Below, one piece after another: positions 1-49,667 of a stretch of DNA of 49,667 nucleotides. The notes below the pieces were generated by a model. It ran no database searches. It saw only the letters and a list, made by a program, of their open reading frames with translations, and was not told the origin of the DNA. The position numbers were made by a program, and so were the translations under genes. Positions within the stretch are counted from its first letter, which is position 1. The number at the start of each line of letters is the position of its first letter. Source of the DNA: Rhodospirillales bacterium (lineage in GTDB: Bacteria > Pseudomonadota > Alphaproteobacteria > Dongiales > Dongiaceae); the NCBI GenBank assembly GCA_009885795.1, contig VFKA01000015.1, positions 1 to 49,667 on the forward strand. The letters run 5' to 3'.

Positions 1-2238
1 CGAACACCCCTTGCCTTCGAGATGGGCGGCCATGCCGATAAGCGCGCCGATGGTGACGACGCCGGTGCCGCCGACGCCGGTGACGAGGATGCCATAGGGC
101 TCGCGGCACGAAGGCGTGCGTGGTTCGGGCAGCGCGCCCGCGAATTCCGCCGCCGACGCTTTCCGCCGCCGCGGGCGCCCGCCATGCACGGTGACGAAGC
201 TGGGACAAAATCCCTTGAGGCAGGAAAAGTCCTTGTTGCAGGACGACTGGTCGATGGCGCGCTTGCGACCGAACTCGGTCTCGACCGGCACCACCGCCAG
301 GCAGTTCGACTGCACCCCGCAATCGCCGCATCCCTCGCATACCGCCTCGTTGATGAAGACGCGCTTGGGCGGGTCGGGCATCAGGCCGCGCTTCCTGCGG
401 CGGCGTTTCTCGGCGGCGCAGGTCTGGTCGTAGACGATGGCGGTGACGCCCGGCACCTCGCGGATCTCGCGCTGCACGGCGTCGAGGCGGTCGCGATGTT
501 CGACCCGCGTGCCCGGCGGAAAGGCGCCGGCGGTCGGATAGTTCAACGGTTCCTCGCTGACGATGACGATCTGGCGCACGCCCTCGGCCGCCAACTGGTG
601 TGCGATCATCGGCACGTCCAAGGGCCCGTCCACGGGTTGGCCGCCGGTCATCGCCACCGCGTCATTGTAGAGAATCTTATAGGTCATGTTGACGCCGGCC
701 GCGACCGCGGCGCGGATGGCGAGCACGCCCGAATGGTAATAGGTGCCGTCGCCCAGATTCTGGAAAATGTGCTTGGTCTTGGAGAAGGGCGCCTGGCCGA
801 TCCATGTCGCCCCTTCGCCGCCCATCTGCGTGAAGGTATCGGTGCGCCGGTCCATCCACTGCGCCATGTAATGGCAGCCGATGCCGGCCATCGCCCGGCT
901 GCCGTCCGGCACCTTCGTCGAGGTGTTGTGCGGGCAGCCGGGGCAGAAATAGGGAACGCGGGTCAGCGGCGCCGCGTACTTCTCCAGGGCCGCTTCCTTG
1001 GCGTTGAGGAAGGCCAGCCTATCCTCGATGCGCGGGCTGGTGTGGAAACGCCGGATGCGCCGGGCGATGATGCGGGCGATACGCGCCGGGGTCAGCTCGT
1101 CGGCCGAGGGCAAAATCCATTCGCCCTCTTCGTCGAACTTGCCGATGACGCGCGGGCGAACATCGGCGTTCCAGTTGTAGAGCTGCTCCTTGAGCTGATT
1201 CTCGATCAACGCCCGCTTCTCCTCGACCACGAGGATCTCCTCGAGGCCCTCGGCGAAACGGCGCACGCCGTCGCGCTCCAACGGCCAGGTCATGCCGACC
1301 TTGTAGATCGATAGGCCGATGTCCTTGGCGTAAGCCTCGTCGATGCCCAGATCGTCGAGCGCCTGGCGCACGTCGAGATAGGACTTGCCGCAGGTGACGA
1401 TGCCGAAGCGCCGCTTGGGCCCGTCGATCACCGCCCGATTGAGGTTATTGGCGCGGGCGTAGGCGAGCGCGGCATAGAGCTTGTGCTTGTGCAGCCGCAT
1501 CTCCTGCGCCAGCGGCGGGTCGGGCCAGCGGATGTTGAGGCCGCCCTCGGGCATCTCGAAATCGGTCGGCATGACGATCCGGACGCGGTGCGGATCGACA
1601 TGGACGGAGGCCGAGCTGTCCACGGTCTCGGCCACCACCTTGAAGGCGACCCAGCAGCCGGAGTAACGCGACATCGCCCAACCATGGAGGCCGAGATCGA
1701 GGAACTCCTGCACGCCCGATGGGTTCAGCACCGGCATGCCGTAATCCATGAACGCATACTCGGTCTGATGCGCCGTGGTCGAGGACTTGCAGGTGTGATC
1801 GTCGCCGGCGAGCGCCAGGACGCCGCCATGCCGGCTGGTGCCCGCGAGGTTGGCGTGGCGCAAGGCGTCGCCCGAACGATCGACGCCCGGACCCTTGCCG
1901 TACCACAGGCCGAAGACGCCGTCGTTCACGGCCTCGCCGAACAGGTGAATCTGCTGGCTGCCCCAGATGGCGGTGGCGGCGAGGTCCTCGTTGACGCCGG
2001 GCTGGAAGTGGATGTCGTGGCCTTTCAGGAACCGCTTGGCGCGCCACATCGCCTGGTCGAGCCCGCCCAAGGGCGAGCCGCGATAGCCCGAGACGAAGCA
2101 ACCGGTCTCGAGACCCGCGGCGGCGTCGCGCCGGCGCTGCATCATCGGCAGGCGCACGAGAGCCTGCGTGCCGTTCAAGAAGACGCGGCCCGATTCGAGG
2201 GCGTACTTGTCGTCGAGGCTAACCGCCGCCAGGGTCAT
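1..2238 (-). CDS. Indolepyruvate ferredoxin oxidoreductase family protein (3' end cut by window edge)
   Basis: Oxidative decarboxylation of aryl (or related) 2-oxoacids to acyl-CoA, with electrons passed to ferredoxin. 746 codons are visible without a stop; fused enzymes of this family are usually near 1150 residues, so about a third is missing beyond position 1. The protein opens with the typical N-terminal thiamin-enzyme region (GCFVSGYRGSPLGGLD near residue 46). It carries CPGCPHNTS in the TPP-binding part and a cysteine-rich CEGCGDCGVQSNC stretch that would hold an iron-sulfur cluster. It ends in GVGGTGVV, the start of the gamma-type domain. The ATG at 2238 has GGGAG upstream. The single-chain layout (alpha, beta and gamma parts fused) is the form common in proteobacteria. 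Substrate range cannot be read from sequence. Confidence 0.93.
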   Translation of the reverse strand, partial: MTLAAVSLDDKYALESGRVFLNGTQALVRLPMMQRRRDAAAGLETGCFVSGYRGSPLGGLDQAMWRAKRFLKGHDIHFQPGVNEDLAATAIWGSQQIHLFGEAVNDGVFGLWYGKGPGVDRSGDALRHANLAGTSRHGGVLALAGDDHTCKSSTTAHQTEYAFMDYGMPVLNPSGVQEFLDLGLHGWAMSRYSGCWVAFKVVAETVDSSASVHVDPHRVRIVMPTDFEMPEGGLNIRWPDPPLAQEMRLHKHKLYAALAYARANNLNRAVIDGPKRRFGIVTCGKSYLDVRQALDDLGIDEAYAKDIGLSIYKVGMTWPLERDGVRRFAEGLEEILVVEEKRALIENQLKEQLYNWNADVRPRVIGKFDEEGEWILPSADELTPARIARIIARRIRRFHTSPRIEDRLAFLNAKEAALEKYAAPLTRVPYFCPGCPHNTSTKVPDGSRAMAGIGCHYMAQWMDRRTDTFTQMGGEGATWIGQAPFSKTKHIFQNLGDGTYYHSGVLAIRAAVAAGVNMTYKILYNDAVAMTGGQPVDGPLDVPMIAHQLAAEGVRQIVIVSEEPLNYPTAGAFPPGTRVEHRDRLDAVQREIREVPGVTAIVYDQTCAAEKRRRRKRGLMPDPPKRVFINEAVCEGCGDCGVQSNCLAVVPVETEFGRKRAIDQSSCNKDFSCLKGFCPSFVTVHGGRPRRRKASAAEFAGALPEPRTPSCREPYGILVTGVGGTGVVTIGALIGMAAHLEGKGCS

Positions 2239-2332
2239 CGTCCTCGCTCCCGCGCCGCCGAGGGACCGTTCTCCCGCCGGCACCCACCTACTTAATCCGG
2301 GCGGGCGGCGCGCGCAATGGACCCTGGGGCGG

Positions 2333-2569
2333 CTACAGCGATCGGATGTACCAGGACAGCCTTCTCGATTCGGCGGCCGCCTCGATTCGCCTGACCCCGA
2401 TATCGTCCAGGAGGCGGTCGTCCAACAAGTCGAGGGCATGGCGTTGCCGTCCGCGCTCCAGCCACCCGGCGAGAATCGTCGCGACGCGATCCCAGGCGAT
2501 AGCCGTCACGCCTGCTCGGCATGAGGATATTTGGGGAAATGACCCATGAGTTCCGATAAGGATTGTCAT
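2333..2569 (-). CDS. DUF1127 family small protein
   Basis: A 78-residue protein. Its C-terminal half contains the DUF1127 signature (LLDDRLLDDIGVRR, near residues 48-61). The ATG at 2569 is preceded by AAGGAG at seven bases, a strong ribosome site that decides the start. DUF1127 proteins are small, arginine-rich proteins common in alphaproteobacteria; some have been linked to RNA turnover and to phosphate or carbon metabolism, but no single activity can be assigned here. The gene is divergent from a GcvA-like LysR regulator 110 bp away, which makes it a plausible target of that regulator. The first 30 residues are not conserved-looking. Confidence 0.8.
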   Translation of the reverse strand: MTILIGTHGSFPQISSCRAGVTAIAWDRVATILAGWLERGRQRHALDLLDDRLLDDIGVRRIEAAAESRRLSWYIRSL

Positions 2570-2679
2570 CGGTTGGCTCCTTCGATTCGAGTGAATGTTG
2601 ACGAGTAACGGCTGTTATGTGATGTTTTTAGCCTCCGAACCGCAAAGCATCCTTTCTCGGTCGATCATTAAATTTTTTC
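2570..2679. promoter_or_regulatory. Divergent intergenic region between DUF1127 gene and LysR regulator
   Basis: These 110 bases are AT-richer than the surroundings and must hold both promoters. An imperfect dyad, GGCT at 2610-2613 and AGCC at 2630-2633, flanks an AT-rich core and is a candidate LysR operator. No ribosome site is visible before the regulator's ATG at 2680, so its transcript may have a very short leader. Operator assignment is inference from gene arrangement. Confidence 0.3.
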
Positions 2680-3627
2680 ATGACTGATACTCCATCCCTC
2701 CCGCCACTCAAGCCGCTGCGCGCCTTCGAGGCCGCCGCCCGCCGGCAGAGCTTCACCAAGGCGGCCGAAGAGCTTCACGTTACGCAAGGGGCGGTCAGCC
2801 ATCAGGTGAAGGCCTTGGAAGACCGGCTCGGCGTCAGGCTGTTCCATCGGCGCAACCAGCACATCCTGTTGACCGAGCAGGGACGCGCCTATCTCGCGGT
2901 CGTGCAGGATGCCTTCGGCCGGCTCGCGGCGGGCACGCGGCAATTGCTGGCGGGCGAGGCCGCCGGAGTTCTCACGGTCAGCGTGTCGCCCAACTTCGCC
3001 GCGAAGTGGATGGTTCACCGCCTCGGGCGCTTCGCCGCCGAACATCCGGACCTTGGCCTGCGGATCGCGGCCTCGATGCACCGCGTCGATTTCGCGCGCG
3101 AGGGTATCGACGTCGCGGTGCGTCACGGCGACGGCGACTGGCCGGACCTCCACGTCGCGCGCCTGTGCGAGGACGAGGTCTTTCCCGTCTGTGCCCCGCG
3201 GCTCCTTGAAAGCGGCCCGCCGTTGCGGCGGCCCGAGGATCTGCGGCGCCATGTCCTGTTGCGCGCATTGGATCAGCGGGAATGGGACGCGTGGCTCGAA
3301 GCGGCCGGCATCGGCAGTCTCGACATCGGACTCGGCCCGGTGCTCGAGCAATTGAGCATGGCGATCGACGCCGCGGTGGCGGGGCAGGGCGTTTCCATCG
3401 CGCGCAGCACGCTTGCGGCCGCCGACTTGCTTGCCGGACGGCTGGCGAGGCCGTTTCCGCTCGCCATTCCCAGGGCCAAGGGCTATTTCGTCGTTTCGCC
3501 GAAGGAGTCCGCCCAACGTCCCAAGGTCGCCCGATTCCGCGCCTGGCTTCTCGCCGAGGCCGCGGCCGAGCGCCGGCAACTGGCCGCGCTGACTTTGCCG
3601 ACCCGGCGAGCTATGAGAAGCCCATGA
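2680..3627 (+). CDS. LysR family transcriptional regulator, GcvA-like
   Basis: A 315-residue LysR regulator. The N-terminal winged helix-turn-helix spans about residues 9-68, with the family pattern FEAAARRQSFTKAAEELHVT followed by the AVSHQVKALE recognition helix. This form, with PLKPLRAFEAAAR at the start, is typical of the GcvA branch. The C-terminal substrate-binding domain covers roughly residues 90-300. The GcvA of enteric bacteria controls glycine cleavage, but in alphaproteobacteria this branch has many members with unknown effectors. Its stop overlaps the ATG of the downstream epimerase by four bases (ATGA), implying translational coupling. It is divergent from a DUF1127 gene. Confidence 0.9.
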   Translation: MTDTPSLPPLKPLRAFEAAARRQSFTKAAEELHVTQGAVSHQVKALEDRLGVRLFHRRNQHILLTEQGRAYLAVVQDAFGRLAAGTRQLLAGEAAGVLTVSVSPNFAAKWMVHRLGRFAAEHPDLGLRIAASMHRVDFAREGIDVAVRHGDGDWPDLHVARLCEDEVFPVCAPRLLESGPPLRRPEDLRRHVLLRALDQREWDAWLEAAGIGSLDIGLGPVLEQLSMAIDAAVAGQGVSIARSTLAAADLLAGRLARPFPLAIPRAKGYFVVSPKESAQRPKVARFRAWLLAEAAAERRQLAALTLPTRRAMRSP

Positions 3628-4601
3628 CCATTATTGTCACCGGCGCCGCCGGCTTCATAGGGTCTCACGTCGCCGGCGCGCTCCTGGCGCGGGGCGAGCG
3701 GGTCGTCGGCATCGACAATCTCAACCCCTACTACGACCCGGCGCTCAAGGAAGCGCGGCTGAAGCGATTGAGGAAGCAACCCGACTTCACGTTCGAGTTC
3801 GCCGACATCGGCGATACGGCGGCGATGGCCGCGCTGTTCGAAAGGCTTCGCGATGTCGATAGGGTGGTTCACCTCGCGGCCCAGGCCGGCGTGCGCTATT
3901 CGCTTACCAACCCGCAAGCCTATGTCCATTCGAACGTCGCCGGCCAACTTTCGATCCTGGAAGGGTGCCGGCGGCTGCCATCCTTGAAGCACTTGGTCTA
4001 CGCCAGCTCCTCCTCGGTCTATGGCGCGAACGACAAGCTGCCGTTCTCGGTCGGCGATCCGATCGACCGGCCGATGTCGCTGTACGGCGCCACCAAGGTG
4101 GCGGGCGAGGCCATGGCGGAATCCTATAGCCGCCTCTTCGGCGTACCGGCGACCGGGCTAAGATTTTTCTCCGTCTATGGACCCTGGGGCCGGCCGGACA
4201 TGGCGGCCTATATCTTCGCCAAGGCCATTCTCGAAGGCCGGACCATCCAGGTGTTCAACAATGGCGACATGAAGCGGGACTTCACCTATATCGACGACAT
4301 CGTCGCGGGCGTCATCGCCGCGATCGAACGGCCGCCGGTGCCGCATGAAGGCGCGCCGCACCGCCTGTACAATCTGGGCAATCGCCGCAGCGAGTCGCTG
4401 ATGCGCATGATCGCGCTCATCGAGACGGCCTGCGGCCGGAAAGCCGATATCGAGTTTGCCCCGATGCAGCCCGGCGACGTCAAGGAAACCTATGCCGATA
4501 TCGAGGAGTCGTCCCGCGACCTCGGCTTCAAGCCGGCAACGGCCATCGACGAAGGCATCCCGCGGTTCGTCGCCTGGTTCCGGTCCTATCACGGACTCTA
4601 G
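3624..4601 (+). CDS. NAD-dependent UDP-glucuronate 4-epimerase-like protein
   Basis: An extended short-chain dehydrogenase of 325 residues that most resembles UDP-glucuronate 4-epimerases, which make UDP-galacturonate for surface polysaccharide. The Rossmann motif TGAAGFIGSHV is at residues 6-16. The catalytic set is visible as SSSSVYG and YGATK (YxxxK), with RFFSVYGPWGRPDMA matching the substrate-binding region of this subfamily. The start ATG at 3624 overlaps the LysR stop and is chosen because the Rossmann fold begins immediately after it. It ends four bases before the end of the convergent acyl-CoA ligase gene. No other polysaccharide genes are adjacent, so UDP-glucose or other nucleotide sugars remain possible substrates. 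Confidence 0.88.
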   Translation: MTIIVTGAAGFIGSHVAGALLARGERVVGIDNLNPYYDPALKEARLKRLRKQPDFTFEFADIGDTAAMAALFERLRDVDRVVHLAAQAGVRYSLTNPQAYVHSNVAGQLSILEGCRRLPSLKHLVYASSSSVYGANDKLPFSVGDPIDRPMSLYGATKVAGEAMAESYSRLFGVPATGLRFFSVYGPWGRPDMAAYIFAKAILEGRTIQVFNNGDMKRDFTYIDDIVAGVIAAIERPPVPHEGAPHRLYNLGNRRSESLMRMIALIETACGRKADIEFAPMQPGDVKETYADIEESSRDLGFKPATAIDEGIPRFVAWFRSYHGL

Positions 4602-4605
4602 GAGT

Positions 4606-6402
4606 CTACTTCCCGTAGAGCTTCTCGAGCTCGGCGCCGTAGGCTTCCTTGATCTTGTGCCGGCGTATCTTGAGCGACGGCGTCAACTGGCCATTCTCGA
4701 TGCTGAACGGCGCCTTGGCGACGGCGAAGCGCCAGATGCGCTCGATCGGCGACAGTCTGGCGTTGACGTTCTCGACCATGGGGGCGAGCGCCTTGACGAA
4801 ACGAGGCTCGCCGGCCAGCGTCGCGAGATCGGCGGGAAGCCGGTTTCGCGCCGCCCAGCTTTCCAGGAACTCCGGGTCCGGCACGAGCAGCGCCACGAGG
4901 TGCGCGTGGCCGTCGCCATGGACCATGGCCTGGTTGATCTCCGGCTCGAGGATGAGGAAGCCCTCGACCCGCGCCGGCGATACGTTGTCGCCGCCGGAGA
5001 AGACGATGATGTCCTTCTTGCGGTCGGTGATCTCCAGATAACCGTCCTCGTCGAGGCGTCCCACGTCGCCGGTATGCAGCCAGCCGTCGCGGATTGCGGA
5101 AGCCGTGGCTTGGGGATCGCGCCAATACCCCTTCATGACCAGTTCGCCGCGGATCAGAATCTCGCCATCCTCGGCGATCTTGAGCTCGACCCCCTTCATC
5201 GGCGGCCCGACCGCGCGCAGCTTCGCCCGGCCGGGCGGGTTGACGCTGATGACGGGCGAGGCCTCGGTCTGGCCGTAGCCTTGCAGGATGGGCACGCCGA
5301 GCGCGATGAAGAAGAGACCGATGTCGTGGTTGAGCGCCGCGCCGCCGGAGACGAGCGCCTTCAGCCGTCCGCCAAATCGTTTCCTGATCTTCCCGCGCAC
5401 GAGCCATTCGACGATGGCGTCCTGAACGCGCTGTCCGATGGAAAGGCTGCCCGGCCGCTCGTATTTCTGGCGCCCCAATGCCTCGGTTCGGCGAAACAGC
5501 CATTGCTGGAGGGGCCGCGCCTTGGCGACGGAGCGGCGGATGCGCAGGTGCAGCGTTTCGTAGAGCCGCGGCACGGCGGTCATGATCGTCGGGCGCGCTT
5601 CCGCCATGTTGTCGGAGAGTTTCTCGACGCTCTCGGCGTAGTAGATCTGCGCGCCGATCGAGATCGGCAGCATCTGCCCGGCGGTATGCTCGTAGGAATG
5701 CGAGAGCGGCAGGAACGACAGGAAGACCTCGTCGCCAAGACCGACATCGGCGAGTACGTGATAGGCGCCGCGGCAATTGCAGAGAATCGAGCCGTGGGTC
5801 AGCATGACGCCCTTGGGCGTGCCGCCGGTGCCCGAGGTGTAGATGAAACAGCTCGTGTCCTCGCGCCGGAGCGCATCGAGCCGCGGGGCCAGCCGATCGA
5901 TCGCGCCGGCGCCTCGGGTCAACACGTCGTCCCAGCGCCGCCATTCGAAGGAAGTGGCCTGCGCCGGCGCCATGTCGTCCATGGCGATGACGAATTTTAG
6001 CTCCGGGGCCTCCATCGCGGCAGGCAGGAACGTCTTGGCGACGGCCGGGCCGGAAATGATCGCCGCCATCGCCTGGCTGTGGGTGAGGACATGGCGATGG
6101 TCGCCGAACGTGTTGGTGGTGAAGGCGGGCACGGCGATGCCGCCCGCCGCCATGATGGCAAGGTCGGCGATCGCCCATTCGGGCCGGTTCTCGGACACCA
6201 GTGCCACGCGATCGCCAGGCATAAGACCGGCGTCGATCAATCCGGCGCTAAGCAGCCGAACGCGCCGGGCCGCCTCGGCCCAACTGAGCGATTGCCAGGC
6301 GCCATCGCGCTTGCGCCACAGAAACGGCCGCTCGCCCTGGCGCTCGGCCTGCTGAAAGAACATTTCAGGCAGGCTCCGCCAATTCTGGTAAAGACTGTCC
6401 AT
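4606..6402 (-). CDS. AMP-dependent long-chain fatty acid--CoA ligase
   Basis: A 598-residue adenylate-forming enzyme of the long-chain acyl-CoA synthetase (FAA1-like) group. It activates a fatty acid with ATP and CoA through an acyl-AMP. The phosphate-binding motif is YTSGTGGTPKGVMLTH (about residues 189-204), with a glycine in place of the usual second threonine of TSGTTG. The A5-type motif appears as GYGQTEASPV, and the A7-A8 region as GWLHTGDVG followed by ITDRKKDIIVFSGGDNVSP. The product is probably cytosolic or membrane-associated and feeds beta-oxidation or lipid synthesis. It is convergent with the epimerase and divergent from the oligoendopeptidase gene. Confidence 0.92.
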   Translation of the reverse strand: MDSLYQNWRSLPEMFFQQAERQGERPFLWRKRDGAWQSLSWAEAARRVRLLSAGLIDAGLMPGDRVALVSENRPEWAIADLAIMAAGGIAVPAFTTNTFGDHRHVLTHSQAMAAIISGPAVAKTFLPAAMEAPELKFVIAMDDMAPAQATSFEWRRWDDVLTRGAGAIDRLAPRLDALRREDTSCFIYTSGTGGTPKGVMLTHGSILCNCRGAYHVLADVGLGDEVFLSFLPLSHSYEHTAGQMLPISIGAQIYYAESVEKLSDNMAEARPTIMTAVPRLYETLHLRIRRSVAKARPLQQWLFRRTEALGRQKYERPGSLSIGQRVQDAIVEWLVRGKIRKRFGGRLKALVSGGAALNHDIGLFFIALGVPILQGYGQTEASPVISVNPPGRAKLRAVGPPMKGVELKIAEDGEILIRGELVMKGYWRDPQATASAIRDGWLHTGDVGRLDEDGYLEITDRKKDIIVFSGGDNVSPARVEGFLILEPEINQAMVHGDGHAHLVALLVPDPEFLESWAARNRLPADLATLAGEPRFVKALAPMVENVNARLSPIERIWRFAVAKAPFSIENGQLTPSLKIRRHKIKEAYGAELEKLYGK

Positions 6403-6509
6403 CGAATATTCAGGCCGCTTTCGTGGCTACAAGAAGCTTGGCGCGTTGGTGCCTGCATCTTATATGCCTCGTAACGATTGTCACCCAAATGCAAGCAGGA
6501 GAGAGCGAG

Positions 6510-8297
6510 ATGGCGAACGACGCGGCCGGCGCCCATGCGATCGGCGCCTTGCCGGCCTGGGACTTGAACGACCTCTACGCCGGTCCCGATGCGCCCGCGA
6601 TCGGCGAGGACATGGCCGGCGCGGGCGCCGCGGCGGGCCTGTTTCGGCAGCGCTACCAAGGGCGGCTCGGGAACCTCGATTCCGCCGCGCTCGGTTCGGC
6701 CATCGCCGAGTACGAGCGCATGAGCGAAGTGTTGGGGCGCATCCTCAGCTACGCCCAGCTTCTGCACGCGGGCAACATGGAAGACCCCGCGATCGCGCGC
6801 TTTCACCAGACCATGCAGGAGCGCGCCACCGACATCTCGAGCGAGACGCTGTTTTTCACCCTGGAGCTCAATCGGCTCGACGACGACGCCTTGGAAGCCA
6901 AGCTCGCCGACCCTGCGGCATCACGCTACCGGCCGTGGCTGCGCGACCTTCGCGCTCTTCGTCCGTATCAACTGTCCGACGATTTGGAGCGGCTCTTGCA
7001 TGAGAAACACGTCGCGGGAGGCGCGGCGTGGGTGCGGCTCTTCGACGAGACCATGGCGGCCTTACGCTTTCCGATCGACGATCAGCTGCTGCCGGCCGCC
7101 GATGCCTTCGACCTCCTGACCGATCGCGATCTCGGTGTTCGCCGCCGCGCCGCCAAGAGCATCGCCTCGGTCTTGAAGTCGCATGAGCGCGAGTTCGCGC
7201 TCATCGCCAACACGCTGGCCAAGGACAAGGCGATCGACGACAAGTGGCGCGGCTTCAAGCGGCCGGTGTCCTCGCGCAACCTGGCGAACCAGGTCGAGGA
7301 CGGCGTCGTGGACGCGCTGGTGTCGGCGGTGAAGCAGGCCTATCCGACGCTGTCGCACCGCTACTACCACATCAAGGCCCGCTGGTTCGGCTGGAACCGG
7401 CTGGATTATTGGGACCGCAACGCGCCGCTGCCCGAGGACGATCGCCCGACGATTCCCTGGAGCGATGCGCGCCGGATCGTGCTTGGCGCCTATGGCGCCT
7501 TTTCACCGGCGATGGCGGAGCTTGGGCAGCGCTTCTTCGACCGGCCCTGGATCGATGCCGCGCCCAGGCCCGGCAAGGCGCCGGGTGCGTTCGCGCATCC
7601 GACGGTGCCGGGCGCGCACCCCTACCTGCTGCTCAACTATTACGGCAAGCCGCGCGACGTGATGACGCTGGCGCACGAACTGGGCCACGGGGTGCATCAA
7701 GTGTTGGCCGCGCCGCAAGGGCATCTCATGGCCGATACGCCGCTGACGCTGGCCGAGACCGCTTCGGTGTTCGGCGAGATGCTGACCTTTCAGGCGATGC
7801 TCGCGGCGGAGCGCGACATGAAGCGCCGGCGCATCCTGATCGCCGGCAAGGTCGAAGAAATGCTCAACACCGTGGTGCGCCAGATCGCGTTTCACGATTT
7901 CGAGACCAGGCTGCACGACGAGCGCCGCTCGGGCGAATTGATGCCGGAACGCATCGGCGAATTATGGCTCGAGGTGCAGCGCGAAAGCCTCGGGCCGGCC
8001 TTGGTTCTGAACGACGACTATCGCGTGTACTGGAGCTACATCCCGCACTTCGTGCACTCGCCCTTCTATGTTTACGCCTATGCCTTCGGCGATTGTCTCG
8101 TGAACTCGCTCTATGCCGCCTATCGGCAAAGCGAGCGTGGGTTCGCCGAGCGCTACCTCGACATGCTGGCCGCCGGAGGCACGAAAAGACACAAGGAGCT
8201 CTTGGCGCCCTTCGGCCTCGACGCCGGCGACCCGGCCTTCTGGGCGCAAGGGCTCGGTGTCATCTCCGGCCTCATCGACGAGTTGGAGGCGGCTTGA
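6510..8297 (+). CDS. pepF: M3 family oligoendopeptidase F
   Basis: A 595-residue zinc metallopeptidase that cuts short peptides in the cytosol. The HExxH zinc site is in TLAHELGHGVHQ, with histidines near residues 389 and 393. The third ligand is likely the glutamate in LAETASVFGEML. Length fits the family (about 600). I chose the ATG at 6510 because AGGAGAGAG lies just upstream. An in-frame GTG at 6423 would add 29 residues that look like a signal peptide, but it has no ribosome site and the family is cytosolic. The gene is followed closely by the UbiB-like kinase gene and may be cotranscribed with it. Confidence 0.92.
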   Translation: MANDAAGAHAIGALPAWDLNDLYAGPDAPAIGEDMAGAGAAAGLFRQRYQGRLGNLDSAALGSAIAEYERMSEVLGRILSYAQLLHAGNMEDPAIARFHQTMQERATDISSETLFFTLELNRLDDDALEAKLADPAASRYRPWLRDLRALRPYQLSDDLERLLHEKHVAGGAAWVRLFDETMAALRFPIDDQLLPAADAFDLLTDRDLGVRRRAAKSIASVLKSHEREFALIANTLAKDKAIDDKWRGFKRPVSSRNLANQVEDGVVDALVSAVKQAYPTLSHRYYHIKARWFGWNRLDYWDRNAPLPEDDRPTIPWSDARRIVLGAYGAFSPAMAELGQRFFDRPWIDAAPRPGKAPGAFAHPTVPGAHPYLLLNYYGKPRDVMTLAHELGHGVHQVLAAPQGHLMADTPLTLAETASVFGEMLTFQAMLAAERDMKRRRILIAGKVEEMLNTVVRQIAFHDFETRLHDERRSGELMPERIGELWLEVQRESLGPALVLNDDYRVYWSYIPHFVHSPFYVYAYAFGDCLVNSLYAAYRQSERGFAERYLDMLAAGGTKRHKELLAPFGLDAGDPAFWAQGLGVISGLIDELEAA

Positions 8298-8301
8298 GGC
8301 A

Positions 8302-9657
8302 ATGCCGAACGATGCCGAAGACAACCGCCTGACCGGCCGCCTGCGCCGGTATGCGCGCGTGTCTACGGCGGTGGGCGGGCTCGCGGCGCGATTGGCCGGC
8401 GAGCGGTATCTGGGCTTGAAGGTGGACAGAGCCCAGCATGCGACGGAGCTGCGCCTGGCCTTGGGCGGGCTCAAGGGGCCGCTCATGAAGGTGGCGCAAT
8501 TACTGTCCACGATCCCGGACGCGCTGCCTCGCGAATACGTAGGCGAACTCGCGCAACTTCAGGCGAACGCGCCGTCCATGGGCTGGGCCTTCGTCAAGCG
8601 CCGGATGGCGAGCGAGCTGGGGCCGGAGTGGCAGAGGCGCTTCGCCACCTTCGAGCACGAGGCCGCGGCCGCCGCCTCGCTCGGCCAGGTTCACCGCGCC
8701 ATCTCGCTCGATGGCCGCTCGCTTGCCTGCAAGCTGCAATATCCCGACATGCAATCGGCGGTGGAGGCCGATCTCGGGCAGCTGCGCCTGATCTTTGCGA
8801 TTTACGAACGCTATGACCGCGCCATTTCCATGCGTGACATTCACGCCGAGGTCGCGGCGCGTCTGCGCGAAGAGCTGGATTACGGCCTCGAGGTCCGGCA
8901 CATGCGGCTCTATCGCGCCATGCTGGAGAAGGAACGCCAAATCCACGTGCCCGAGGCGATCGGCGAGCTATCGACCGTGCGTCTGCTGACCATGAACTGG
9001 CTCGAAGGTACGCCGCTGCTCCCCTTCATCGCCGAACATGGCGATCAGAAGACCCGCAACCAGCTTGCCCTCAACATGTTCCGCGCCTGGTACGTGCCGT
9101 TCTATTTCTTCGGCGTCATTCACGGCGATCCGCATCTCGGCAACTATACCGTCAGGCCCGATGCGTCGGTGAACCTGCTCGACTTCGGCTGCGTGCGGCT
9201 GTTTCCCGGGCGCTTCGTGAAGGGGGTCATCGACCTCTATCATGCGCTCAGGGACGAGGACGAGGCGCTGGCGGTGCAGGCCTATGAAAGCTGGGGGTTC
9301 AAGGGATTGAACAAGGAGGTCATCGCCGTCCTGAACCGCTGGGCGCGCTACGTCTACGGGCCGCTGATGGACGACCGCCCGCGGCGCATCCAGGACAGCA
9401 GCAGCGGCGTCTATGGCCGCGAGGTCGCCGAGGGCGTGCACGCCGAACTGCGCCGCCTGGGGCCGGTGACGCCGCCGCGCGAATTCGTGTTCATGGACCG
9501 CGCCGCCATCGGCCTCGGCTCGGTCTTCCTTCACCTCAAGGCCGAGGTGAACTGGTACCGGATTTTTCATGAACTGATCGACGATTTCGACTTGGAGACG
9601 CTCGTCAAACGCCAGGCGAAGGCGTTGAAGGCCGCCGGGCTCACGCCGCCTGACTAG
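8302..9657 (+). CDS. UbiB/ABC1 (AarF) family atypical kinase-like protein
   Basis: A 451-residue member of the UbiB/ADCK family, which supports ubiquinone biosynthesis or transport through ATPase activity. The N-terminal family motif, usually KxGQ, reads KVAQ at residues 63-66. The alanine-rich loop AAAAASLGQVHRA is present (A-rich instead of a kinase P-loop). The catalytic segment HGDPHLGNY and the metal-binding LLDFGCVR are intact. There is no clear C-terminal membrane helix. Only four bases separate it from pepF. The window also contains COQ9 and UbiX, two other quinone-pathway families, though not adjacent. Function as a ubiquinone factor is inferred from family. Confidence 0.88.
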   Translation: MPNDAEDNRLTGRLRRYARVSTAVGGLAARLAGERYLGLKVDRAQHATELRLALGGLKGPLMKVAQLLSTIPDALPREYVGELAQLQANAPSMGWAFVKRRMASELGPEWQRRFATFEHEAAAAASLGQVHRAISLDGRSLACKLQYPDMQSAVEADLGQLRLIFAIYERYDRAISMRDIHAEVAARLREELDYGLEVRHMRLYRAMLEKERQIHVPEAIGELSTVRLLTMNWLEGTPLLPFIAEHGDQKTRNQLALNMFRAWYVPFYFFGVIHGDPHLGNYTVRPDASVNLLDFGCVRLFPGRFVKGVIDLYHALRDEDEALAVQAYESWGFKGLNKEVIAVLNRWARYVYGPLMDDRPRRIQDSSSGVYGREVAEGVHAELRRLGPVTPPREFVFMDRAAIGLGSVFLHLKAEVNWYRIFHELIDDFDLETLVKRQAKALKAAGLTPPD

Positions 9658-9738
9658 GGCTTGAGAATCACGGGCTAACACGGCATGGTGCGGGACGCTC
9701 CGGCCGTCCAGCCAGAACTCTAGGATCCACCCGCCCCG

Positions 9739-10896
9739 ATGAAGCTCGGTATCGTCAAGGAGCGCCGCCGCAACGAGGCGCGCGTCGCGGTGTCGCCCGA
9801 CACTGTCAAGAAGCTGGCGGGACTTGGGTTCGAGGTCATCATCGAATCGGGTGCCGGCGCCGGCGCTTCCTTCACCGACGAGGCGCTGACGGCCGCGGGC
9901 TCACGTGTCGTGAGCGAGCCTGCGGCGGTGTTGCGCGACTCCGACGTGGTCTTGAAGGTCCAGCGCCCGCTGATGGCGGGCGAAGGCGAGCTCGACGAGA
10001 TCGGCGCCATGAAGCGCGGCGCGGTTCTCATCGGCATTCTTGCCCCTTACGCCTCGCGCGAGCATCTCGCCGCTTACGCGCGCCAGGGCGTCGATGCCTA
10101 TGCCATGGAGCTGTTGCCCCGCATCACTCGGGCGCAGACGATGGACGTCCTATCCTCGCAGGCGAACCTCGCCGGCTACCGGGCGGTTCTCGAGGCCGCC
10201 TATGTTTACGGTCGCGGATTCCCGCTGATGATGACCGCGGCAGGGACGGTATCGGCGGCACGAATCCTGGTGATGGGGGCGGGCGTCGCCGGTTTGCAGG
10301 CCATTGCCACCGCGCGGCGGCTGGGCGCCATCGTTTCGGCGACCGACGTGCGCCCGGCGGCCAAGGAGCAGGTGAAAAGCCTCGGCGCCACCTTCGTCGC
10401 GGTCGAGGACGAGGAATTCCGGCAGGCCGAAACCGCCGCCGGCTACGCCAAGGAGATGAGCGAGGCGTACAAGCAGAAACAGGCGGCGCTCATCGCCGAG
10501 ACCCTGAAGAAGCAGGATATCGTGATCGCCACGGCCTTGATTCCCGGCCGGCCGGCGCCGCGCCTTCTTACCGAGGACATGGTGAAGAGCATGAAGCCCG
10601 GCTCGGTGATCGTCGATCTGGCGCTCGAACAGGGCGGCAATTGCGCGCTCTCCGAAGCGGACAAGGTCGTGGTGAGGCACGGCGTCACCATCGTCGGCCA
10701 TGCCAACGTCCCCAGCCGGCTGGCCGAGGTCGCGAGCATGCTCTATGCCCGCAACCTGCTCGCCTTCCTGACGCCGCTCGTGGACAAGGCCGGTGGCGCC
10801 CTCAAGTTCGACCGCGAGGATGAGATCGTGAAATCCACCTGCCTCACCCATGATGGCAGGATCGTACACCCGGCATTCGCAAGCGGAGGAGCTTAG
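9739..10896 (+). CDS. pntAA: Proton-translocating NAD(P) transhydrogenase subunit alpha-1 (NAD-binding dI)
   Basis: A 385-residue NAD(H)-binding domain I of the Re/Si-specific transhydrogenase, which couples hydride transfer from NADH to NADP+ with proton entry. The N-terminal alanine-dehydrogenase-like half begins MKLGIVKERRRNEARVA. The Rossmann motif is MGAGVAGLQAIATARRLGA, near residues 175-193. The mobile-loop region follows around KEMSEAYKQKQ, and ALIPGRPAPRLLT is a family hallmark. In E. coli this domain is fused to membrane helices; here it is a separate soluble chain, the split arrangement found in Rhodospirillum and many alphaproteobacteria. It is followed after three bases by pntAB. 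No convincing ribosome site is visible at the start, only AGGA 13 bases away. Confidence 0.95.
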   Translation: MKLGIVKERRRNEARVAVSPDTVKKLAGLGFEVIIESGAGAGASFTDEALTAAGSRVVSEPAAVLRDSDVVLKVQRPLMAGEGELDEIGAMKRGAVLIGILAPYASREHLAAYARQGVDAYAMELLPRITRAQTMDVLSSQANLAGYRAVLEAAYVYGRGFPLMMTAAGTVSAARILVMGAGVAGLQAIATARRLGAIVSATDVRPAAKEQVKSLGATFVAVEDEEFRQAETAAGYAKEMSEAYKQKQAALIAETLKKQDIVIATALIPGRPAPRLLTEDMVKSMKPGSVIVDLALEQGGNCALSEADKVVVRHGVTIVGHANVPSRLAEVASMLYARNLLAFLTPLVDKAGGALKFDREDEIVKSTCLTHDGRIVHPAFASGGA

Positions 10897-10899
10897 ACA

Positions 10900-11211
10900 A
10901 TGGACCCGGCCAGCGTCGCGGGCGAGCATTCGCCCTTCGTCTTCGGATTCACGGTGTTCGTGCTCGCCTGTTTCGTCGGCTATTACGTGGTGTGGCGCGT
11001 GACGCCGGCGCTTCACTCGCCGTTGATGGCGGTCACCAACGCCATTTCGAGCGTCATCATTGTCGGCGCCCTCATCGCCGCGGGGCCGGCGGATTTCAGT
11101 TTCGCGCAAGTCATGGGGTTCTTCGCCGTGGTCCTGGCTTCGGTCAACATCTTCGGCGGCTTCATCGTGACCCAGCGCATGCTGTCGATGTTCAAGAAGA
11201 AGCCGAAATGA
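10900..11211 (+). CDS. pntAB: NAD(P) transhydrogenase subunit alpha-2 (membrane)
   Basis: A 103-residue membrane protein with three to four hydrophobic segments, roughly residues 10-30, 40-60 and 64-85. It supplies the alpha-side helices of transhydrogenase domain II. The family end ILGGF-like segment appears here as [19 protein letters not shown]. Its ATG is preceded by GGAGGAG and starts three bases after the pntAA stop, so the two are coupled. It acts with the soluble NAD-binding subunit upstream and PntB downstream. A 150-base gap containing an inverted-repeat element separates it from pntB. Confidence 0.95.
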
Positions 11212-11247
11212 CTTGCCGGTTATTGCGGATGCGTGGGCCGGGCCTAA

Positions 11248-11303
11248 CCCTTCGACAAGCTCAGGGTGAGGCCCTCATGTTGAGCTTGTCGAAACATGAG
11301 GAT
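11248..11303. repeat. Interspersed inverted-repeat element, copy 1 (inside pnt operon)
   Basis: A dyad with a 13-bp exact arm, TTCGACAAGCTCA at 11251-11263 and its reverse complement at 11281-11293. A second nested arm pair is CCTCATGT at 11273-11280 and ACATGAGG at 11294-11301. The two arm pairs exclude each other, so the RNA could form alternative hairpins. Related copies lie near 12793, 23025 and 32273. This one is the only copy between genes read in the same direction. Confidence 0.85.
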
Positions 11304-11360
11304 CGATGCCACACGGCATCGATCCATCATCCCGCGTACTAGCCGCAGATTGATTGCACT

Positions 11361-12746
11361 GTGAACGACCTTTCCGCCTACGCCTATCTCGCCGCCGCCG
11401 TATGCTTCATCATGGCGCTCAGGGGCCTGTCCTCGCCCGAAACGTCGCGCGGCGGCAATCGGTTCGGCATCGCCGGCATGGCGATCGCCATCGCGACCAC
11501 GGTGGCGCTGCCGGGCGTGGTGAGCTACGCGACGATCCTGGCCGGCATCGTCATCGGCGGCGCTATCGGCACCTTTATCGCGCGGCGCATCCAGATGACG
11601 GCGCTGCCGCAACTGGTCGCGGCGTTCCATTCGCTGGTGGGACTTGCGGCGGTGTTCGTTGCGGTTGCGGCCTTCCACGCCCCAGAGGATTACGGCATCG
11701 GCGCCGTCGGGAGCATCCAGGCGGCCAGCCTGATCGAGATGGGGCTGGGGCTCGCGGTCGGCGCCGTCACCTTCACCGGTTCCATCGTCGCCTTCTTGAA
11801 GTTGCAGGCATTGATGAGCGGGGCGCCGCTCGTCTTCCCCGGTCAACATATTCTCAATGCCGCGCTCGGGCTGGCGATCGTCGCGCTCATCGTCTGGCTG
11901 GCGGTCGATCAGAACGACCTCGCGTTCTGGCTTCTGGTCGCCGCCGCGCTGGCGCTGGGCTTCCTGTTGATCCTGCCGATCGGCGGGGCCGACATGCCGG
12001 TCGTGGTGTCGATGCTGAACTCCTATTCCGGGTGGGCGGCCTGCGGCATCGGCTTCACGCTCGGCAACAACCTCCTCATCGTCACCGGCGCCCTCGTCGG
12101 CTCGTCGGGCGCCATCCTCAGCTACATCATGTGCAAGGGCATGAACCGTTCGATCTTCAACGTCATCCTCGGCGGCTTCGGCACCGCCGGCGGCGTTGCC
12201 GTGGCCGGCGCCAAGGATCGGCCGGTGAAGTCGGGCAGCGCCGAGGACGCCGCCTTCATCATGAAGAACGCGAGCTCCGTGATCGTCGTGCCGGGCTACG
12301 GCATGGCGGTGGCCCAGGCCCAGCACGCGCTGCGCGAGATGGCCGATATCCTGAAGAAGGAAGGGGTCAAGGTTACCTACGCCATCCATCCGGTGGCCGG
12401 GCGCATGCCGGGGCACATGAACGTGTTGCTGGCCGAGGCCAACGTGCCCTATGACGAGGTCTTCGAGCTCGAGGACATCAACCGCGACTTTCCGACCGCC
12501 GACGTGGCCTTCGTGATCGGCGCCAACGACGTGACCAACCCGGCGGCCAAGACCGACACGAAGAGCGCGATCTATGGCATGCCGATCCTGGACGTGGAAT
12601 TGGCCAAGACGGTGCTGTTCGTGAAGCGCTCGATGGCGTCGGGCTATGCCGGCGTCGACAACGAACTCTTCTTCCGCGACAACACCATGATGCTGTTCGG
12701 CGACGCCAAGAAGATGTGCGAGGGAATCGTCAAGGCGCTGGGGTAA
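11361..12746 (+). CDS. pntB: NAD(P) transhydrogenase subunit beta
   Basis: A 461-residue subunit with an N-terminal membrane part (about eight to nine helices, residues 1-265). A C-terminal NADP(H)-binding domain III spans about residues 285-461. The domain III signature VPGYGMAVAQAQHALREM (dinucleotide fold) and the KRSMASGYAGVDNELF segment near the C-terminus are both visible. The start is a GTG at 11361 with no strong ribosome site; the first residues lead straight into the first helix as in homologues. With pntAA and pntAB it forms the complete proton-pumping enzyme that supplies NADPH. The 150 bases before it contain a repeat that could affect expression. Confidence 0.95.
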   Translation: MNDLSAYAYLAAAVCFIMALRGLSSPETSRGGNRFGIAGMAIAIATTVALPGVVSYATILAGIVIGGAIGTFIARRIQMTALPQLVAAFHSLVGLAAVFVAVAAFHAPEDYGIGAVGSIQAASLIEMGLGLAVGAVTFTGSIVAFLKLQALMSGAPLVFPGQHILNAALGLAIVALIVWLAVDQNDLAFWLLVAAALALGFLLILPIGGADMPVVVSMLNSYSGWAACGIGFTLGNNLLIVTGALVGSSGAILSYIMCKGMNRSIFNVILGGFGTAGGVAVAGAKDRPVKSGSAEDAAFIMKNASSVIVVPGYGMAVAQAQHALREMADILKKEGVKVTYAIHPVAGRMPGHMNVLLAEANVPYDEVFELEDINRDFPTADVAFVIGANDVTNPAAKTDTKSAIYGMPILDVELAKTVLFVKRSMASGYAGVDNELFFRDNTMMLFGDAKKMCEGIVKALG

Positions 12747-12792
12747 GCGGCGCGGTCATACCGACGAGCCCAGGTACTGACCTTTGAAGTCA

Positions 12793-12863
12793 CCTCGTGC
12801 CGAGCTTGTCGAAGCACGAGAGTCGCGTCTTGCCTCGTCCTTCGACAGGCTCGAGGCACGAGG
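12793..12863. repeat. Interspersed inverted-repeat element, copy 2
   Basis: This variant of the same element lies between the convergent ends of pntB and rpsU. The left block reads CGAGCTTGTCGAAGCACGAG and the right block CTTCGACAGGCTCGAGGCACG. The core arm pair (GAGCTTGTCGAAG against CTTCGACAGGCTC) folds with one G-U pair. CCTCGTGC and GCACGAGG flank it. Its place between two converging genes suits a terminator or transcript-end role. Confidence 0.75.
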
Positions 12864-12881
12864 CGAGGGCGAGGCCTCGGA

Positions 12882-13085
12882 CTAGTAGCCGTCGCGATCC
12901 ATGCGCTTGCGCAGCAGCTTGCGATGGCGCCTGACCGCCTCGGCCTTTTCGCGGGCGCGGCGTTCGGACGGCTTCTCGTAATTGCGGCGGAGTTTCATTT
13001 CCCGGAAGATCCCCTCGCGCTGCATCTTCTTCTTGAGCGCGCGTAGGGCTTGATCGACGTTGTTGTCGCGAACGAGGACTTGCAC
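12882..13085 (-). CDS. rpsU: 30S ribosomal protein S21
   Basis: A 67-residue basic ribosomal protein of the small subunit. It begins [20 protein letters not shown] after the initiator and ends in the arginine- and lysine-rich tail [17 protein letters not shown] placed the start at the GTG at 13085 because homologues begin [10 protein letters not shown] and GGAGAGG lies nine bases upstream. An upstream ATG at 13103 would add MERPGN and cover that ribosome site. The gene is divergent from def and COQ9. In alphaproteobacteria COQ9 was originally described as the rpsU-divergent protein, which matches this layout except that def lies between. Confidence 0.95.
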
Positions 13086-13240
13086 GTTCCCTGGCCTCTC
13101 CATATTTAACGGGTTGATAGCGGACGACACAAAAACACCGGCACGGCCCATTTCCGGGGCCGCCCGGCTCGAAAAGCAGGGTTCTCATAGCATGCCGGTT
13201 TGGAATTGTGAAGCCGTAACGGCTCGCCCATAGTGCCCAT

Positions 13241-13801
13241 ATGGCCATTTTGAAAATAGCCCGCATGGGCCACCCGGTCTTGCGCCGCCGGGCCGACCCG
13301 GTGGCGGACCCGACCGCGCCCGGCGTGCGCCGGCTGGTCGCCGATATGCTTGAAACACTTGGCGATATTGGCGGAATCGGGCTTGCCGCGCCGCAGGTGC
13401 ATGTGCCCGTCCGGGTGGTCATCTTCGAGGTTCCGGCCTCGCGGGCGGGCGGGGACGCCGTGCCGATGACGATGCTGGTCAACCCCGAGATCGAGCCCCT
13501 GTCCGAGACCCAGGCCAATGGCTGGGAAGCCTGCCTGTCGGTTCCGGGGCTCACCGGGGTCGTGCCGCGCCACACCCATATCCGGTACAGTGGCATGAGC
13601 CCCTTGGGCGAGCGCATCGAACGCGAGGCCAGTGGCTATCATGCGCGCGTGGTGCAGCACGAATGCGACCATCTGGACGGAATACTCTTTCCCATGCGCA
13701 TGACCGACCTTTCGCTGCTGGTCTTCGCCGAGGAGCTTCGCCATGGCTTGCCGGAATCGAGCAGCGGCGCCGCGGTGCCCGACGACATGGTCGCGGACTA
13801 G
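13241..13801 (+). CDS. def: Peptide deformylase
   Basis: Removes the formyl group from the N-terminal methionine of new proteins. It has 186 residues. Motif 1 is GIGLAAPQ at residues 45-52. Motif 2 is EACLS at 96-100, where most deformylases have EGCLS; the metal-ligand cysteine (98) is kept. Motif 3, HECDH at 140-144, supplies two histidine ligands and the catalytic glutamate. There is no fmt gene next to it, so it may be a second deformylase in the genome. The gene precedes COQ9 by three bases and is divergent from rpsU. No ribosome site is visible before the ATG. Confidence 0.93.
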   Translation: MAILKIARMGHPVLRRRADPVADPTAPGVRRLVADMLETLGDIGGIGLAAPQVHVPVRVVIFEVPASRAGGDAVPMTMLVNPEIEPLSETQANGWEACLSVPGLTGVVPRHTHIRYSGMSPLGERIEREASGYHARVVQHECDHLDGILFPMRMTDLSLLVFAEELRHGLPESSSGAAVPDDMVAD

Positions 13802-13804
13802 ACC

Positions 13805-14454
13805 GTGAGCGCAGAGGACAATCGTCAGGCTCAACGGGAGCGGCTGCTCGACGCCGTTCTCGCTCACGCGCCATTCGAAGGATGGACCGCGCGCGCCCTC
13901 GAGGCCGCGGCGCGGGATACCGGCATCGATCCGGCCTTGGTCTCGGAGCTTTTCCCAGGCGGCCCCGGCGAGGCGGTGGAACTGTCCAGTACGCGGGCCG
14001 ACCGGCGCATGGTCGAAGACCTCGAGGCAGCGGGGGCCGCTCTGAAAACAACCGAGCGCGTGGCCCTTGCCATTCGCCTGCGCCTCGATCGCAACGTCGC
14101 TCACCGCGCGGCGATCCGCCAGGCGCTTTCATTCTTGGCGCTTCCGGTTCATGCGCCGCTCGCCACGCGCCTCTTGTATCGAACGGTCGATGCGATCTGG
14201 TACGCCGCCGGCGACCGCTCGACCGATTTCAACTTTTACACCAAGCGCGCCCTGCTCGCCGGGGTCTACAGCGCGACGCTGCTCTATTGGCTGGCCGATC
14301 GCTCCGACGGGCAGACGGAGAGCTGGGCGTTCCTCGATCGGCGGCTGGCCGATGTCCTGAAGGCGGGGAAACTTGCCCGCCGCGCCGGTGACATCGCCGG
14401 CCGCTTGCCTAACCCCTTCCGCATCCTCGCCGGGCTGAGGCAAAGGCGCCGGAG

Positions 14455-14458
<4 letters not shown>
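13805..14458 (+). CDS. COQ9 family protein
   Basis: A 217-residue member of the COQ9 family. COQ9 proteins have a TetR-like fold that binds lipids and assist ubiquinone biosynthesis. The N-terminal part resembles a TetR helix-turn-helix (DTGIDPALVSELFPGGPGEAVE), and the conserved C-terminal core includes VDAIWYAAGDRSTDFNFYTKR followed by LLAGVYSATLLYW. The GTG start at 13805 lies three bases after the def stop, so the two genes are coupled. The 3' end overlaps the convergent purK gene by four bases. The family model was named for its position opposite rpsU, which is also nearby here. Confidence 0.9.
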
Positions 14459-15539
<1,081 letters not shown>

Positions 15540-15543
<4 letters not shown>

Positions 15544-16055
15544 GCGGGCCGGCGCTTCGCCGTCGCGTCGGTCGGCTTATCGGCCACGGCGGCGGTCTGC
15601 CGCTTGCGCCAGGCGTCCAGCGCCGCCGCGATCCTGGCATCGCCAAGCGCCAGGATGCCCGCCGCCAACAACGCGGCGTTGATGGCCCCGGCCTTGCCGA
15701 TCGCCAACGTGCCCACCGGCACGCCCGCCGGCATCTGCACGATCGAGAGCAGGCTGTCGATGCCCTTGAGCGCCTTGGATTCGATGGGCACGCCTAGGAC
15801 GGGAAGCGGTGTCAGCGATGCCAGCATGCCGGGAAGGTGCGCGGCACCCCCGGCCCCGGCGATGATGACCTTGATTCCTCGGCCGCGGGCCTTCTCGGCG
15901 TAGGCGTATAGGCGTTTCGGCGTCCGGTGGGCGGATACGATTCGGGTCTCGCGCGCCACTCCAAGCTCGGAAAGCGTTACCATGGCATGGCGTAGCGTCT
16001 CCCAGTCGGACTGGCTCCCCATGACGATCCCGACCATCGGCGACTTAGACCCCAT
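15540..16055 (-). CDS. purE: N5-carboxyaminoimidazole ribonucleotide mutase
   Basis: A 171-residue class I PurE that moves the carboxyl group made by PurK onto carbon 4 of the imidazole ring. The active-site motif GSQSDWETL is at residues 13-21. The conserved [13 protein letters not shown] stretch and the [10 protein letters not shown] loop are also visible. It is the first gene of a purE-purK pair and its 3' end overlaps purK. The C-terminal 15 residues are lysine- and threonine-rich and not conserved. A purine-type promoter must lie in the AT-rich spacer upstream. Confidence 0.95.
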
Positions 16056-16223
16056 GACGTTAAAAACCTTTAATTACAAAATGTTAACGGTCGAGCGAGC
16101 AACCCGGGGATTATAGGGCGCGCGCCCGCGAAGGCAAGGGCGCCGGCCAGTCGGTGTTTTCTCGTTGTCAATTTAGCAACACCCCCCACATAGTCTCGGG
16201 CAAGAAACCGATTCGCTCCGGCC
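16056..16223. promoter_or_regulatory. AT-rich divergent promoter region between purE and GGDEF gene
   Basis: This 168-base spacer has an AT-rich end next to purE (TTAAAAACCTTTAATTACAA at 16060-16079) and a second AT-rich patch (TTGTCAATTTAGCAAC near 16165-16180). These are the likely promoter areas for purE and for the GGDEF gene respectively. I could not identify a riboswitch. The TTAA pair near purE is spaced six bases apart, not the seven of a CtrA box. Confidence 0.3.
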
Positions 16224-16967
16224 ATGAGAATTGACGAAAAGAAGTCGACCAGCGAGGTCATAGCAGCGCGCTCGGCGCCATCGGCGCCGCGTGCCGCGCG
16301 AGCGGCGGCCGAGACGGCCCCGCCGCAAAGACCCGTCGATACCGCTACCATCCTCGGTGTGCCGGCCGGCGACTTGACGCCCGGCGTTCGCGCCGCTCTC
16401 CAGACCCTGCTCGCCGAAGTCGACCGCCTGCGGCGCGAGCTCGATCAATCGCGCCAGCGCATTTCGCATCTGGAGCGCCTCGCCGACGAAGACACGCTGG
16501 TCCCGCTCGCCAACCGGCGCGCCTTCGTGCGCGAGTTGTCGCGGATGATGTCGTTCGCGGAACGCTATGATTCCTACGGCGCGGTCATCTATTTCGACGT
16601 GAATCACTTGAAGTCGATCAATGATAAGCACGGCCACGCGGCCGGCGACGCGGTCCTCAAGCACATCTCCGAGATTCTCCTGGCCCAGGTGCGAACCTCC
16701 GATCTCGTCGGTCGCTTGGGCGGCGACGAATTCGGCGTGGCGCTCGCCCAGACCGACAAGGAAGCGGCGCTGGTCAAGGCCACGTCCCTGGCCGCTGCTA
16801 TCGCCGAATCCCCGCTGGCATGGAACGGCGCGCCTTTGAAGCTGTCGGTTTCGTGGGGTATCCACCCCTTCAGCGGCGCCGATCATGCCGACACGGCGCT
16901 CGCCGCCGCCGATCGGGCGATGTACGACCAGAAACGCGGGGCGACGACGACACCGCCGAAGCCTTGA
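16224..16967 (+). CDS. GGDEF domain protein, probable diguanylate cyclase
   Basis: A 247-residue soluble protein. Residues 1-60 are low-complexity (alanine, proline, arginine) and 60-85 form a short coiled coil. A GGDEF domain follows from about residue 85. The active-site motif GGDEF is intact at 166-170, and an RxxD inhibitory site (RTSD, 157-160) lies five residues upstream. Catalysis and feedback by cyclic di-GMP are therefore both possible. There is no recognisable sensor domain or membrane segment, so the input is unknown. No ribosome site precedes the ATG at 16224. Between the domain start and the active site, the LADEDTLVPLANRRAF box is typical. It probably dimerises through the coiled coil. 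Confidence 0.9.
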   Translation: MRIDEKKSTSEVIAARSAPSAPRAARAAAETAPPQRPVDTATILGVPAGDLTPGVRAALQTLLAEVDRLRRELDQSRQRISHLERLADEDTLVPLANRRAFVRELSRMMSFAERYDSYGAVIYFDVNHLKSINDKHGHAAGDAVLKHISEILLAQVRTSDLVGRLGGDEFGVALAQTDKEAALVKATSLAAAIAESPLAWNGAPLKLSVSWGIHPFSGADHADTALAAADRAMYDQKRGATTTPPKP

Positions 16968-16976
16968 GACTCTGCT

Positions 16977-17180
16977 TTAAGCGATGATATCCGGCAGCAT
17001 GCCGCTTTGCAGCCGGGCGATCTGATCCTTCAGCGCCAGCTTGCGCTTTTTCAATCTCCGAAGTTGCAGTTGATCGATGGGCGCTTGCTGCGACAGCCGC
17101 GCTATCACGTCGTCCAGGTCGCGATGTTCGCTGCGGAGCGCTTCGAGGCGCCGGCGCAGTTCCGCCTTATCCACGGGCAT
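16977..17180 (-). CDS. YdcH family (DUF465) small coiled-coil protein
   Basis: A 67-residue charged helical protein of the DUF465/YdcH family. The sequence is almost all heptad-like. The LQLRRLKKRKLALKDQIARL segment is the conserved C-terminal core. The start at 17180 gives MPVDKAELRRRLEALR, the usual family opening. Function is unknown. A second family member lies at 19605. The gene converges on the GGDEF gene with a nine-base gap. Confidence 0.85.
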   Translation of the reverse strand: MPVDKAELRRRLEALRSEHRDLDDVIARLSQQAPIDQLQLRRLKKRKLALKDQIARLQSGMLPDIIA

Positions 17181-17259
17181 GGGCGAATGGCGGTCCCTGT
17201 CGTGAAGGAACCCGATTATAAGGGTGTCCGGCGGAATGGATAGAAGGGAGTATGCCGTC

Positions 17260-18342
17260 ATGATGAATCCGCGGCGCATCGGCATATTGACGAGCGGCGG
17301 CGATTGCGCCGGGCTCAATGCCGCGATCCGGGCGGTGGTGTCGCGGGCCGGCCAGCTCGGCTGGCAGGTCGTCGGCATCGCCAACGGCACGGCCGGGCTG
17401 CTGGCGCGGCCGGTCGAATCCCGCATTCTCGACCGGAGTTCGACCGACTCTTCCATGCTGCGCCAGGGCGGCACCGTGCTTGGCACCACCAACAAGGGCG
17501 ATCCGTTCGCGTTCCCCATGCCGGATGGCGGCGTCCTCGATCGTTCGGATGAGGCGATCGAAGGCTTTCGCGAGCTTGGCCTCGACGCGCTGATCGGCGT
17601 CGGCGGCGACGGGTCGCTGCGCATCCTCGCCGAGCTCGCCAGGCTGGGCGGCATCAAGCTGGTGGCGATCCCCAAGACGATCGACAACGACCTCGGGCTG
17701 ACCGAGGTTTCGATCGGCCATGAAACCGCGGTCGCGACGGCGACCATGGCGCTCGACCACCTCCAGCCGACGGCCGCCAGCCACAGCCGCGTCATGGTGC
17801 TGGAGGTCATGGGCCGCGACGCGGGCCACATCGCGCTCGCCGCCGGCATCGCCGGCGGGGCCGACGTCATCCTGGTGCCGGAAATTCCCTACCGCATCGA
17901 GCGCGTGGCCGAAAAGATCGAATCCTTGAGGACGGCCGGCCGCAACTTCGCCCTGGTCATCGTCGCCGAATCCGTTGCCACGGAAGCAGGCGAGGCGGTG
18001 ACGATGTCGCGTTCGGGCGGGACCAGCACCTTTGGCGGCATCGGCCACTATATCGGCGCACGCATCGGCGAGGCGACCGGGGCGGAGACACGGGTGACCG
18101 TGCTGGGGCATGTGCAGCGCGGCGGCACGCCCGAACCGCGCGACCGGGTCATGGCGTCGGCCTTCGGTGTGCACGCCGTCGATCTCATCGCCGCCGGCCG
18201 CTACGATCGCATGGTCGCGTGGCGCAACCGCGAGGTCGTCGACGTGCCCATCGCCGATGCCATCGCCGGCTATCAGGCCGTCGACCCGCAAGGCCCGCTC
18301 GTGCGCACCGCCCGCGGGCTCGGCATCGCATTCGGCGATTGA
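17260..18342 (+). CDS. pfkA: 6-phosphofructokinase (group III type)
   Basis: A 360-residue phosphofructokinase that phosphorylates fructose 6-phosphate at C1. The start at 17260 is chosen because GGGAG lies nine bases upstream; an in-frame ATG at 17236 would add eight residues. The first nucleotide loop is GILTSGGDCAGLN. GGDGS at 115-119 keeps the glycine (118) that marks ATP users, where PPi enzymes have aspartate. PKTIDND at 138-144 has lysine (139) where E. coli PfkA has glycine, a residue otherwise associated with PPi enzymes. This mixed pattern occurs in group III enzymes, and ATP is the likelier donor. The MGRDAGHIA and GHVQRGG motifs are also present. Confidence 0.92.
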   Translation: MMNPRRIGILTSGGDCAGLNAAIRAVVSRAGQLGWQVVGIANGTAGLLARPVESRILDRSSTDSSMLRQGGTVLGTTNKGDPFAFPMPDGGVLDRSDEAIEGFRELGLDALIGVGGDGSLRILAELARLGGIKLVAIPKTIDNDLGLTEVSIGHETAVATATMALDHLQPTAASHSRVMVLEVMGRDAGHIALAAGIAGGADVILVPEIPYRIERVAEKIESLRTAGRNFALVIVAESVATEAGEAVTMSRSGGTSTFGGIGHYIGARIGEATGAETRVTVLGHVQRGGTPEPRDRVMASAFGVHAVDLIAAGRYDRMVAWRNREVVDVPIADAIAGYQAVDPQGPLVRTARGLGIAFGD

Positions 18343-18363
18343 CTGGTTTGGAAGGTGACGAAG

Positions 18364-18882
18364 ATGGAATTCCGGACGTTCTCTCAATCGCTCTACGGCC
18401 GGGCGGGCGTGGCGCCGGCATGTCTCGGGTTGCAGGATCGGCGCGGGCTCGATGTGAATCTTCTGCTGCTGTGCTGTTGGGCGGGCGGGCAGGGGCGGTC
18501 CCTCGACCGCGAGGCGCTGGCCATGCTTGCCTCCGCGATCGGTCCGTGGCGCGCCAACGTCGTCGAGCCGTTGCGTGCCGTCCGCCGCTGGCTGAAGGCC
18601 AATCCCGAAAGCGTCGCCGGCGCGCCCGATTTGCGGCGGCGTATTCTCGATACCGAAATCGAAGCCGAGCGCTTGGCGCAAGGCCGCCTCTCGAGCGCCG
18701 TGGCCGAGAGCCCGGCCGCCGCCGGACGGGAACCGTTGGCCGCCGCCGCGGCGAACTTGCGCGCCTATCTGGCGATGATGGGCGTTGCGCCGGGAGCATC
18801 CGAGTACGCCGATCTCGCGGCGATACTCGGCGGATGCTTCCCCGATCGCGCCCCGGCCGAGATCACCGGCTTGTTGGGTTGA
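18364..18882 (+). CDS. TIGR02444 family protein of unknown function
   Basis: A 172-residue protein with the opening typical of the TIGR02444 family: FSQSLYGRAGVAPACLGLQD followed by a DVNLLLLCCW segment. This family of short alphaproteobacterial and gammaproteobacterial proteins has no assigned function. The ATG at 18364 has GGAAGG nine bases upstream; an in-frame GTG at 18355 is a less likely start. Its last 20 bases overlap the convergent ubiX gene. The gene follows pfkA by 21 bases and could share its transcript. Confidence 0.75.
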   Translation: MEFRTFSQSLYGRAGVAPACLGLQDRRGLDVNLLLLCCWAGGQGRSLDREALAMLASAIGPWRANVVEPLRAVRRWLKANPESVAGAPDLRRRILDTEIEAERLAQGRLSSAVAESPAAAGREPLAAAAANLRAYLAMMGVAPGASEYADLAAILGGCFPDRAPAEITGLLG

Positions 18883-19495
18883 CCGCGCGCCGGCCGCGCC
18901 CGCCGCGCGCGGGCGGCTCGCCCCAACGGCGCACGAGGCCGCTGTCGAGCCCGAAGAGATCGAGCACTCGGCCCACGCTTTGCTCGACCATCGCCTCGAT
19001 GCTGTCGAGTCCGGCATAGAAGGCCGGGACCGGCGGGGCAATGATCGCGCCCATCTCGGCCAGCGCCAGCATGTTGCGCAGATGCCCGGCATGCAGGGGC
19101 GTCTCGCGCACCATGAGGACGAGGCGCCGGCGTTCCTTCAACGTCACGTCCGCCGCCCGGGTCAGCAGCGTGGTGGTGACGCCGGTCGCGATCTCGGCCA
19201 GGCTGCGCACCGAGCAGGGCGCGATGATCATGCCAAGCGTCGGGAAGGATCCGCTCGAAATCGGCGCGCCCATATCGTCGATCTTGTGCGAGGCATGAGC
19301 GAGCGCCCGGACTTGGGCCGGCTTCCAATTCGTCTCATAGGCGATGGTCTGCTCGCCGGCCCGCGACAGGATCAGATGCGTTTCGACCTTGAGTTCGCGA
19401 AGGGCCTGCAGCAGGCGAATGCCGTAAACGGCGCCCGAAGCACCGCTGATGCCGACGACAAGCCGCGGGCGGGCCGAGCGTTCGGATCCGGTCAT
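18863..19495 (-). CDS. ubiX: UbiX family flavin prenyltransferase
   Basis: A 210-residue flavoprotein that attaches a dimethylallyl group to FMN. The product is the prenylated cofactor of UbiD-type decarboxylases in ubiquinone synthesis. The N-terminal FMN-binding motif is GISGASGAVYGIRLL. The conserved IIAPCSVRSLAEIATG segment and LVLMVRETPLHAGHLRNML (a family hallmark) are both present. I chose the ATG at 19495 because GGAGG lies seven bases upstream; a start at 19549 would add 18 residues and cover it. The C-terminus is an arginine- and glycine-rich tail that overlaps the TIGR02444 gene by 20 bases. No ubiD is in the window. Confidence 0.93.
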   Translation of the reverse strand: MTGSERSARPRLVVGISGASGAVYGIRLLQALRELKVETHLILSRAGEQTIAYETNWKPAQVRALAHASHKIDDMGAPISSGSFPTLGMIIAPCSVRSLAEIATGVTTTLLTRAADVTLKERRRLVLMVRETPLHAGHLRNMLALAEMGAIIAPPVPAFYAGLDSIEAMVEQSVGRVLDLFGLDSGLVRRWGEPPARGGRGRRAVNPTSR

Positions 19496-19604
19496 GGGCA
19501 AGCCTCCTTGGCGGCTTGGGAACCCGCCCGCATCATTTGCAATCGCCAAGGCACGGGATTAGAATTTTGCCGCCACAAAGGTCCACTAAACGGGAGGATA
19601 GGGA

Positions 19605-19790
19605 ATGACGGTGAGCGAGCACCTGGCGTCATTGAGAGCCAAGCATGCCGATCTCGAGCAGCACATTCACGACGAAGAACATCGCCCCCTACCGGATCAA
19701 TCTCTGATCACCGACCTTAAACGCCAAAAACTGCGAATCAAGGACGAAATCGCGCTGTTGGCGCGAGACACGACGGCCGCCGCGCACTAA
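19605..19790 (+). CDS. YdcH family (DUF465) small protein
   Basis: A 61-residue helical protein of the DUF465 family, second copy in the window. The core DLKRQKLRIKDEIALL corresponds to the conserved C-terminal segment also seen in the copy at 16977-17180. A GGGAGGATAGGG stretch lies just upstream of the ATG. Function is unknown. It ends with a short alanine tail. It is followed by a GGCGCC dyad (around 19804-19818) that lacks a T-run. Confidence 0.85.
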   Translation: MTVSEHLASLRAKHADLEQHIHDEEHRPLPDQSLITDLKRQKLRIKDEIALLARDTTAAAH

Positions 19791-19889
19791 CCGGCGGCCG
19801 GAAGGCGCCTCTGGCGCCCCCGGGTCGGTGGCCGGCGCCTTGCCTTGCCTTGCGCATCGACGCGCGGACCAACCACATCCGGAGGCGGA

Positions 19890-21794
19890 ATGAGCGGTAC
19901 ATATCGGGCCATGCATGCGCGATCGCTCGCCGACCCCGAAGGGTTTTGGAGCGAGGCCGCCGCCGGAATCGACTGGGTGCGCCGGTGGGATCGCGTCCTC
20001 GATGCGACCAACCCGCCCTTCTACCGATGGTTCGTCGGCGGCCAGTTGAACACCTGCCACAACTGCCTCGACCGCCATGTCGATGGCGGCCGCGCCGATC
20101 AGGCGGCGCTCATTTATGACAGCCCGGTCACGGGAACGGTCCGCCGTTTCACCTATCGGGAATTGCGGGATGCGGTCGCGCGCTTCGCCGGCGCGCTTCG
20201 CAAGAACGGCGTCGGCAAGGGCGACCGCGTCATCCTCTACATGCCGATGGTACCCGAGGCCGTCATTGCGATGCTGGCGTGCGCGCGCATCGGCGCGGTC
20301 CACTCGGTCGTGTTCGGCGGCTTTGCCGCCAACGAGTTGGCGACACGGCTCGACGACGCGACGCCCAAGCTGGTGGTGTCGGCGTCCTGCGGCATCGAAC
20401 CCGGCCGGATCGTGCCCTATAAACCGCTGCTCGATGCCGCCATCGAATGGGCGCGCCACAAGCCGGAACGCTGCATCATTCTCCAGCGCCCGGAGCAAAG
20501 ATGCTCGCTTCGAGAGCCGCGCGACGTCGATTGGGAGGCAGCCGTCGCCGCGGCCGAGCCGGCGGCTTGCGTGCCCGTGGCGGCCACCGACCCGCTTTAT
20601 ATCCTCTATACTTCCGGCACGACGGGCCAGCCCAAGGGCATCGTGCGCGACAATGGCGGCCATGCCGTCGTGCTCAAATGGTCGATGGCGAACGTCTACG
20701 GCGTGGCGCCGGGAGAAACCTTCTGGGCGGCGTCCGATGTCGGCTGGGTGGTCGGACATTCCTATATCGTCTATGCCCCGCTGCTGCATGGCTGCACCGC
20801 GATCCTCTACGAGGGCAAGCCCGTGGGCACGCCCGACGCCGGCGCCTTCTGGCGCGTCATCGCTCAGCATGGCGTCTCGACGCTCTTTACCGCGCCTACC
20901 GCCTTCCGCGCCATCAAGCGCGACGATCCGGACGGCGCGCTGATCGCCGGCCACGATCTCACACGCTTTCGCACCCTCTTCCTCGCCGGCGAACGCTCGG
21001 ACCCGGCGACGCTGGAATGGGCCGAGGCGAAGCTGAAGGTGCCGGTCATCGACCATTGGTGGCAGACCGAATCCGGCTGGCCCATGGCGGCGAATTGCAT
21101 CGGCATCGAGCGGCTGAAAGTGAAGCATGGCTCGCCGACCAAGGCGGTGCCGGGCTGGGACGTGCGCGTACTCGATGCGCAAGGCGTCGAGGCCAAGCCG
21201 GGCGATATCGGTGCCATCGTCTGCCGCCTGCCGTTGCCGCCGGGTTCCCTGCCGACGCTGTGGAATGCCGACAAACGCTTCGTGGACGCCTATCTCACGG
21301 CCTATCCGGGCTATTACCAGACCGGCGACGCCGGCTATCTGGACGAGGACGGCTACCTCTACGTCATGTCCCGCACCGACGACATCATCAATGTCGCCGG
21401 GCACCGGCTTTCGACCGGCGCCATGGAGGAAGTTCTGGCGGCGCACCCGGACGTCGCCGAATGCGCCGTCATCGGCGCGGCGGACGAGATCAAGGGGCAA
21501 GTGCCGCTCGGGTTACTGGTGTTGAAATCCGGCGCCGCGAGTCCGCCCGAGACGATCGTCAGGGAAGTCGTCGCGCTGGTGCGCGAGCGCATCGGCCCCG
21601 TCGCCGCTTTCAAGACCGCGACGGTGGTCAAGCGCCTCCCGAAGACGCGCTCGGGCAAGATCCTGCGCGGCACGATCCAGAAGATCGCCGACGGCAAGGA
21701 GTACAAGGCGCCGGCCACGATCGACGATCCGGCGATCCTGGACGAGATCGCCGAGGCGCTGCGCGACCTGGGCTACCCGAAGGTCTTGCGTTGA
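19890..21794 (+). CDS. prpE: Propionate--CoA ligase (acetyl-CoA synthetase family)
   Basis: A 634-residue adenylate-forming enzyme that makes propionyl-CoA (or a related short-chain acyl-CoA) from the free acid. The phosphate loop is YTSGTTGQPKG, the A5 motif WWQTESGWP, and the A8 hinge GHRLSTGAMEEVL. The GHRLST form fits propionyl-CoA synthetases better than the GHRLGT of acetyl-CoA synthetases. The C-terminal RSGKILRGT contains the lysine that is acetylated in this family. ATG at 19890 follows GGAGG by four bases. It is upstream of an APH-fold kinase gene with a 24-base gap. No 2-methylcitrate genes are nearby, so acetate use remains possible. Confidence 0.9.
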   Translation: MSGTYRAMHARSLADPEGFWSEAAAGIDWVRRWDRVLDATNPPFYRWFVGGQLNTCHNCLDRHVDGGRADQAALIYDSPVTGTVRRFTYRELRDAVARFAGALRKNGVGKGDRVILYMPMVPEAVIAMLACARIGAVHSVVFGGFAANELATRLDDATPKLVVSASCGIEPGRIVPYKPLLDAAIEWARHKPERCIILQRPEQRCSLREPRDVDWEAAVAAAEPAACVPVAATDPLYILYTSGTTGQPKGIVRDNGGHAVVLKWSMANVYGVAPGETFWAASDVGWVVGHSYIVYAPLLHGCTAILYEGKPVGTPDAGAFWRVIAQHGVSTLFTAPTAFRAIKRDDPDGALIAGHDLTRFRTLFLAGERSDPATLEWAEAKLKVPVIDHWWQTESGWPMAANCIGIERLKVKHGSPTKAVPGWDVRVLDAQGVEAKPGDIGAIVCRLPLPPGSLPTLWNADKRFVDAYLTAYPGYYQTGDAGYLDEDGYLYVMSRTDDIINVAGHRLSTGAMEEVLAAHPDVAECAVIGAADEIKGQVPLGLLVLKSGAASPPETIVREVVALVRERIGPVAAFKTATVVKRLPKTRSGKILRGTIQKIADGKEYKAPATIDDPAILDEIAEALRDLGYPKVLR

Positions 21795-21818
21795 GGCGGC
21801 CGTTTCGCGCGGCTCGAT

Positions 21819-22988
21819 ATGCCACCCGACACGAGTGAACGCGCAGAAGCCGCGACCCGAGGCTGGCTCGGCCGCGCGGCGGCGGTCTTGCCTCGAGGCT
21901 CGGGCTTTGTCCTCGATCCGGCGCGGGTGGAGCCGGATCGCCGTTATTGGCTCGCCTGGAAAACGGACCGCCAGGCCGTGCTGGTGCCGCAATCGCCAAC
22001 CCTTGCCCGCACGTTGCGGAACCGCCTGGGGCTCGGTCGTATCGGCGAGGATGATAGCAGTCGGGCGCCTGGGCCCCGACCCGTCCCGGGCCAGCCGGAC
22101 AGGCTCCGCCGGCTGGTCGGGTTGGACATTCATCCCGGCGCGCCCTGGCCGCTGCTCGACCGGGCGCCGGAGTCGGTCGCGTTGCTATGGCGCACCGGCT
22201 CGGCGAAAGACGTCGCGTTCTATCTGGACATCGAGGCCGACACTGTCATCGCGGTCCTCAAATGCGGCTGGCGCCCCGCCATCGCGGCGAGGCTGAAGCG
22301 CGAACTCGATCTCATGGCGGAGTTAGGCGAGGGCGATGAACCGCTGGCGCCCTATCCGCTGGCGGCCGGCATTTTGCCGGAAGCGCGGCCGTTCTTCACG
22401 TTGCAGCAATTCGTGGATGGCGCGCCGGTCGACCCGGCGACGCCGGTCGGCGATGTCGCCGCCTGGCTAGGCGCCCTCGCGCGCCCGGAAGTTGTCTCGC
22501 CACGCGATCTGGCCCGGCGGTTGCGCGAGCGCGCGGCGGCCGCGGATGACGCGGCGGCCTGGCACGGTCCCATCGACGGATTGCTGGACCGGGTCGGCGG
22601 CAATGCCGAGCTTCCCGCCGCGATCGGCCATGGCGATCTTCACCCGGAAAATCTGTTGCGCACGGCCAAGGGCGCCTTGGTCGCCATCGATTGGGAGGAT
22701 TCCGAGCGCGACACGATCGGGTTCCTCGATCTCGTCCGCTTCGTGCTGGCCGGCGCCTACGCCGATCGTACCGTGGTCACGTTTCGCCAGCTCTTCGACC
22801 CGCCGCGCCTGCGCGCGCTCGAAGACGCGCGGATCGGGCTCCTCCCCCGGCATGCGCCGGCGCTAGGCGAGTTGTTGGCATTGCAATTCGCCGCATTCTA
22901 TCTGAGTCAGGCGCTGTCCTACGGCATGGCGACCGGCGCCAGTCCCGGGCGGATGCACCGGATCTTGCTGAGCGAATGGCCGTTGTAG
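21819..22988 (+). CDS. APH-fold phosphotransferase family protein, substrate unknown
   Basis: A 389-residue protein whose C-terminal half has the aminoglycoside/choline kinase fold. The catalytic loop reads IGHGDLHPENLL, with aspartate and asparagine in place, and the metal site DWEDSERD follows with the first aspartate in the DFG-like position. The N-terminal 130 residues are unusual and arginine-rich. KCGWRPAIAARLKRELDLM may contain the nucleotide-binding lysine. It lies 24 bases after prpE. I do not recognise the substrate; sugars, amino alcohols or small-molecule cofactors are all known for the fold. It is unlikely to be an antibiotic-resistance gene on this evidence. Confidence 0.7.
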   Translation: MPPDTSERAEAATRGWLGRAAAVLPRGSGFVLDPARVEPDRRYWLAWKTDRQAVLVPQSPTLARTLRNRLGLGRIGEDDSSRAPGPRPVPGQPDRLRRLVGLDIHPGAPWPLLDRAPESVALLWRTGSAKDVAFYLDIEADTVIAVLKCGWRPAIAARLKRELDLMAELGEGDEPLAPYPLAAGILPEARPFFTLQQFVDGAPVDPATPVGDVAAWLGALARPEVVSPRDLARRLRERAAAADDAAAWHGPIDGLLDRVGGNAELPAAIGHGDLHPENLLRTAKGALVAIDWEDSERDTIGFLDLVRFVLAGAYADRTVVTFRQLFDPPRLRALEDARIGLLPRHAPALGELLALQFAAFYLSQALSYGMATGASPGRMHRILLSEWPL

Positions 22989-23024
22989 TACCTGGAATCG
23001 CAAATGCGCGATACGGGGCTCGTC

Positions 23025-23097
23025 CTTCGACAGGCTCAGGACGGGGCCCTCATGTTCAAGACGGGGCCCTCATGCTGAGCTTGTCGAAGCATGAGGA
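23025..23097. repeat. Interspersed inverted-repeat element, copy 3 (with internal duplication)
   Basis: This copy has outer arms CCTTCGACAGGCTCAG (from 23025) and CTGAGCTTGTCGAAG (from 23075). Its interior is expanded by a direct repeat with a 20-base period: ACGGGGCCCTCATG occurs at 23041-23054 and 23061-23074. It lies in the spacer between two converging genes, the APH-fold kinase and trcR. Confidence 0.85.
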
Positions 23098-23111
23098 TCG
23101 CATAGCGAGTA

Positions 23112-23756
23112 TTACTCCGTCGCCGCCGGCTTGGGCATGAACTGGCTGATGTCGAAGCCGCCGGGCAGCTTGCTCGTGTCCCGGGTCTCCTTCGCAGGTT
23201 CGGCCACGAGCCGCGGCTTGCCGCTGCGCTCGGCCGCGCGCCGCGCACGGGCGACCGCGCTGTTCAAATCCGTTTGGGTGCACAATCCGAGCAGCACCGG
23301 GTCGCGCGGGCGCAAATTGGGGGAGTTCCAATGGCTGCGGTCGCGAACGGCGGCGATGGTCGTCTTGGTCGTGCCGATGAGGCGCGACACTTGCGAATCC
23401 ATGAGCTCCGGGTGGTGGCGTACGAGCCAGGCAACGGCATCGGGTTTGTCCTGGCGCTTCGATACCGGCGTGTAGCGCGGTCCGCGCGTGCGCGTCGCCG
23501 GCATCGGGATGTCGGTCTTGGGCATCTTGAGGCGTGCCTTGGCATCGCCTTCGCCGCGCCGGATTTCATCCTTGGTCAACTGTCCGCTCAAGGTGGGGTC
23601 GAGGCCGAGAATGCCAACGGCGACCTCGCCATCGGCGATGCCCTGCACCTCCAACCGATGCATGCCGCAAAAATCAGCGACCTGATCGAAGGTGAGCGTC
23701 GTGTTCTCGACCAGCCAAACCGCCGTGGCCTTCGGCATCAACGGGTTCATCGTCAT
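23112..23756 (-). CDS. trcR: Cell cycle transcriptional regulator TrcR (DUF1013)
   Basis: A 214-residue alphaproteobacterial regulator. Homologues bind RNA polymerase and support transcription of cell-cycle genes. The N-terminal ATAVWLVENTTLTFDQVADF and FCGMHRLEVQGIAD segments are typical. The helix-turn-helix-like MDSQVSRLIGTTKTTIAAVRD is in the middle, and the family block WNSPNLRPRDPVLLGLCTQ follows. The C-terminus is FDISQFMPKPAATE. GGAGG precedes the ATG at 23756 by four bases and a second in-frame ATG at 23750 by ten bases, so either start is possible. It lies between a repeat element and the quinone oxidoreductase gene. Confidence 0.9.
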   Translation of the reverse strand: MTMNPLMPKATAVWLVENTTLTFDQVADFCGMHRLEVQGIADGEVAVGILGLDPTLSGQLTKDEIRRGEGDAKARLKMPKTDIPMPATRTRGPRYTPVSKRQDKPDAVAWLVRHHPELMDSQVSRLIGTTKTTIAAVRDRSHWNSPNLRPRDPVLLGLCTQTDLNSAVARARRAAERSGKPRLVAEPAKETRDTSKLPGGFDISQFMPKPAATE

Positions 23757-23813
23757 TGTTCCTCCTTGGCGCGTTTTCGGTCCTGGCCGAGAACCCGGCG
23801 GGGCGTCAATCTG

Positions 23814-24827
23814 TCAGGCCGAGGGGGCTATGGTCAATACGATCTTTCCTATATGCGCGCCCGATTCCATCAGCCGGTGGGCGGCGGCCGCCTCTTCCAG
23901 CGGGAAGGTCCGGTCGATGACCGGCGCCACCTCGCCCCGCTCGAGGAGCGGCCAGACCTTGGCGCGCAGCGCCGCGGCGATAGCGCCCTTCTCGACGACC
24001 GAGCGCGGCCGCAGCGTCGATCCGGTGATGGTCTGGCGTTTCATCATCACGGGCAGCAGATTGATCTCGACCGTGCTGCCCTTGAGAAAGGAGATCTGGA
24101 CCAGCCGTCCTTCGACCGCGAGCACGCGCAGGTTGCGATTGACATAGTCGCCGCCGACCATGTCCAGGATCACATCGACGCCCTTGCCGCCGGTCAGGCC
24201 CTCGACCACCGCGACGAAGTCTTCCTTGTGATAGTCGATGGCGCGAAGGGCGCCGAGGCGCTCGCAGGCCGCGCACTTCTCCGGCCCGCCGGCGGTGGCG
24301 AACACCCGCGCGCCGAAGGCGCGGCCAAGCTGGATCGCGGTCGTGCCGATGCCGCTGGCCCCGCCATGCACCAAGAGGCTCTCGCCCGGCTGCAGGCGCG
24401 CGCGGTCGAACAAATTCGTCCATATGGTGAAGAACGTCTCCGGCAAGGCGGCGGCGCGCACCATGTCGAAACCCGCCGGAATCGGCAGCGCTTGGGGCGC
24501 CGGAACCGCGCAATACTCGGCGTAACCGCCGCCCGCCACCAAGGCGGTGAGCGCCTCGCCCTGGCGCCAGGCCGCGACACCCTCGCCCAGTCCGACGATA
24601 CGCCCGGCGATCTCGAGCCCGGGGATGTCCGACGCTCCGGGCGGCGGATTGTAGTTCCCAAGGCGCTGCAGGACATCGGGGCGGTTGACGCCGGCCGCCT
24701 CTACCCTGACCAGCAACTCGCCTGGGCCGGCCACCGGCACCGGCCTGGTCGTGACACGTAAGACCTCCGGGCCGCCGGGTTGCGCGATTTCAATCGCCTT
24801 CATGGCGCGAGGCAGGCTCTCGGTCAT
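23814..24827 (-). CDS. PIG3-like NAD(P)H quinone oxidoreductase (zinc-independent MDR family)
   Basis: A 337-residue medium-chain reductase that most resembles the TP53I3/PIG3 and Qor group, which reduces quinones with NADPH. The Rossmann signature is HGGASGIGTTAIQLGRAFGA, near residues 153-172. Zinc-binding residues of alcohol dehydrogenases are absent. GVNRPDVLQRLGNYNPPPG is the usual substrate-side motif. I chose the ATG at 24827 (MTESLPRAMKAIEIAQ); the internal ATG at 24803 (MKAIEIAQ) is also plausible, and neither has a strong ribosome site. It sits after trcR in the same direction with a 57-base gap. Confidence 0.88.
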   Translation of the reverse strand: MTESLPRAMKAIEIAQPGGPEVLRVTTRPVPVAGPGELLVRVEAAGVNRPDVLQRLGNYNPPPGASDIPGLEIAGRIVGLGEGVAAWRQGEALTALVAGGGYAEYCAVPAPQALPIPAGFDMVRAAALPETFFTIWTNLFDRARLQPGESLLVHGGASGIGTTAIQLGRAFGARVFATAGGPEKCAACERLGALRAIDYHKEDFVAVVEGLTGGKGVDVILDMVGGDYVNRNLRVLAVEGRLVQISFLKGSTVEINLLPVMMKRQTITGSTLRPRSVVEKGAIAAALRAKVWPLLERGEVAPVIDRTFPLEEAAAAHRLMESGAHIGKIVLTIAPSA

Positions 24828-24908
24828 CTGTCGTTTGTCCCAGATTGGCGTCCTTCGAGCATGGTGCGTACTATAGGGCATCGACATGCATAGCGGGGTG
24901 GTTTCGCC

Positions 24909-25094
24909 ATGGACACGGATGATCTCGAACCCAGGCGGCCGGTCCTCAAGCCGCTCGACCTCGACCGGGCCTCCGTGCAGGAACTCAAGGACTACATCGG
25001 CATGCTGGAGACCGAGATTGCACGGGTAAGAGCCAAGATCCTGGCCAAGGAGGCCTACCTCTCGGGGGCGGCAGGCCTCTTTCGCACGCAATAG
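24909..25094 (+). CDS. DUF1192 family small protein
   Basis: A 61-residue alphaproteobacterial protein of the DUF1192 family. It has a disordered N-terminus with LEPRRPVLKPLDLDRASVQE and a helix LKDYIGMLETEIARVRAKIL. Function is unknown. It is divergent from the quinone oxidoreductase gene. The sequence after its stop (25095-25259) holds the candidate small RNA and a terminator, so a readthrough transcript could also end there. Confidence 0.85.
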   Translation: MDTDDLEPRRPVLKPLDLDRASVQELKDYIGMLETEIARVRAKILAKEAYLSGAAGLFRTQ

Positions 25095-25144
25095 CACCAT
25101 GAACCGAAGAAGCTTTCACGTAACGTTAACAATTGTCGATTAGG

Positions 25145-25259
25145 GTTCTCGCTGTCTGACGGTCCTACCCTGGACCTCTTAGGAGGGTCGCGCGAGCGAC
25201 CCGTCGTGACGCCTCCCTGTCTACGACTCATGCCGCCGGCTCCTAGCCGGCGGTTTTTT
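25145..25259 (+). ncRNA. Candidate small RNA ending in an intrinsic terminator
   Basis: These 115 or so bases have no open reading frame worth naming but strong structure. A first hairpin pairs GGTCC (25161-25165) with GGACC (25172-25176). A second has a perfect 7-bp stem, GGGTCGC with GCGACCC (25185-25202), closed by a GCGA (GNRA) tetraloop. A single-stranded CCTCCCT lies at 25212-25218, complementary to ribosome-binding sequences, as in several alphaproteobacterial regulatory RNAs. The third structure is the terminator at 25233-25259. The 5' end is a guess: a weak promoter (TTCACG, 17 bases, GATTAG) would start near 25150. It could instead be the leader or the 3' end of a neighbouring transcript. 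I do not recognise the family. Confidence 0.45.
25233..25259 (+). terminator. Intrinsic (Rho-independent) terminator
   Basis: A perfect 9-bp GC-rich stem, CCGCCGGCT at 25233-25241 and AGCCGGCGG at 25245-25253, with a three-base loop. Six thymines (25254-25259) follow. It is the clearest intrinsic terminator in the window and lies 79 bases before the metY start. Confidence 0.9.
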
Positions 25260-25270
25260 CTTGTGCGCTG

Positions 25271-25314
25271 GAGCAAGATCGTTTCCGATTGAATCCGATA
25301 CGGGAATCTTGCTT
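25271..25314. repeat. Short imperfect palindrome upstream of metY
   Basis: GAGCAAGAT (25271-25279) pairs with ATCTTGCTT (25306-25314), nine base pairs including one G-U, with further inner pairing of TTCC and GGAA. The interior contains GATTGAATC. Palindromes of this general type are dispersed in many alphaproteobacterial genomes. It lies 23 bases before metY and so inside its leader or promoter area. Confidence 0.6.
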
Positions 25315-25337
25315 TAGGCGGATCGAGAGGCAGAACC

Positions 25338-26633
25338 ATGGTGGACCCGAAGCTTCCGCGGTTCGACACGCTGAGCCTGCATGCCGGCCAGCGGCCGGAC
25401 CCGGCCACCGGCGCGAGGGCGGTGCCGATCTATCAGACGACGTCTTTCGTCTTCGACGATTCCGATCATGCCGCCGCGCTCTTCAATCTGGAGCGGCCGG
25501 GTCACATCTATTCGCGGATTTCGAATCCAACCGTTGCCGTTCTGGAGGAGCGCGTCGCCGCCCTCGAAGGCGGCGTCGGGGCGATCTGCACGGCGAGCGG
25601 CCAGGCGGCCCTGCACCTCGCGATCGCGACGTTGATGGATGCGGGCGGGCACATCGTGGCGTCGGCGTCGCTTTACGGCGGCAGCGTCAACCTGTTGAAG
25701 CTGACCCTGCCGCGCTTCGGTATCGCCACGAGCTTCGTCAATCCCCGCGACCTCGAAGGGTTTCGCCGGGCGATCCGGCCGGAAACCAGGCTGGTGTTCG
25801 CCGAGACGCTGGGCAATCCCGGCCTCGAAGTGCTCGACCTCGAGGCGGTGGCAGGAATCGCGCACGACGCCGGCCTGCCGCTGCTCATCGACTCGACGTT
25901 CTCGACGCCCTATCTCAACCGCCCGTTCGAGCATGGCGCCGACCTCCTCTTCCATTCGGCAACCAAGTGGCTTGCCGGGCACGGTGTCGCCATCGGCGGC
26001 GTCCTCGTCGATTCAGGGCGGTTCGACTGGGAAGCATCCGGCCGGTTCCCGACTCTCACCGAACCCTATGCCGGCTATCACGGCATCGACTTCGCCGAGG
26101 AGTACGGGCCGCAGGCCTTCGTCATGCGCGCCCGCGCGGAGGGATTGCGCGATTTCGGCGCCTGCATGAGTCCGGCCAATGCGTTCTATATTTTGCAGGG
26201 CGTCGAGACGTTGCCGCTGCGCATGGCCCGCCATGCCGACAACGCCCTTGGCGTGGCTAGGTTTCTCAAAAGTCAGCCATCGGTCGCCTGGGTCAATTAC
26301 CCGGGCCTGCCGGACCACCCCGACCACGCGCTGGCGCAACGCCTGTTCCCGAAGGGCTTCGGCGGGATCGTCAGCTTCGGCATCCGCGGCGGGCGCGAAG
26401 CGGGCCGCCGCTTCATCGACAGCCTGAAGCTGGTGTCGCATCTCGCCAATGTCGGCGACGCCAAGACGCTGGTCATTCATCCGGCCAGCACCACCCATCA
26501 ACAGCTCGACGCCGAGGCGCTGAAGGCCGCCGGTCTCGGCGAAGACCTGATCCGGCTTTCGGTCGGGCTCGAAGATCCGGCCGACATCGCCGACGATCTG
26601 TCGCAGGCGCTGCGCGCCGCGCAAAAGGCCTGA
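25338..26633 (+). CDS. metY: O-acetylhomoserine aminocarboxypropyltransferase (sulfhydrylase)
   Basis: A PLP enzyme of the Cys/Met metabolism family, 431 residues. It makes homocysteine directly from O-acetylhomoserine and sulfide. The opening FDTLSLHAGQRPDPATGARA and PIYQTTSFVF are typical. The PLP phosphate contact SGQAALHLAI follows, and the cofactor lysine is in LLFHSATKWLAGHG. Length matches the MetY type (about 430), longer than cystathionine gamma-synthase (about 390). GAGAGG lies upstream of the ATG. The gene is followed after six bases by an alpha/beta hydrolase gene. Confidence 0.93.
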   Translation: MVDPKLPRFDTLSLHAGQRPDPATGARAVPIYQTTSFVFDDSDHAAALFNLERPGHIYSRISNPTVAVLEERVAALEGGVGAICTASGQAALHLAIATLMDAGGHIVASASLYGGSVNLLKLTLPRFGIATSFVNPRDLEGFRRAIRPETRLVFAETLGNPGLEVLDLEAVAGIAHDAGLPLLIDSTFSTPYLNRPFEHGADLLFHSATKWLAGHGVAIGGVLVDSGRFDWEASGRFPTLTEPYAGYHGIDFAEEYGPQAFVMRARAEGLRDFGACMSPANAFYILQGVETLPLRMARHADNALGVARFLKSQPSVAWVNYPGLPDHPDHALAQRLFPKGFGGIVSFGIRGGREAGRRFIDSLKLVSHLANVGDAKTLVIHPASTTHQQLDAEALKAAGLGEDLIRLSVGLEDPADIADDLSQALRAAQKA

Positions 26634-26639
26634 CGCGGT

Positions 26640-27428
26640 ATGCAACTCACGGTCGGCGGACGCAGTGTCTTCGCCGCGACCGGCGGCCGGGTCTTCGACC
26701 CGGCTCAACCGGCTGTCATGTTCGTCCACGGGGCGGGCATGGATCGCACGGTATGGAGCCTTGAGGCGCGCTACCTTGCCCATCACGGGCGCGCCGTTCT
26801 GGCCGTGGACCTGCCCGGCCATGGCCGTTCCGAAGGCCCGGCCCTTGCCACCATCGAGGCGATGGCGGCGTGGGTATGCAGTGTCGTCGAGGCCGCGGGC
26901 CTCGAACGATGTTCGCTCGTCGGACACAGCATGGGGGCCTTCGTTGCGCTGGCCGCCGCGGCGCGAGCGCCGGCGCGCGTTGGGCGTCTGGCCTTGCTCG
27001 GCATCGCCGCCAGCATGCCGGTGCACCCCGATCTGCTCGCGGCGGCGCGTGCCGGCGACCCCAAGGCCTGGTCGCTCATGGTCGATTGGGGCCACGGCCG
27101 CGAGGGGCGCATCGGCGGCAATCCGGCGCCAGGGCTATGGCGCCTCGGCGGCGGATATCGACTGCTTCAGCGCGCAGGCCCCGGGGTTCTGGCGGCGGAC
27201 CTGGCGGCTTCGGCGGCCTATGACGGGGCGCTCGCCGCGGCCGCGGCGATCCGCTGCCCCGTGCTGATGCTGCTTGGCGCCGAGGACCGCATGACGCCGA
27301 CCGACAAGGCGGCGCCGCTCGCCAAGGCAATGGGCGATGTGCGCACGATCGTGTTGCCGCGCTGCGGGCACATGCTGATGGCGGAGCAGCCGAACGAAGT
27401 CGTCGATGCCCTTGCGGGATTTCTTTGA
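26640..27428 (+). CDS. Alpha/beta hydrolase fold protein
   Basis: A 262-residue hydrolase with the complete catalytic set. The oxyanion motif is FVHGAGMD, the nucleophile serine is in GHSMGA (about residue 100), the acid is in GAEDRMTP and the histidine in CGHMLM. The substrate is unknown. It starts six bases after metY and its ribosome site (AAAGG) lies in the end of metY, so the two are coupled. A homoserine acetyltransferase role can be considered because of that neighbour, but the protein is shorter than MetX and lacks its lid region. An esterase is more likely. Confidence 0.85.
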   Translation: MQLTVGGRSVFAATGGRVFDPAQPAVMFVHGAGMDRTVWSLEARYLAHHGRAVLAVDLPGHGRSEGPALATIEAMAAWVCSVVEAAGLERCSLVGHSMGAFVALAAAARAPARVGRLALLGIAASMPVHPDLLAAARAGDPKAWSLMVDWGHGREGRIGGNPAPGLWRLGGGYRLLQRAGPGVLAADLAASAAYDGALAAAAAIRCPVLMLLGAEDRMTPTDKAAPLAKAMGDVRTIVLPRCGHMLMAEQPNEVVDALAGFL

Positions 27429-27440
27429 ACCGCGGACGAA

Positions 27441-27477
27441 GCGACGGCCGCCCGCGTCGAACCAGGGCAGCCGTCGC
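27441..27477. terminator. Bidirectional hairpin between convergent genes
   Basis: A stem of GCGACGGC (27441-27448) with GCCGTCGC (27470-27477), extended inside after one mismatch by GCCC with GGGC. It lies in the 66 bases between the ends of the hydrolase and hsp20 genes. It has no T-run on either side, so termination efficiency is uncertain. Confidence 0.45.
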
Positions 27478-27494
27478 CGTTGAACGAACGAAGG

Positions 27495-27959
27495 TTAGGC
27501 CGCGATCTTGCCCTCGATCGCGGGATTGCCCGCCGATCTGGTCTCGATCTTGATCGAACGCGGCTTCAGGGTTTCGGGCACTTCGCGCGCCAGATCGACG
27601 TGCAGCAGCCCGTTGACGAGGCTGGCGCCGACGACCCGGATGTGCTCCGCAAGCTCGAAACGCCGCTCGAAGGACCGGCCGGCGATGCCGCGGTGGACGA
27701 ACCTGCGCTCATCCTCCGGTTTGCCGTTCTTGCCGGAGATCGTCAGGGCATTGTCCTGGACGGTGACGTTGATGTCGTTCTCGCCGAAGCCGGCCACCGC
27801 CATGGTGATCCGGTAGGCGTCCTCGCCCGTTTTCTCGATGTTGTAGGGCGGGTAGGCGGTGGCGCTTTCGTCCATCCGCGAGGCCGTGTCCAAGAGGCGG
27901 CTCATGCGGTCGAAGCCGACGGAATAGCGGAAAAGCGGGGAAAGATCGAAGTCTCGCAT
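27495..27959 (-). CDS. Hsp20 family small heat shock protein
   Basis: A 154-residue alpha-crystallin-type chaperone, which holds unfolding proteins in a refoldable state. The N-terminus MRDFDLSPLFRYSVGFDRM is shared by IbpA-like proteins. The alpha-crystallin domain spans about residues 34-130, with YNIEKTGEDAYRITMAVAGF and a GLLHVDL segment. The C-terminal IxI-like motif is KPRSIKIE. The ATG at 27959 has GGAGG eight bases upstream; longer frames up to 28025 would run through the leader and are rejected. The leader carries a ROSE-like hairpin that would mask the ribosome site at normal temperature. Confidence 0.95.
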   Translation of the reverse strand: MRDFDLSPLFRYSVGFDRMSRLLDTASRMDESATAYPPYNIEKTGEDAYRITMAVAGFGENDINVTVQDNALTISGKNGKPEDERRFVHRGIAGRSFERRFELAEHIRVVGASLVNGLLHVDLAREVPETLKPRSIKIETRSAGNPAIEGKIAA

Positions 27960-28058
27960 AACCATATCCTCCATTGAGCAACATGGGTTTGGGTGCAGGG
28001 TCCGCGCGGCTCGCGCCGGCGCCATGCCCCACCGGAACCCCGAACGGGCATCCCGGCA
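27960..28058 (-). promoter_or_regulatory. ROSE-like RNA thermometer in the hsp20 leader
   Basis: The hairpin nearest the start codon pairs TTGCTC (27976-27981) with GAGGAT (27966-27971), with AATG as loop. It covers the GGAGG ribosome site and includes a G-G opposition at 27979/27968. That is the hallmark of ROSE elements, where a conserved U-U/C-G-C-U faces the Shine-Dalgarno with a G-G pair that melts on heating. The leader is about 100 bases, the usual ROSE length. Upstream of the hairpin it is GC-rich with several possible stems. It resembles rhizobial hsp leaders. The 5' boundary depends on the promoter assignment. Confidence 0.65.
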
Positions 28059-28064
28059 GACGGT

Positions 28065-28093
28065 ATTTGGTTATCCCGCCCATACTCGTCAAG
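28065..28093 (-). promoter_or_regulatory. Possible heat-shock sigma (RpoH-type) promoter for hsp20
   Basis: On the minus strand, CTTGAC (28088-28093) is followed after 17 bases by CCAAAT (28065-28070). CTTG is the conserved -35 core of alphaproteobacterial RpoH promoters; the -10 match is poor. It would start transcription near 28058, giving a leader of about 98 bases. The -35 also resembles a housekeeping box, so sigma assignment is uncertain. Confidence 0.35.
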
Positions 28094-28212
28094 GTGCCCG
28101 AACGCCCTGGAACCAAACGCTGGAATCGGGCAGGAATTGATTAACCAGGGCCGGCTAGTGTGGCCGGTCAGCCCGCCCGTCGGCAGCGACGGGTTGCGAC
28201 CGGAGAGTTCTA

Positions 28213-28713
28213 ATGCCCATGGCCGGACAGGTCGGCTCCGTAGCGTTCTTCGACAAGATGTTCGAGGAGACGGTCTTTCTCCTCGGCGAAGCACGCGATT
28301 ACGCGCTGGAACGCGAGCGCGCCGGCTATGGCACGATTCACCCGGCGCTGCAGCTGCTCGTCTCGTGCGAGACGCTGCGGGTCACCGCGAGGCTGACGCA
28401 GATCATGGCATGGCTCCTGGTCCAGAAAGCCGTCCTGGCCGGTGAAGTCACCCAAGAGGAATCGCGCGACGAACGCAACCGGCTGAGCGGGCACGACGTA
28501 TGCATGGTCGAAAAGCCCTGGGGTCCGATCGAGATGCCGCGGCGGCTACAGGCGCTGCTGGACAAGAGCCGCGGCCTCTATGTGCGCGTCGCGCGCCTGG
28601 ACGAGCACGCCGAGCGGCGGGCCGAATTGATGCCGCTCGCCTTCGATCCGACGCCGGAGCCGCGACCGCGGCGGCGCAACGGGCCCAGTCCGCGCGATCC
28701 CAAACACTCCTGA
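28213..28713 (+). CDS. rcdA: Regulator of CtrA degradation RcdA (DUF1465)
   Basis: A 166-residue helical protein. In Caulobacter its homologue is an adaptor that helps the ClpXP protease degrade CtrA and other cell-cycle regulators. The family core runs from residue 10 to 115. It includes FFDKMFEETVFLLGEARDYA, HPALQLLVSCETLRVTARLT, IMAWLLVQKAVLAGE and the ELMPLAF segment near the end. The C-terminus is a basic, proline-rich tail, as in RcdA. GGAGAG is five bases before the ATG at 28213. A second ATG at 28219 is also in frame. It converges on rpmE with a 20-base gap. A second cell-cycle factor, TrcR, is about 4.5 kb upstream. Confidence 0.88.
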   Translation: MPMAGQVGSVAFFDKMFEETVFLLGEARDYALERERAGYGTIHPALQLLVSCETLRVTARLTQIMAWLLVQKAVLAGEVTQEESRDERNRLSGHDVCMVEKPWGPIEMPRRLQALLDKSRGLYVRVARLDEHAERRAELMPLAFDPTPEPRPRRRNGPSPRDPKHS

Positions 28714-28733
28714 GTCGAGCCCGGAGCGCTGCC

Positions 28734-28961
28734 TCAGCTGTTCTTGAGGCCCAGGTTCGAAAACCGCTTCTTGAACTTCGCGAGCTGGCCGCCGGAATCG
28801 AGCAGCCGGTGGACGCCGGTCCATGCCGGGTGGGTCTTCGGATCGATGTCGAGGCGCAGCGTCTCGCCCGGCTTGCCCCAGGTGGACTTCGTCGTGAAAC
28901 TCGTCCCGTCGGTCATCACGACGTTGATGTCGTGGTACTCGGGGTGAATGCCCTTTTTCAT
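28734..28961 (-). CDS. rpmE: 50S ribosomal protein L31
   Basis: A 75-residue ribosomal protein. It begins [19 protein letters not shown] and has the family core [22 protein letters not shown]. The ATG at 28961 is chosen because GGAG lies eight bases upstream and homologues begin MK.GIHP; a start at 29018 would add 19 unrelated residues. It has no CxxC zinc motif, so it is the zinc-free form usual in alphaproteobacteria. It is followed by convergent rcdA. Confidence 0.95.
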
Positions 28962-29045
28962 GGCGGCGGCTCCTTTGCGCAAGGGGCGGCTTATACTGGA
29001 AGCGGGTCGGCGGCGCAAGTCCGGCAGCCTTACAGTCCGGCAGCC

Positions 29046-29939
29046 TTACGGCCGGCGGCGGCCGGCGATGGTGACGGCTAGGATCGCGGCCATGACCAGG
29101 GCCGCTCCCGCGATTTGGCCACTCGTCAGGCGCTCGCCCAGGATGACGGCGGCGGCGGCGACGCTGACCAGCGGCTCGATGTTGGATAGGACCGCCACCC
29201 GAACGGCGCCGATCATGGGCAGGGCCGCGAAAATGGCGATCGAGGCCAGCAGATAGCAGGCCGTCGCGCCGCCGAGTCCGATCGCGCCAAGTGCCGATTC
29301 GGGAACCACGGCGTCGCCGGCGATGGCAACGAATGCCCCGAATCCGGCGAGGCTCCACAGGTTGACATAGAAGTTCATCACCAAGGTGTCGGACCTGGCC
29401 AGAATGGGTCCGCCGAAGGTCGTGAATACCGCGATCGATACCGAGGCGAATGTCGCCAGCGCCAGGCCGCGCGGATCGAGAACCGAGATTTCCGGGCCGA
29501 TGGCCAAGGCCAGTCCGGCGAACGCCGCCACGAGCGCGCCCGCCTTGGTCCAGGTCATCTTCTCCCTGCCGAGCAGGCTCGACAGCACCCCCACCTGCAA
29601 GGGGTAGGTATAGAAGATCATCGCCGCCAGGCTGACGGGAATGTAGGCGACCGACGAGAGATAACCGAACGACATCCCGAAGATCGCCAGCCCCATCCAC
29701 AGGCTGGCGACGAATTGCGGTCGGTCGAGGCGCACCGAACGGCGCAGGACCACGATCAGCAAGCCGATGATCGCCACGAACGCCACGAATCGCACCAGCA
29801 CGACGAAATGCGGCGTGGCGCCGCCTTCATAGGCAAGACGCGAGAACGTGGTGATGAAGCCCCAAAGCAGTGCCGAGAAGCACACGAGACCGCTGCCGAG
29901 CAACGGCCGCGAACCCTTGCCCGCCGGGGGGCCGGCCAA
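29046..29939 (-). CDS. EamA family (DMT superfamily) transporter
   Basis: A 297-residue inner-membrane protein with about ten hydrophobic helices in two EamA repeats, roughly residues 14-145 and 160-290. The second repeat contains PMIGAVRVAVLSNIEPLVS and ILGERLTSGQIAGAALVM, the usual EamA pattern. Substrates in this family are mostly unknown small metabolites. The frame begins at a TTG (29939) with AAGGA four bases before it; no ATG or GTG occurs before the first helix. It lies upstream of rpmE on the same strand, 84 bases away. Confidence 0.85.
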   Translation of the reverse strand: MAGPPAGKGSRPLLGSGLVCFSALLWGFITTFSRLAYEGGATPHFVVLVRFVAFVAIIGLLIVVLRRSVRLDRPQFVASLWMGLAIFGMSFGYLSSVAYIPVSLAAMIFYTYPLQVGVLSSLLGREKMTWTKAGALVAAFAGLALAIGPEISVLDPRGLALATFASVSIAVFTTFGGPILARSDTLVMNFYVNLWSLAGFGAFVAIAGDAVVPESALGAIGLGGATACYLLASIAIFAALPMIGAVRVAVLSNIEPLVSVAAAAVILGERLTSGQIAGAALVMAAILAVTIAGRRRP

Positions 29940-30127
29940 TTCATCCTTCAGAATCGCGATCCTTCCCGGATTTCAGCGGCCAGATGACGCCGGCGCCCTG
30001 TACCATGCCGCGCCGATCCCGACCAGCCTCGGAACCGGCGGGATACCCTGCTGGACGGCCATGGCCCGAGGGTGCAATGATGCGGCGAGACGCTTTGAAA
30101 CACTAACACAGGCTTCTACGTTCGTTC

Positions 30128-30481
30128 ATGCCGTTGGGAACTCTGCTCTTCACTTGGTGCTTCGGCCGGCGCGTCGGTATCGACGCGCTTGGCAACCGCT
30201 ATTATCATCGGCGCCGTCCGTTCGGATTGCGGAACGATCGGCGCTGGGTGCTCTATAAGGGCGTGGCCGAGGCATCGAAGGTGCCGCCGGAATGGAACGC
30301 CTGGCTCCACTACACGACCGACGCCTTGCCCGATCCCAAGCGCCAGCGCCGGGCCTGGGAAAAACCGCATGTGCCGAATCCGAGCGGCTCGGCCGAGGCC
30401 TACAGGCCGGCGGGTCATACCTTGCAAGGCGGCCGGCGGGCGCGCGGCACGGGCGACTACGAACCTTGGATTCCTTCCTAA
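30128..30481 (+). CDS. NADH:ubiquinone oxidoreductase accessory subunit NDUFA12-like
   Basis: A 117-residue homologue of mitochondrial complex I subunit B17.2/NDUFA12, found with complex I in alphaproteobacteria. The conserved NRYYHRRR, WVLYKGVAEASKVPPEWNAW and HYTTDALP segments are present, as is the C-terminal ARGTGDYEPWIP. It is separated from the nuo operon, which is the rule for this gene. It precedes mlaD by 14 bases. No ribosome site is evident before the ATG. The 188-base spacer upstream (29940-30127) shows no feature I can name. Confidence 0.93.
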   Translation: MPLGTLLFTWCFGRRVGIDALGNRYYHRRRPFGLRNDRRWVLYKGVAEASKVPPEWNAWLHYTTDALPDPKRQRRAWEKPHVPNPSGSAEAYRPAGHTLQGGRRARGTGDYEPWIPS

Positions 30482-30495
30482 GATAAGGGCAAACC

Positions 30496-30984
30496 ATGAA
30501 ACGCAACGTCATCGAAACCATCATGGGCGGGGTTGTCCTGGTTCTCGCCATCGGCTTCCTCGCCTTCGCCTATTCGCGCAGCGGCCTCACCAGCGTCTCC
30601 GGTTACGAAGTCGGCGCGACGTTCAACCGCGTCGACGGGGTCAACGTCGGCGCCGACGTGCGCATGAGCGGCATCAAGATCGGCACCGTCACCGAGCTGA
30701 AGCTCGATACCGAGACTTTTCTGGCCAAGATGCGTTTGTCGCTTCAGGACGACGTCCGGTTGCCGGCCGATTCCTCCGTCAAGATACTGAGCGACGGCCT
30801 GCTGGGCGGTAACTATGTCCTTGTCGAACCGGGTGGCGACGAGACCTTGATCGAGCCGGGTGGCGAGATCACCTCGACTCAAGACCCGGTCAACATCATC
30901 GAACTCGTCAGCAAATACATTTTCGGCAGCGGCGAGAAAGCGAAAGAGGGCGCGGCGGCGGGCGAGGCGCCGCCCGCGCCATAG
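30496..30984 (+). CDS. mlaD: Outer membrane lipid asymmetry maintenance protein MlaD
   Basis: A 162-residue periplasmic MCE-domain protein anchored by one N-terminal helix (residues 8-27). It is the substrate-binding part of the ABC system that moves phospholipids between outer and inner membranes. The MCE domain covers about residues 35-118, with GATFNRVDGVNVGADVRMSG and KILSDGLLGGNYVLVEPGG. The tail is glutamate- and alanine-rich. AAGGG lies seven bases before the ATG. MlaE and MlaF are not in this window. The order NDUFA12, mlaD, small ORF, DUF2155 is typical of alphaproteobacteria. Confidence 0.93.
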   Translation: MKRNVIETIMGGVVLVLAIGFLAFAYSRSGLTSVSGYEVGATFNRVDGVNVGADVRMSGIKIGTVTELKLDTETFLAKMRLSLQDDVRLPADSSVKILSDGLLGGNYVLVEPGGDETLIEPGGEITSTQDPVNIIELVSKYIFGSGEKAKEGAAAGEAPPAP

Positions 30985-31004
30985 ACCGCGATAGGTAACA
31001 GCCG

Positions 31005-31232
31005 TTGAAACACTCCGATGACGCATCGCCGATCTGGCATCGGCCCGACGGCAGCCCCGTCACCTGCAAGGAAAAGATCAAGGTCCTCAACGAAAACCTG
31101 GGCGAGATCCGGCAGATGACCCAGGATGCTTTCGAGGACGCCTTGCTCATGGGCTGCGACGAGCGCCAGGTGCGCGAGGTCTTGGCGGCGCTGATGGCCG
31201 GGCTCGCAAATCCCTACCGAAAATCCGATTAG
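31005..31232 (+). CDS. Conserved hypothetical small protein
   Basis: A 75-residue acidic-basic helical protein. It has the recognisable core KIKVLNENLGEIRQMTQDAF followed by EDALLMGCDERQVREVL. I recall similar small proteins between mlaD and DUF2155 genes in related bacteria, but no function is known. The start is probably the TTG at 31005, since an ATG inside the core would discard the conserved part. An AGG lies 10 to 12 bases upstream. It ends one base before the ATG of DUF2155. No membrane segment or signal is visible. Confidence 0.65.
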   Translation: MKHSDDASPIWHRPDGSPVTCKEKIKVLNENLGEIRQMTQDAFEDALLMGCDERQVREVLAALMAGLANPYRKSD

Positions 31233-31233
31233 C

Positions 31234-31632
31234 ATGCGCGTCGTTTCGCTGGTGTTGGCCGCCGCGATTCTGAGCGGAACCGGCGCGGGCATGGCCCTCG
31301 CCGATCCGATGGAAGCGGTGACCCTGCGCGGCCTCGACAAGACCACGGCGCGGATTTCGACCTTTACCGTGCGCATCGGCGAGGCGATCGAGTTCGGCTC
31401 GCTCGTGATCGTGCCGCGCCACTGCGACAAGCGGCCGCCGGAGGAGACGCCCGAAAGCGCCGCCTTCCTGGAAATCGAAGACAGCAAGCCGGGCGAGCCG
31501 CTGACCCGGCTGTTCACCGGATGGATGTTCGCCTCGAGCCCGGCGCTCAACGCCCTCGAGCACCCGGTCTACGATCTCTGGGTGATCGACTGCACGAACG
31601 AGGCTGCGTCGGACGCCGAGACCTCGCCGTAG
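31234..31632 (+). CDS. DUF2155 domain-containing exported protein
   Basis: A 132-residue protein with a cleavable signal peptide (about residues 1-23, ending GMALA). The DUF2155 domain covers about residues 28-125. Two conserved cysteines (RHCDKRPP and IDCTNE) could form a disulfide in the periplasm, and SSPALNALEHPVYDLWVIDC is the family block. Function is unknown. Its 3' end overlaps the convergent aat gene by 64 bases, so the two reading frames share sequence on opposite strands. Confidence 0.88.
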   Translation: MRVVSLVLAAAILSGTGAGMALADPMEAVTLRGLDKTTARISTFTVRIGEAIEFGSLVIVPRHCDKRPPEETPESAAFLEIEDSKPGEPLTRLFTGWMFASSPALNALEHPVYDLWVIDCTNEAASDAETSP

Positions 31633-32219
31633 AACCGCGCCTTGGCGGCCAGGGCCTTTTGCAGAAGGTCGCGATAGGCGGCGCGCGGCACCTCGATGGC
31701 GCCGAATTGGCGCAGATGCTTGGTCACGAACTGGGTATCGAGCAGGACGAAACCGCCGAGCTTGAGCCGCATCGCCAGATGCGCCAGCGCCACCTTGCTG
31801 GCGTCGCGCTCGCGGGAAAACATGCTCTCGCCGAAGAAGGCGCCGCCGATGGCGACCCCGTAGAGCCCGCCGACAAGGCCGCCGTCCCGCCAGCACTCGA
31901 CCGAATGAGCAAATCCCATCTCGAAGAGTCTGGTGTTGAGCGCGACGATCTCGGCGTTGATCCAGCTGTCGGGCCGCTCGGGCGTCGGTTCGGCGCAGGC
32001 GCGGATGACCTCGACGAAGGCGCTGTCGCAGCGGATGTCGAAGGGGCCCCGGCGAAGCGTGCGGGCAAGCCGGCGCGGCAGGCGGAACTCGTCGAGCGGC
32101 AGGATGCCGCGCTGCTTCGGGTCGACCCAATAGATGTGGTTTTCCTCGCGCCCCTCGGCCATGGGAAAGGCGCCATAGGCATAGGCGCGCAGCAACAGCT
32201 CCGGCGTCAGATCGGACAT
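31569..32219 (-). CDS. aat: Leucyl/phenylalanyl-tRNA--protein transferase
   Basis: A 216-residue enzyme that adds leucine or phenylalanine to proteins with N-terminal lysine or arginine, marking them for ClpS/ClpAP. The start at 32219 gives MSDLTPELLLRAYAYGAFPM, the normal family opening; the frame upstream to 32252 is unlikely. The conserved YWVDPKQRGILPLD, GFAHSVECWRDGGLVGGLYG and FGESMFS segments are all present. It ends inside DUF2155 on the other strand. It lies downstream of aroQ-accB-accC, a common alphaproteobacterial order. A repeat element separates it from accC. Confidence 0.95.
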   Translation of the reverse strand: MSDLTPELLLRAYAYGAFPMAEGREENHIYWVDPKQRGILPLDEFRLPRRLARTLRRGPFDIRCDSAFVEVIRACAEPTPERPDSWINAEIVALNTRLFEMGFAHSVECWRDGGLVGGLYGVAIGGAFFGESMFSRERDASKVALAHLAMRLKLGGFVLLDTQFVTKHLRQFGAIEVPRAAYRDLLQKALAAKARFYGEVSASDAASFVQSITQRS

Positions 32220-32272
32220 GGGGTTCGGCCGCCTGCTCTTGGCTCCCACCATCGATACGCGAGTCGGGCCTC

Positions 32273-32348
32273 GCCCTTCGACAGGCTCAGGGTGAGGCCC
32301 TCATGCTGAGCTTCCTCATCCCGAGCCTGTCGAGGGACGAAGCATGAG
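32273..32348. repeat. Interspersed inverted-repeat element, copy 4
   Basis: This copy begins CCCTTCGACAGGCTCAGG and runs through GTGAGGCCCTCATGCTGAGC. It ends with a divergent right arm in which CTTCCTCATCCCGAGCCTGT interrupts the usual GAGCTTGTCGAAG. It lies between accC and aat, two genes read in the same direction. The family is therefore not limited to convergent ends. Confidence 0.75.
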
Positions 32349-32395
32349 CGCGGATGCCGCGCGTCATCAATCCATCAATCCACGAACGAGGCCGG

Positions 32396-33745
32396 TCATG
32401 CCTGCTCCGAGGGCGCGATGAACCGCTCCAGCCAATGGATGTCGTAATCGCCGTTCAGGAAATTGGGCGCGCCCATCAACCGGCGGTGCAGCGGAATGGT
32501 GGTCTCGACGCCGCCGACGACGAACTCCTCCAAGGCGCGGCGCAACCGCATCAGGCATTCGTTGCGGGTTCCGCCGTGCACGATCAGCTTGGCGATCAGG
32601 CTGTCGTAATGCGGCGGCACGGCATAGCCGGCATAGAGGGCCGAATCGACCCGCACGCCGAGCCCGCCCGGCGCATGGTAGTCGGCGACGGTACCGGGCG
32701 AGGGCCGGAAGGTGTCCGGGTTTTCGGCGTTGACGCGGCATTCGACGGCATGGCCGGTAAAGACGATGTCCTCTTGCGTCATGCCCAGCGGCGCGCCGGC
32801 GGCGATGCGGATTTGTTCGCGCACGAGGTCGATGCCGGTGATCATTTCGGATATCGTATGCTCGACCTGAAGCCGGGTGTTCATCTCGATGAAAAAGAAC
32901 TCGCCGTCCTCGAACAGGAATTCGATCGTGCCGGCGCTGCGATAATCGAGACGGCGCGCCGCATCGACGGCGCGCGCGGCGATCATGGCGCGCTCGGTGC
33001 GGTTGAGTCCGGGCGAGGGGGCCTCCTCGACGAGTTTCTGGTGCCGGCGTTGCAGCGAGCAGTCGCGCTCGCCCAAATGGACGACGTGGCCCTGGCCGTC
33101 GCCCAGGAGCTGAACTTCGATGTGGCGCGGGTGGGTCAGGTACTTTTCGATATAGACGGCGTCGTTGCCGAAATTCGCCTTCGACTCGGCCCGCGCCAGC
33201 GCCAGGGCCTGAACCATGTCGGCGGGGCTTTGCGCGACCTTCATGCCCTTGCCGCCGCCCCCGGCCGTCGCCTTGATGAGGACGGGATAGCCGATCTCGC
33301 CGGCGAGCCGGATGGCTTCGGCGTCGTCGCCGATCGCCCCTTCCGAGCCGGGCACCAGCGGCAGCCCGAGCGATTTTGCCGCCTGCTTGGCGGAAATCTT
33401 GTCGCCCATGAGCGCGATATGCTCGGGCGTCGGTCCGATGAAGACGATGTCGTGTTCTTCCACCATGGCGGCGAAGCGCGCGTTCTCGGCCAGGAAGCCG
33501 ATGCCGGGGTGGATCGCGTCGGCGCCGGATATGGTGGCGGCGGTGAGGATCGCGGGGATGTTCAGATAGCTGCCGCGCGCCGGCGGCGGGCCGATGCAGA
33601 CACTTTCATCCGCCAGGCGCACATGCATGGCGTTGGCGTCGGCGGTCGAATGCACCGCCACGGTGCGGATTCCCATTTCGCGGCAAGCGCGATGGATGCG
33701 CAGCGCGATCTCGCCGCGGTTGGCGATCAGGACCTTCTCGAACAT
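32396..33745 (-). CDS. accC: Acetyl-CoA carboxylase, biotin carboxylase subunit
   Basis: A 449-residue ATP-grasp enzyme that carboxylates the biotin on AccB, first step of fatty acid synthesis. The opening KVLIANRGEIALRIHRACRE is the biotin carboxylase signature. The glycine-rich ATP loop is TAGGGGKGMK. The NTRLQVEHTISEMITGIDLV segment and the ERDCSLQRRHQK motif are present. It follows accB by seven bases and belongs to the aroQ-accB-accC operon. Confidence 0.97.
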   Translation of the reverse strand: MFEKVLIANRGEIALRIHRACREMGIRTVAVHSTADANAMHVRLADESVCIGPPPARGSYLNIPAILTAATISGADAIHPGIGFLAENARFAAMVEEHDIVFIGPTPEHIALMGDKISAKQAAKSLGLPLVPGSEGAIGDDAEAIRLAGEIGYPVLIKATAGGGGKGMKVAQSPADMVQALALARAESKANFGNDAVYIEKYLTHPRHIEVQLLGDGQGHVVHLGERDCSLQRRHQKLVEEAPSPGLNRTERAMIAARAVDAARRLDYRSAGTIEFLFEDGEFFFIEMNTRLQVEHTISEMITGIDLVREQIRIAAGAPLGMTQEDIVFTGHAVECRVNAENPDTFRPSPGTVADYHAPGGLGVRVDSALYAGYAVPPHYDSLIAKLIVHGGTRNECLMRLRRALEEFVVGGVETTIPLHRRLMGAPNFLNGDYDIHWLERFIAPSEQA

Positions 33746-33752
33746 GCCCCGA

Positions 33753-34184
33753 TCACCGCACCACCATCAGCACTTCACCGAACTCGACCGGCTGGCCGTC
33801 GTTGACGCGAATCTCCTCGACCGTGCCGCCATGCGGGGCGGCGATGGGGTTCATGACTTTCATCGCCTCGATGATCAACAGGGTCTGGCCGGGGGTCACG
33901 ATGTCGCCAAGTTTGACGTAAGCGGCGCTGGACGGATCGGGCTTGGTATAGGCGGTGCCGACCAAGGGCGAGGTGACGGCGCCCGGCGGGGGACCATCGG
34001 ATGCGGTCGCCGCCGGGGTGGCGACAGGCACCGCCACCGGCGCCGCTGCGACAACGGGCACGCCGCCCTTGCCGACCCGAATGCGCTGGTCGCCGGCCTC
34101 GTACTCGATCTCGGTGAGGCCGGTCTCGTCCAGCAACAAGGCGAGCCGGCGCACCAATTCCGCGTCGACGTCGAACTTCGCCAT
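33753..34184 (-). CDS. accB: Acetyl-CoA carboxylase, biotin carboxyl carrier protein
   Basis: A 143-residue carrier that shuttles the carboxyl group between AccC and the transferase. The N-terminal helical part is followed by an alanine-, valine- and proline-rich linker (residues 44-66) and the biotinyl domain (about 68-143). The target lysine is in EAMKVMNP. Its ATG shares one base with the aroQ stop (TAATG) at 34184. accC starts seven bases downstream. The pair is regulated with aroQ, probably from a promoter upstream of aroQ. Confidence 0.97.
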   Translation of the reverse strand: MAKFDVDAELVRRLALLLDETGLTEIEYEAGDQRIRVGKGGVPVVAAAPVAVPVATPAATASDGPPPGAVTSPLVGTAYTKPDPSSAAYVKLGDIVTPGQTLLIIEAMKVMNPIAAPHGGTVEEIRVNDGQPVEFGEVLMVVR

Positions 34185-34642
34185 TACGCAATCCCCTTGC
34201 CGGCGACGAGGCGTGCCATCGCCCGCAGCGCCAACTCGTAGCCCTGGCCGCCGAAGCCGCAGATGACACCTTGCGCCACCGGGCTCACATAGGATTGGTG
34301 GCGGAACACCTCGCGCTGAAAGATGTTCGACAGGTGAACCTCGATGACCGGCAGGCCAACGGCGCGAAGCGCGTCGTGAATGGCGATCGAGGTGTGGGTC
34401 AACGCACCGGCGTTCACGATCATGCCGCTGGCCTTCCCTCGCGCCTTCTGGATCCAGTCCACGATCTCGCCTTCATGATTGGATTGCCGGAATTCGATCG
34501 CAAGTCCCAGTTGCTTGGCGCATTGGCGCGCGGACTTCTCGATGTCGGCGAGCGTCTCCTTGCCGTAGATCGCCTGCTCGCGCGATCCCAGCAAGTTGAG
34601 GTTCGGGCCGTTGAGGATGATGACAGTGGGAGCTTTCGCCAC
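34184..34642 (-). CDS. aroQ: Type II 3-dehydroquinate dehydratase
   Basis: A 152-residue enzyme of the shikimate pathway that dehydrates 3-dehydroquinate. The [12 protein letters not shown] motif, the YG tyrosine loop, the [15 protein letters not shown] catalytic region and the [13 protein letters not shown] block are all present. The start is uncertain: a GTG at 34642 gives [19 protein letters not shown], matching the family, with GGAGA about ten bases upstream. An ATG at 34678 adds 12 residues. I prefer 34642. It is the first gene of aroQ-accB-accC and overlaps accB by one base. Confidence 0.92.
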
Positions 34643-34811
34643 CGGTCCCGTTCTCCGTTGAGATGTCGCGCTCGGCATGAAACACGCCTTATAGCACGGG
34701 CCCGAACCGGGCTGCTAGGTGCGGTTGACTCGGGTCCGCCGCCCCGGGAGACTTGGCGCCCGGGACATTGAACAGCGTACTGAAACAGGCGGGACTGAAG
34801 GAGAAGCGTCG

Positions 34812-35018
34812 ATGCGCTATGCCATCGTCATCGAAAAGGCCGGCAACAACGTCTCGGCCCATGTGCCCGACCTGCCTGGTTGCGTCGCCACCGGACCGAG
34901 CGTAACGGCGGTCGAGGAAGAGATTCGCGCGGCCATCCGTTTTCACCTCGAAGGGCTGCGGGCCGACGGCGCGCTCATTCCGGCGCCAACCAGCCTCGCC
35001 GAGTACGTCGAGGCATAG
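34812..35018 (+). CDS. HicB-like (UPF0150) small protein without visible HicA partner
   Basis: A 68-residue protein of the HicB antitoxin/UPF0150 fold. It opens MRYAIVIEKAGNNVSAHVPD, with DLPGCVATGPSV as the family core and a helix EEIRAAIRFHLEGL. GGAG lies upstream of the ATG at 34812. HicB antitoxins normally sit beside a 60-80 residue HicA RNase toxin. No HicA-like frame is visible within 130 bases on either side, so it appears to be an orphan. Such stand-alone members are common and may not be antitoxins. It lacks the C-terminal DNA-binding domain of longer HicB proteins. Confidence 0.75.
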   Translation: MRYAIVIEKAGNNVSAHVPDLPGCVATGPSVTAVEEEIRAAIRFHLEGLRADGALIPAPTSLAEYVEA

Positions 35019-35037
35019 CGAGCGGTTCAGGCTTCCC

Positions 35038-36339
35038 CTAGCGCCCGCGCCGGTCGTTCCAATCGTGGTGGGCCATGTAGAGGGGCACGAACCAGGGCCG
35101 GCCCCAATAATAAAACGCGGTCGGAAAATCCCGGTCGTCGAAGAGGCTGGGCGCTTCGCGCGATCCCAGGATTTTTTGCGCCGCCTTGTGGCCGAGCCAG
35201 GTTCCCATCGGCAGCCCGGCGAAGCAGTAGCCGAGAGCATGGTGCACGCCGTCGGCAACGCCGACATGCGGAAACAAATCGAAAGAGGCGCTGCATTGGC
35301 CGCTCCAGGCATGCGACAGCTTGATACCGGCCAGATCGGGAGCGATGCGCGCGAGCCGGGCGTGCAGCTTGCGCGCCTTGGCGCGAAGGTTCGCCGCCGG
35401 CCCGCCGGTGAAGCCGCCGATCAAGATACGGGTGCCATCGGGCGACGGCCTCATATAGCTAAGGTTGTTGTTGTAGTCGTGAAAGAGTCGCTTGTTCGGC
35501 AGAACGCGCGCCATCCGATCCGCCGCCAGCGGTTCCGTCGCCGCCATGAAGCCGTGAAACGGCACCACCCGGCGGCGCAGCCATGGCGTCGCCCGCCCGG
35601 TGTAGCCGTTGGTTGCCACCAGCACGTCGCGGGCCTTCACACGGCCACGTCCGGTGACGACGTCGAAACCATCGGATCGCCGCTCGATCCCCAGCACGGG
35701 CGTATGGGCGAAGAGCTCGGCGCCGGCGCTGGCGACGCGGTCGAGCAGGCCCTGGTGATAGAGACCGGGATGGAGCCCCGCATGATCCGGGATCAACCGC
35801 CCGCCGCTATAGAGGTCGGACCCGATCTCGCCCCGCATCGCGGCGCGGTCGAGGAGGTGCGCCTCGTCGCCCAGATGCTTGCGCTTCAAATCGGCGTCCT
35901 TCGCCATCGATTCATAGTGCGAAGGGAAAAGCGCGCCCTGAAGGCGGCCGCATTGCACCAATTTGCAGTCGATCTGTTCCTCGCGGACGATGCCGAGCAC
36001 ATGGTCGAACGCCGCCCGCATTTCGCGGTAGATGGCGACGCCTCGGGTCACGCCGTGCTTTTCAATGAGCTCGCCGAGCCCGTGTTTCAACGTGCGCCCG
36101 ACAAACCCGGCGTTGCGCGTACTCGCGCCGAAGCCGAGGTCGCTTGCGTCCAACACCGCGACGCTACGCCCGGCCCGGACCAGATCGAGCGCGGCGCTGA
36201 GGCCCGTATAACCCGACCCGACGATGGCGACGTCGATGCTGGCCGGCGGCGCGCGTTCAGCCAAACGCGGGCGCGGCGCCGCGTCCCACCAATAGGGCGT
36301 TTCCTTGAAATCCGGCGCGAGCAAGTCCGGTAGGGGCAT
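35038..36339 (-). CDS. FAD-dependent amine/amino-acid oxidoreductase (DAO family)
   Basis: A 433-residue flavoprotein similar to PuuB/OrdL-type oxidases. The dinucleotide motif VAIVGSGYTGLSAALDLVRAG is near residues 37-57. The STRNAGFVGRTL segment typical of this branch follows. The C-terminal FAD contact appears as HALGYCFAGLPMGTWLG. The likely reaction is oxidation of a secondary amine or D-amino acid, but the substrate is unknown. Its ATG overlaps the upstream SDR stop by one base (TGATG). The pair lies between the dsbA-like gene and aroQ, interrupted by the HicB-like gene on the other strand. Confidence 0.85.
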   Translation of the reverse strand: MPLPDLLAPDFKETPYWWDAAPRPRLAERAPPASIDVAIVGSGYTGLSAALDLVRAGRSVAVLDASDLGFGASTRNAGFVGRTLKHGLGELIEKHGVTRGVAIYREMRAAFDHVLGIVREEQIDCKLVQCGRLQGALFPSHYESMAKDADLKRKHLGDEAHLLDRAAMRGEIGSDLYSGGRLIPDHAGLHPGLYHQGLLDRVASAGAELFAHTPVLGIERRSDGFDVVTGRGRVKARDVLVATNGYTGRATPWLRRRVVPFHGFMAATEPLAADRMARVLPNKRLFHDYNNNLSYMRPSPDGTRILIGGFTGGPAANLRAKARKLHARLARIAPDLAGIKLSHAWSGQCSASFDLFPHVGVADGVHHALGYCFAGLPMGTWLGHKAAQKILGSREAPSLFDDRDFPTAFYYWGRPWFVPLYMAHHDWNDRRGR

Positions 36340-37097
36340 CAACCGCCCATCGACATGCCACCGTTGACCCGCAAGGTTTGCCCGGTGATGTAGGCGGCAT
36401 CGTCGGAAGCCAGGAACGCCATCGCCGCGGCGATTTCCTCCGGCTTGCCGTAGCGGCGCATCGGCACGAGATGCAACGCCGCCTCGAGCCCGGCGGGGTC
36501 GATCTCGCCCAGCATCTCGGTCGCGATGTAGCCGGGCGACACCGAATTGACAGTGATGCCGTGGCGCGCCATCTCGGCGGCGATCGGGCGCAGCATCATG
36601 GCGATGCCGCCTTTCGAGGCGGTGCAGACGGAATATTTGTTGCCGCCGAAATCGGCGATCTCGTTGATGCAGGAGCCAGTCGCGATGACGCGGCCGAATT
36701 TCCGCGACATCATGTGCGGCAGGACGGCCTGGCAGACATTGAAGAAGCCATGCAAATTGGTCTCGATCGCGCTGGTCCAATCCTCGGCGGTGCTGTCGAC
36801 GAATGGCTTGTCGATGATGATTCCGGCATTGCTCACCAGGATGTCGACCTTGCCGAACGCCTTTATGGTTTCGCCGACCAGACGGTCGGCCTCGGCGCGT
36901 TTGGACACGTCGGCCTTGACCACGATGGCCTCGCCGCCGGCCTTGCGGATATCGGCGGCGACGGCTTCCGCCTTTTCCCTCTGGGTGACGTAGTTCACCG
37001 TCACCTTGGCGCCATCGCCGGCAAAACGCAGGGCGATGGCCTTGCCGATCCCGCGCGCGCTGCCGGTGACGATGGCGCTTCTGTTGTCGAGCCGCAT
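36339..37097 (-). CDS. FabG-like SDR family protein with altered catalytic tyrosine position
   Basis: A 252-residue classical short-chain dehydrogenase. The cofactor motif TGSARGIGKA is at residues 11-20 and NAG is at 90-92. Serine 142 is the expected catalytic serine. The segment from 154 reads KYSVCTASKGG. In the usual YxxxK pattern the residue four before the lysine (162) is tyrosine; here it is cysteine 158 (codon TGC at 36624-36626). Tyrosine 155 lies three residues earlier. It may be inactive, use Tyr155 with a shifted geometry, or have an unusual activity. The end, VNGGMSMGG, is normal. It overlaps the FAD oxidase gene by one base, so the two are coupled. Confidence 0.85.
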   Translation of the reverse strand: MRLDNRSAIVTGSARGIGKAIALRFAGDGAKVTVNYVTQREKAEAVAADIRKAGGEAIVVKADVSKRAEADRLVGETIKAFGKVDILVSNAGIIIDKPFVDSTAEDWTSAIETNLHGFFNVCQAVLPHMMSRKFGRVIATGSCINEIADFGGNKYSVCTASKGGIAMMLRPIAAEMARHGITVNSVSPGYIATEMLGEIDPAGLEAALHLVPMRRYGKPEEIAAAMAFLASDDAAYITGQTLRVNGGMSMGG

Positions 37098-37112
37098 GGG
37101 TATGTCCTTGGA

Positions 37113-37862
37113 TTAGCTTTTTCGCTCGGCGTTGACGATGGCCATCATCTCAACTATGGCGACGGCGCCGGGGATAAGGCGGTCGCCGACGATGAACGCG
37201 GGCGTTCCCGTGATCTTGAGCGCGCCGGCGAGCTCGTTGTTGCGCCGGATCATCTCGGCGATGGCGGGATCGGCCATGTCTTTTCGCAATCTCTCGACGT
37301 CGATCCCCAATTCGCCGGCGATGGCCAGCACCGTGTCGTTGCCGAGCTGGCCCTTGTGCGCCATCAGGGCGACGTGAAAGTCGCGGTACTTTCCCTGCCG
37401 CTGCGCCGCCAACGCCGCGGTGGCGGCGAACTCCGATTCCGGCCCCAGGATCGGGAACTCCTTGAACACGATGCGCACATTGCCGTCGGCCTCGAGCGCG
37501 TCGATGAATGCCTTGGCCATCGACTTGCAGTAGGGGCAGCGGTAGTCGAAGAACTCCACCACCGTGATATCGCCGTCGGGATTGCCGGCGACGGGCGCCG
37601 CCGGATCGTTGACGAGAGCGTCCTTGTTGGCGATGACCGCCGCTTGTTGTTCCGATTCGCCCGACGCCTGTTGGCGGGCTTCCATGGCGCGGACCGAATC
37701 GAGGATCACCTCCGGATGGGCCATGATGTAGTCGTGAACGAGCTTCTCGATCGCCTGCTCTTGGGCCGGCGACAGCGCCTCCTGCGCCGTGGCGGCAAGG
37801 GGCATCAACACCATCGCCCCGATGAGGGCGGCGGTCCTGCAAAATCGAAGTGCCCGCGTCAT
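37113..37862 (-). CDS. DsbA family thiol oxidoreductase (exported)
   Basis: A 249-residue periplasmic thioredoxin-fold protein. The signal peptide spans about residues 1-27 (ending PLAATAQ). A short helical linker follows, then the DsbA-type domain with CPYC at about 109-112. A cis-proline segment GTPAFIVGDRLIPG is near the C-terminus. The arrangement, with an N-terminal dimerisation-like helix, resembles Com1/BdbD-type proteins. I chose the ATG at 37862 since GAGG lies nine bases upstream; an in-frame ATG at 37877 has none. It follows the M48 protease gene in the same direction, and the two could act together in envelope protein quality control. Confidence 0.9.
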   Translation of the reverse strand: MTRALRFCRTAALIGAMVLMPLAATAQEALSPAQEQAIEKLVHDYIMAHPEVILDSVRAMEARQQASGESEQQAAVIANKDALVNDPAAPVAGNPDGDITVVEFFDYRCPYCKSMAKAFIDALEADGNVRIVFKEFPILGPESEFAATAALAAQRQGKYRDFHVALMAHKGQLGNDTVLAIAGELGIDVERLRKDMADPAIAEMIRRNNELAGALKITGTPAFIVGDRLIPGAVAIVEMMAIVNAERKS

Positions 37863-37904
37863 GGCCGATATCCTCATCCGAAGGGGTGAACAATGACGCC
37901 GATC

Positions 37905-39251
37905 CTAACCCGCTCCGGCGCCGGCGGAACCCAAAATATCGTTTGCCCGCAACCAGCCGGATGTCCCCTCGGGCAATTGCTGCAAGGCGCGCTCGGCCTG
38001 TTCCCGGGCTTCCTTGCGATTGCCCCGTGCCATCGAGGCCTCGGCGAGCGCCAAGGCCGCCATCCCGAGCTGACCGTCGCGCCCATAGGCGACCGCGAGC
38101 AGCCGCCAAGCCGGCGGATAGCGCGGCTCGCGAGCGGTAACTTGTTCAAGAAGAACGATGGCTTTCTGGTTCTGAACCGAGTCCTCGAGCGCGACTTGCG
38201 ACTGCGCAAAGGCGAACTGAATCAACGGCTCGTTCGGTGCCAGCGCCGCCGCATTCCCGTTCTCGATCAGCGACTCGGGGATGCGCCCATGTTCGTATAG
38301 CATCTGGCCTTTCAATTCATGGAAGTACGCGTCTTTCGGATTCTCGGCGATCAAGGAATCGATCAAGGGTATGGCCGTGCCAAGATCGCTCGCCCGATAA
38401 TAGGCGATGGCGCGCGCATAGCGGGCATCGAGGCCGGTGTTGGATTCCGGATAGCGGCGCAGGGTCTCCGCCAAGGGTTCGATGAACCCGACCAGCTTCG
38501 CGACGGCGCGGCGCATGGCGATCTCGCGGCCGGGGCGCTCGGGAACGTCGGTGAAGGGCGATACGGCGAGGTGCTGCCTGACGGCCTCCAGCCGCTCCGC
38601 GCTCAAGGGGTGCGTGCGCAGATAGGGATTCTGCAGGCCCGCCATCAGCACGTCCTGGTGCTGCAAGACGATGAGATTGTCGGCCATGCCTTTCGCCGAC
38701 TGTCCTGTTGCATCGAGCAGTTGCAGGGCCGCCTGATCGGCGGCCGATTCCTGCTGGCGGGTGAACTGCAGCATCGACTGTTGCGCCATTGCCTGGCCGG
38801 CGCCGACGATGGCCGTGCCGGCGCCGGCTTGGCCGCCGACCATGGCGGCGCCGACGCCAAGGACGAACCCGATGATCGATTCGATCGACGCGGTCTCCAT
38901 GGCCTCCTGACCTTGAATGAGGTGGCCGCCGGCGATATGGCCGGTTTCATGCGCGATCACGCCTATGAGTTGTCCCGGCGATTCGCTGCGAACGATGAGT
39001 CCGGTGTGCAGGAACAGGTTCATCCCGCCGGCGACGAAGGCATTGAATCGGTCGTCCTTGACGAGATAGATACGCACGCTCTCGGGGTCCAGCCCGGCGG
39101 CCTCGAACAGTGGCGCGGAAAAATCGGCGATGGTACGCTCGATCTCGGCGTCGCGAATGTATCCGGGCCGGTCGTTGTCCGCGCTCGCGGGTGTGGCGCC
39201 GGCCAGCACCATCGCCCCAATGTAGAGAAGCCCAATGAAACGTGTGAGCAA
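37905..39251 (-). CDS. M48 family metalloprotease with TPR repeats (BepA-like)
   Basis: A 448-residue exported protease. A signal peptide covers about residues 1-24 (ending TPASA). The HETGH zinc site is near residue 100 and the third ligand is in QQESAADQAAL. The C-terminal half is a series of tetratricopeptide-like helix pairs (about residues 270-430). BepA of E. coli degrades misassembled outer-membrane proteins. The reading frame starts at a TTG (39251) with no clear ribosome site, and its first codons overlap the start of the divergent lipoprotein gene. The signal peptide supports a start near here. Confidence 0.9.
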   Translation of the reverse strand: MLTRFIGLLYIGAMVLAGATPASADNDRPGYIRDAEIERTIADFSAPLFEAAGLDPESVRIYLVKDDRFNAFVAGGMNLFLHTGLIVRSESPGQLIGVIAHETGHIAGGHLIQGQEAMETASIESIIGFVLGVGAAMVGGQAGAGTAIVGAGQAMAQQSMLQFTRQQESAADQAALQLLDATGQSAKGMADNLIVLQHQDVLMAGLQNPYLRTHPLSAERLEAVRQHLAVSPFTDVPERPGREIAMRRAVAKLVGFIEPLAETLRRYPESNTGLDARYARAIAYYRASDLGTAIPLIDSLIAENPKDAYFHELKGQMLYEHGRIPESLIENGNAAALAPNEPLIQFAFAQSQVALEDSVQNQKAIVLLEQVTAREPRYPPAWRLLAVAYGRDGQLGMAALALAEASMARGNRKEAREQAERALQQLPEGTSGWLRANDILGSAGAGAG

Positions 39252-40884
39252 GGTAATGATCCAAGGATTGTATGCGGAAACTGGGCGTCACGGGTTCTGG
39301 TGTCAACGTCTCTTTTCGCTGGCGATCGCGCTGGCCCTGGCGTCTTGCGGCCCTACCGCGCCGGTCGGCATCATCGGCAGCGTCGAGGGTTTTGCCGGTG
39401 CCGTCGCCGCCGACGAGCCGCGCGCGGCGACCATTGCCCGCGACGTGCTGTCGGCGGGCGGTACCGCCGCGGACGCCGCGGTGGCGCTCTATTTCGCCAT
39501 GGCGGTGACGCTGCCCTCTTCCGCCTCGCTGGGCGGTGGCGGCGTATGCATCGTGCACGACCCCGAGAACCGGGTGACCGAAGCCATCGATTTCATGCCG
39601 CGGCCGGCCGCGGCCGGGCGCGTCGGCATACCCTCGGTGGCGCGCGGCATGGCGGCGCTCCATGCCCGTTACGGTCGCTTGCGCTGGGAGCAGTTGCTGG
39701 TGTCGGCCGAAAACCTGGCGCGCTTCGGCACGCCGATGAGCCGCGCGCTGGCGCGCGAGGTGGCGACGGCCGGGGACGCCCTGCTGGCCGATCCGAGTAC
39801 CCGGCGCGTGTTCACCGCCGAGGACGGGACCTTGCTGGATGAAGGCGATCCGTTGAAGCAGCCGGAACTCGCCAGCGTCCTTCAACAGATCCGCCAGAAA
39901 GGCGCCGGGGAACTTTACAGCGGCGTGGCCGCGCGCACGCTGGCGCAAGCCGCGGAATCGATCGGCGCGCCGCTGACGATCGCCGATCTGCGCGCGAGCA
40001 TCCCGCAATGGCGCGAAACCGTGCAGGTGCCCTGGGGCGACAATATTCTGCACTTCGCGCCGCCGCCCGCTTCGGGCGGTTTGGCCGCGGCCGAGCTCTT
40101 CCGGATTCTGACCGAAGCCGGCGACTTCGCCGCCGCATCGGCGCCCGAGCGCGCCCATCTCTTCGTCGAGGCGGCCAAGCGCGTGTTCGTCGATCGCGAG
40201 CGCTGGATGGCACCGGATGGCGGCGCCAAAGAACCGCCCGCCACCGTGGCGTCGGGGGACCGGGCGGATGCGTTGATGGCGACTTACGATTCGAACCGGG
40301 CGACGCCGGTCGAGACGTTGCAGCCGGGCTTGGCGGGCCGCCCGGAAAACCCCTGGGCCGCGAGCTTCGTGGTCGCCGACCACGATGGCAACGCCGTCGC
40401 GTGCAACGTGACCATGAACGAGCTCTTCGGAACCGCAAGGATGGCGCCGGGCACCGGAATCTTGCTGGCGCCCGCGCCGAACGCACGCGGGGCCGGCGCG
40501 ATATCGCTCGGGCCGGTCATCATGTCGAACACGCCGAATGGCGGATTCTATTTCGCCGGCGCCGCGTCCGGCGGCGGGACCGCGATCTCCGCCTTGGCGC
40601 GGGTCATGGTCGGCGTGCTCGACGCCGACGAATCCCTCGACGACGCCATGCGGGCGCCGCGGGTTCATCATAACGGCTTTCCGGATATCGCCTTCCACGA
40701 ACCGGGCGAGGATCCGGCGGCGCTCGCGGCGCTTGCCGAGCGCGGCCACCGGGTCGAGGAGCTCGGCATCATCGGCCGCGTCGAGGCCATCTGGTGCCCC
40801 GATTCCTTGCAAGGGAATGAATCGACCTGCAAGGTCGCGACCGACCCGCGCGTGGATGGGCTTGCCGTCGTCCTGTCGGAGTAA
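39235..40884 (+). CDS. Gamma-glutamyltransferase-like lipoprotein lacking the catalytic threonine
   Basis: A 549-residue member of the gamma-glutamyltransferase family (Ntn hydrolases). A lipobox ALASCG places a modifiable cysteine at residue 38, so it is probably an outer- or inner-membrane lipoprotein. True enzymes self-cleave before a threonine in a TTH motif, which then acts as nucleophile. Here the aligned positions are Ala375-Ala376-Ser377, just before FVVADHDGNAVAC. The SPGG-type loop reads AASGGG. It is therefore unlikely to cleave or act in the usual way, although the nearby serine might do so. The N-terminal lines before the lipobox are variable; an ATG at 39256 is an alternative start that avoids overlap with the M48 gene. 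Confidence 0.85.
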   Translation: MKRVSKVMIQGLYAETGRHGFWCQRLFSLAIALALASCGPTAPVGIIGSVEGFAGAVAADEPRAATIARDVLSAGGTAADAAVALYFAMAVTLPSSASLGGGGVCIVHDPENRVTEAIDFMPRPAAAGRVGIPSVARGMAALHARYGRLRWEQLLVSAENLARFGTPMSRALAREVATAGDALLADPSTRRVFTAEDGTLLDEGDPLKQPELASVLQQIRQKGAGELYSGVAARTLAQAAESIGAPLTIADLRASIPQWRETVQVPWGDNILHFAPPPASGGLAAAELFRILTEAGDFAAASAPERAHLFVEAAKRVFVDRERWMAPDGGAKEPPATVASGDRADALMATYDSNRATPVETLQPGLAGRPENPWAASFVVADHDGNAVACNVTMNELFGTARMAPGTGILLAPAPNARGAGAISLGPVIMSNTPNGGFYFAGAASGGGTAISALARVMVGVLDADESLDDAMRAPRVHHNGFPDIAFHEPGEDPAALAALAERGHRVEELGIIGRVEAIWCPDSLQGNESTCKVATDPRVDGLAVVLSE

Positions 40885-40904
40885 GTTGGGCGGAGTCATC
40901 GAGA

Positions 40905-42068
40905 ATGGTCCTCAAGGCGTCGCGGCGGAGTCAAATCCCGCCGTTCCATGCGATGGAGGTTCTGCGTGCCGCGAATCTTCGCGCGGCGGCGGGCGAAACG
41001 GTCTTTCATCTCGAATTGGGCGAACCCGGCGGCGGCGCGCCGGGACCGGTGATCGAAGCGGCCCGCCGGGCCTTGAGTGAATCCTATCTCGGTTACACCG
41101 AGGCGCTTGGGTTTCCCGCCTTGCGCGCCCGCATCGCGCGCCACTATGCCGAAACCCATGGCGTTCCTTGCGAGGAATCCCGCGTCGTCGTGACGACAGG
41201 CTCGTCTGGCGCTTTCATGCTGGCCTTCCTCGCCGCCTTCGATGCCGGCGACCGGGTCGGCCTCGCGGCACCCGGCTACCCGGCTTATCGCAACATCCTC
41301 ATGGCGCTGGGCGTCGAGCCGGTGTCGATCCCGGCCGGCCCGGAGACGCGCTTTCAGTTGAGCGTCGGGCTTCTTGAAGGCTTGGCCGGGCGGCTCGCCG
41401 GGGGGCAGCTCGATGGTCTTATCGTGGCGAGCCCCTCCAATCCGGCGGGGACGATGCTGGACGAGGACGAGTTCAAGCGTATCGCCGCCTATTGCGCGGC
41501 CAAGGGCATCCGGCTCGTTTCGGACGAAATCTACCATGGCATCACTTATGGCCGGCGGGCGGTGAGCGCGCTGGGGCTCGATCCGCATGCCTTCGTCATC
41601 AACGGTTTTTCCAAGTACTTCGCCATGACCGGCTGGCGGCTCGGCTGGATGGTGGTGCCGTCGGACCTGGTGCGTACGGTCGAATCCCTGGCGCAGAATC
41701 TCTACATCTCGCCGCCCGCGCTATCGCAAGTCGCGGCGCTGGCGGCGTTCGACTGCCGGGCCGACCTCGAAGCCAATGTCGCGCGTTATCGGCGCAATCG
41801 CGATCTGCTGCTGGCGGAACTGCCGAAGGCGGGGTTCATGAGCTTCGCGCCCGCGGACGGCGCGTTCTATCTCTATGCCGATGTTTCGGCGCTGACCGAT
41901 GACAGCGACGATCTGTGCCGGCGCATGCTGGCGGAGGCCGGCGTCGCCGCGACGCCGGGCAAGGACTTCGACGCGGCGCGCGGGCACCGTTACGTGCGGT
42001 TCTCGTATGCGGGAGCCTCGGAAACCGTCGCGTCCGCCGCGAAACGGCTGATCGCCTGGCGGCGATAG
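40905..42068 (+). CDS. Class I/II PLP-dependent aminotransferase
   Basis: A 387-residue fold type I aminotransferase. The PLP lysine is in INGFSKYFAMTGWRLGW. Substrate- and cofactor-binding motifs include VASPSNPAGTMLD (asparagine) and VSDEIYHGITYG (aspartate and tyrosine). YLGYTEALGFPALRARIARHY is the usual opening block. It resembles the aspartate aminotransferase branch, but the substrate is not determined by sequence. It begins 20 bases after the GGT-like lipoprotein gene, in the same direction, and converges on rne with a seven-base gap. Confidence 0.9.
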   Translation: MVLKASRRSQIPPFHAMEVLRAANLRAAAGETVFHLELGEPGGGAPGPVIEAARRALSESYLGYTEALGFPALRARIARHYAETHGVPCEESRVVVTTGSSGAFMLAFLAAFDAGDRVGLAAPGYPAYRNILMALGVEPVSIPAGPETRFQLSVGLLEGLAGRLAGGQLDGLIVASPSNPAGTMLDEDEFKRIAAYCAAKGIRLVSDEIYHGITYGRRAVSALGLDPHAFVINGFSKYFAMTGWRLGWMVVPSDLVRTVESLAQNLYISPPALSQVAALAAFDCRADLEANVARYRRNRDLLLAELPKAGFMSFAPADGAFYLYADVSALTDDSDDLCRRMLAEAGVAATPGKDFDAARGHRYVRFSYAGASETVASAAKRLIAWRR

Positions 42069-42075
42069 CGCCGCG

Positions 42076-44835
42076 CTACTCGCGCAGGCGCCGCCACCAG
42101 CCGCGGCGGGGCTCGCCTTGGTCGTCGGTCGCTGGCCCCTCCGCCCTGCCGGTCGCGCCGTTGCCGGGCGCCGGTTCATCGGGCGAGGCTGTCGCACGAT
42201 GCGGCGCGGTTTCCTTGGGTGTTTCCTCGCGCGGTCCCGTTTCGAAGGTTTCAACAGGCTCCCGGTTTTCGGCCGGCGCTTGCGCGTAATCCTCCGGCCG
42301 GGGCTCGTCGGGCTTGGCCGCCATGCCGCCGTGAGAAGACGCTCCTTCCCGCTCGCCCTGGCTGCGCCGTCGTCCGCCGCGCCGGCCGCGGCGGCGGCGG
42401 CGGCGCTGACCGTCGTCCTTCACACCGGGTTCGCCGCCGGGCGAAGAACCTTCGAGCGTGGGTGTCTCTTCACCCGAAGTCGCCGCGTCGACCGGTGCGG
42501 ATGCTTCGGGCTGCGTGCCGGCGGGCTCGCGCGCCATCGGCTCGCGCTGGCCTGGCGACCTGGGGCGAACCTCGTCACGCCCGCGCCGGCGGCGGCGGCG
42601 GCGCCGGCGCCCCGGCGCTTCCTCTCCGGCCCGAGCCGTCTGACCCTGTTCGGCCGGCACGGGCGCCTCGCGTTCCACCTCGCGTTCCGGCTCTATGTCC
42701 CGCTCTATCTCGGTCTCGGTCTCGGGCTCGGCGGGCTCCGGCGCGGAGTCGATATCGCCGCGTACCACGGGCGCCCGCGTTTCGACGGGCGCCGGCGCGA
42801 TCTTCTGCCGCTCCATGCGGAATTCGGGTGGAATCAGGGCGTCGTCCACGGCGAGCTGAACGCGCATGCCATGGCGGGCCTCGATGTCGTCGAGCGCCTG
42901 ACGTTTCTGATTGGCGATGTAGAGCGCGACGTTGGTGGGGACCGTCACCGTCACGCCGCCGACGCGCCGGCGCAGGCCTTCGTCCTCGATCGAGCGAAGC
43001 ACATGAAGCGCCGTCGATTCGGTCGATCGAACATGGCCGGTGCCGCGGCAGCGCGTGCAGGCCATCATGCTCGATTCGAACAGGCTCGGCCGCAGACGCT
43101 GGCGCGACAATTCGAGCAGGCCGAAGGGGCTGATCCGCCCAAGCTGGATGCGCGCGCGGTCGAATCGCATCGCCTCCTTCAGCTTTCGTTCGACCTGAAC
43201 GTTGTGGCGGCTCTCCTCCATGTCGATGAAATCGATGACGATGAGACCCGCCAGATCGCGCAAGCGCAACTGCCGGGCGACCTCCTCGGCCGCCTCCATG
43301 TTTGTCCTGAGCGCGGTTTCCTCGATATTGCGCTCGCGGGTGGCGCGCCCCGAGTTCACGTCGATGGCGACCAGCGCCTCGGTCGAATTGAGAACGATGT
43401 ACCCGCCCGATTTCAGCGTGACGACGGGGTTGTGGATGGCGTCGAGCTGGCTCTCGATCTGGTAGTGATGGAACAGCGGCGTCGTCGGATCCTTGTATTG
43501 CTGGACCCGCTTCGCGTGGCTCGGCGTCAGGGTGCGCATGAAGGCCTTGGCGGCCTTGTACCCTTCCTCGCCTTCGACGATGACGTCTTCCAGATCGCGC
43601 GAGTAGAGATCCCGGATCGACCTCTTGATGAGATTGGCTTCCTCGTAGATGAGGGCCGGCGCCGTCGATTTCAGGGTCAGTTCCCGGATCTCGTCCCACA
43701 GTCGCAGGAGATATTCGCAGTCGCGCTTCAACTCGGCCTTGCTCCGCTCGCTGCCGGCGGTGCGCACGATGACCCCCATCCCATCGGGCAGATTCAATTC
43801 CTCGATGATCTGCTTCAGGCGTTTGCGGTCGGCCGGATTGGTGATCTTGCGCGAGACGCCGCCGCCCCGCGCCGCGTTCGGCATCAGGACGCAATAGCGC
43901 CCGGCCAAGGACAGGTAGCTCGTCAGGGCCGCGCCCTTGTTGCCGCGCTCCTCCTTGGTGACCTGGATCAGCATGATCTGCCGGCGCTTGATGACTTCCT
44001 GGATCTTGTAGCGGCGGCTGAGCGGCATCCGCTTGTTGCGCATGTCCTCCATTTCATCGCCGCCGACGACCTCGAGGCCGCCTCTGGCGCCGGCGCGCCG
44101 TGGCGCCGGGCGGCGGTTTTCGGATTCGCCCGATCCGCCGTTGCCTTGAGCTTCGCCACTTGCCTCGGCCTCGCCATTCGCCTGGTCATCGGGCGATTCG
44201 GCGTCATCGGACGATTGATCGCCATTGCCGTTGCCGGCGCCCGCCGGCGGCTCGCCGGTGTCCTCAACCGGCTCGACGTCGCCATTCGCCTCCGGCTCGT
44301 CGAACCGGGGACCCTTGAGGATAAAGGCCGGCGCGTCGGCCGCCTGCGTCTCTGCTTCAGGCTCGGGAGATTGCTCCGGTTCTTGGGCGGTGTCCGGCGT
44401 GTCGGATGGAAGATCCAGGGGAAATTCCGGGGGTGCCGCCCCTTCGAGCGTCTCGATAGCCGCCGGCTGCGTCTCCGCTTCGCTCGACGGTTCCGCCGGC
44501 GAAACCGCCGATTCTTCCGGCGCCGCCGGGGCATCCTCGTCGTGGGCTATGGCGGCCTGTTCGGCCAGCAGGGCTTCCCTGTCGGCGACCGGAATCCGGT
44601 AATAGTCCGGATGAATTTCGTTGAAGGCGAGAAAGCCGTGGCGATTGCCGCCATATTCGACGAAAGCCGCCTGAAGCGAGGGTTCTACCCGCGTGACTTT
44701 GGCAAGGTAGATGTTGCCTTTGAGGGACTTGCGGCTCGCCGCCTCGAAATCGAATTCCTCAAGTTTCTTTCCATCCACGACCACGACCCGGGTCTCTTCC
44801 GGGTGGGTCGCGTCGATCAGCATATGCTTTGACAT
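42076..44835 (-). CDS. rne: Ribonuclease E/G (RNase E type)
   Basis: A 919-residue endoribonuclease that processes rRNA and starts mRNA decay. The S1 domain (from about residue 35) is interrupted by an acidic, proline-, glutamate- and glycine-rich insert (about 85-270), as in other alphaproteobacterial RNase E proteins. Metal-binding aspartates are in AIDVNSGR (492) and IVIDFIDM (535). The zinc-link CTRC is at 593-596. The C-terminal 300 residues are low-complexity with arginine runs, likely the RNA-binding and degradosome scaffold region. The start at 44835 (MSKHMLID) is chosen over longer frames. It is divergent from amiC. Confidence 0.95.
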   Translation of the reverse strand: MSKHMLIDATHPEETRVVVVDGKKLEEFDFEAASRKSLKGNIYLAKVTRVEPSLQAAFVEYGGNRHGFLAFNEIHPDYYRIPVADREALLAEQAAIAHDEDAPAAPEESAVSPAEPSSEAETQPAAIETLEGAAPPEFPLDLPSDTPDTAQEPEQSPEPEAETQAADAPAFILKGPRFDEPEANGDVEPVEDTGEPPAGAGNGNGDQSSDDAESPDDQANGEAEASGEAQGNGGSGESENRRPAPRRAGARGGLEVVGGDEMEDMRNKRMPLSRRYKIQEVIKRRQIMLIQVTKEERGNKGAALTSYLSLAGRYCVLMPNAARGGGVSRKITNPADRKRLKQIIEELNLPDGMGVIVRTAGSERSKAELKRDCEYLLRLWDEIRELTLKSTAPALIYEEANLIKRSIRDLYSRDLEDVIVEGEEGYKAAKAFMRTLTPSHAKRVQQYKDPTTPLFHHYQIESQLDAIHNPVVTLKSGGYIVLNSTEALVAIDVNSGRATRERNIEETALRTNMEAAEEVARQLRLRDLAGLIVIDFIDMEESRHNVQVERKLKEAMRFDRARIQLGRISPFGLLELSRQRLRPSLFESSMMACTRCRGTGHVRSTESTALHVLRSIEDEGLRRRVGGVTVTVPTNVALYIANQKRQALDDIEARHGMRVQLAVDDALIPPEFRMERQKIAPAPVETRAPVVRGDIDSAPEPAEPETETEIERDIEPEREVEREAPVPAEQGQTARAGEEAPGRRRRRRRRRGRDEVRPRSPGQREPMAREPAGTQPEASAPVDAATSGEETPTLEGSSPGGEPGVKDDGQRRRRRRGRRGGRRRSQGEREGASSHGGMAAKPDEPRPEDYAQAPAENREPVETFETGPREETPKETAPHRATASPDEPAPGNGATGRAEGPATDDQGEPRRGWWRRLRE

Positions 44836-45205
44836 AACTCCAGTTCTCCATGGCGCGGCCAACGCAGCCCGCAGTGCATGCGGCACGCGGCGCGCCTCTG
44901 TTGGTGGAAATTCCGGTTAAGGTCTTGGGGTGAAACATTGGGGGAGCCCAGTTCGTTCTCGATCGACCCAAAAGGCCTGTACCAGTTGGCCGTGGCGGGC
45001 CCATGAACGGCCCGGCCGCGGCAGTTGGATCCAGCGGCGATCGTCCCTGATCGCGGGATCGACAGCACGGGGGCAGCTTAACCCGATGGGCGGCCTTCCA
45101 CAACCGCTTGTTGCGGTTCGGGTCGTTTCGGATGAAAAATTAAGGATTCTCTGGACTTGTACCGAAGATATTGTAGGTTGGCGTCCGAATCCGCACTAGA
45201 TACGC
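44836..45205. promoter_or_regulatory. Divergent rne/amiC intergenic region
   Basis: A 370-base gap without convincing coding sequence. It probably contains a long rne leader, since rne messages in other bacteria are autoregulated through their leaders. The amiC-proximal part (45130-45180) is AT-rich. On the minus strand a TACAAT (complement of 45170-45175) is a plausible -10 for rne, without a good -35. I cannot define the leader structure by eye. Confidence 0.35.
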
Positions 45206-46420
45206 ATGATGACACGCCTATCGGCCTGTATCGTCGCGATTGTTTTATACTCTGTCGCCGCAATCGCGCAGCAGCGCCCGGAGGTTCTGGACGTGCGCCT
45301 GGGCGAACAACCTGGCGTGACCCGGGTAGTTCTCGATATGTCCAGTGCGCCGGAGTACCGCGTCTTCGCGCTTGCCAACCCCTATCGCCTGGTCATCGAC
45401 ATGACCGAGGTCGTTTGGCGCTTGCCGCCTGGGCGCTCGCCGGCTGGCGTCGGGTCGGTCGAATCGCTGCGTTACGGCCTGTTCGCGGTTGGCACGTCGC
45501 GGGTGGTGCTCGATCTGCGCAACCCGGTCCGAGTCGCCAAGGCCGCCATCTTGCCCGGAACCCAATCGGTGCCCGTGCGCTTCATGGTCGATCTGGCGCC
45601 GGTCGATGCCATCGCCTTCGCGGCGGTACTGCAGCAGGGGCCGATCATATCCTCCGCGGCAATGTTGGCGGCGCCGGCGGAACCCGCCCTGCTTCCGCCG
45701 ACGAAGCCTGGCGACAAGCCGGCGGGGGCCAAGCCCATCATCGCCATCGATGCCGGGCATGGCGGCGTCGATCCCGGCGCCATCGGCACCCGTGGCACGG
45801 TGGAAAAGGACATCACTCTTGCCTTCGCCAAGGAACTGAAGCGCCAACTCGAGGCGAGCCATCGCTACAAGGTGGTGCTGACACGCGGCAAGGACGTGTT
45901 CCTGCGCCTGCGCGACCGCATCGCGCTGGCGCGCGAGGCGGGGGCGGACCTGTTCGTTTCCCTCCACGCCGATTCCCACAAGACTAACGGCCTGCGCGGG
46001 GCCTCGGTCTATACCCTTTCCGAGCAGGCCTCCGACACCGAGGCCGAGGCGCTCGCCGCCAAGGAAAACAAGTCCGACCTGATCGCCGGCATCGACCTTT
46101 CCAATGAAAACGAATTGGTGGCCAATATCCTCATCGACCTCGCCCAGCGCGAGACCAAGAACCTTTCGGTCCGCTTCGCCAACATGCTGGTGGCGGAATT
46201 GCGCAAGGATACGGCCCTGTTGCGCAACACCCACCGCTATGCCGGCTTTGCCGTCCTCAAGGCGCCCGACGTGCCCTCGGTCCTGATCGAACTCGGCTAT
46301 CTCTCCAGCGCCAAGGACGAAGCGCTGCTGCGCTCGCCCGATATGCGCGGCAAGCTCGCCAAAGGGGTCCACCGGGCCATCGACGCTTATTTTCGATGGC
46401 GCGAGGAGTTGAAGACTTGA
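45206..46420 (+). CDS. amiC: N-acetylmuramoyl-L-alanine amidase with AMIN domain
   Basis: A 404-residue periplasmic amidase that separates daughter cells by cleaving stem peptides from peptidoglycan. A signal peptide covers about residues 1-21. An AMIN targeting domain follows (about 25-130). The Amidase_3 zinc domain covers about 178-400, with IDAGHGGVDPG, VEKDITL, FVSLHADSH and the catalytic glutamate in PSVLIELGYLSS. An alpha-helical insert between SLHAD and the end, containing SDTEAEALAAKEN, probably blocks the active site until an EnvC-type activator binds. The gene is upstream of mrcA by 34 bases. Confidence 0.95.
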   Translation: MMTRLSACIVAIVLYSVAAIAQQRPEVLDVRLGEQPGVTRVVLDMSSAPEYRVFALANPYRLVIDMTEVVWRLPPGRSPAGVGSVESLRYGLFAVGTSRVVLDLRNPVRVAKAAILPGTQSVPVRFMVDLAPVDAIAFAAVLQQGPIISSAAMLAAPAEPALLPPTKPGDKPAGAKPIIAIDAGHGGVDPGAIGTRGTVEKDITLAFAKELKRQLEASHRYKVVLTRGKDVFLRLRDRIALAREAGADLFVSLHADSHKTNGLRGASVYTLSEQASDTEAEALAAKENKSDLIAGIDLSNENELVANILIDLAQRETKNLSVRFANMLVAELRKDTALLRNTHRYAGFAVLKAPDVPSVLIELGYLSSAKDEALLRSPDMRGKLAKGVHRAIDAYFRWREELKT

Positions 46421-46454
46421 AGCGATCCGGCGCCTGACGCACAATCGCCGCTAA

Positions 46455-48965
46455 TTGGTGCCGCGCCCCCCGCCGGCCGATTTCCACGGACTGACGACCC
46501 TGCTGCGCAAAATCATCGGCTTGTTCTTCGGGCTGGTCCTACTCGTCGGTATCTCCGGCGCGGTGGTCGGCTATGTGCTGGTCCGCGAATATGGCCAGGA
46601 TCTTCCCGACTACACCCAACTCGCGAACTACGATCCGGCGCTGGTGACGCGCGTCTTGGCGGGCGACGGCCGCCTGTTGGCCGAGTACGCGGTCGAGAAG
46701 CGCGTGTTCGTGCCCATCGAGGCGATCCCCAAGCGCGTCTCGAACGCCTTCCTCTCGGCCGAGGACAAGACGTTCTACGAACATTCCGGCATCGACATCC
46801 CCGGCATCGTCAGCGCGATCTTCACCAACGTCGCCAATCTGGCGCGCGACCGCCGGCCGGTGGGCGCCTCGACCATCACCCAGCAGGTGGCCAAGAACTT
46901 CCTGCTCACCAACGAGCTGTCGATCGCGCGCAAGGTGAAGGAGATCGTGCTCGCCTACCGGATCGAGAAGGCCTATTCGAAACCGCGCATCCTCGAACTC
47001 TATCTGAACGAGATCTACCTCGGTGAAGGCTCCTACGGCGTGGCGGCGGCGGCGCTCAACTACTTCAACAAGTCGCTGGACGAACTGACCGTGGCCGAGG
47101 CGGCGCTGCTGGCGGCCATGCCCAAGGCGCCCGCCAACTACAGTCCGATTCGCAAGCCGGAAGCGGCGCTGGCGCGGCGCGCCTGGGTCATCGGGCGGAT
47201 GGTCGCGGACGGCCATATCGGCGAGGCCGAAGCCGAGCTCGCCCTGGCGGAGCCCATTACGCTCGGCCGACGCGGCGAGACGGAGTCGGTGCGCGCCGAT
47301 TACTTCGCCGAGGAAGTGCGCCGCGAACTCATCGCCCGCTTCGGCGAGGATGGGCTCTACAAGAGCGGCCTCATTGCCCGCGCCAGCATCGATCCCGTCT
47401 TGCAGGCCATCGCCGACAAGGCGCTGCGCGATGGCCTCGTCGCCTATGACCGGCGCCACGGCTGGCGCGGGGCCCTTGGCCGGATCGACGTCGAGGGCGA
47501 CTGGGAGGCGGCGCTGATCGCCTTGCCGCCGCCGCCGGGGCTTGCTCCCTGGCGCCAGGCCGTCGTGCTCGAACTCGCCTCCGATGGCGCCGGCATTGGT
47601 TTTTCCGATGCCAGCAAGGGCATCGTGCCGCTGGCCGAGATGGCCTGGGCGCGCCAGTGGGTGGAAGGCCAGCACCTGGGTAAGGAAGTCAAAAAGCCCA
47701 GCGACGTGTTGCAGCCCGGAGACGTCATCGCGGTCGAGGCGGTCGAGACCAATGCCGACGGCAAGAGCTATCCGCCCGGCACTTTCGCGCTCCGCCAGGT
47801 TCCCGATCTCGGCGGCGCGGTCGTGGCGATCGATCCCCACACCGGGCGCGTGCTCGCCATGAGCGGCGGCTGGAGCTACGAAGGCAGCGAGTTCAACCGC
47901 GCCACCCAGGCCCAGCGCCAGCCCGGCTCCAGCTTCAAGCCGTTCGTCTACCTGACCGCGTTCGACAACGGCTTCACGCCCTCGACGCTGGTGCTCGATG
48001 CCCCCATCGTCATCGACCAGGGCCCCGGCCAGCCGCTATGGAAGCCCGAAAACTATACCCAGCAATTCTACGGCCCTTCGACGTTGCGCCTCGGCATCGA
48101 GAAGTCGCGCAACCTCATGACGGTGCGCCTGGCCCAGGCAGTCGGCATGGCGAAGATCGTGGAGACCGCCAAGCGCTTCGGCATCGTCGACGACATGCTC
48201 CCCACGCTGGCCATGGCGCTGGGCTCGGCCGAGACCACGGTGCTGAAGCTCACCGCCGCCTACGCCATGCTGGTGAACGGCGGCAAGCGCATCGCGCCTA
48301 GTTTCATCGACCGCATCCAGGATCGGCGCGGGCGCACCGTCTACCGCCAGGACGAGCGCGCTTGCGAGGGATGCAACGTCGATGAGTGGCAGGACATGCC
48401 GGTGCCGCTGATCCCCGACATGCGCGAGCAGATCGCCGATCCCTTGAGCGCCTATCAGGTCGTTCACCTGCTCGAAGGCGCCGTCGAGCGCGGCACCGGC
48501 ACGGCGGTGAAGGCGGTGGGCAAGCCCTTGGCCGGCAAGACCGGCACCACCAACGATTTCAACGACGCCTGGTTCGTGGGCTTTTCCCCCGATCTCGCGG
48601 TCGGTGTCTATCTCGGATTCGACAGCCCGCGCACGCTCGGCGACAAGGAGGCGGGCGGCTCGGTGGCGGCGCCCATCTTCCGCGATGTCATGATGGCGGC
48701 GCTCGAGGGCAAGCCGGCGACACCCTTCCGCACGCCGCCGGGCATCCGCCTCATCCGGGTGAACTCGGCCACCGGCCTGCGCGCCTCGGCCGGCGACCCG
48801 CAAGCGATCCTCGAAGCCTTCAAGCCGGGCAACGACCCCAACAACCGCGGCCCCGTCATCGGCGGCGGCGATGGGACGCTGTTCGACGTGGCGCCGGTGG
48901 CGGGCGCCGGCGGCACCGGGACCGGCGCCGCTCCGGTAACCGGCGGCAGCGGCGACCTCTACTAA
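46455..48965 (+). CDS. mrcA: Penicillin-binding protein 1A (bifunctional glycosyltransferase/transpeptidase)
   Basis: An inner-membrane peptidoglycan synthase of about 836 residues. A short cytoplasmic N-terminus precedes one transmembrane helix (about residues 18-42). The glycosyltransferase domain has EDKTFYEHSGID and GASTITQQVAKNFLL. The transpeptidase domain has the serine in PGSSFKPFVY (SxxK), an SRN motif in EKSRNLMT and KTGTT. The C-terminus is glycine- and threonine-rich. The start is uncertain: a TTG at 46455 or GTG at 46458, with no clear ribosome site. It belongs to the amiC-mrcA-prfB run, which is a usual alphaproteobacterial order beside rne. Confidence 0.95.
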   Translation: MVPRPPPADFHGLTTLLRKIIGLFFGLVLLVGISGAVVGYVLVREYGQDLPDYTQLANYDPALVTRVLAGDGRLLAEYAVEKRVFVPIEAIPKRVSNAFLSAEDKTFYEHSGIDIPGIVSAIFTNVANLARDRRPVGASTITQQVAKNFLLTNELSIARKVKEIVLAYRIEKAYSKPRILELYLNEIYLGEGSYGVAAAALNYFNKSLDELTVAEAALLAAMPKAPANYSPIRKPEAALARRAWVIGRMVADGHIGEAEAELALAEPITLGRRGETESVRADYFAEEVRRELIARFGEDGLYKSGLIARASIDPVLQAIADKALRDGLVAYDRRHGWRGALGRIDVEGDWEAALIALPPPPGLAPWRQAVVLELASDGAGIGFSDASKGIVPLAEMAWARQWVEGQHLGKEVKKPSDVLQPGDVIAVEAVETNADGKSYPPGTFALRQVPDLGGAVVAIDPHTGRVLAMSGGWSYEGSEFNRATQAQRQPGSSFKPFVYLTAFDNGFTPSTLVLDAPIVIDQGPGQPLWKPENYTQQFYGPSTLRLGIEKSRNLMTVRLAQAVGMAKIVETAKRFGIVDDMLPTLAMALGSAETTVLKLTAAYAMLVNGGKRIAPSFIDRIQDRRGRTVYRQDERACEGCNVDEWQDMPVPLIPDMREQIADPLSAYQVVHLLEGAVERGTGTAVKAVGKPLAGKTGTTNDFNDAWFVGFSPDLAVGVYLGFDSPRTLGDKEAGGSVAAPIFRDVMMAALEGKPATPFRTPPGIRLIRVNSATGLRASAGDPQAILEAFKPGNDPNNRGPVIGGGDGTLFDVAPVAGAGGTGTGAAPVTGGSGDLY

Positions 48966-48978
48966 GGAATCTCATCCC

Positions 48979-49667
48979 ATGCGAACCGAAATGGAAGCCG
49001 TGGCCGAAGCAATCAGGTCCTCCCTCAACCTGCTGCGGAGGCATCTTTGACTGGGATGCGGCGCTGAAGCGATTGGAGGAGCTCGACGCCCGCGCCGAGG
49101 ATGCAAGCCTGTGGGAGAAGCCGGCCGATGCGCAAGGGGTCATGCGCGAGCGCACCAGGCTCAGGAACGCCATCGAGCGCTGCCGGGGCATCGAGCGCGG
49201 CCTTGACGATGCCGTGACGCTCATCGAATTGGCCGGCGCGGAGGGCGACGGCGCCGCCTTGGCCGAGGGCGAAGCGCAGCTGAGGGCGCTGGGGGAAGAG
49301 GCCGCCAAGCGCGAGCTCGAAAGCCTGCTCTCGGGCGAGGCCGACGCCAATGACTGCTATCTCGAGGTCCATGCCGGGGCCGGCGGCACCGAGGCGCAAG
49401 ACTGGGCCGAGATGCTGCTGCGGATGTATGTGCGCTGGGCCGAGCAGCACGGCAACAAGGTGGAATGGATCGAGGAAAGCGGCGGCGAGGAAGCCGGGCT
49501 CAAATCGGCGACCGTGAAGGTCGTGGGCGAGAATGCCTATGGCTGGCTGAAGACCGAGAGCGGCGTGCACCGCCTGGTGCGCATCTCGCCCTTCGACGCG
49601 CAGGCTCGCCGGCACACCAGCTTCGCGTCGGTGTTCATCTATCCCGTGGTGGACACGGACATCAACA
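48979..49667 (+). CDS. prfB: Peptide chain release factor 2 (programmed +1 frameshift; right end cut)
   Basis: Release factor for UGA and UAA stop codons. The first frame starts at ATG 48979 (AAGGA upstream) and reaches an in-frame TGA at 49048-49050 after 23 codons. Reading continues in the +1 frame from GAC at 49049, skipping 49048, and gives RHL-DWDAALKRLEE and the rest of RF2. Domain 2 contains VHAGAGGTEAQDWAEML. The SPF motif that reads the stop codon is in RISPFD. The GGQ peptidyl-hydrolysis motif is beyond the edge. About 229 of some 370 residues are visible. The frameshift lets RF2 regulate its own level: little RF2 means slow termination at TGA and more shifting. Confidence 0.95.
49037..49051 (+). 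other. prfB programmed +1 frameshift site
   Basis: GGAGG (49037-49041) lies three bases before the slippery CTT (49045-49047), directly followed by TGA and C (49048-49051). This is the known bacterial RF2 frameshift signal: an internal Shine-Dalgarno-like sequence, CUU and the weak UGA-C stop context. The upstream frame has no other purpose. The match leaves little doubt. Confidence 0.95.

Follow-up and report, generated by a model that had tools for sequence, protein, structure and literature searches.

The closest described relatives of the protein analysed in this study are the gamma-glutamyltransferases (GGTs), including the E. coli enzyme (MEROPS T03; PF01019). The GGT fold is also found in CapD, HpxW, LmbA and a GGT-related protein of Thermoplasma, which are either active enzymes with a threonine nucleophile or uncharacterised proteins; the structural model described below matches them with Z scores of 24.8–41.6. 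In two laboratory mutants, E. coli GGT T391A (2e0w) and B. licheniformis GGT T399A (4y23), alanine occupies the nucleophile position, while the rest of the active site is intact. The T391A substitution is reported to abolish both autoprocessing and activity of E. coli GGT (PMC8062742; PMC6769717). DipM of Caulobacter, an envelope regulator with an inactive LytM domain, for which partners are reported, is an example of a hydrolase fold that has been conserved in the alphaproteobacterial envelope without activity (PMC10336132).

Here, we followed up the initial annotation of a 49,667-nucleotide stretch of DNA (the window), in which the gene at 39235–40884 of the forward strand was taken to encode a GGT homologue without the nucleophile threonine. 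We use the label GGTL for this GGT-like lipoprotein. GGTL resembles E. coli GGT in the whole fold, the structural glycines, the equivalents of Thr409 and Asn411 and, mostly, the oxyanion glycines. In contrast to bacterial GGTs, it has no TTH motif, no Arg114 and no SPGG proline, appears to be a lipoprotein with four extra cysteines, is probably uncleaved, and sits in a conserved locus of its own. Alanine at the nucleophile position is shared with the T391A and T399A proteins, but these are engineered point mutants, whereas GGTL has lost much of the catalytic set. The likeness to DipM lies in the inactive hydrolase fold of the envelope; fold type and locus differ. No description of an inactive bacterial GGT lipoprotein was found in the open-access literature.

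GGTL is homologous to GGT, lacks defining features of the enzyme, and is probably a pseudoenzyme branch of a known fold family. We propose that it is probably a lipoprotein of the cell envelope and a dedicated pseudoenzyme, uncleaved and stapled by two probable disulfides, with a binding or scaffold role that involves no gamma-glutamyl transfer. This proposal builds on the observed or predicted catalytic losses, conservation of the lipobox and cysteines, fold, purifying selection and locus, from which lipidation, disulfide pairing, a lack of cleavage and activity, and a binding role would follow.

The GGTL gene and its annotation

The ORF was initially described as full length and undamaged, and its translation bears this out, with no internal stops in 549 residues (Table 1). 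Because the listed ORF overlaps that of the divergent protease by 17 bases, translation may in fact begin downstream of position 39235. G_glu_transpept (PF01019) was the only Pfam match. Against TIGR00066, the curated GGT equivalog of NCBIfam, GGTL scored 219.1 bits, below the cut-off of 357.85 bits, and an alignment of 25 family members matched TIGR00066 and PRK09615 but no other NCBIfam model. Since the family matches only GGT models in Pfam and NCBIfam, a role in glutathione metabolism could be inferred for its members; the loss of the catalytic set says otherwise. The top sequence match in the PDB, by HMMER, was the T391A precursor 2e0w (1.1e-49), and identity to 41 canonical GGT rows was 27–33%. 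The Pfam match and the GGT fold of the model substantiate the annotated homology to GGT. Searches for phage relatives in PHROGs and for defence relatives in PADLOC gave 0 families each, and no sigma-70-type promoter site was detected in a scan of 38900–41000. The same scan gave two overlapping terminator-like sites, within the coding region, while shuffled sequences averaged 1.4.

Table 1. Position of GGTL, its diagnostic residues and neighbouring genes in the window
Feature	Position	Strand	Remarks
DsbA-family protein with ScsC_N domain	37113..37877	-	PF01323 2.1e-27, PF18312 5.2e-12
BepA-like M48 metalloprotease with TPRs	37905..39251	-	PF01435 2.3e-28; NF052400 BepA 162 bits, below cut-off
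GGTL	39235..40884	+	549 aa as listed; start uncertain, 39256 ATG possible; PF01019 2e-81; orthologues found
Lipobox Leu-Ala-Ser-Cys (LASC), Cys38	39337..39348	+	From sequence; signal peptide/lipobox judged by eye
Cys105	39547..39549	+	After GGGG motif; probable disulfide partner of Cys390
Met121	39595..39597	+	Position of substrate-binding Arg, R114 in E. coli GGT
Ala375-Ala376-Ser377	40357..40365	+	Opposite Thr391-Thr392-His393 of E. coli GGT
Cys390	40402..40404	+	Strand after lost nucleophile; co-occurs with Cys105
Thr393	40411..40413	+	Equivalent of E. coli Thr409, kept; Thr 66/94, Ser 20/94
ASGG in place of SPGG (oxyanion loop)	40564..40575	+	Ser445 replaces proline, both glycines kept
Cys521	40795..40797	+	93/94 members; probable disulfide with Cys532
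Cys532	40828..40830	+	94/94 members
PLP aminotransferase	40905..42068	+	PF00155 2.5e-58; 20 bases downstream of GGTL
AMIN/Amidase_3 amidase	45206-46420		ORF in window

Loss of the nucleophile motif in the GGTL family

The annotated replacement of TTH by Ala-Ala-Ser was confirmed by two alignments. With HMMER, residue 375 of GGTL aligned with the residue-391 position of 2e0w, and in a MAFFT alignment of GGTL with 69 canonical GGTs, A-A-S fell opposite T-T-H, the three columns of which read T in 69/69, T in 68/69 and H in 69/69 of the canonical proteins. No other threonine occupied the nucleophile position in the GGTL alignment. A threonine shifted into this place was also rejected for the family, the counted rows reading without gaps from 375 to 390.

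Members of the family were collected from several sets of genomes. Among 61 genomes around the window, 50 gave a match, canonical GGTs included, and the 30 top-ranking places, which include the window, were retrieved; apart from the window, these were 28–58% identical to GGTL over the matched part, and TTH was present in none. When named genomes were scanned, at least 548 loci matched, and the best 80 comprised 11 family members, 69 canonical GGTs and no intermediate. All 11 were from Alphaproteobacteria, namely, Roseomonas, Neoroseomonas, Reyranella, an Acetobacteraceae MAG, Rhodospirillales/Rhodospirillaceae and unclassified MAGs. Within this class, GGTL was counted by hand in at least 93 of the 289 genomes sampled, of which 64 had a best E value below 1e-91 and 29 a weaker one; the motifs of all were read, and other weaker members may be missed. 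At 1e-91, a threshold that would miss weaker members, 10 matches were obtained in 397 genomes, all of the same class. Confinement of the family to Alphaproteobacteria is a provisional conclusion.

After removal of repeats, 129 family rows gave 94 distinct members, with L201 dropped by a spacing check and two fragments set aside. A further 22 loci (L240, L245 and L247–L266) were read, among which L254 duplicates L035, L245 contains a run of N, and L258 is the G070 copy broken by a stop codon. A quick tree, built from 40 family and 54 canonical rows, placed the family on one side of a branch with an SH-aLRT value of 100, and the end branches of the family were long. Alphaproteobacterial GGTs with DYRP were considered as a possible ancestor of the DFLPR motif; this was unsupported, their nine rows scattering among the canonical GGTs. 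GGTL is a distinct alphaproteobacterial family, and no isolated mutation.

Position 375 was occupied by A (32), S (28), G (19), T (7), Q (3), F (2) and by E, R and W (one each) in the 94 distinct members. Orthologues carrying TTH, which the initial annotation had named as evidence against itself, were not found in this set or in the further loci: His was absent from position 377 in both (0/94 and 0/22), and Thr occurred at 375 in 7/94 and 3/22, respectively. Intermediates with both the family cysteines and TTH were also absent from the 129 family rows, repeats included. Because the replacement of TTH is common to an orthologous family, the Ala-Ala-Ser of GGTL is more than a chance event. The exact motif itself is not conserved, being present in 8/94 members; as judged from these alignments, the conserved feature of the family is the loss of TTH rather than AAS. 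A serine-based reaction, one of the new roles first considered, was not supported, because none of the three positions conserves a Ser, Thr or Cys: one of these residues occurs at 375, 376 and 377 in 35, 51 and 40 of the 94 members, respectively, and 14/94 have none at any of them.

Other catalytic residues and the predicted fold

The losses extend beyond the nucleophile. Arg at the R114 position was present in 68/69 canonical GGTs versus 5/94 family members, the other 89 including four gaps. The SPGG proline was found in 0/94 members, and the alteration of this loop in GGTL, noted from the start, was verified. Also lost in the family are the serines of PPPSSGG, the structural glycines being retained, and, among other near-invariant GGT residues, those at GGTL residue positions 98 (Asn in GGTs) and 104 (Phe in GGTs). 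At the positions of E. coli S462/S463 and D433, where the alignment is gappy, GGTL reads I, S and A. Further positions specific to the family are D60, E61, P62, R137, E159 and R220.

Other residues of the active site were mostly kept. The oxyanion glycines (G483/G484) are both Gly in GGTL, and were found in 36/40 and 29/40 family members; in the same number of members, the Thr409 equivalent was Thr in 29 and Ser in 9, and the Asn411 equivalent was kept in 31/40. The retention of these residues, together with Thr375 in 7/94 and 3/22 members, would count against the pseudoenzyme reading. This reading appears weakest for the members with Thr at 375, two of which (L168 and L182) additionally carry Arg where E. 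coli GGT has Arg114, at residue 121 of GGTL, suggesting that some members could keep the chemistry.

An AlphaFold2 model of GGTL made with 53 sequences had a pLDDT of 92.8 and a pTM of 0.92. Modelling with 12 family members only (pLDDT 87.8, pTM 0.90) yielded nearly the same elements, indicating that the fold was not imposed by the canonical rows. The best structural match was the uncleaved E. coli T391A precursor 2e0w (Z 51.4, rmsd 1.9 over 476 residues; Foldseek E 5.6e-41), and a second precursor, the T399A protein 4y23, matched with Z 45.4; this ranking is confounded, because mature GGTs are deposited as split chains. The fold model, which had been suggested as a check of the annotation, predicts that the GGT fold is kept.

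Lipobox and conserved cysteines

The lipobox with Cys38, another feature of the initial annotation, was recognized in GGTL and is a property of the family, with Cys at the lipobox column in 90/94 distinct members; Asp directly followed this Cys in 6/88. Cys38 is therefore a candidate for lipidation, and the membrane to which it would anchor the protein is most likely the outer membrane.

Cys105 and Cys390 were entry criteria of the 94-member set, so that their presence in 94/94 is circular, and the fair count is a cross-table of 208 non-fragment sequences: both cysteines were present in 129 (repeats included), neither in 79 and one alone in 0. Such a joint gain points to a disulfide. Similarly, the usual 10-residue spacing between Cys521 and Cys532 (70/94) points to a second disulfide. 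Cys105–Cys390 and Cys521–Cys532 are, on these patterns, probable disulfides.

These cysteines also bear on the possibility that GGTL is still an enzyme with another nucleophile, such as a Ser or Thr near 375–377, Thr393 or a cysteine, possibly without self-cleavage. GGTL has Ser377, Thr or Ser is present at 393 in 86/94 members, the oxyanion glycines are mostly kept (36/40 and 29/40), Thr375 occurs in some members (7/94 and 3/22), and Cys390 is found in every member, though as an entry criterion. We nevertheless consider continued catalysis unlikely. Ser, Thr or Cys is scattered over 375–377 (35, 51 and 40 of 94) and missing from all three in 14/94, and the family has lost Arg114 along with the proline of SPGG and the serines of PPPSSGG. 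Counting from T391, Cys390 is equivalent to E. coli Val406; it always occurs together with Cys105, a pattern more in keeping with a structural disulfide than with a nucleophile.

According to the preferred pseudoenzyme reading, GGTL would be exported and then anchored through lipidated Cys38, most likely in the outer membrane. It would remain uncut, as a single chain shaped like an unprocessed GGT precursor and held together by the two disulfides, and would act in the envelope through binding, whether as a scaffold or as a lipoprotein with a ligand, without gamma-glutamyl transfer. If this is the case, GGTL is the natural counterpart of the T391A precursor mutant, and widespread environmental bacteria carry, among genes for outer-membrane and peptidoglycan biogenesis, an envelope lipoprotein not described before. 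A simple re-annotation rule for the family can be drawn from its cysteine pairs, lipobox and locus, which also offer clear targets for mutants.

Gene neighbourhood of GGTL

The divergent BepA-like protease and the downstream aminotransferase reported for the window were both confirmed (Table 1), and GGTL and the aminotransferase are probably co-transcribed. In the window, PBP1A comes after the amidase. We then counted neighbours at 45 family loci, the window excluded, several of the misses being contig ends. The M48 protease was adjacent and divergent in 41/45, a DsbA-like protein was nearby in 40/45, and the aminotransferase was downstream on the same strand in 37/45; RNase E was within reach in 20/45 and an AMIN/Amidase_3 amidase in 19/45.

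Such neighbours, with an outer-membrane assembly protease, a disulfide enzyme, and both an amidase and a synthase of peptidoglycan, suggest that GGTL has a function in the envelope. A more specific idea, which we put forward tentatively, is that GGTL is an old alphaproteobacterial envelope-assembly factor, its GGT fold having lost catalysis and come to serve as a binding module with a lipid anchor and disulfide staples. Possible ligands would include peptidoglycan stems containing gamma-D-Glu, LPS, or an outer-membrane protein during its assembly. Should this idea hold, the Ntn-hydrolase/GGT superfamily has a bacterial branch of pseudoenzymes that persists even where the genome is 0.9 Mb in size and no true GGT was found. 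The old gene order at this locus may, however, carry no functional message.

The same neighbours raise the possibility that GGTL serves the BepA-like M48 protease and the DsbA-like protein as a dedicated partner, adaptor or inhibitor during assembly of LptD-type outer-membrane proteins. The frequencies of both neighbours (41/45 and 40/45) are consistent with this role, the cysteines of GGTL suit a Dsb substrate, and alphaproteobacterial yfgC/bepA is reported to co-evolve in rate with lptD and bamB (PMC10883770). The distribution of the protease makes such a partnership improbable, however. The M48 protease was present in 31/33 genomes picked as likely to be without GGTL. At the M48 loci of 20 such genomes, GGTL was absent from 19/20, with DsbA still near in 17/20; the 20th locus carries a shortened GGTL copy. 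In 17 of the 19 GGTL-less loci, the aminotransferase (10) or RNase E (7) lay within neighbour distance of the protease, while two showed neither. The closing-up of the neighbours suggests that a single place in an old gene order either holds GGTL or has lost it. In the reverse direction, the M48 query found nothing in seven out of seven GGTL genomes, comprising four with a locus lacking M48 and three of the same family code, in all of which the GGTL motif was read; as a control, the same query matched in 31/33 and 6/6 genomes. The occurrence of M48 without GGTL and of GGTL without M48 indicates that the two do not depend on each other, and common ancestry may be all that the synteny reflects. 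An obligate M48 partner is accordingly weakened by both sets of genomes.

GGTL and the true GGTs

Five small genomes were tested for further PF01019 proteins. In three of them, G167 (0.9 Mb, 50 contigs), G086 and G239, none other than GGTL was found, while G107 and G198 have a true GGT in addition. The genome of the window encodes two more PF01019 proteins, one of which has a TSH nucleophile motif and SPGG. The coexistence in the window's genome might suggest that GGTL regulates or titrates the true GGT, or competes for its substrates, but this is very unlikely, given that GGTL stands alone in the three small genomes and that Arg114 is gone.

Selection on GGTL

The dN/dS ratio of GGTL was 0.073–0.182 in six pairs, which share genomes and are hence non-independent, compared with 0.051–0.217 for neighbouring genes. 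As estimated from these ratios, selection on GGTL is purifying. Together with the family-wide loss of TTH, this result supports the original suggestion of selection for a new role over decay. That GGTL is a decaying pseudogene or an isolated mutation is scarcely credible: the family does lie on long branches, the copy in G070 is broken by a stop codon into two ORFs and that in G088 (L226) is much shortened, but no dN/dS near 1 or frequent frameshifts were seen in the six pairs, and the same loss recurs in about 45 family codes (hand count) with near-invariant cysteines. Isolated mutation and decay were thus rejected for the family, though single copies, such as that of G070, decay. The naturally shortened L226, with 392 residues, still has the lipobox and the four cysteines.

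Variant members and loci of the GGTL family

Two members of the gamma-glutamyltransferase-like lipoprotein (GGTL) family, L168 (genome G242) and L182 (G239), carry Thr at the nucleophile position together with Arg at the Arg114 position. These two proteins are the top candidates for residual chemistry in the family. A natural short form of GGTL was detected at locus L226 (G088), where a 392-aa ORF on the minus strand retains the lipobox, the GGxC and VxC motifs and the C-terminal Cys pair. At L258 (G070), the GGTL family copy is broken by a stop codon, and the DsbA–M48–GGTL–aminotransferase gene order is still whole.

The DsbA-family protein encoded in the window (positions 37113–37877, minus strand) may be an ScsC-type oligomeric disulfide isomerase and not a plain DsbA, because an ScsC_N domain was identified at its N-terminus (Pfam PF18312, 5.2e-12). 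Both GGTL and the DsbA-like protein are retained at L037, L090, L108 and L139 (Roseomonas/Neoroseomonas/Acetobacteraceae loci and G042), and the BepA-like protease was not found in the genomes of these four loci.

No true GGT was found in G167, a 0.9 Mb genome rated complete, which retains GGTL (L240, contig C25); at this locus, an M48 gene truncated by the end of the contig adjoins GGTL.
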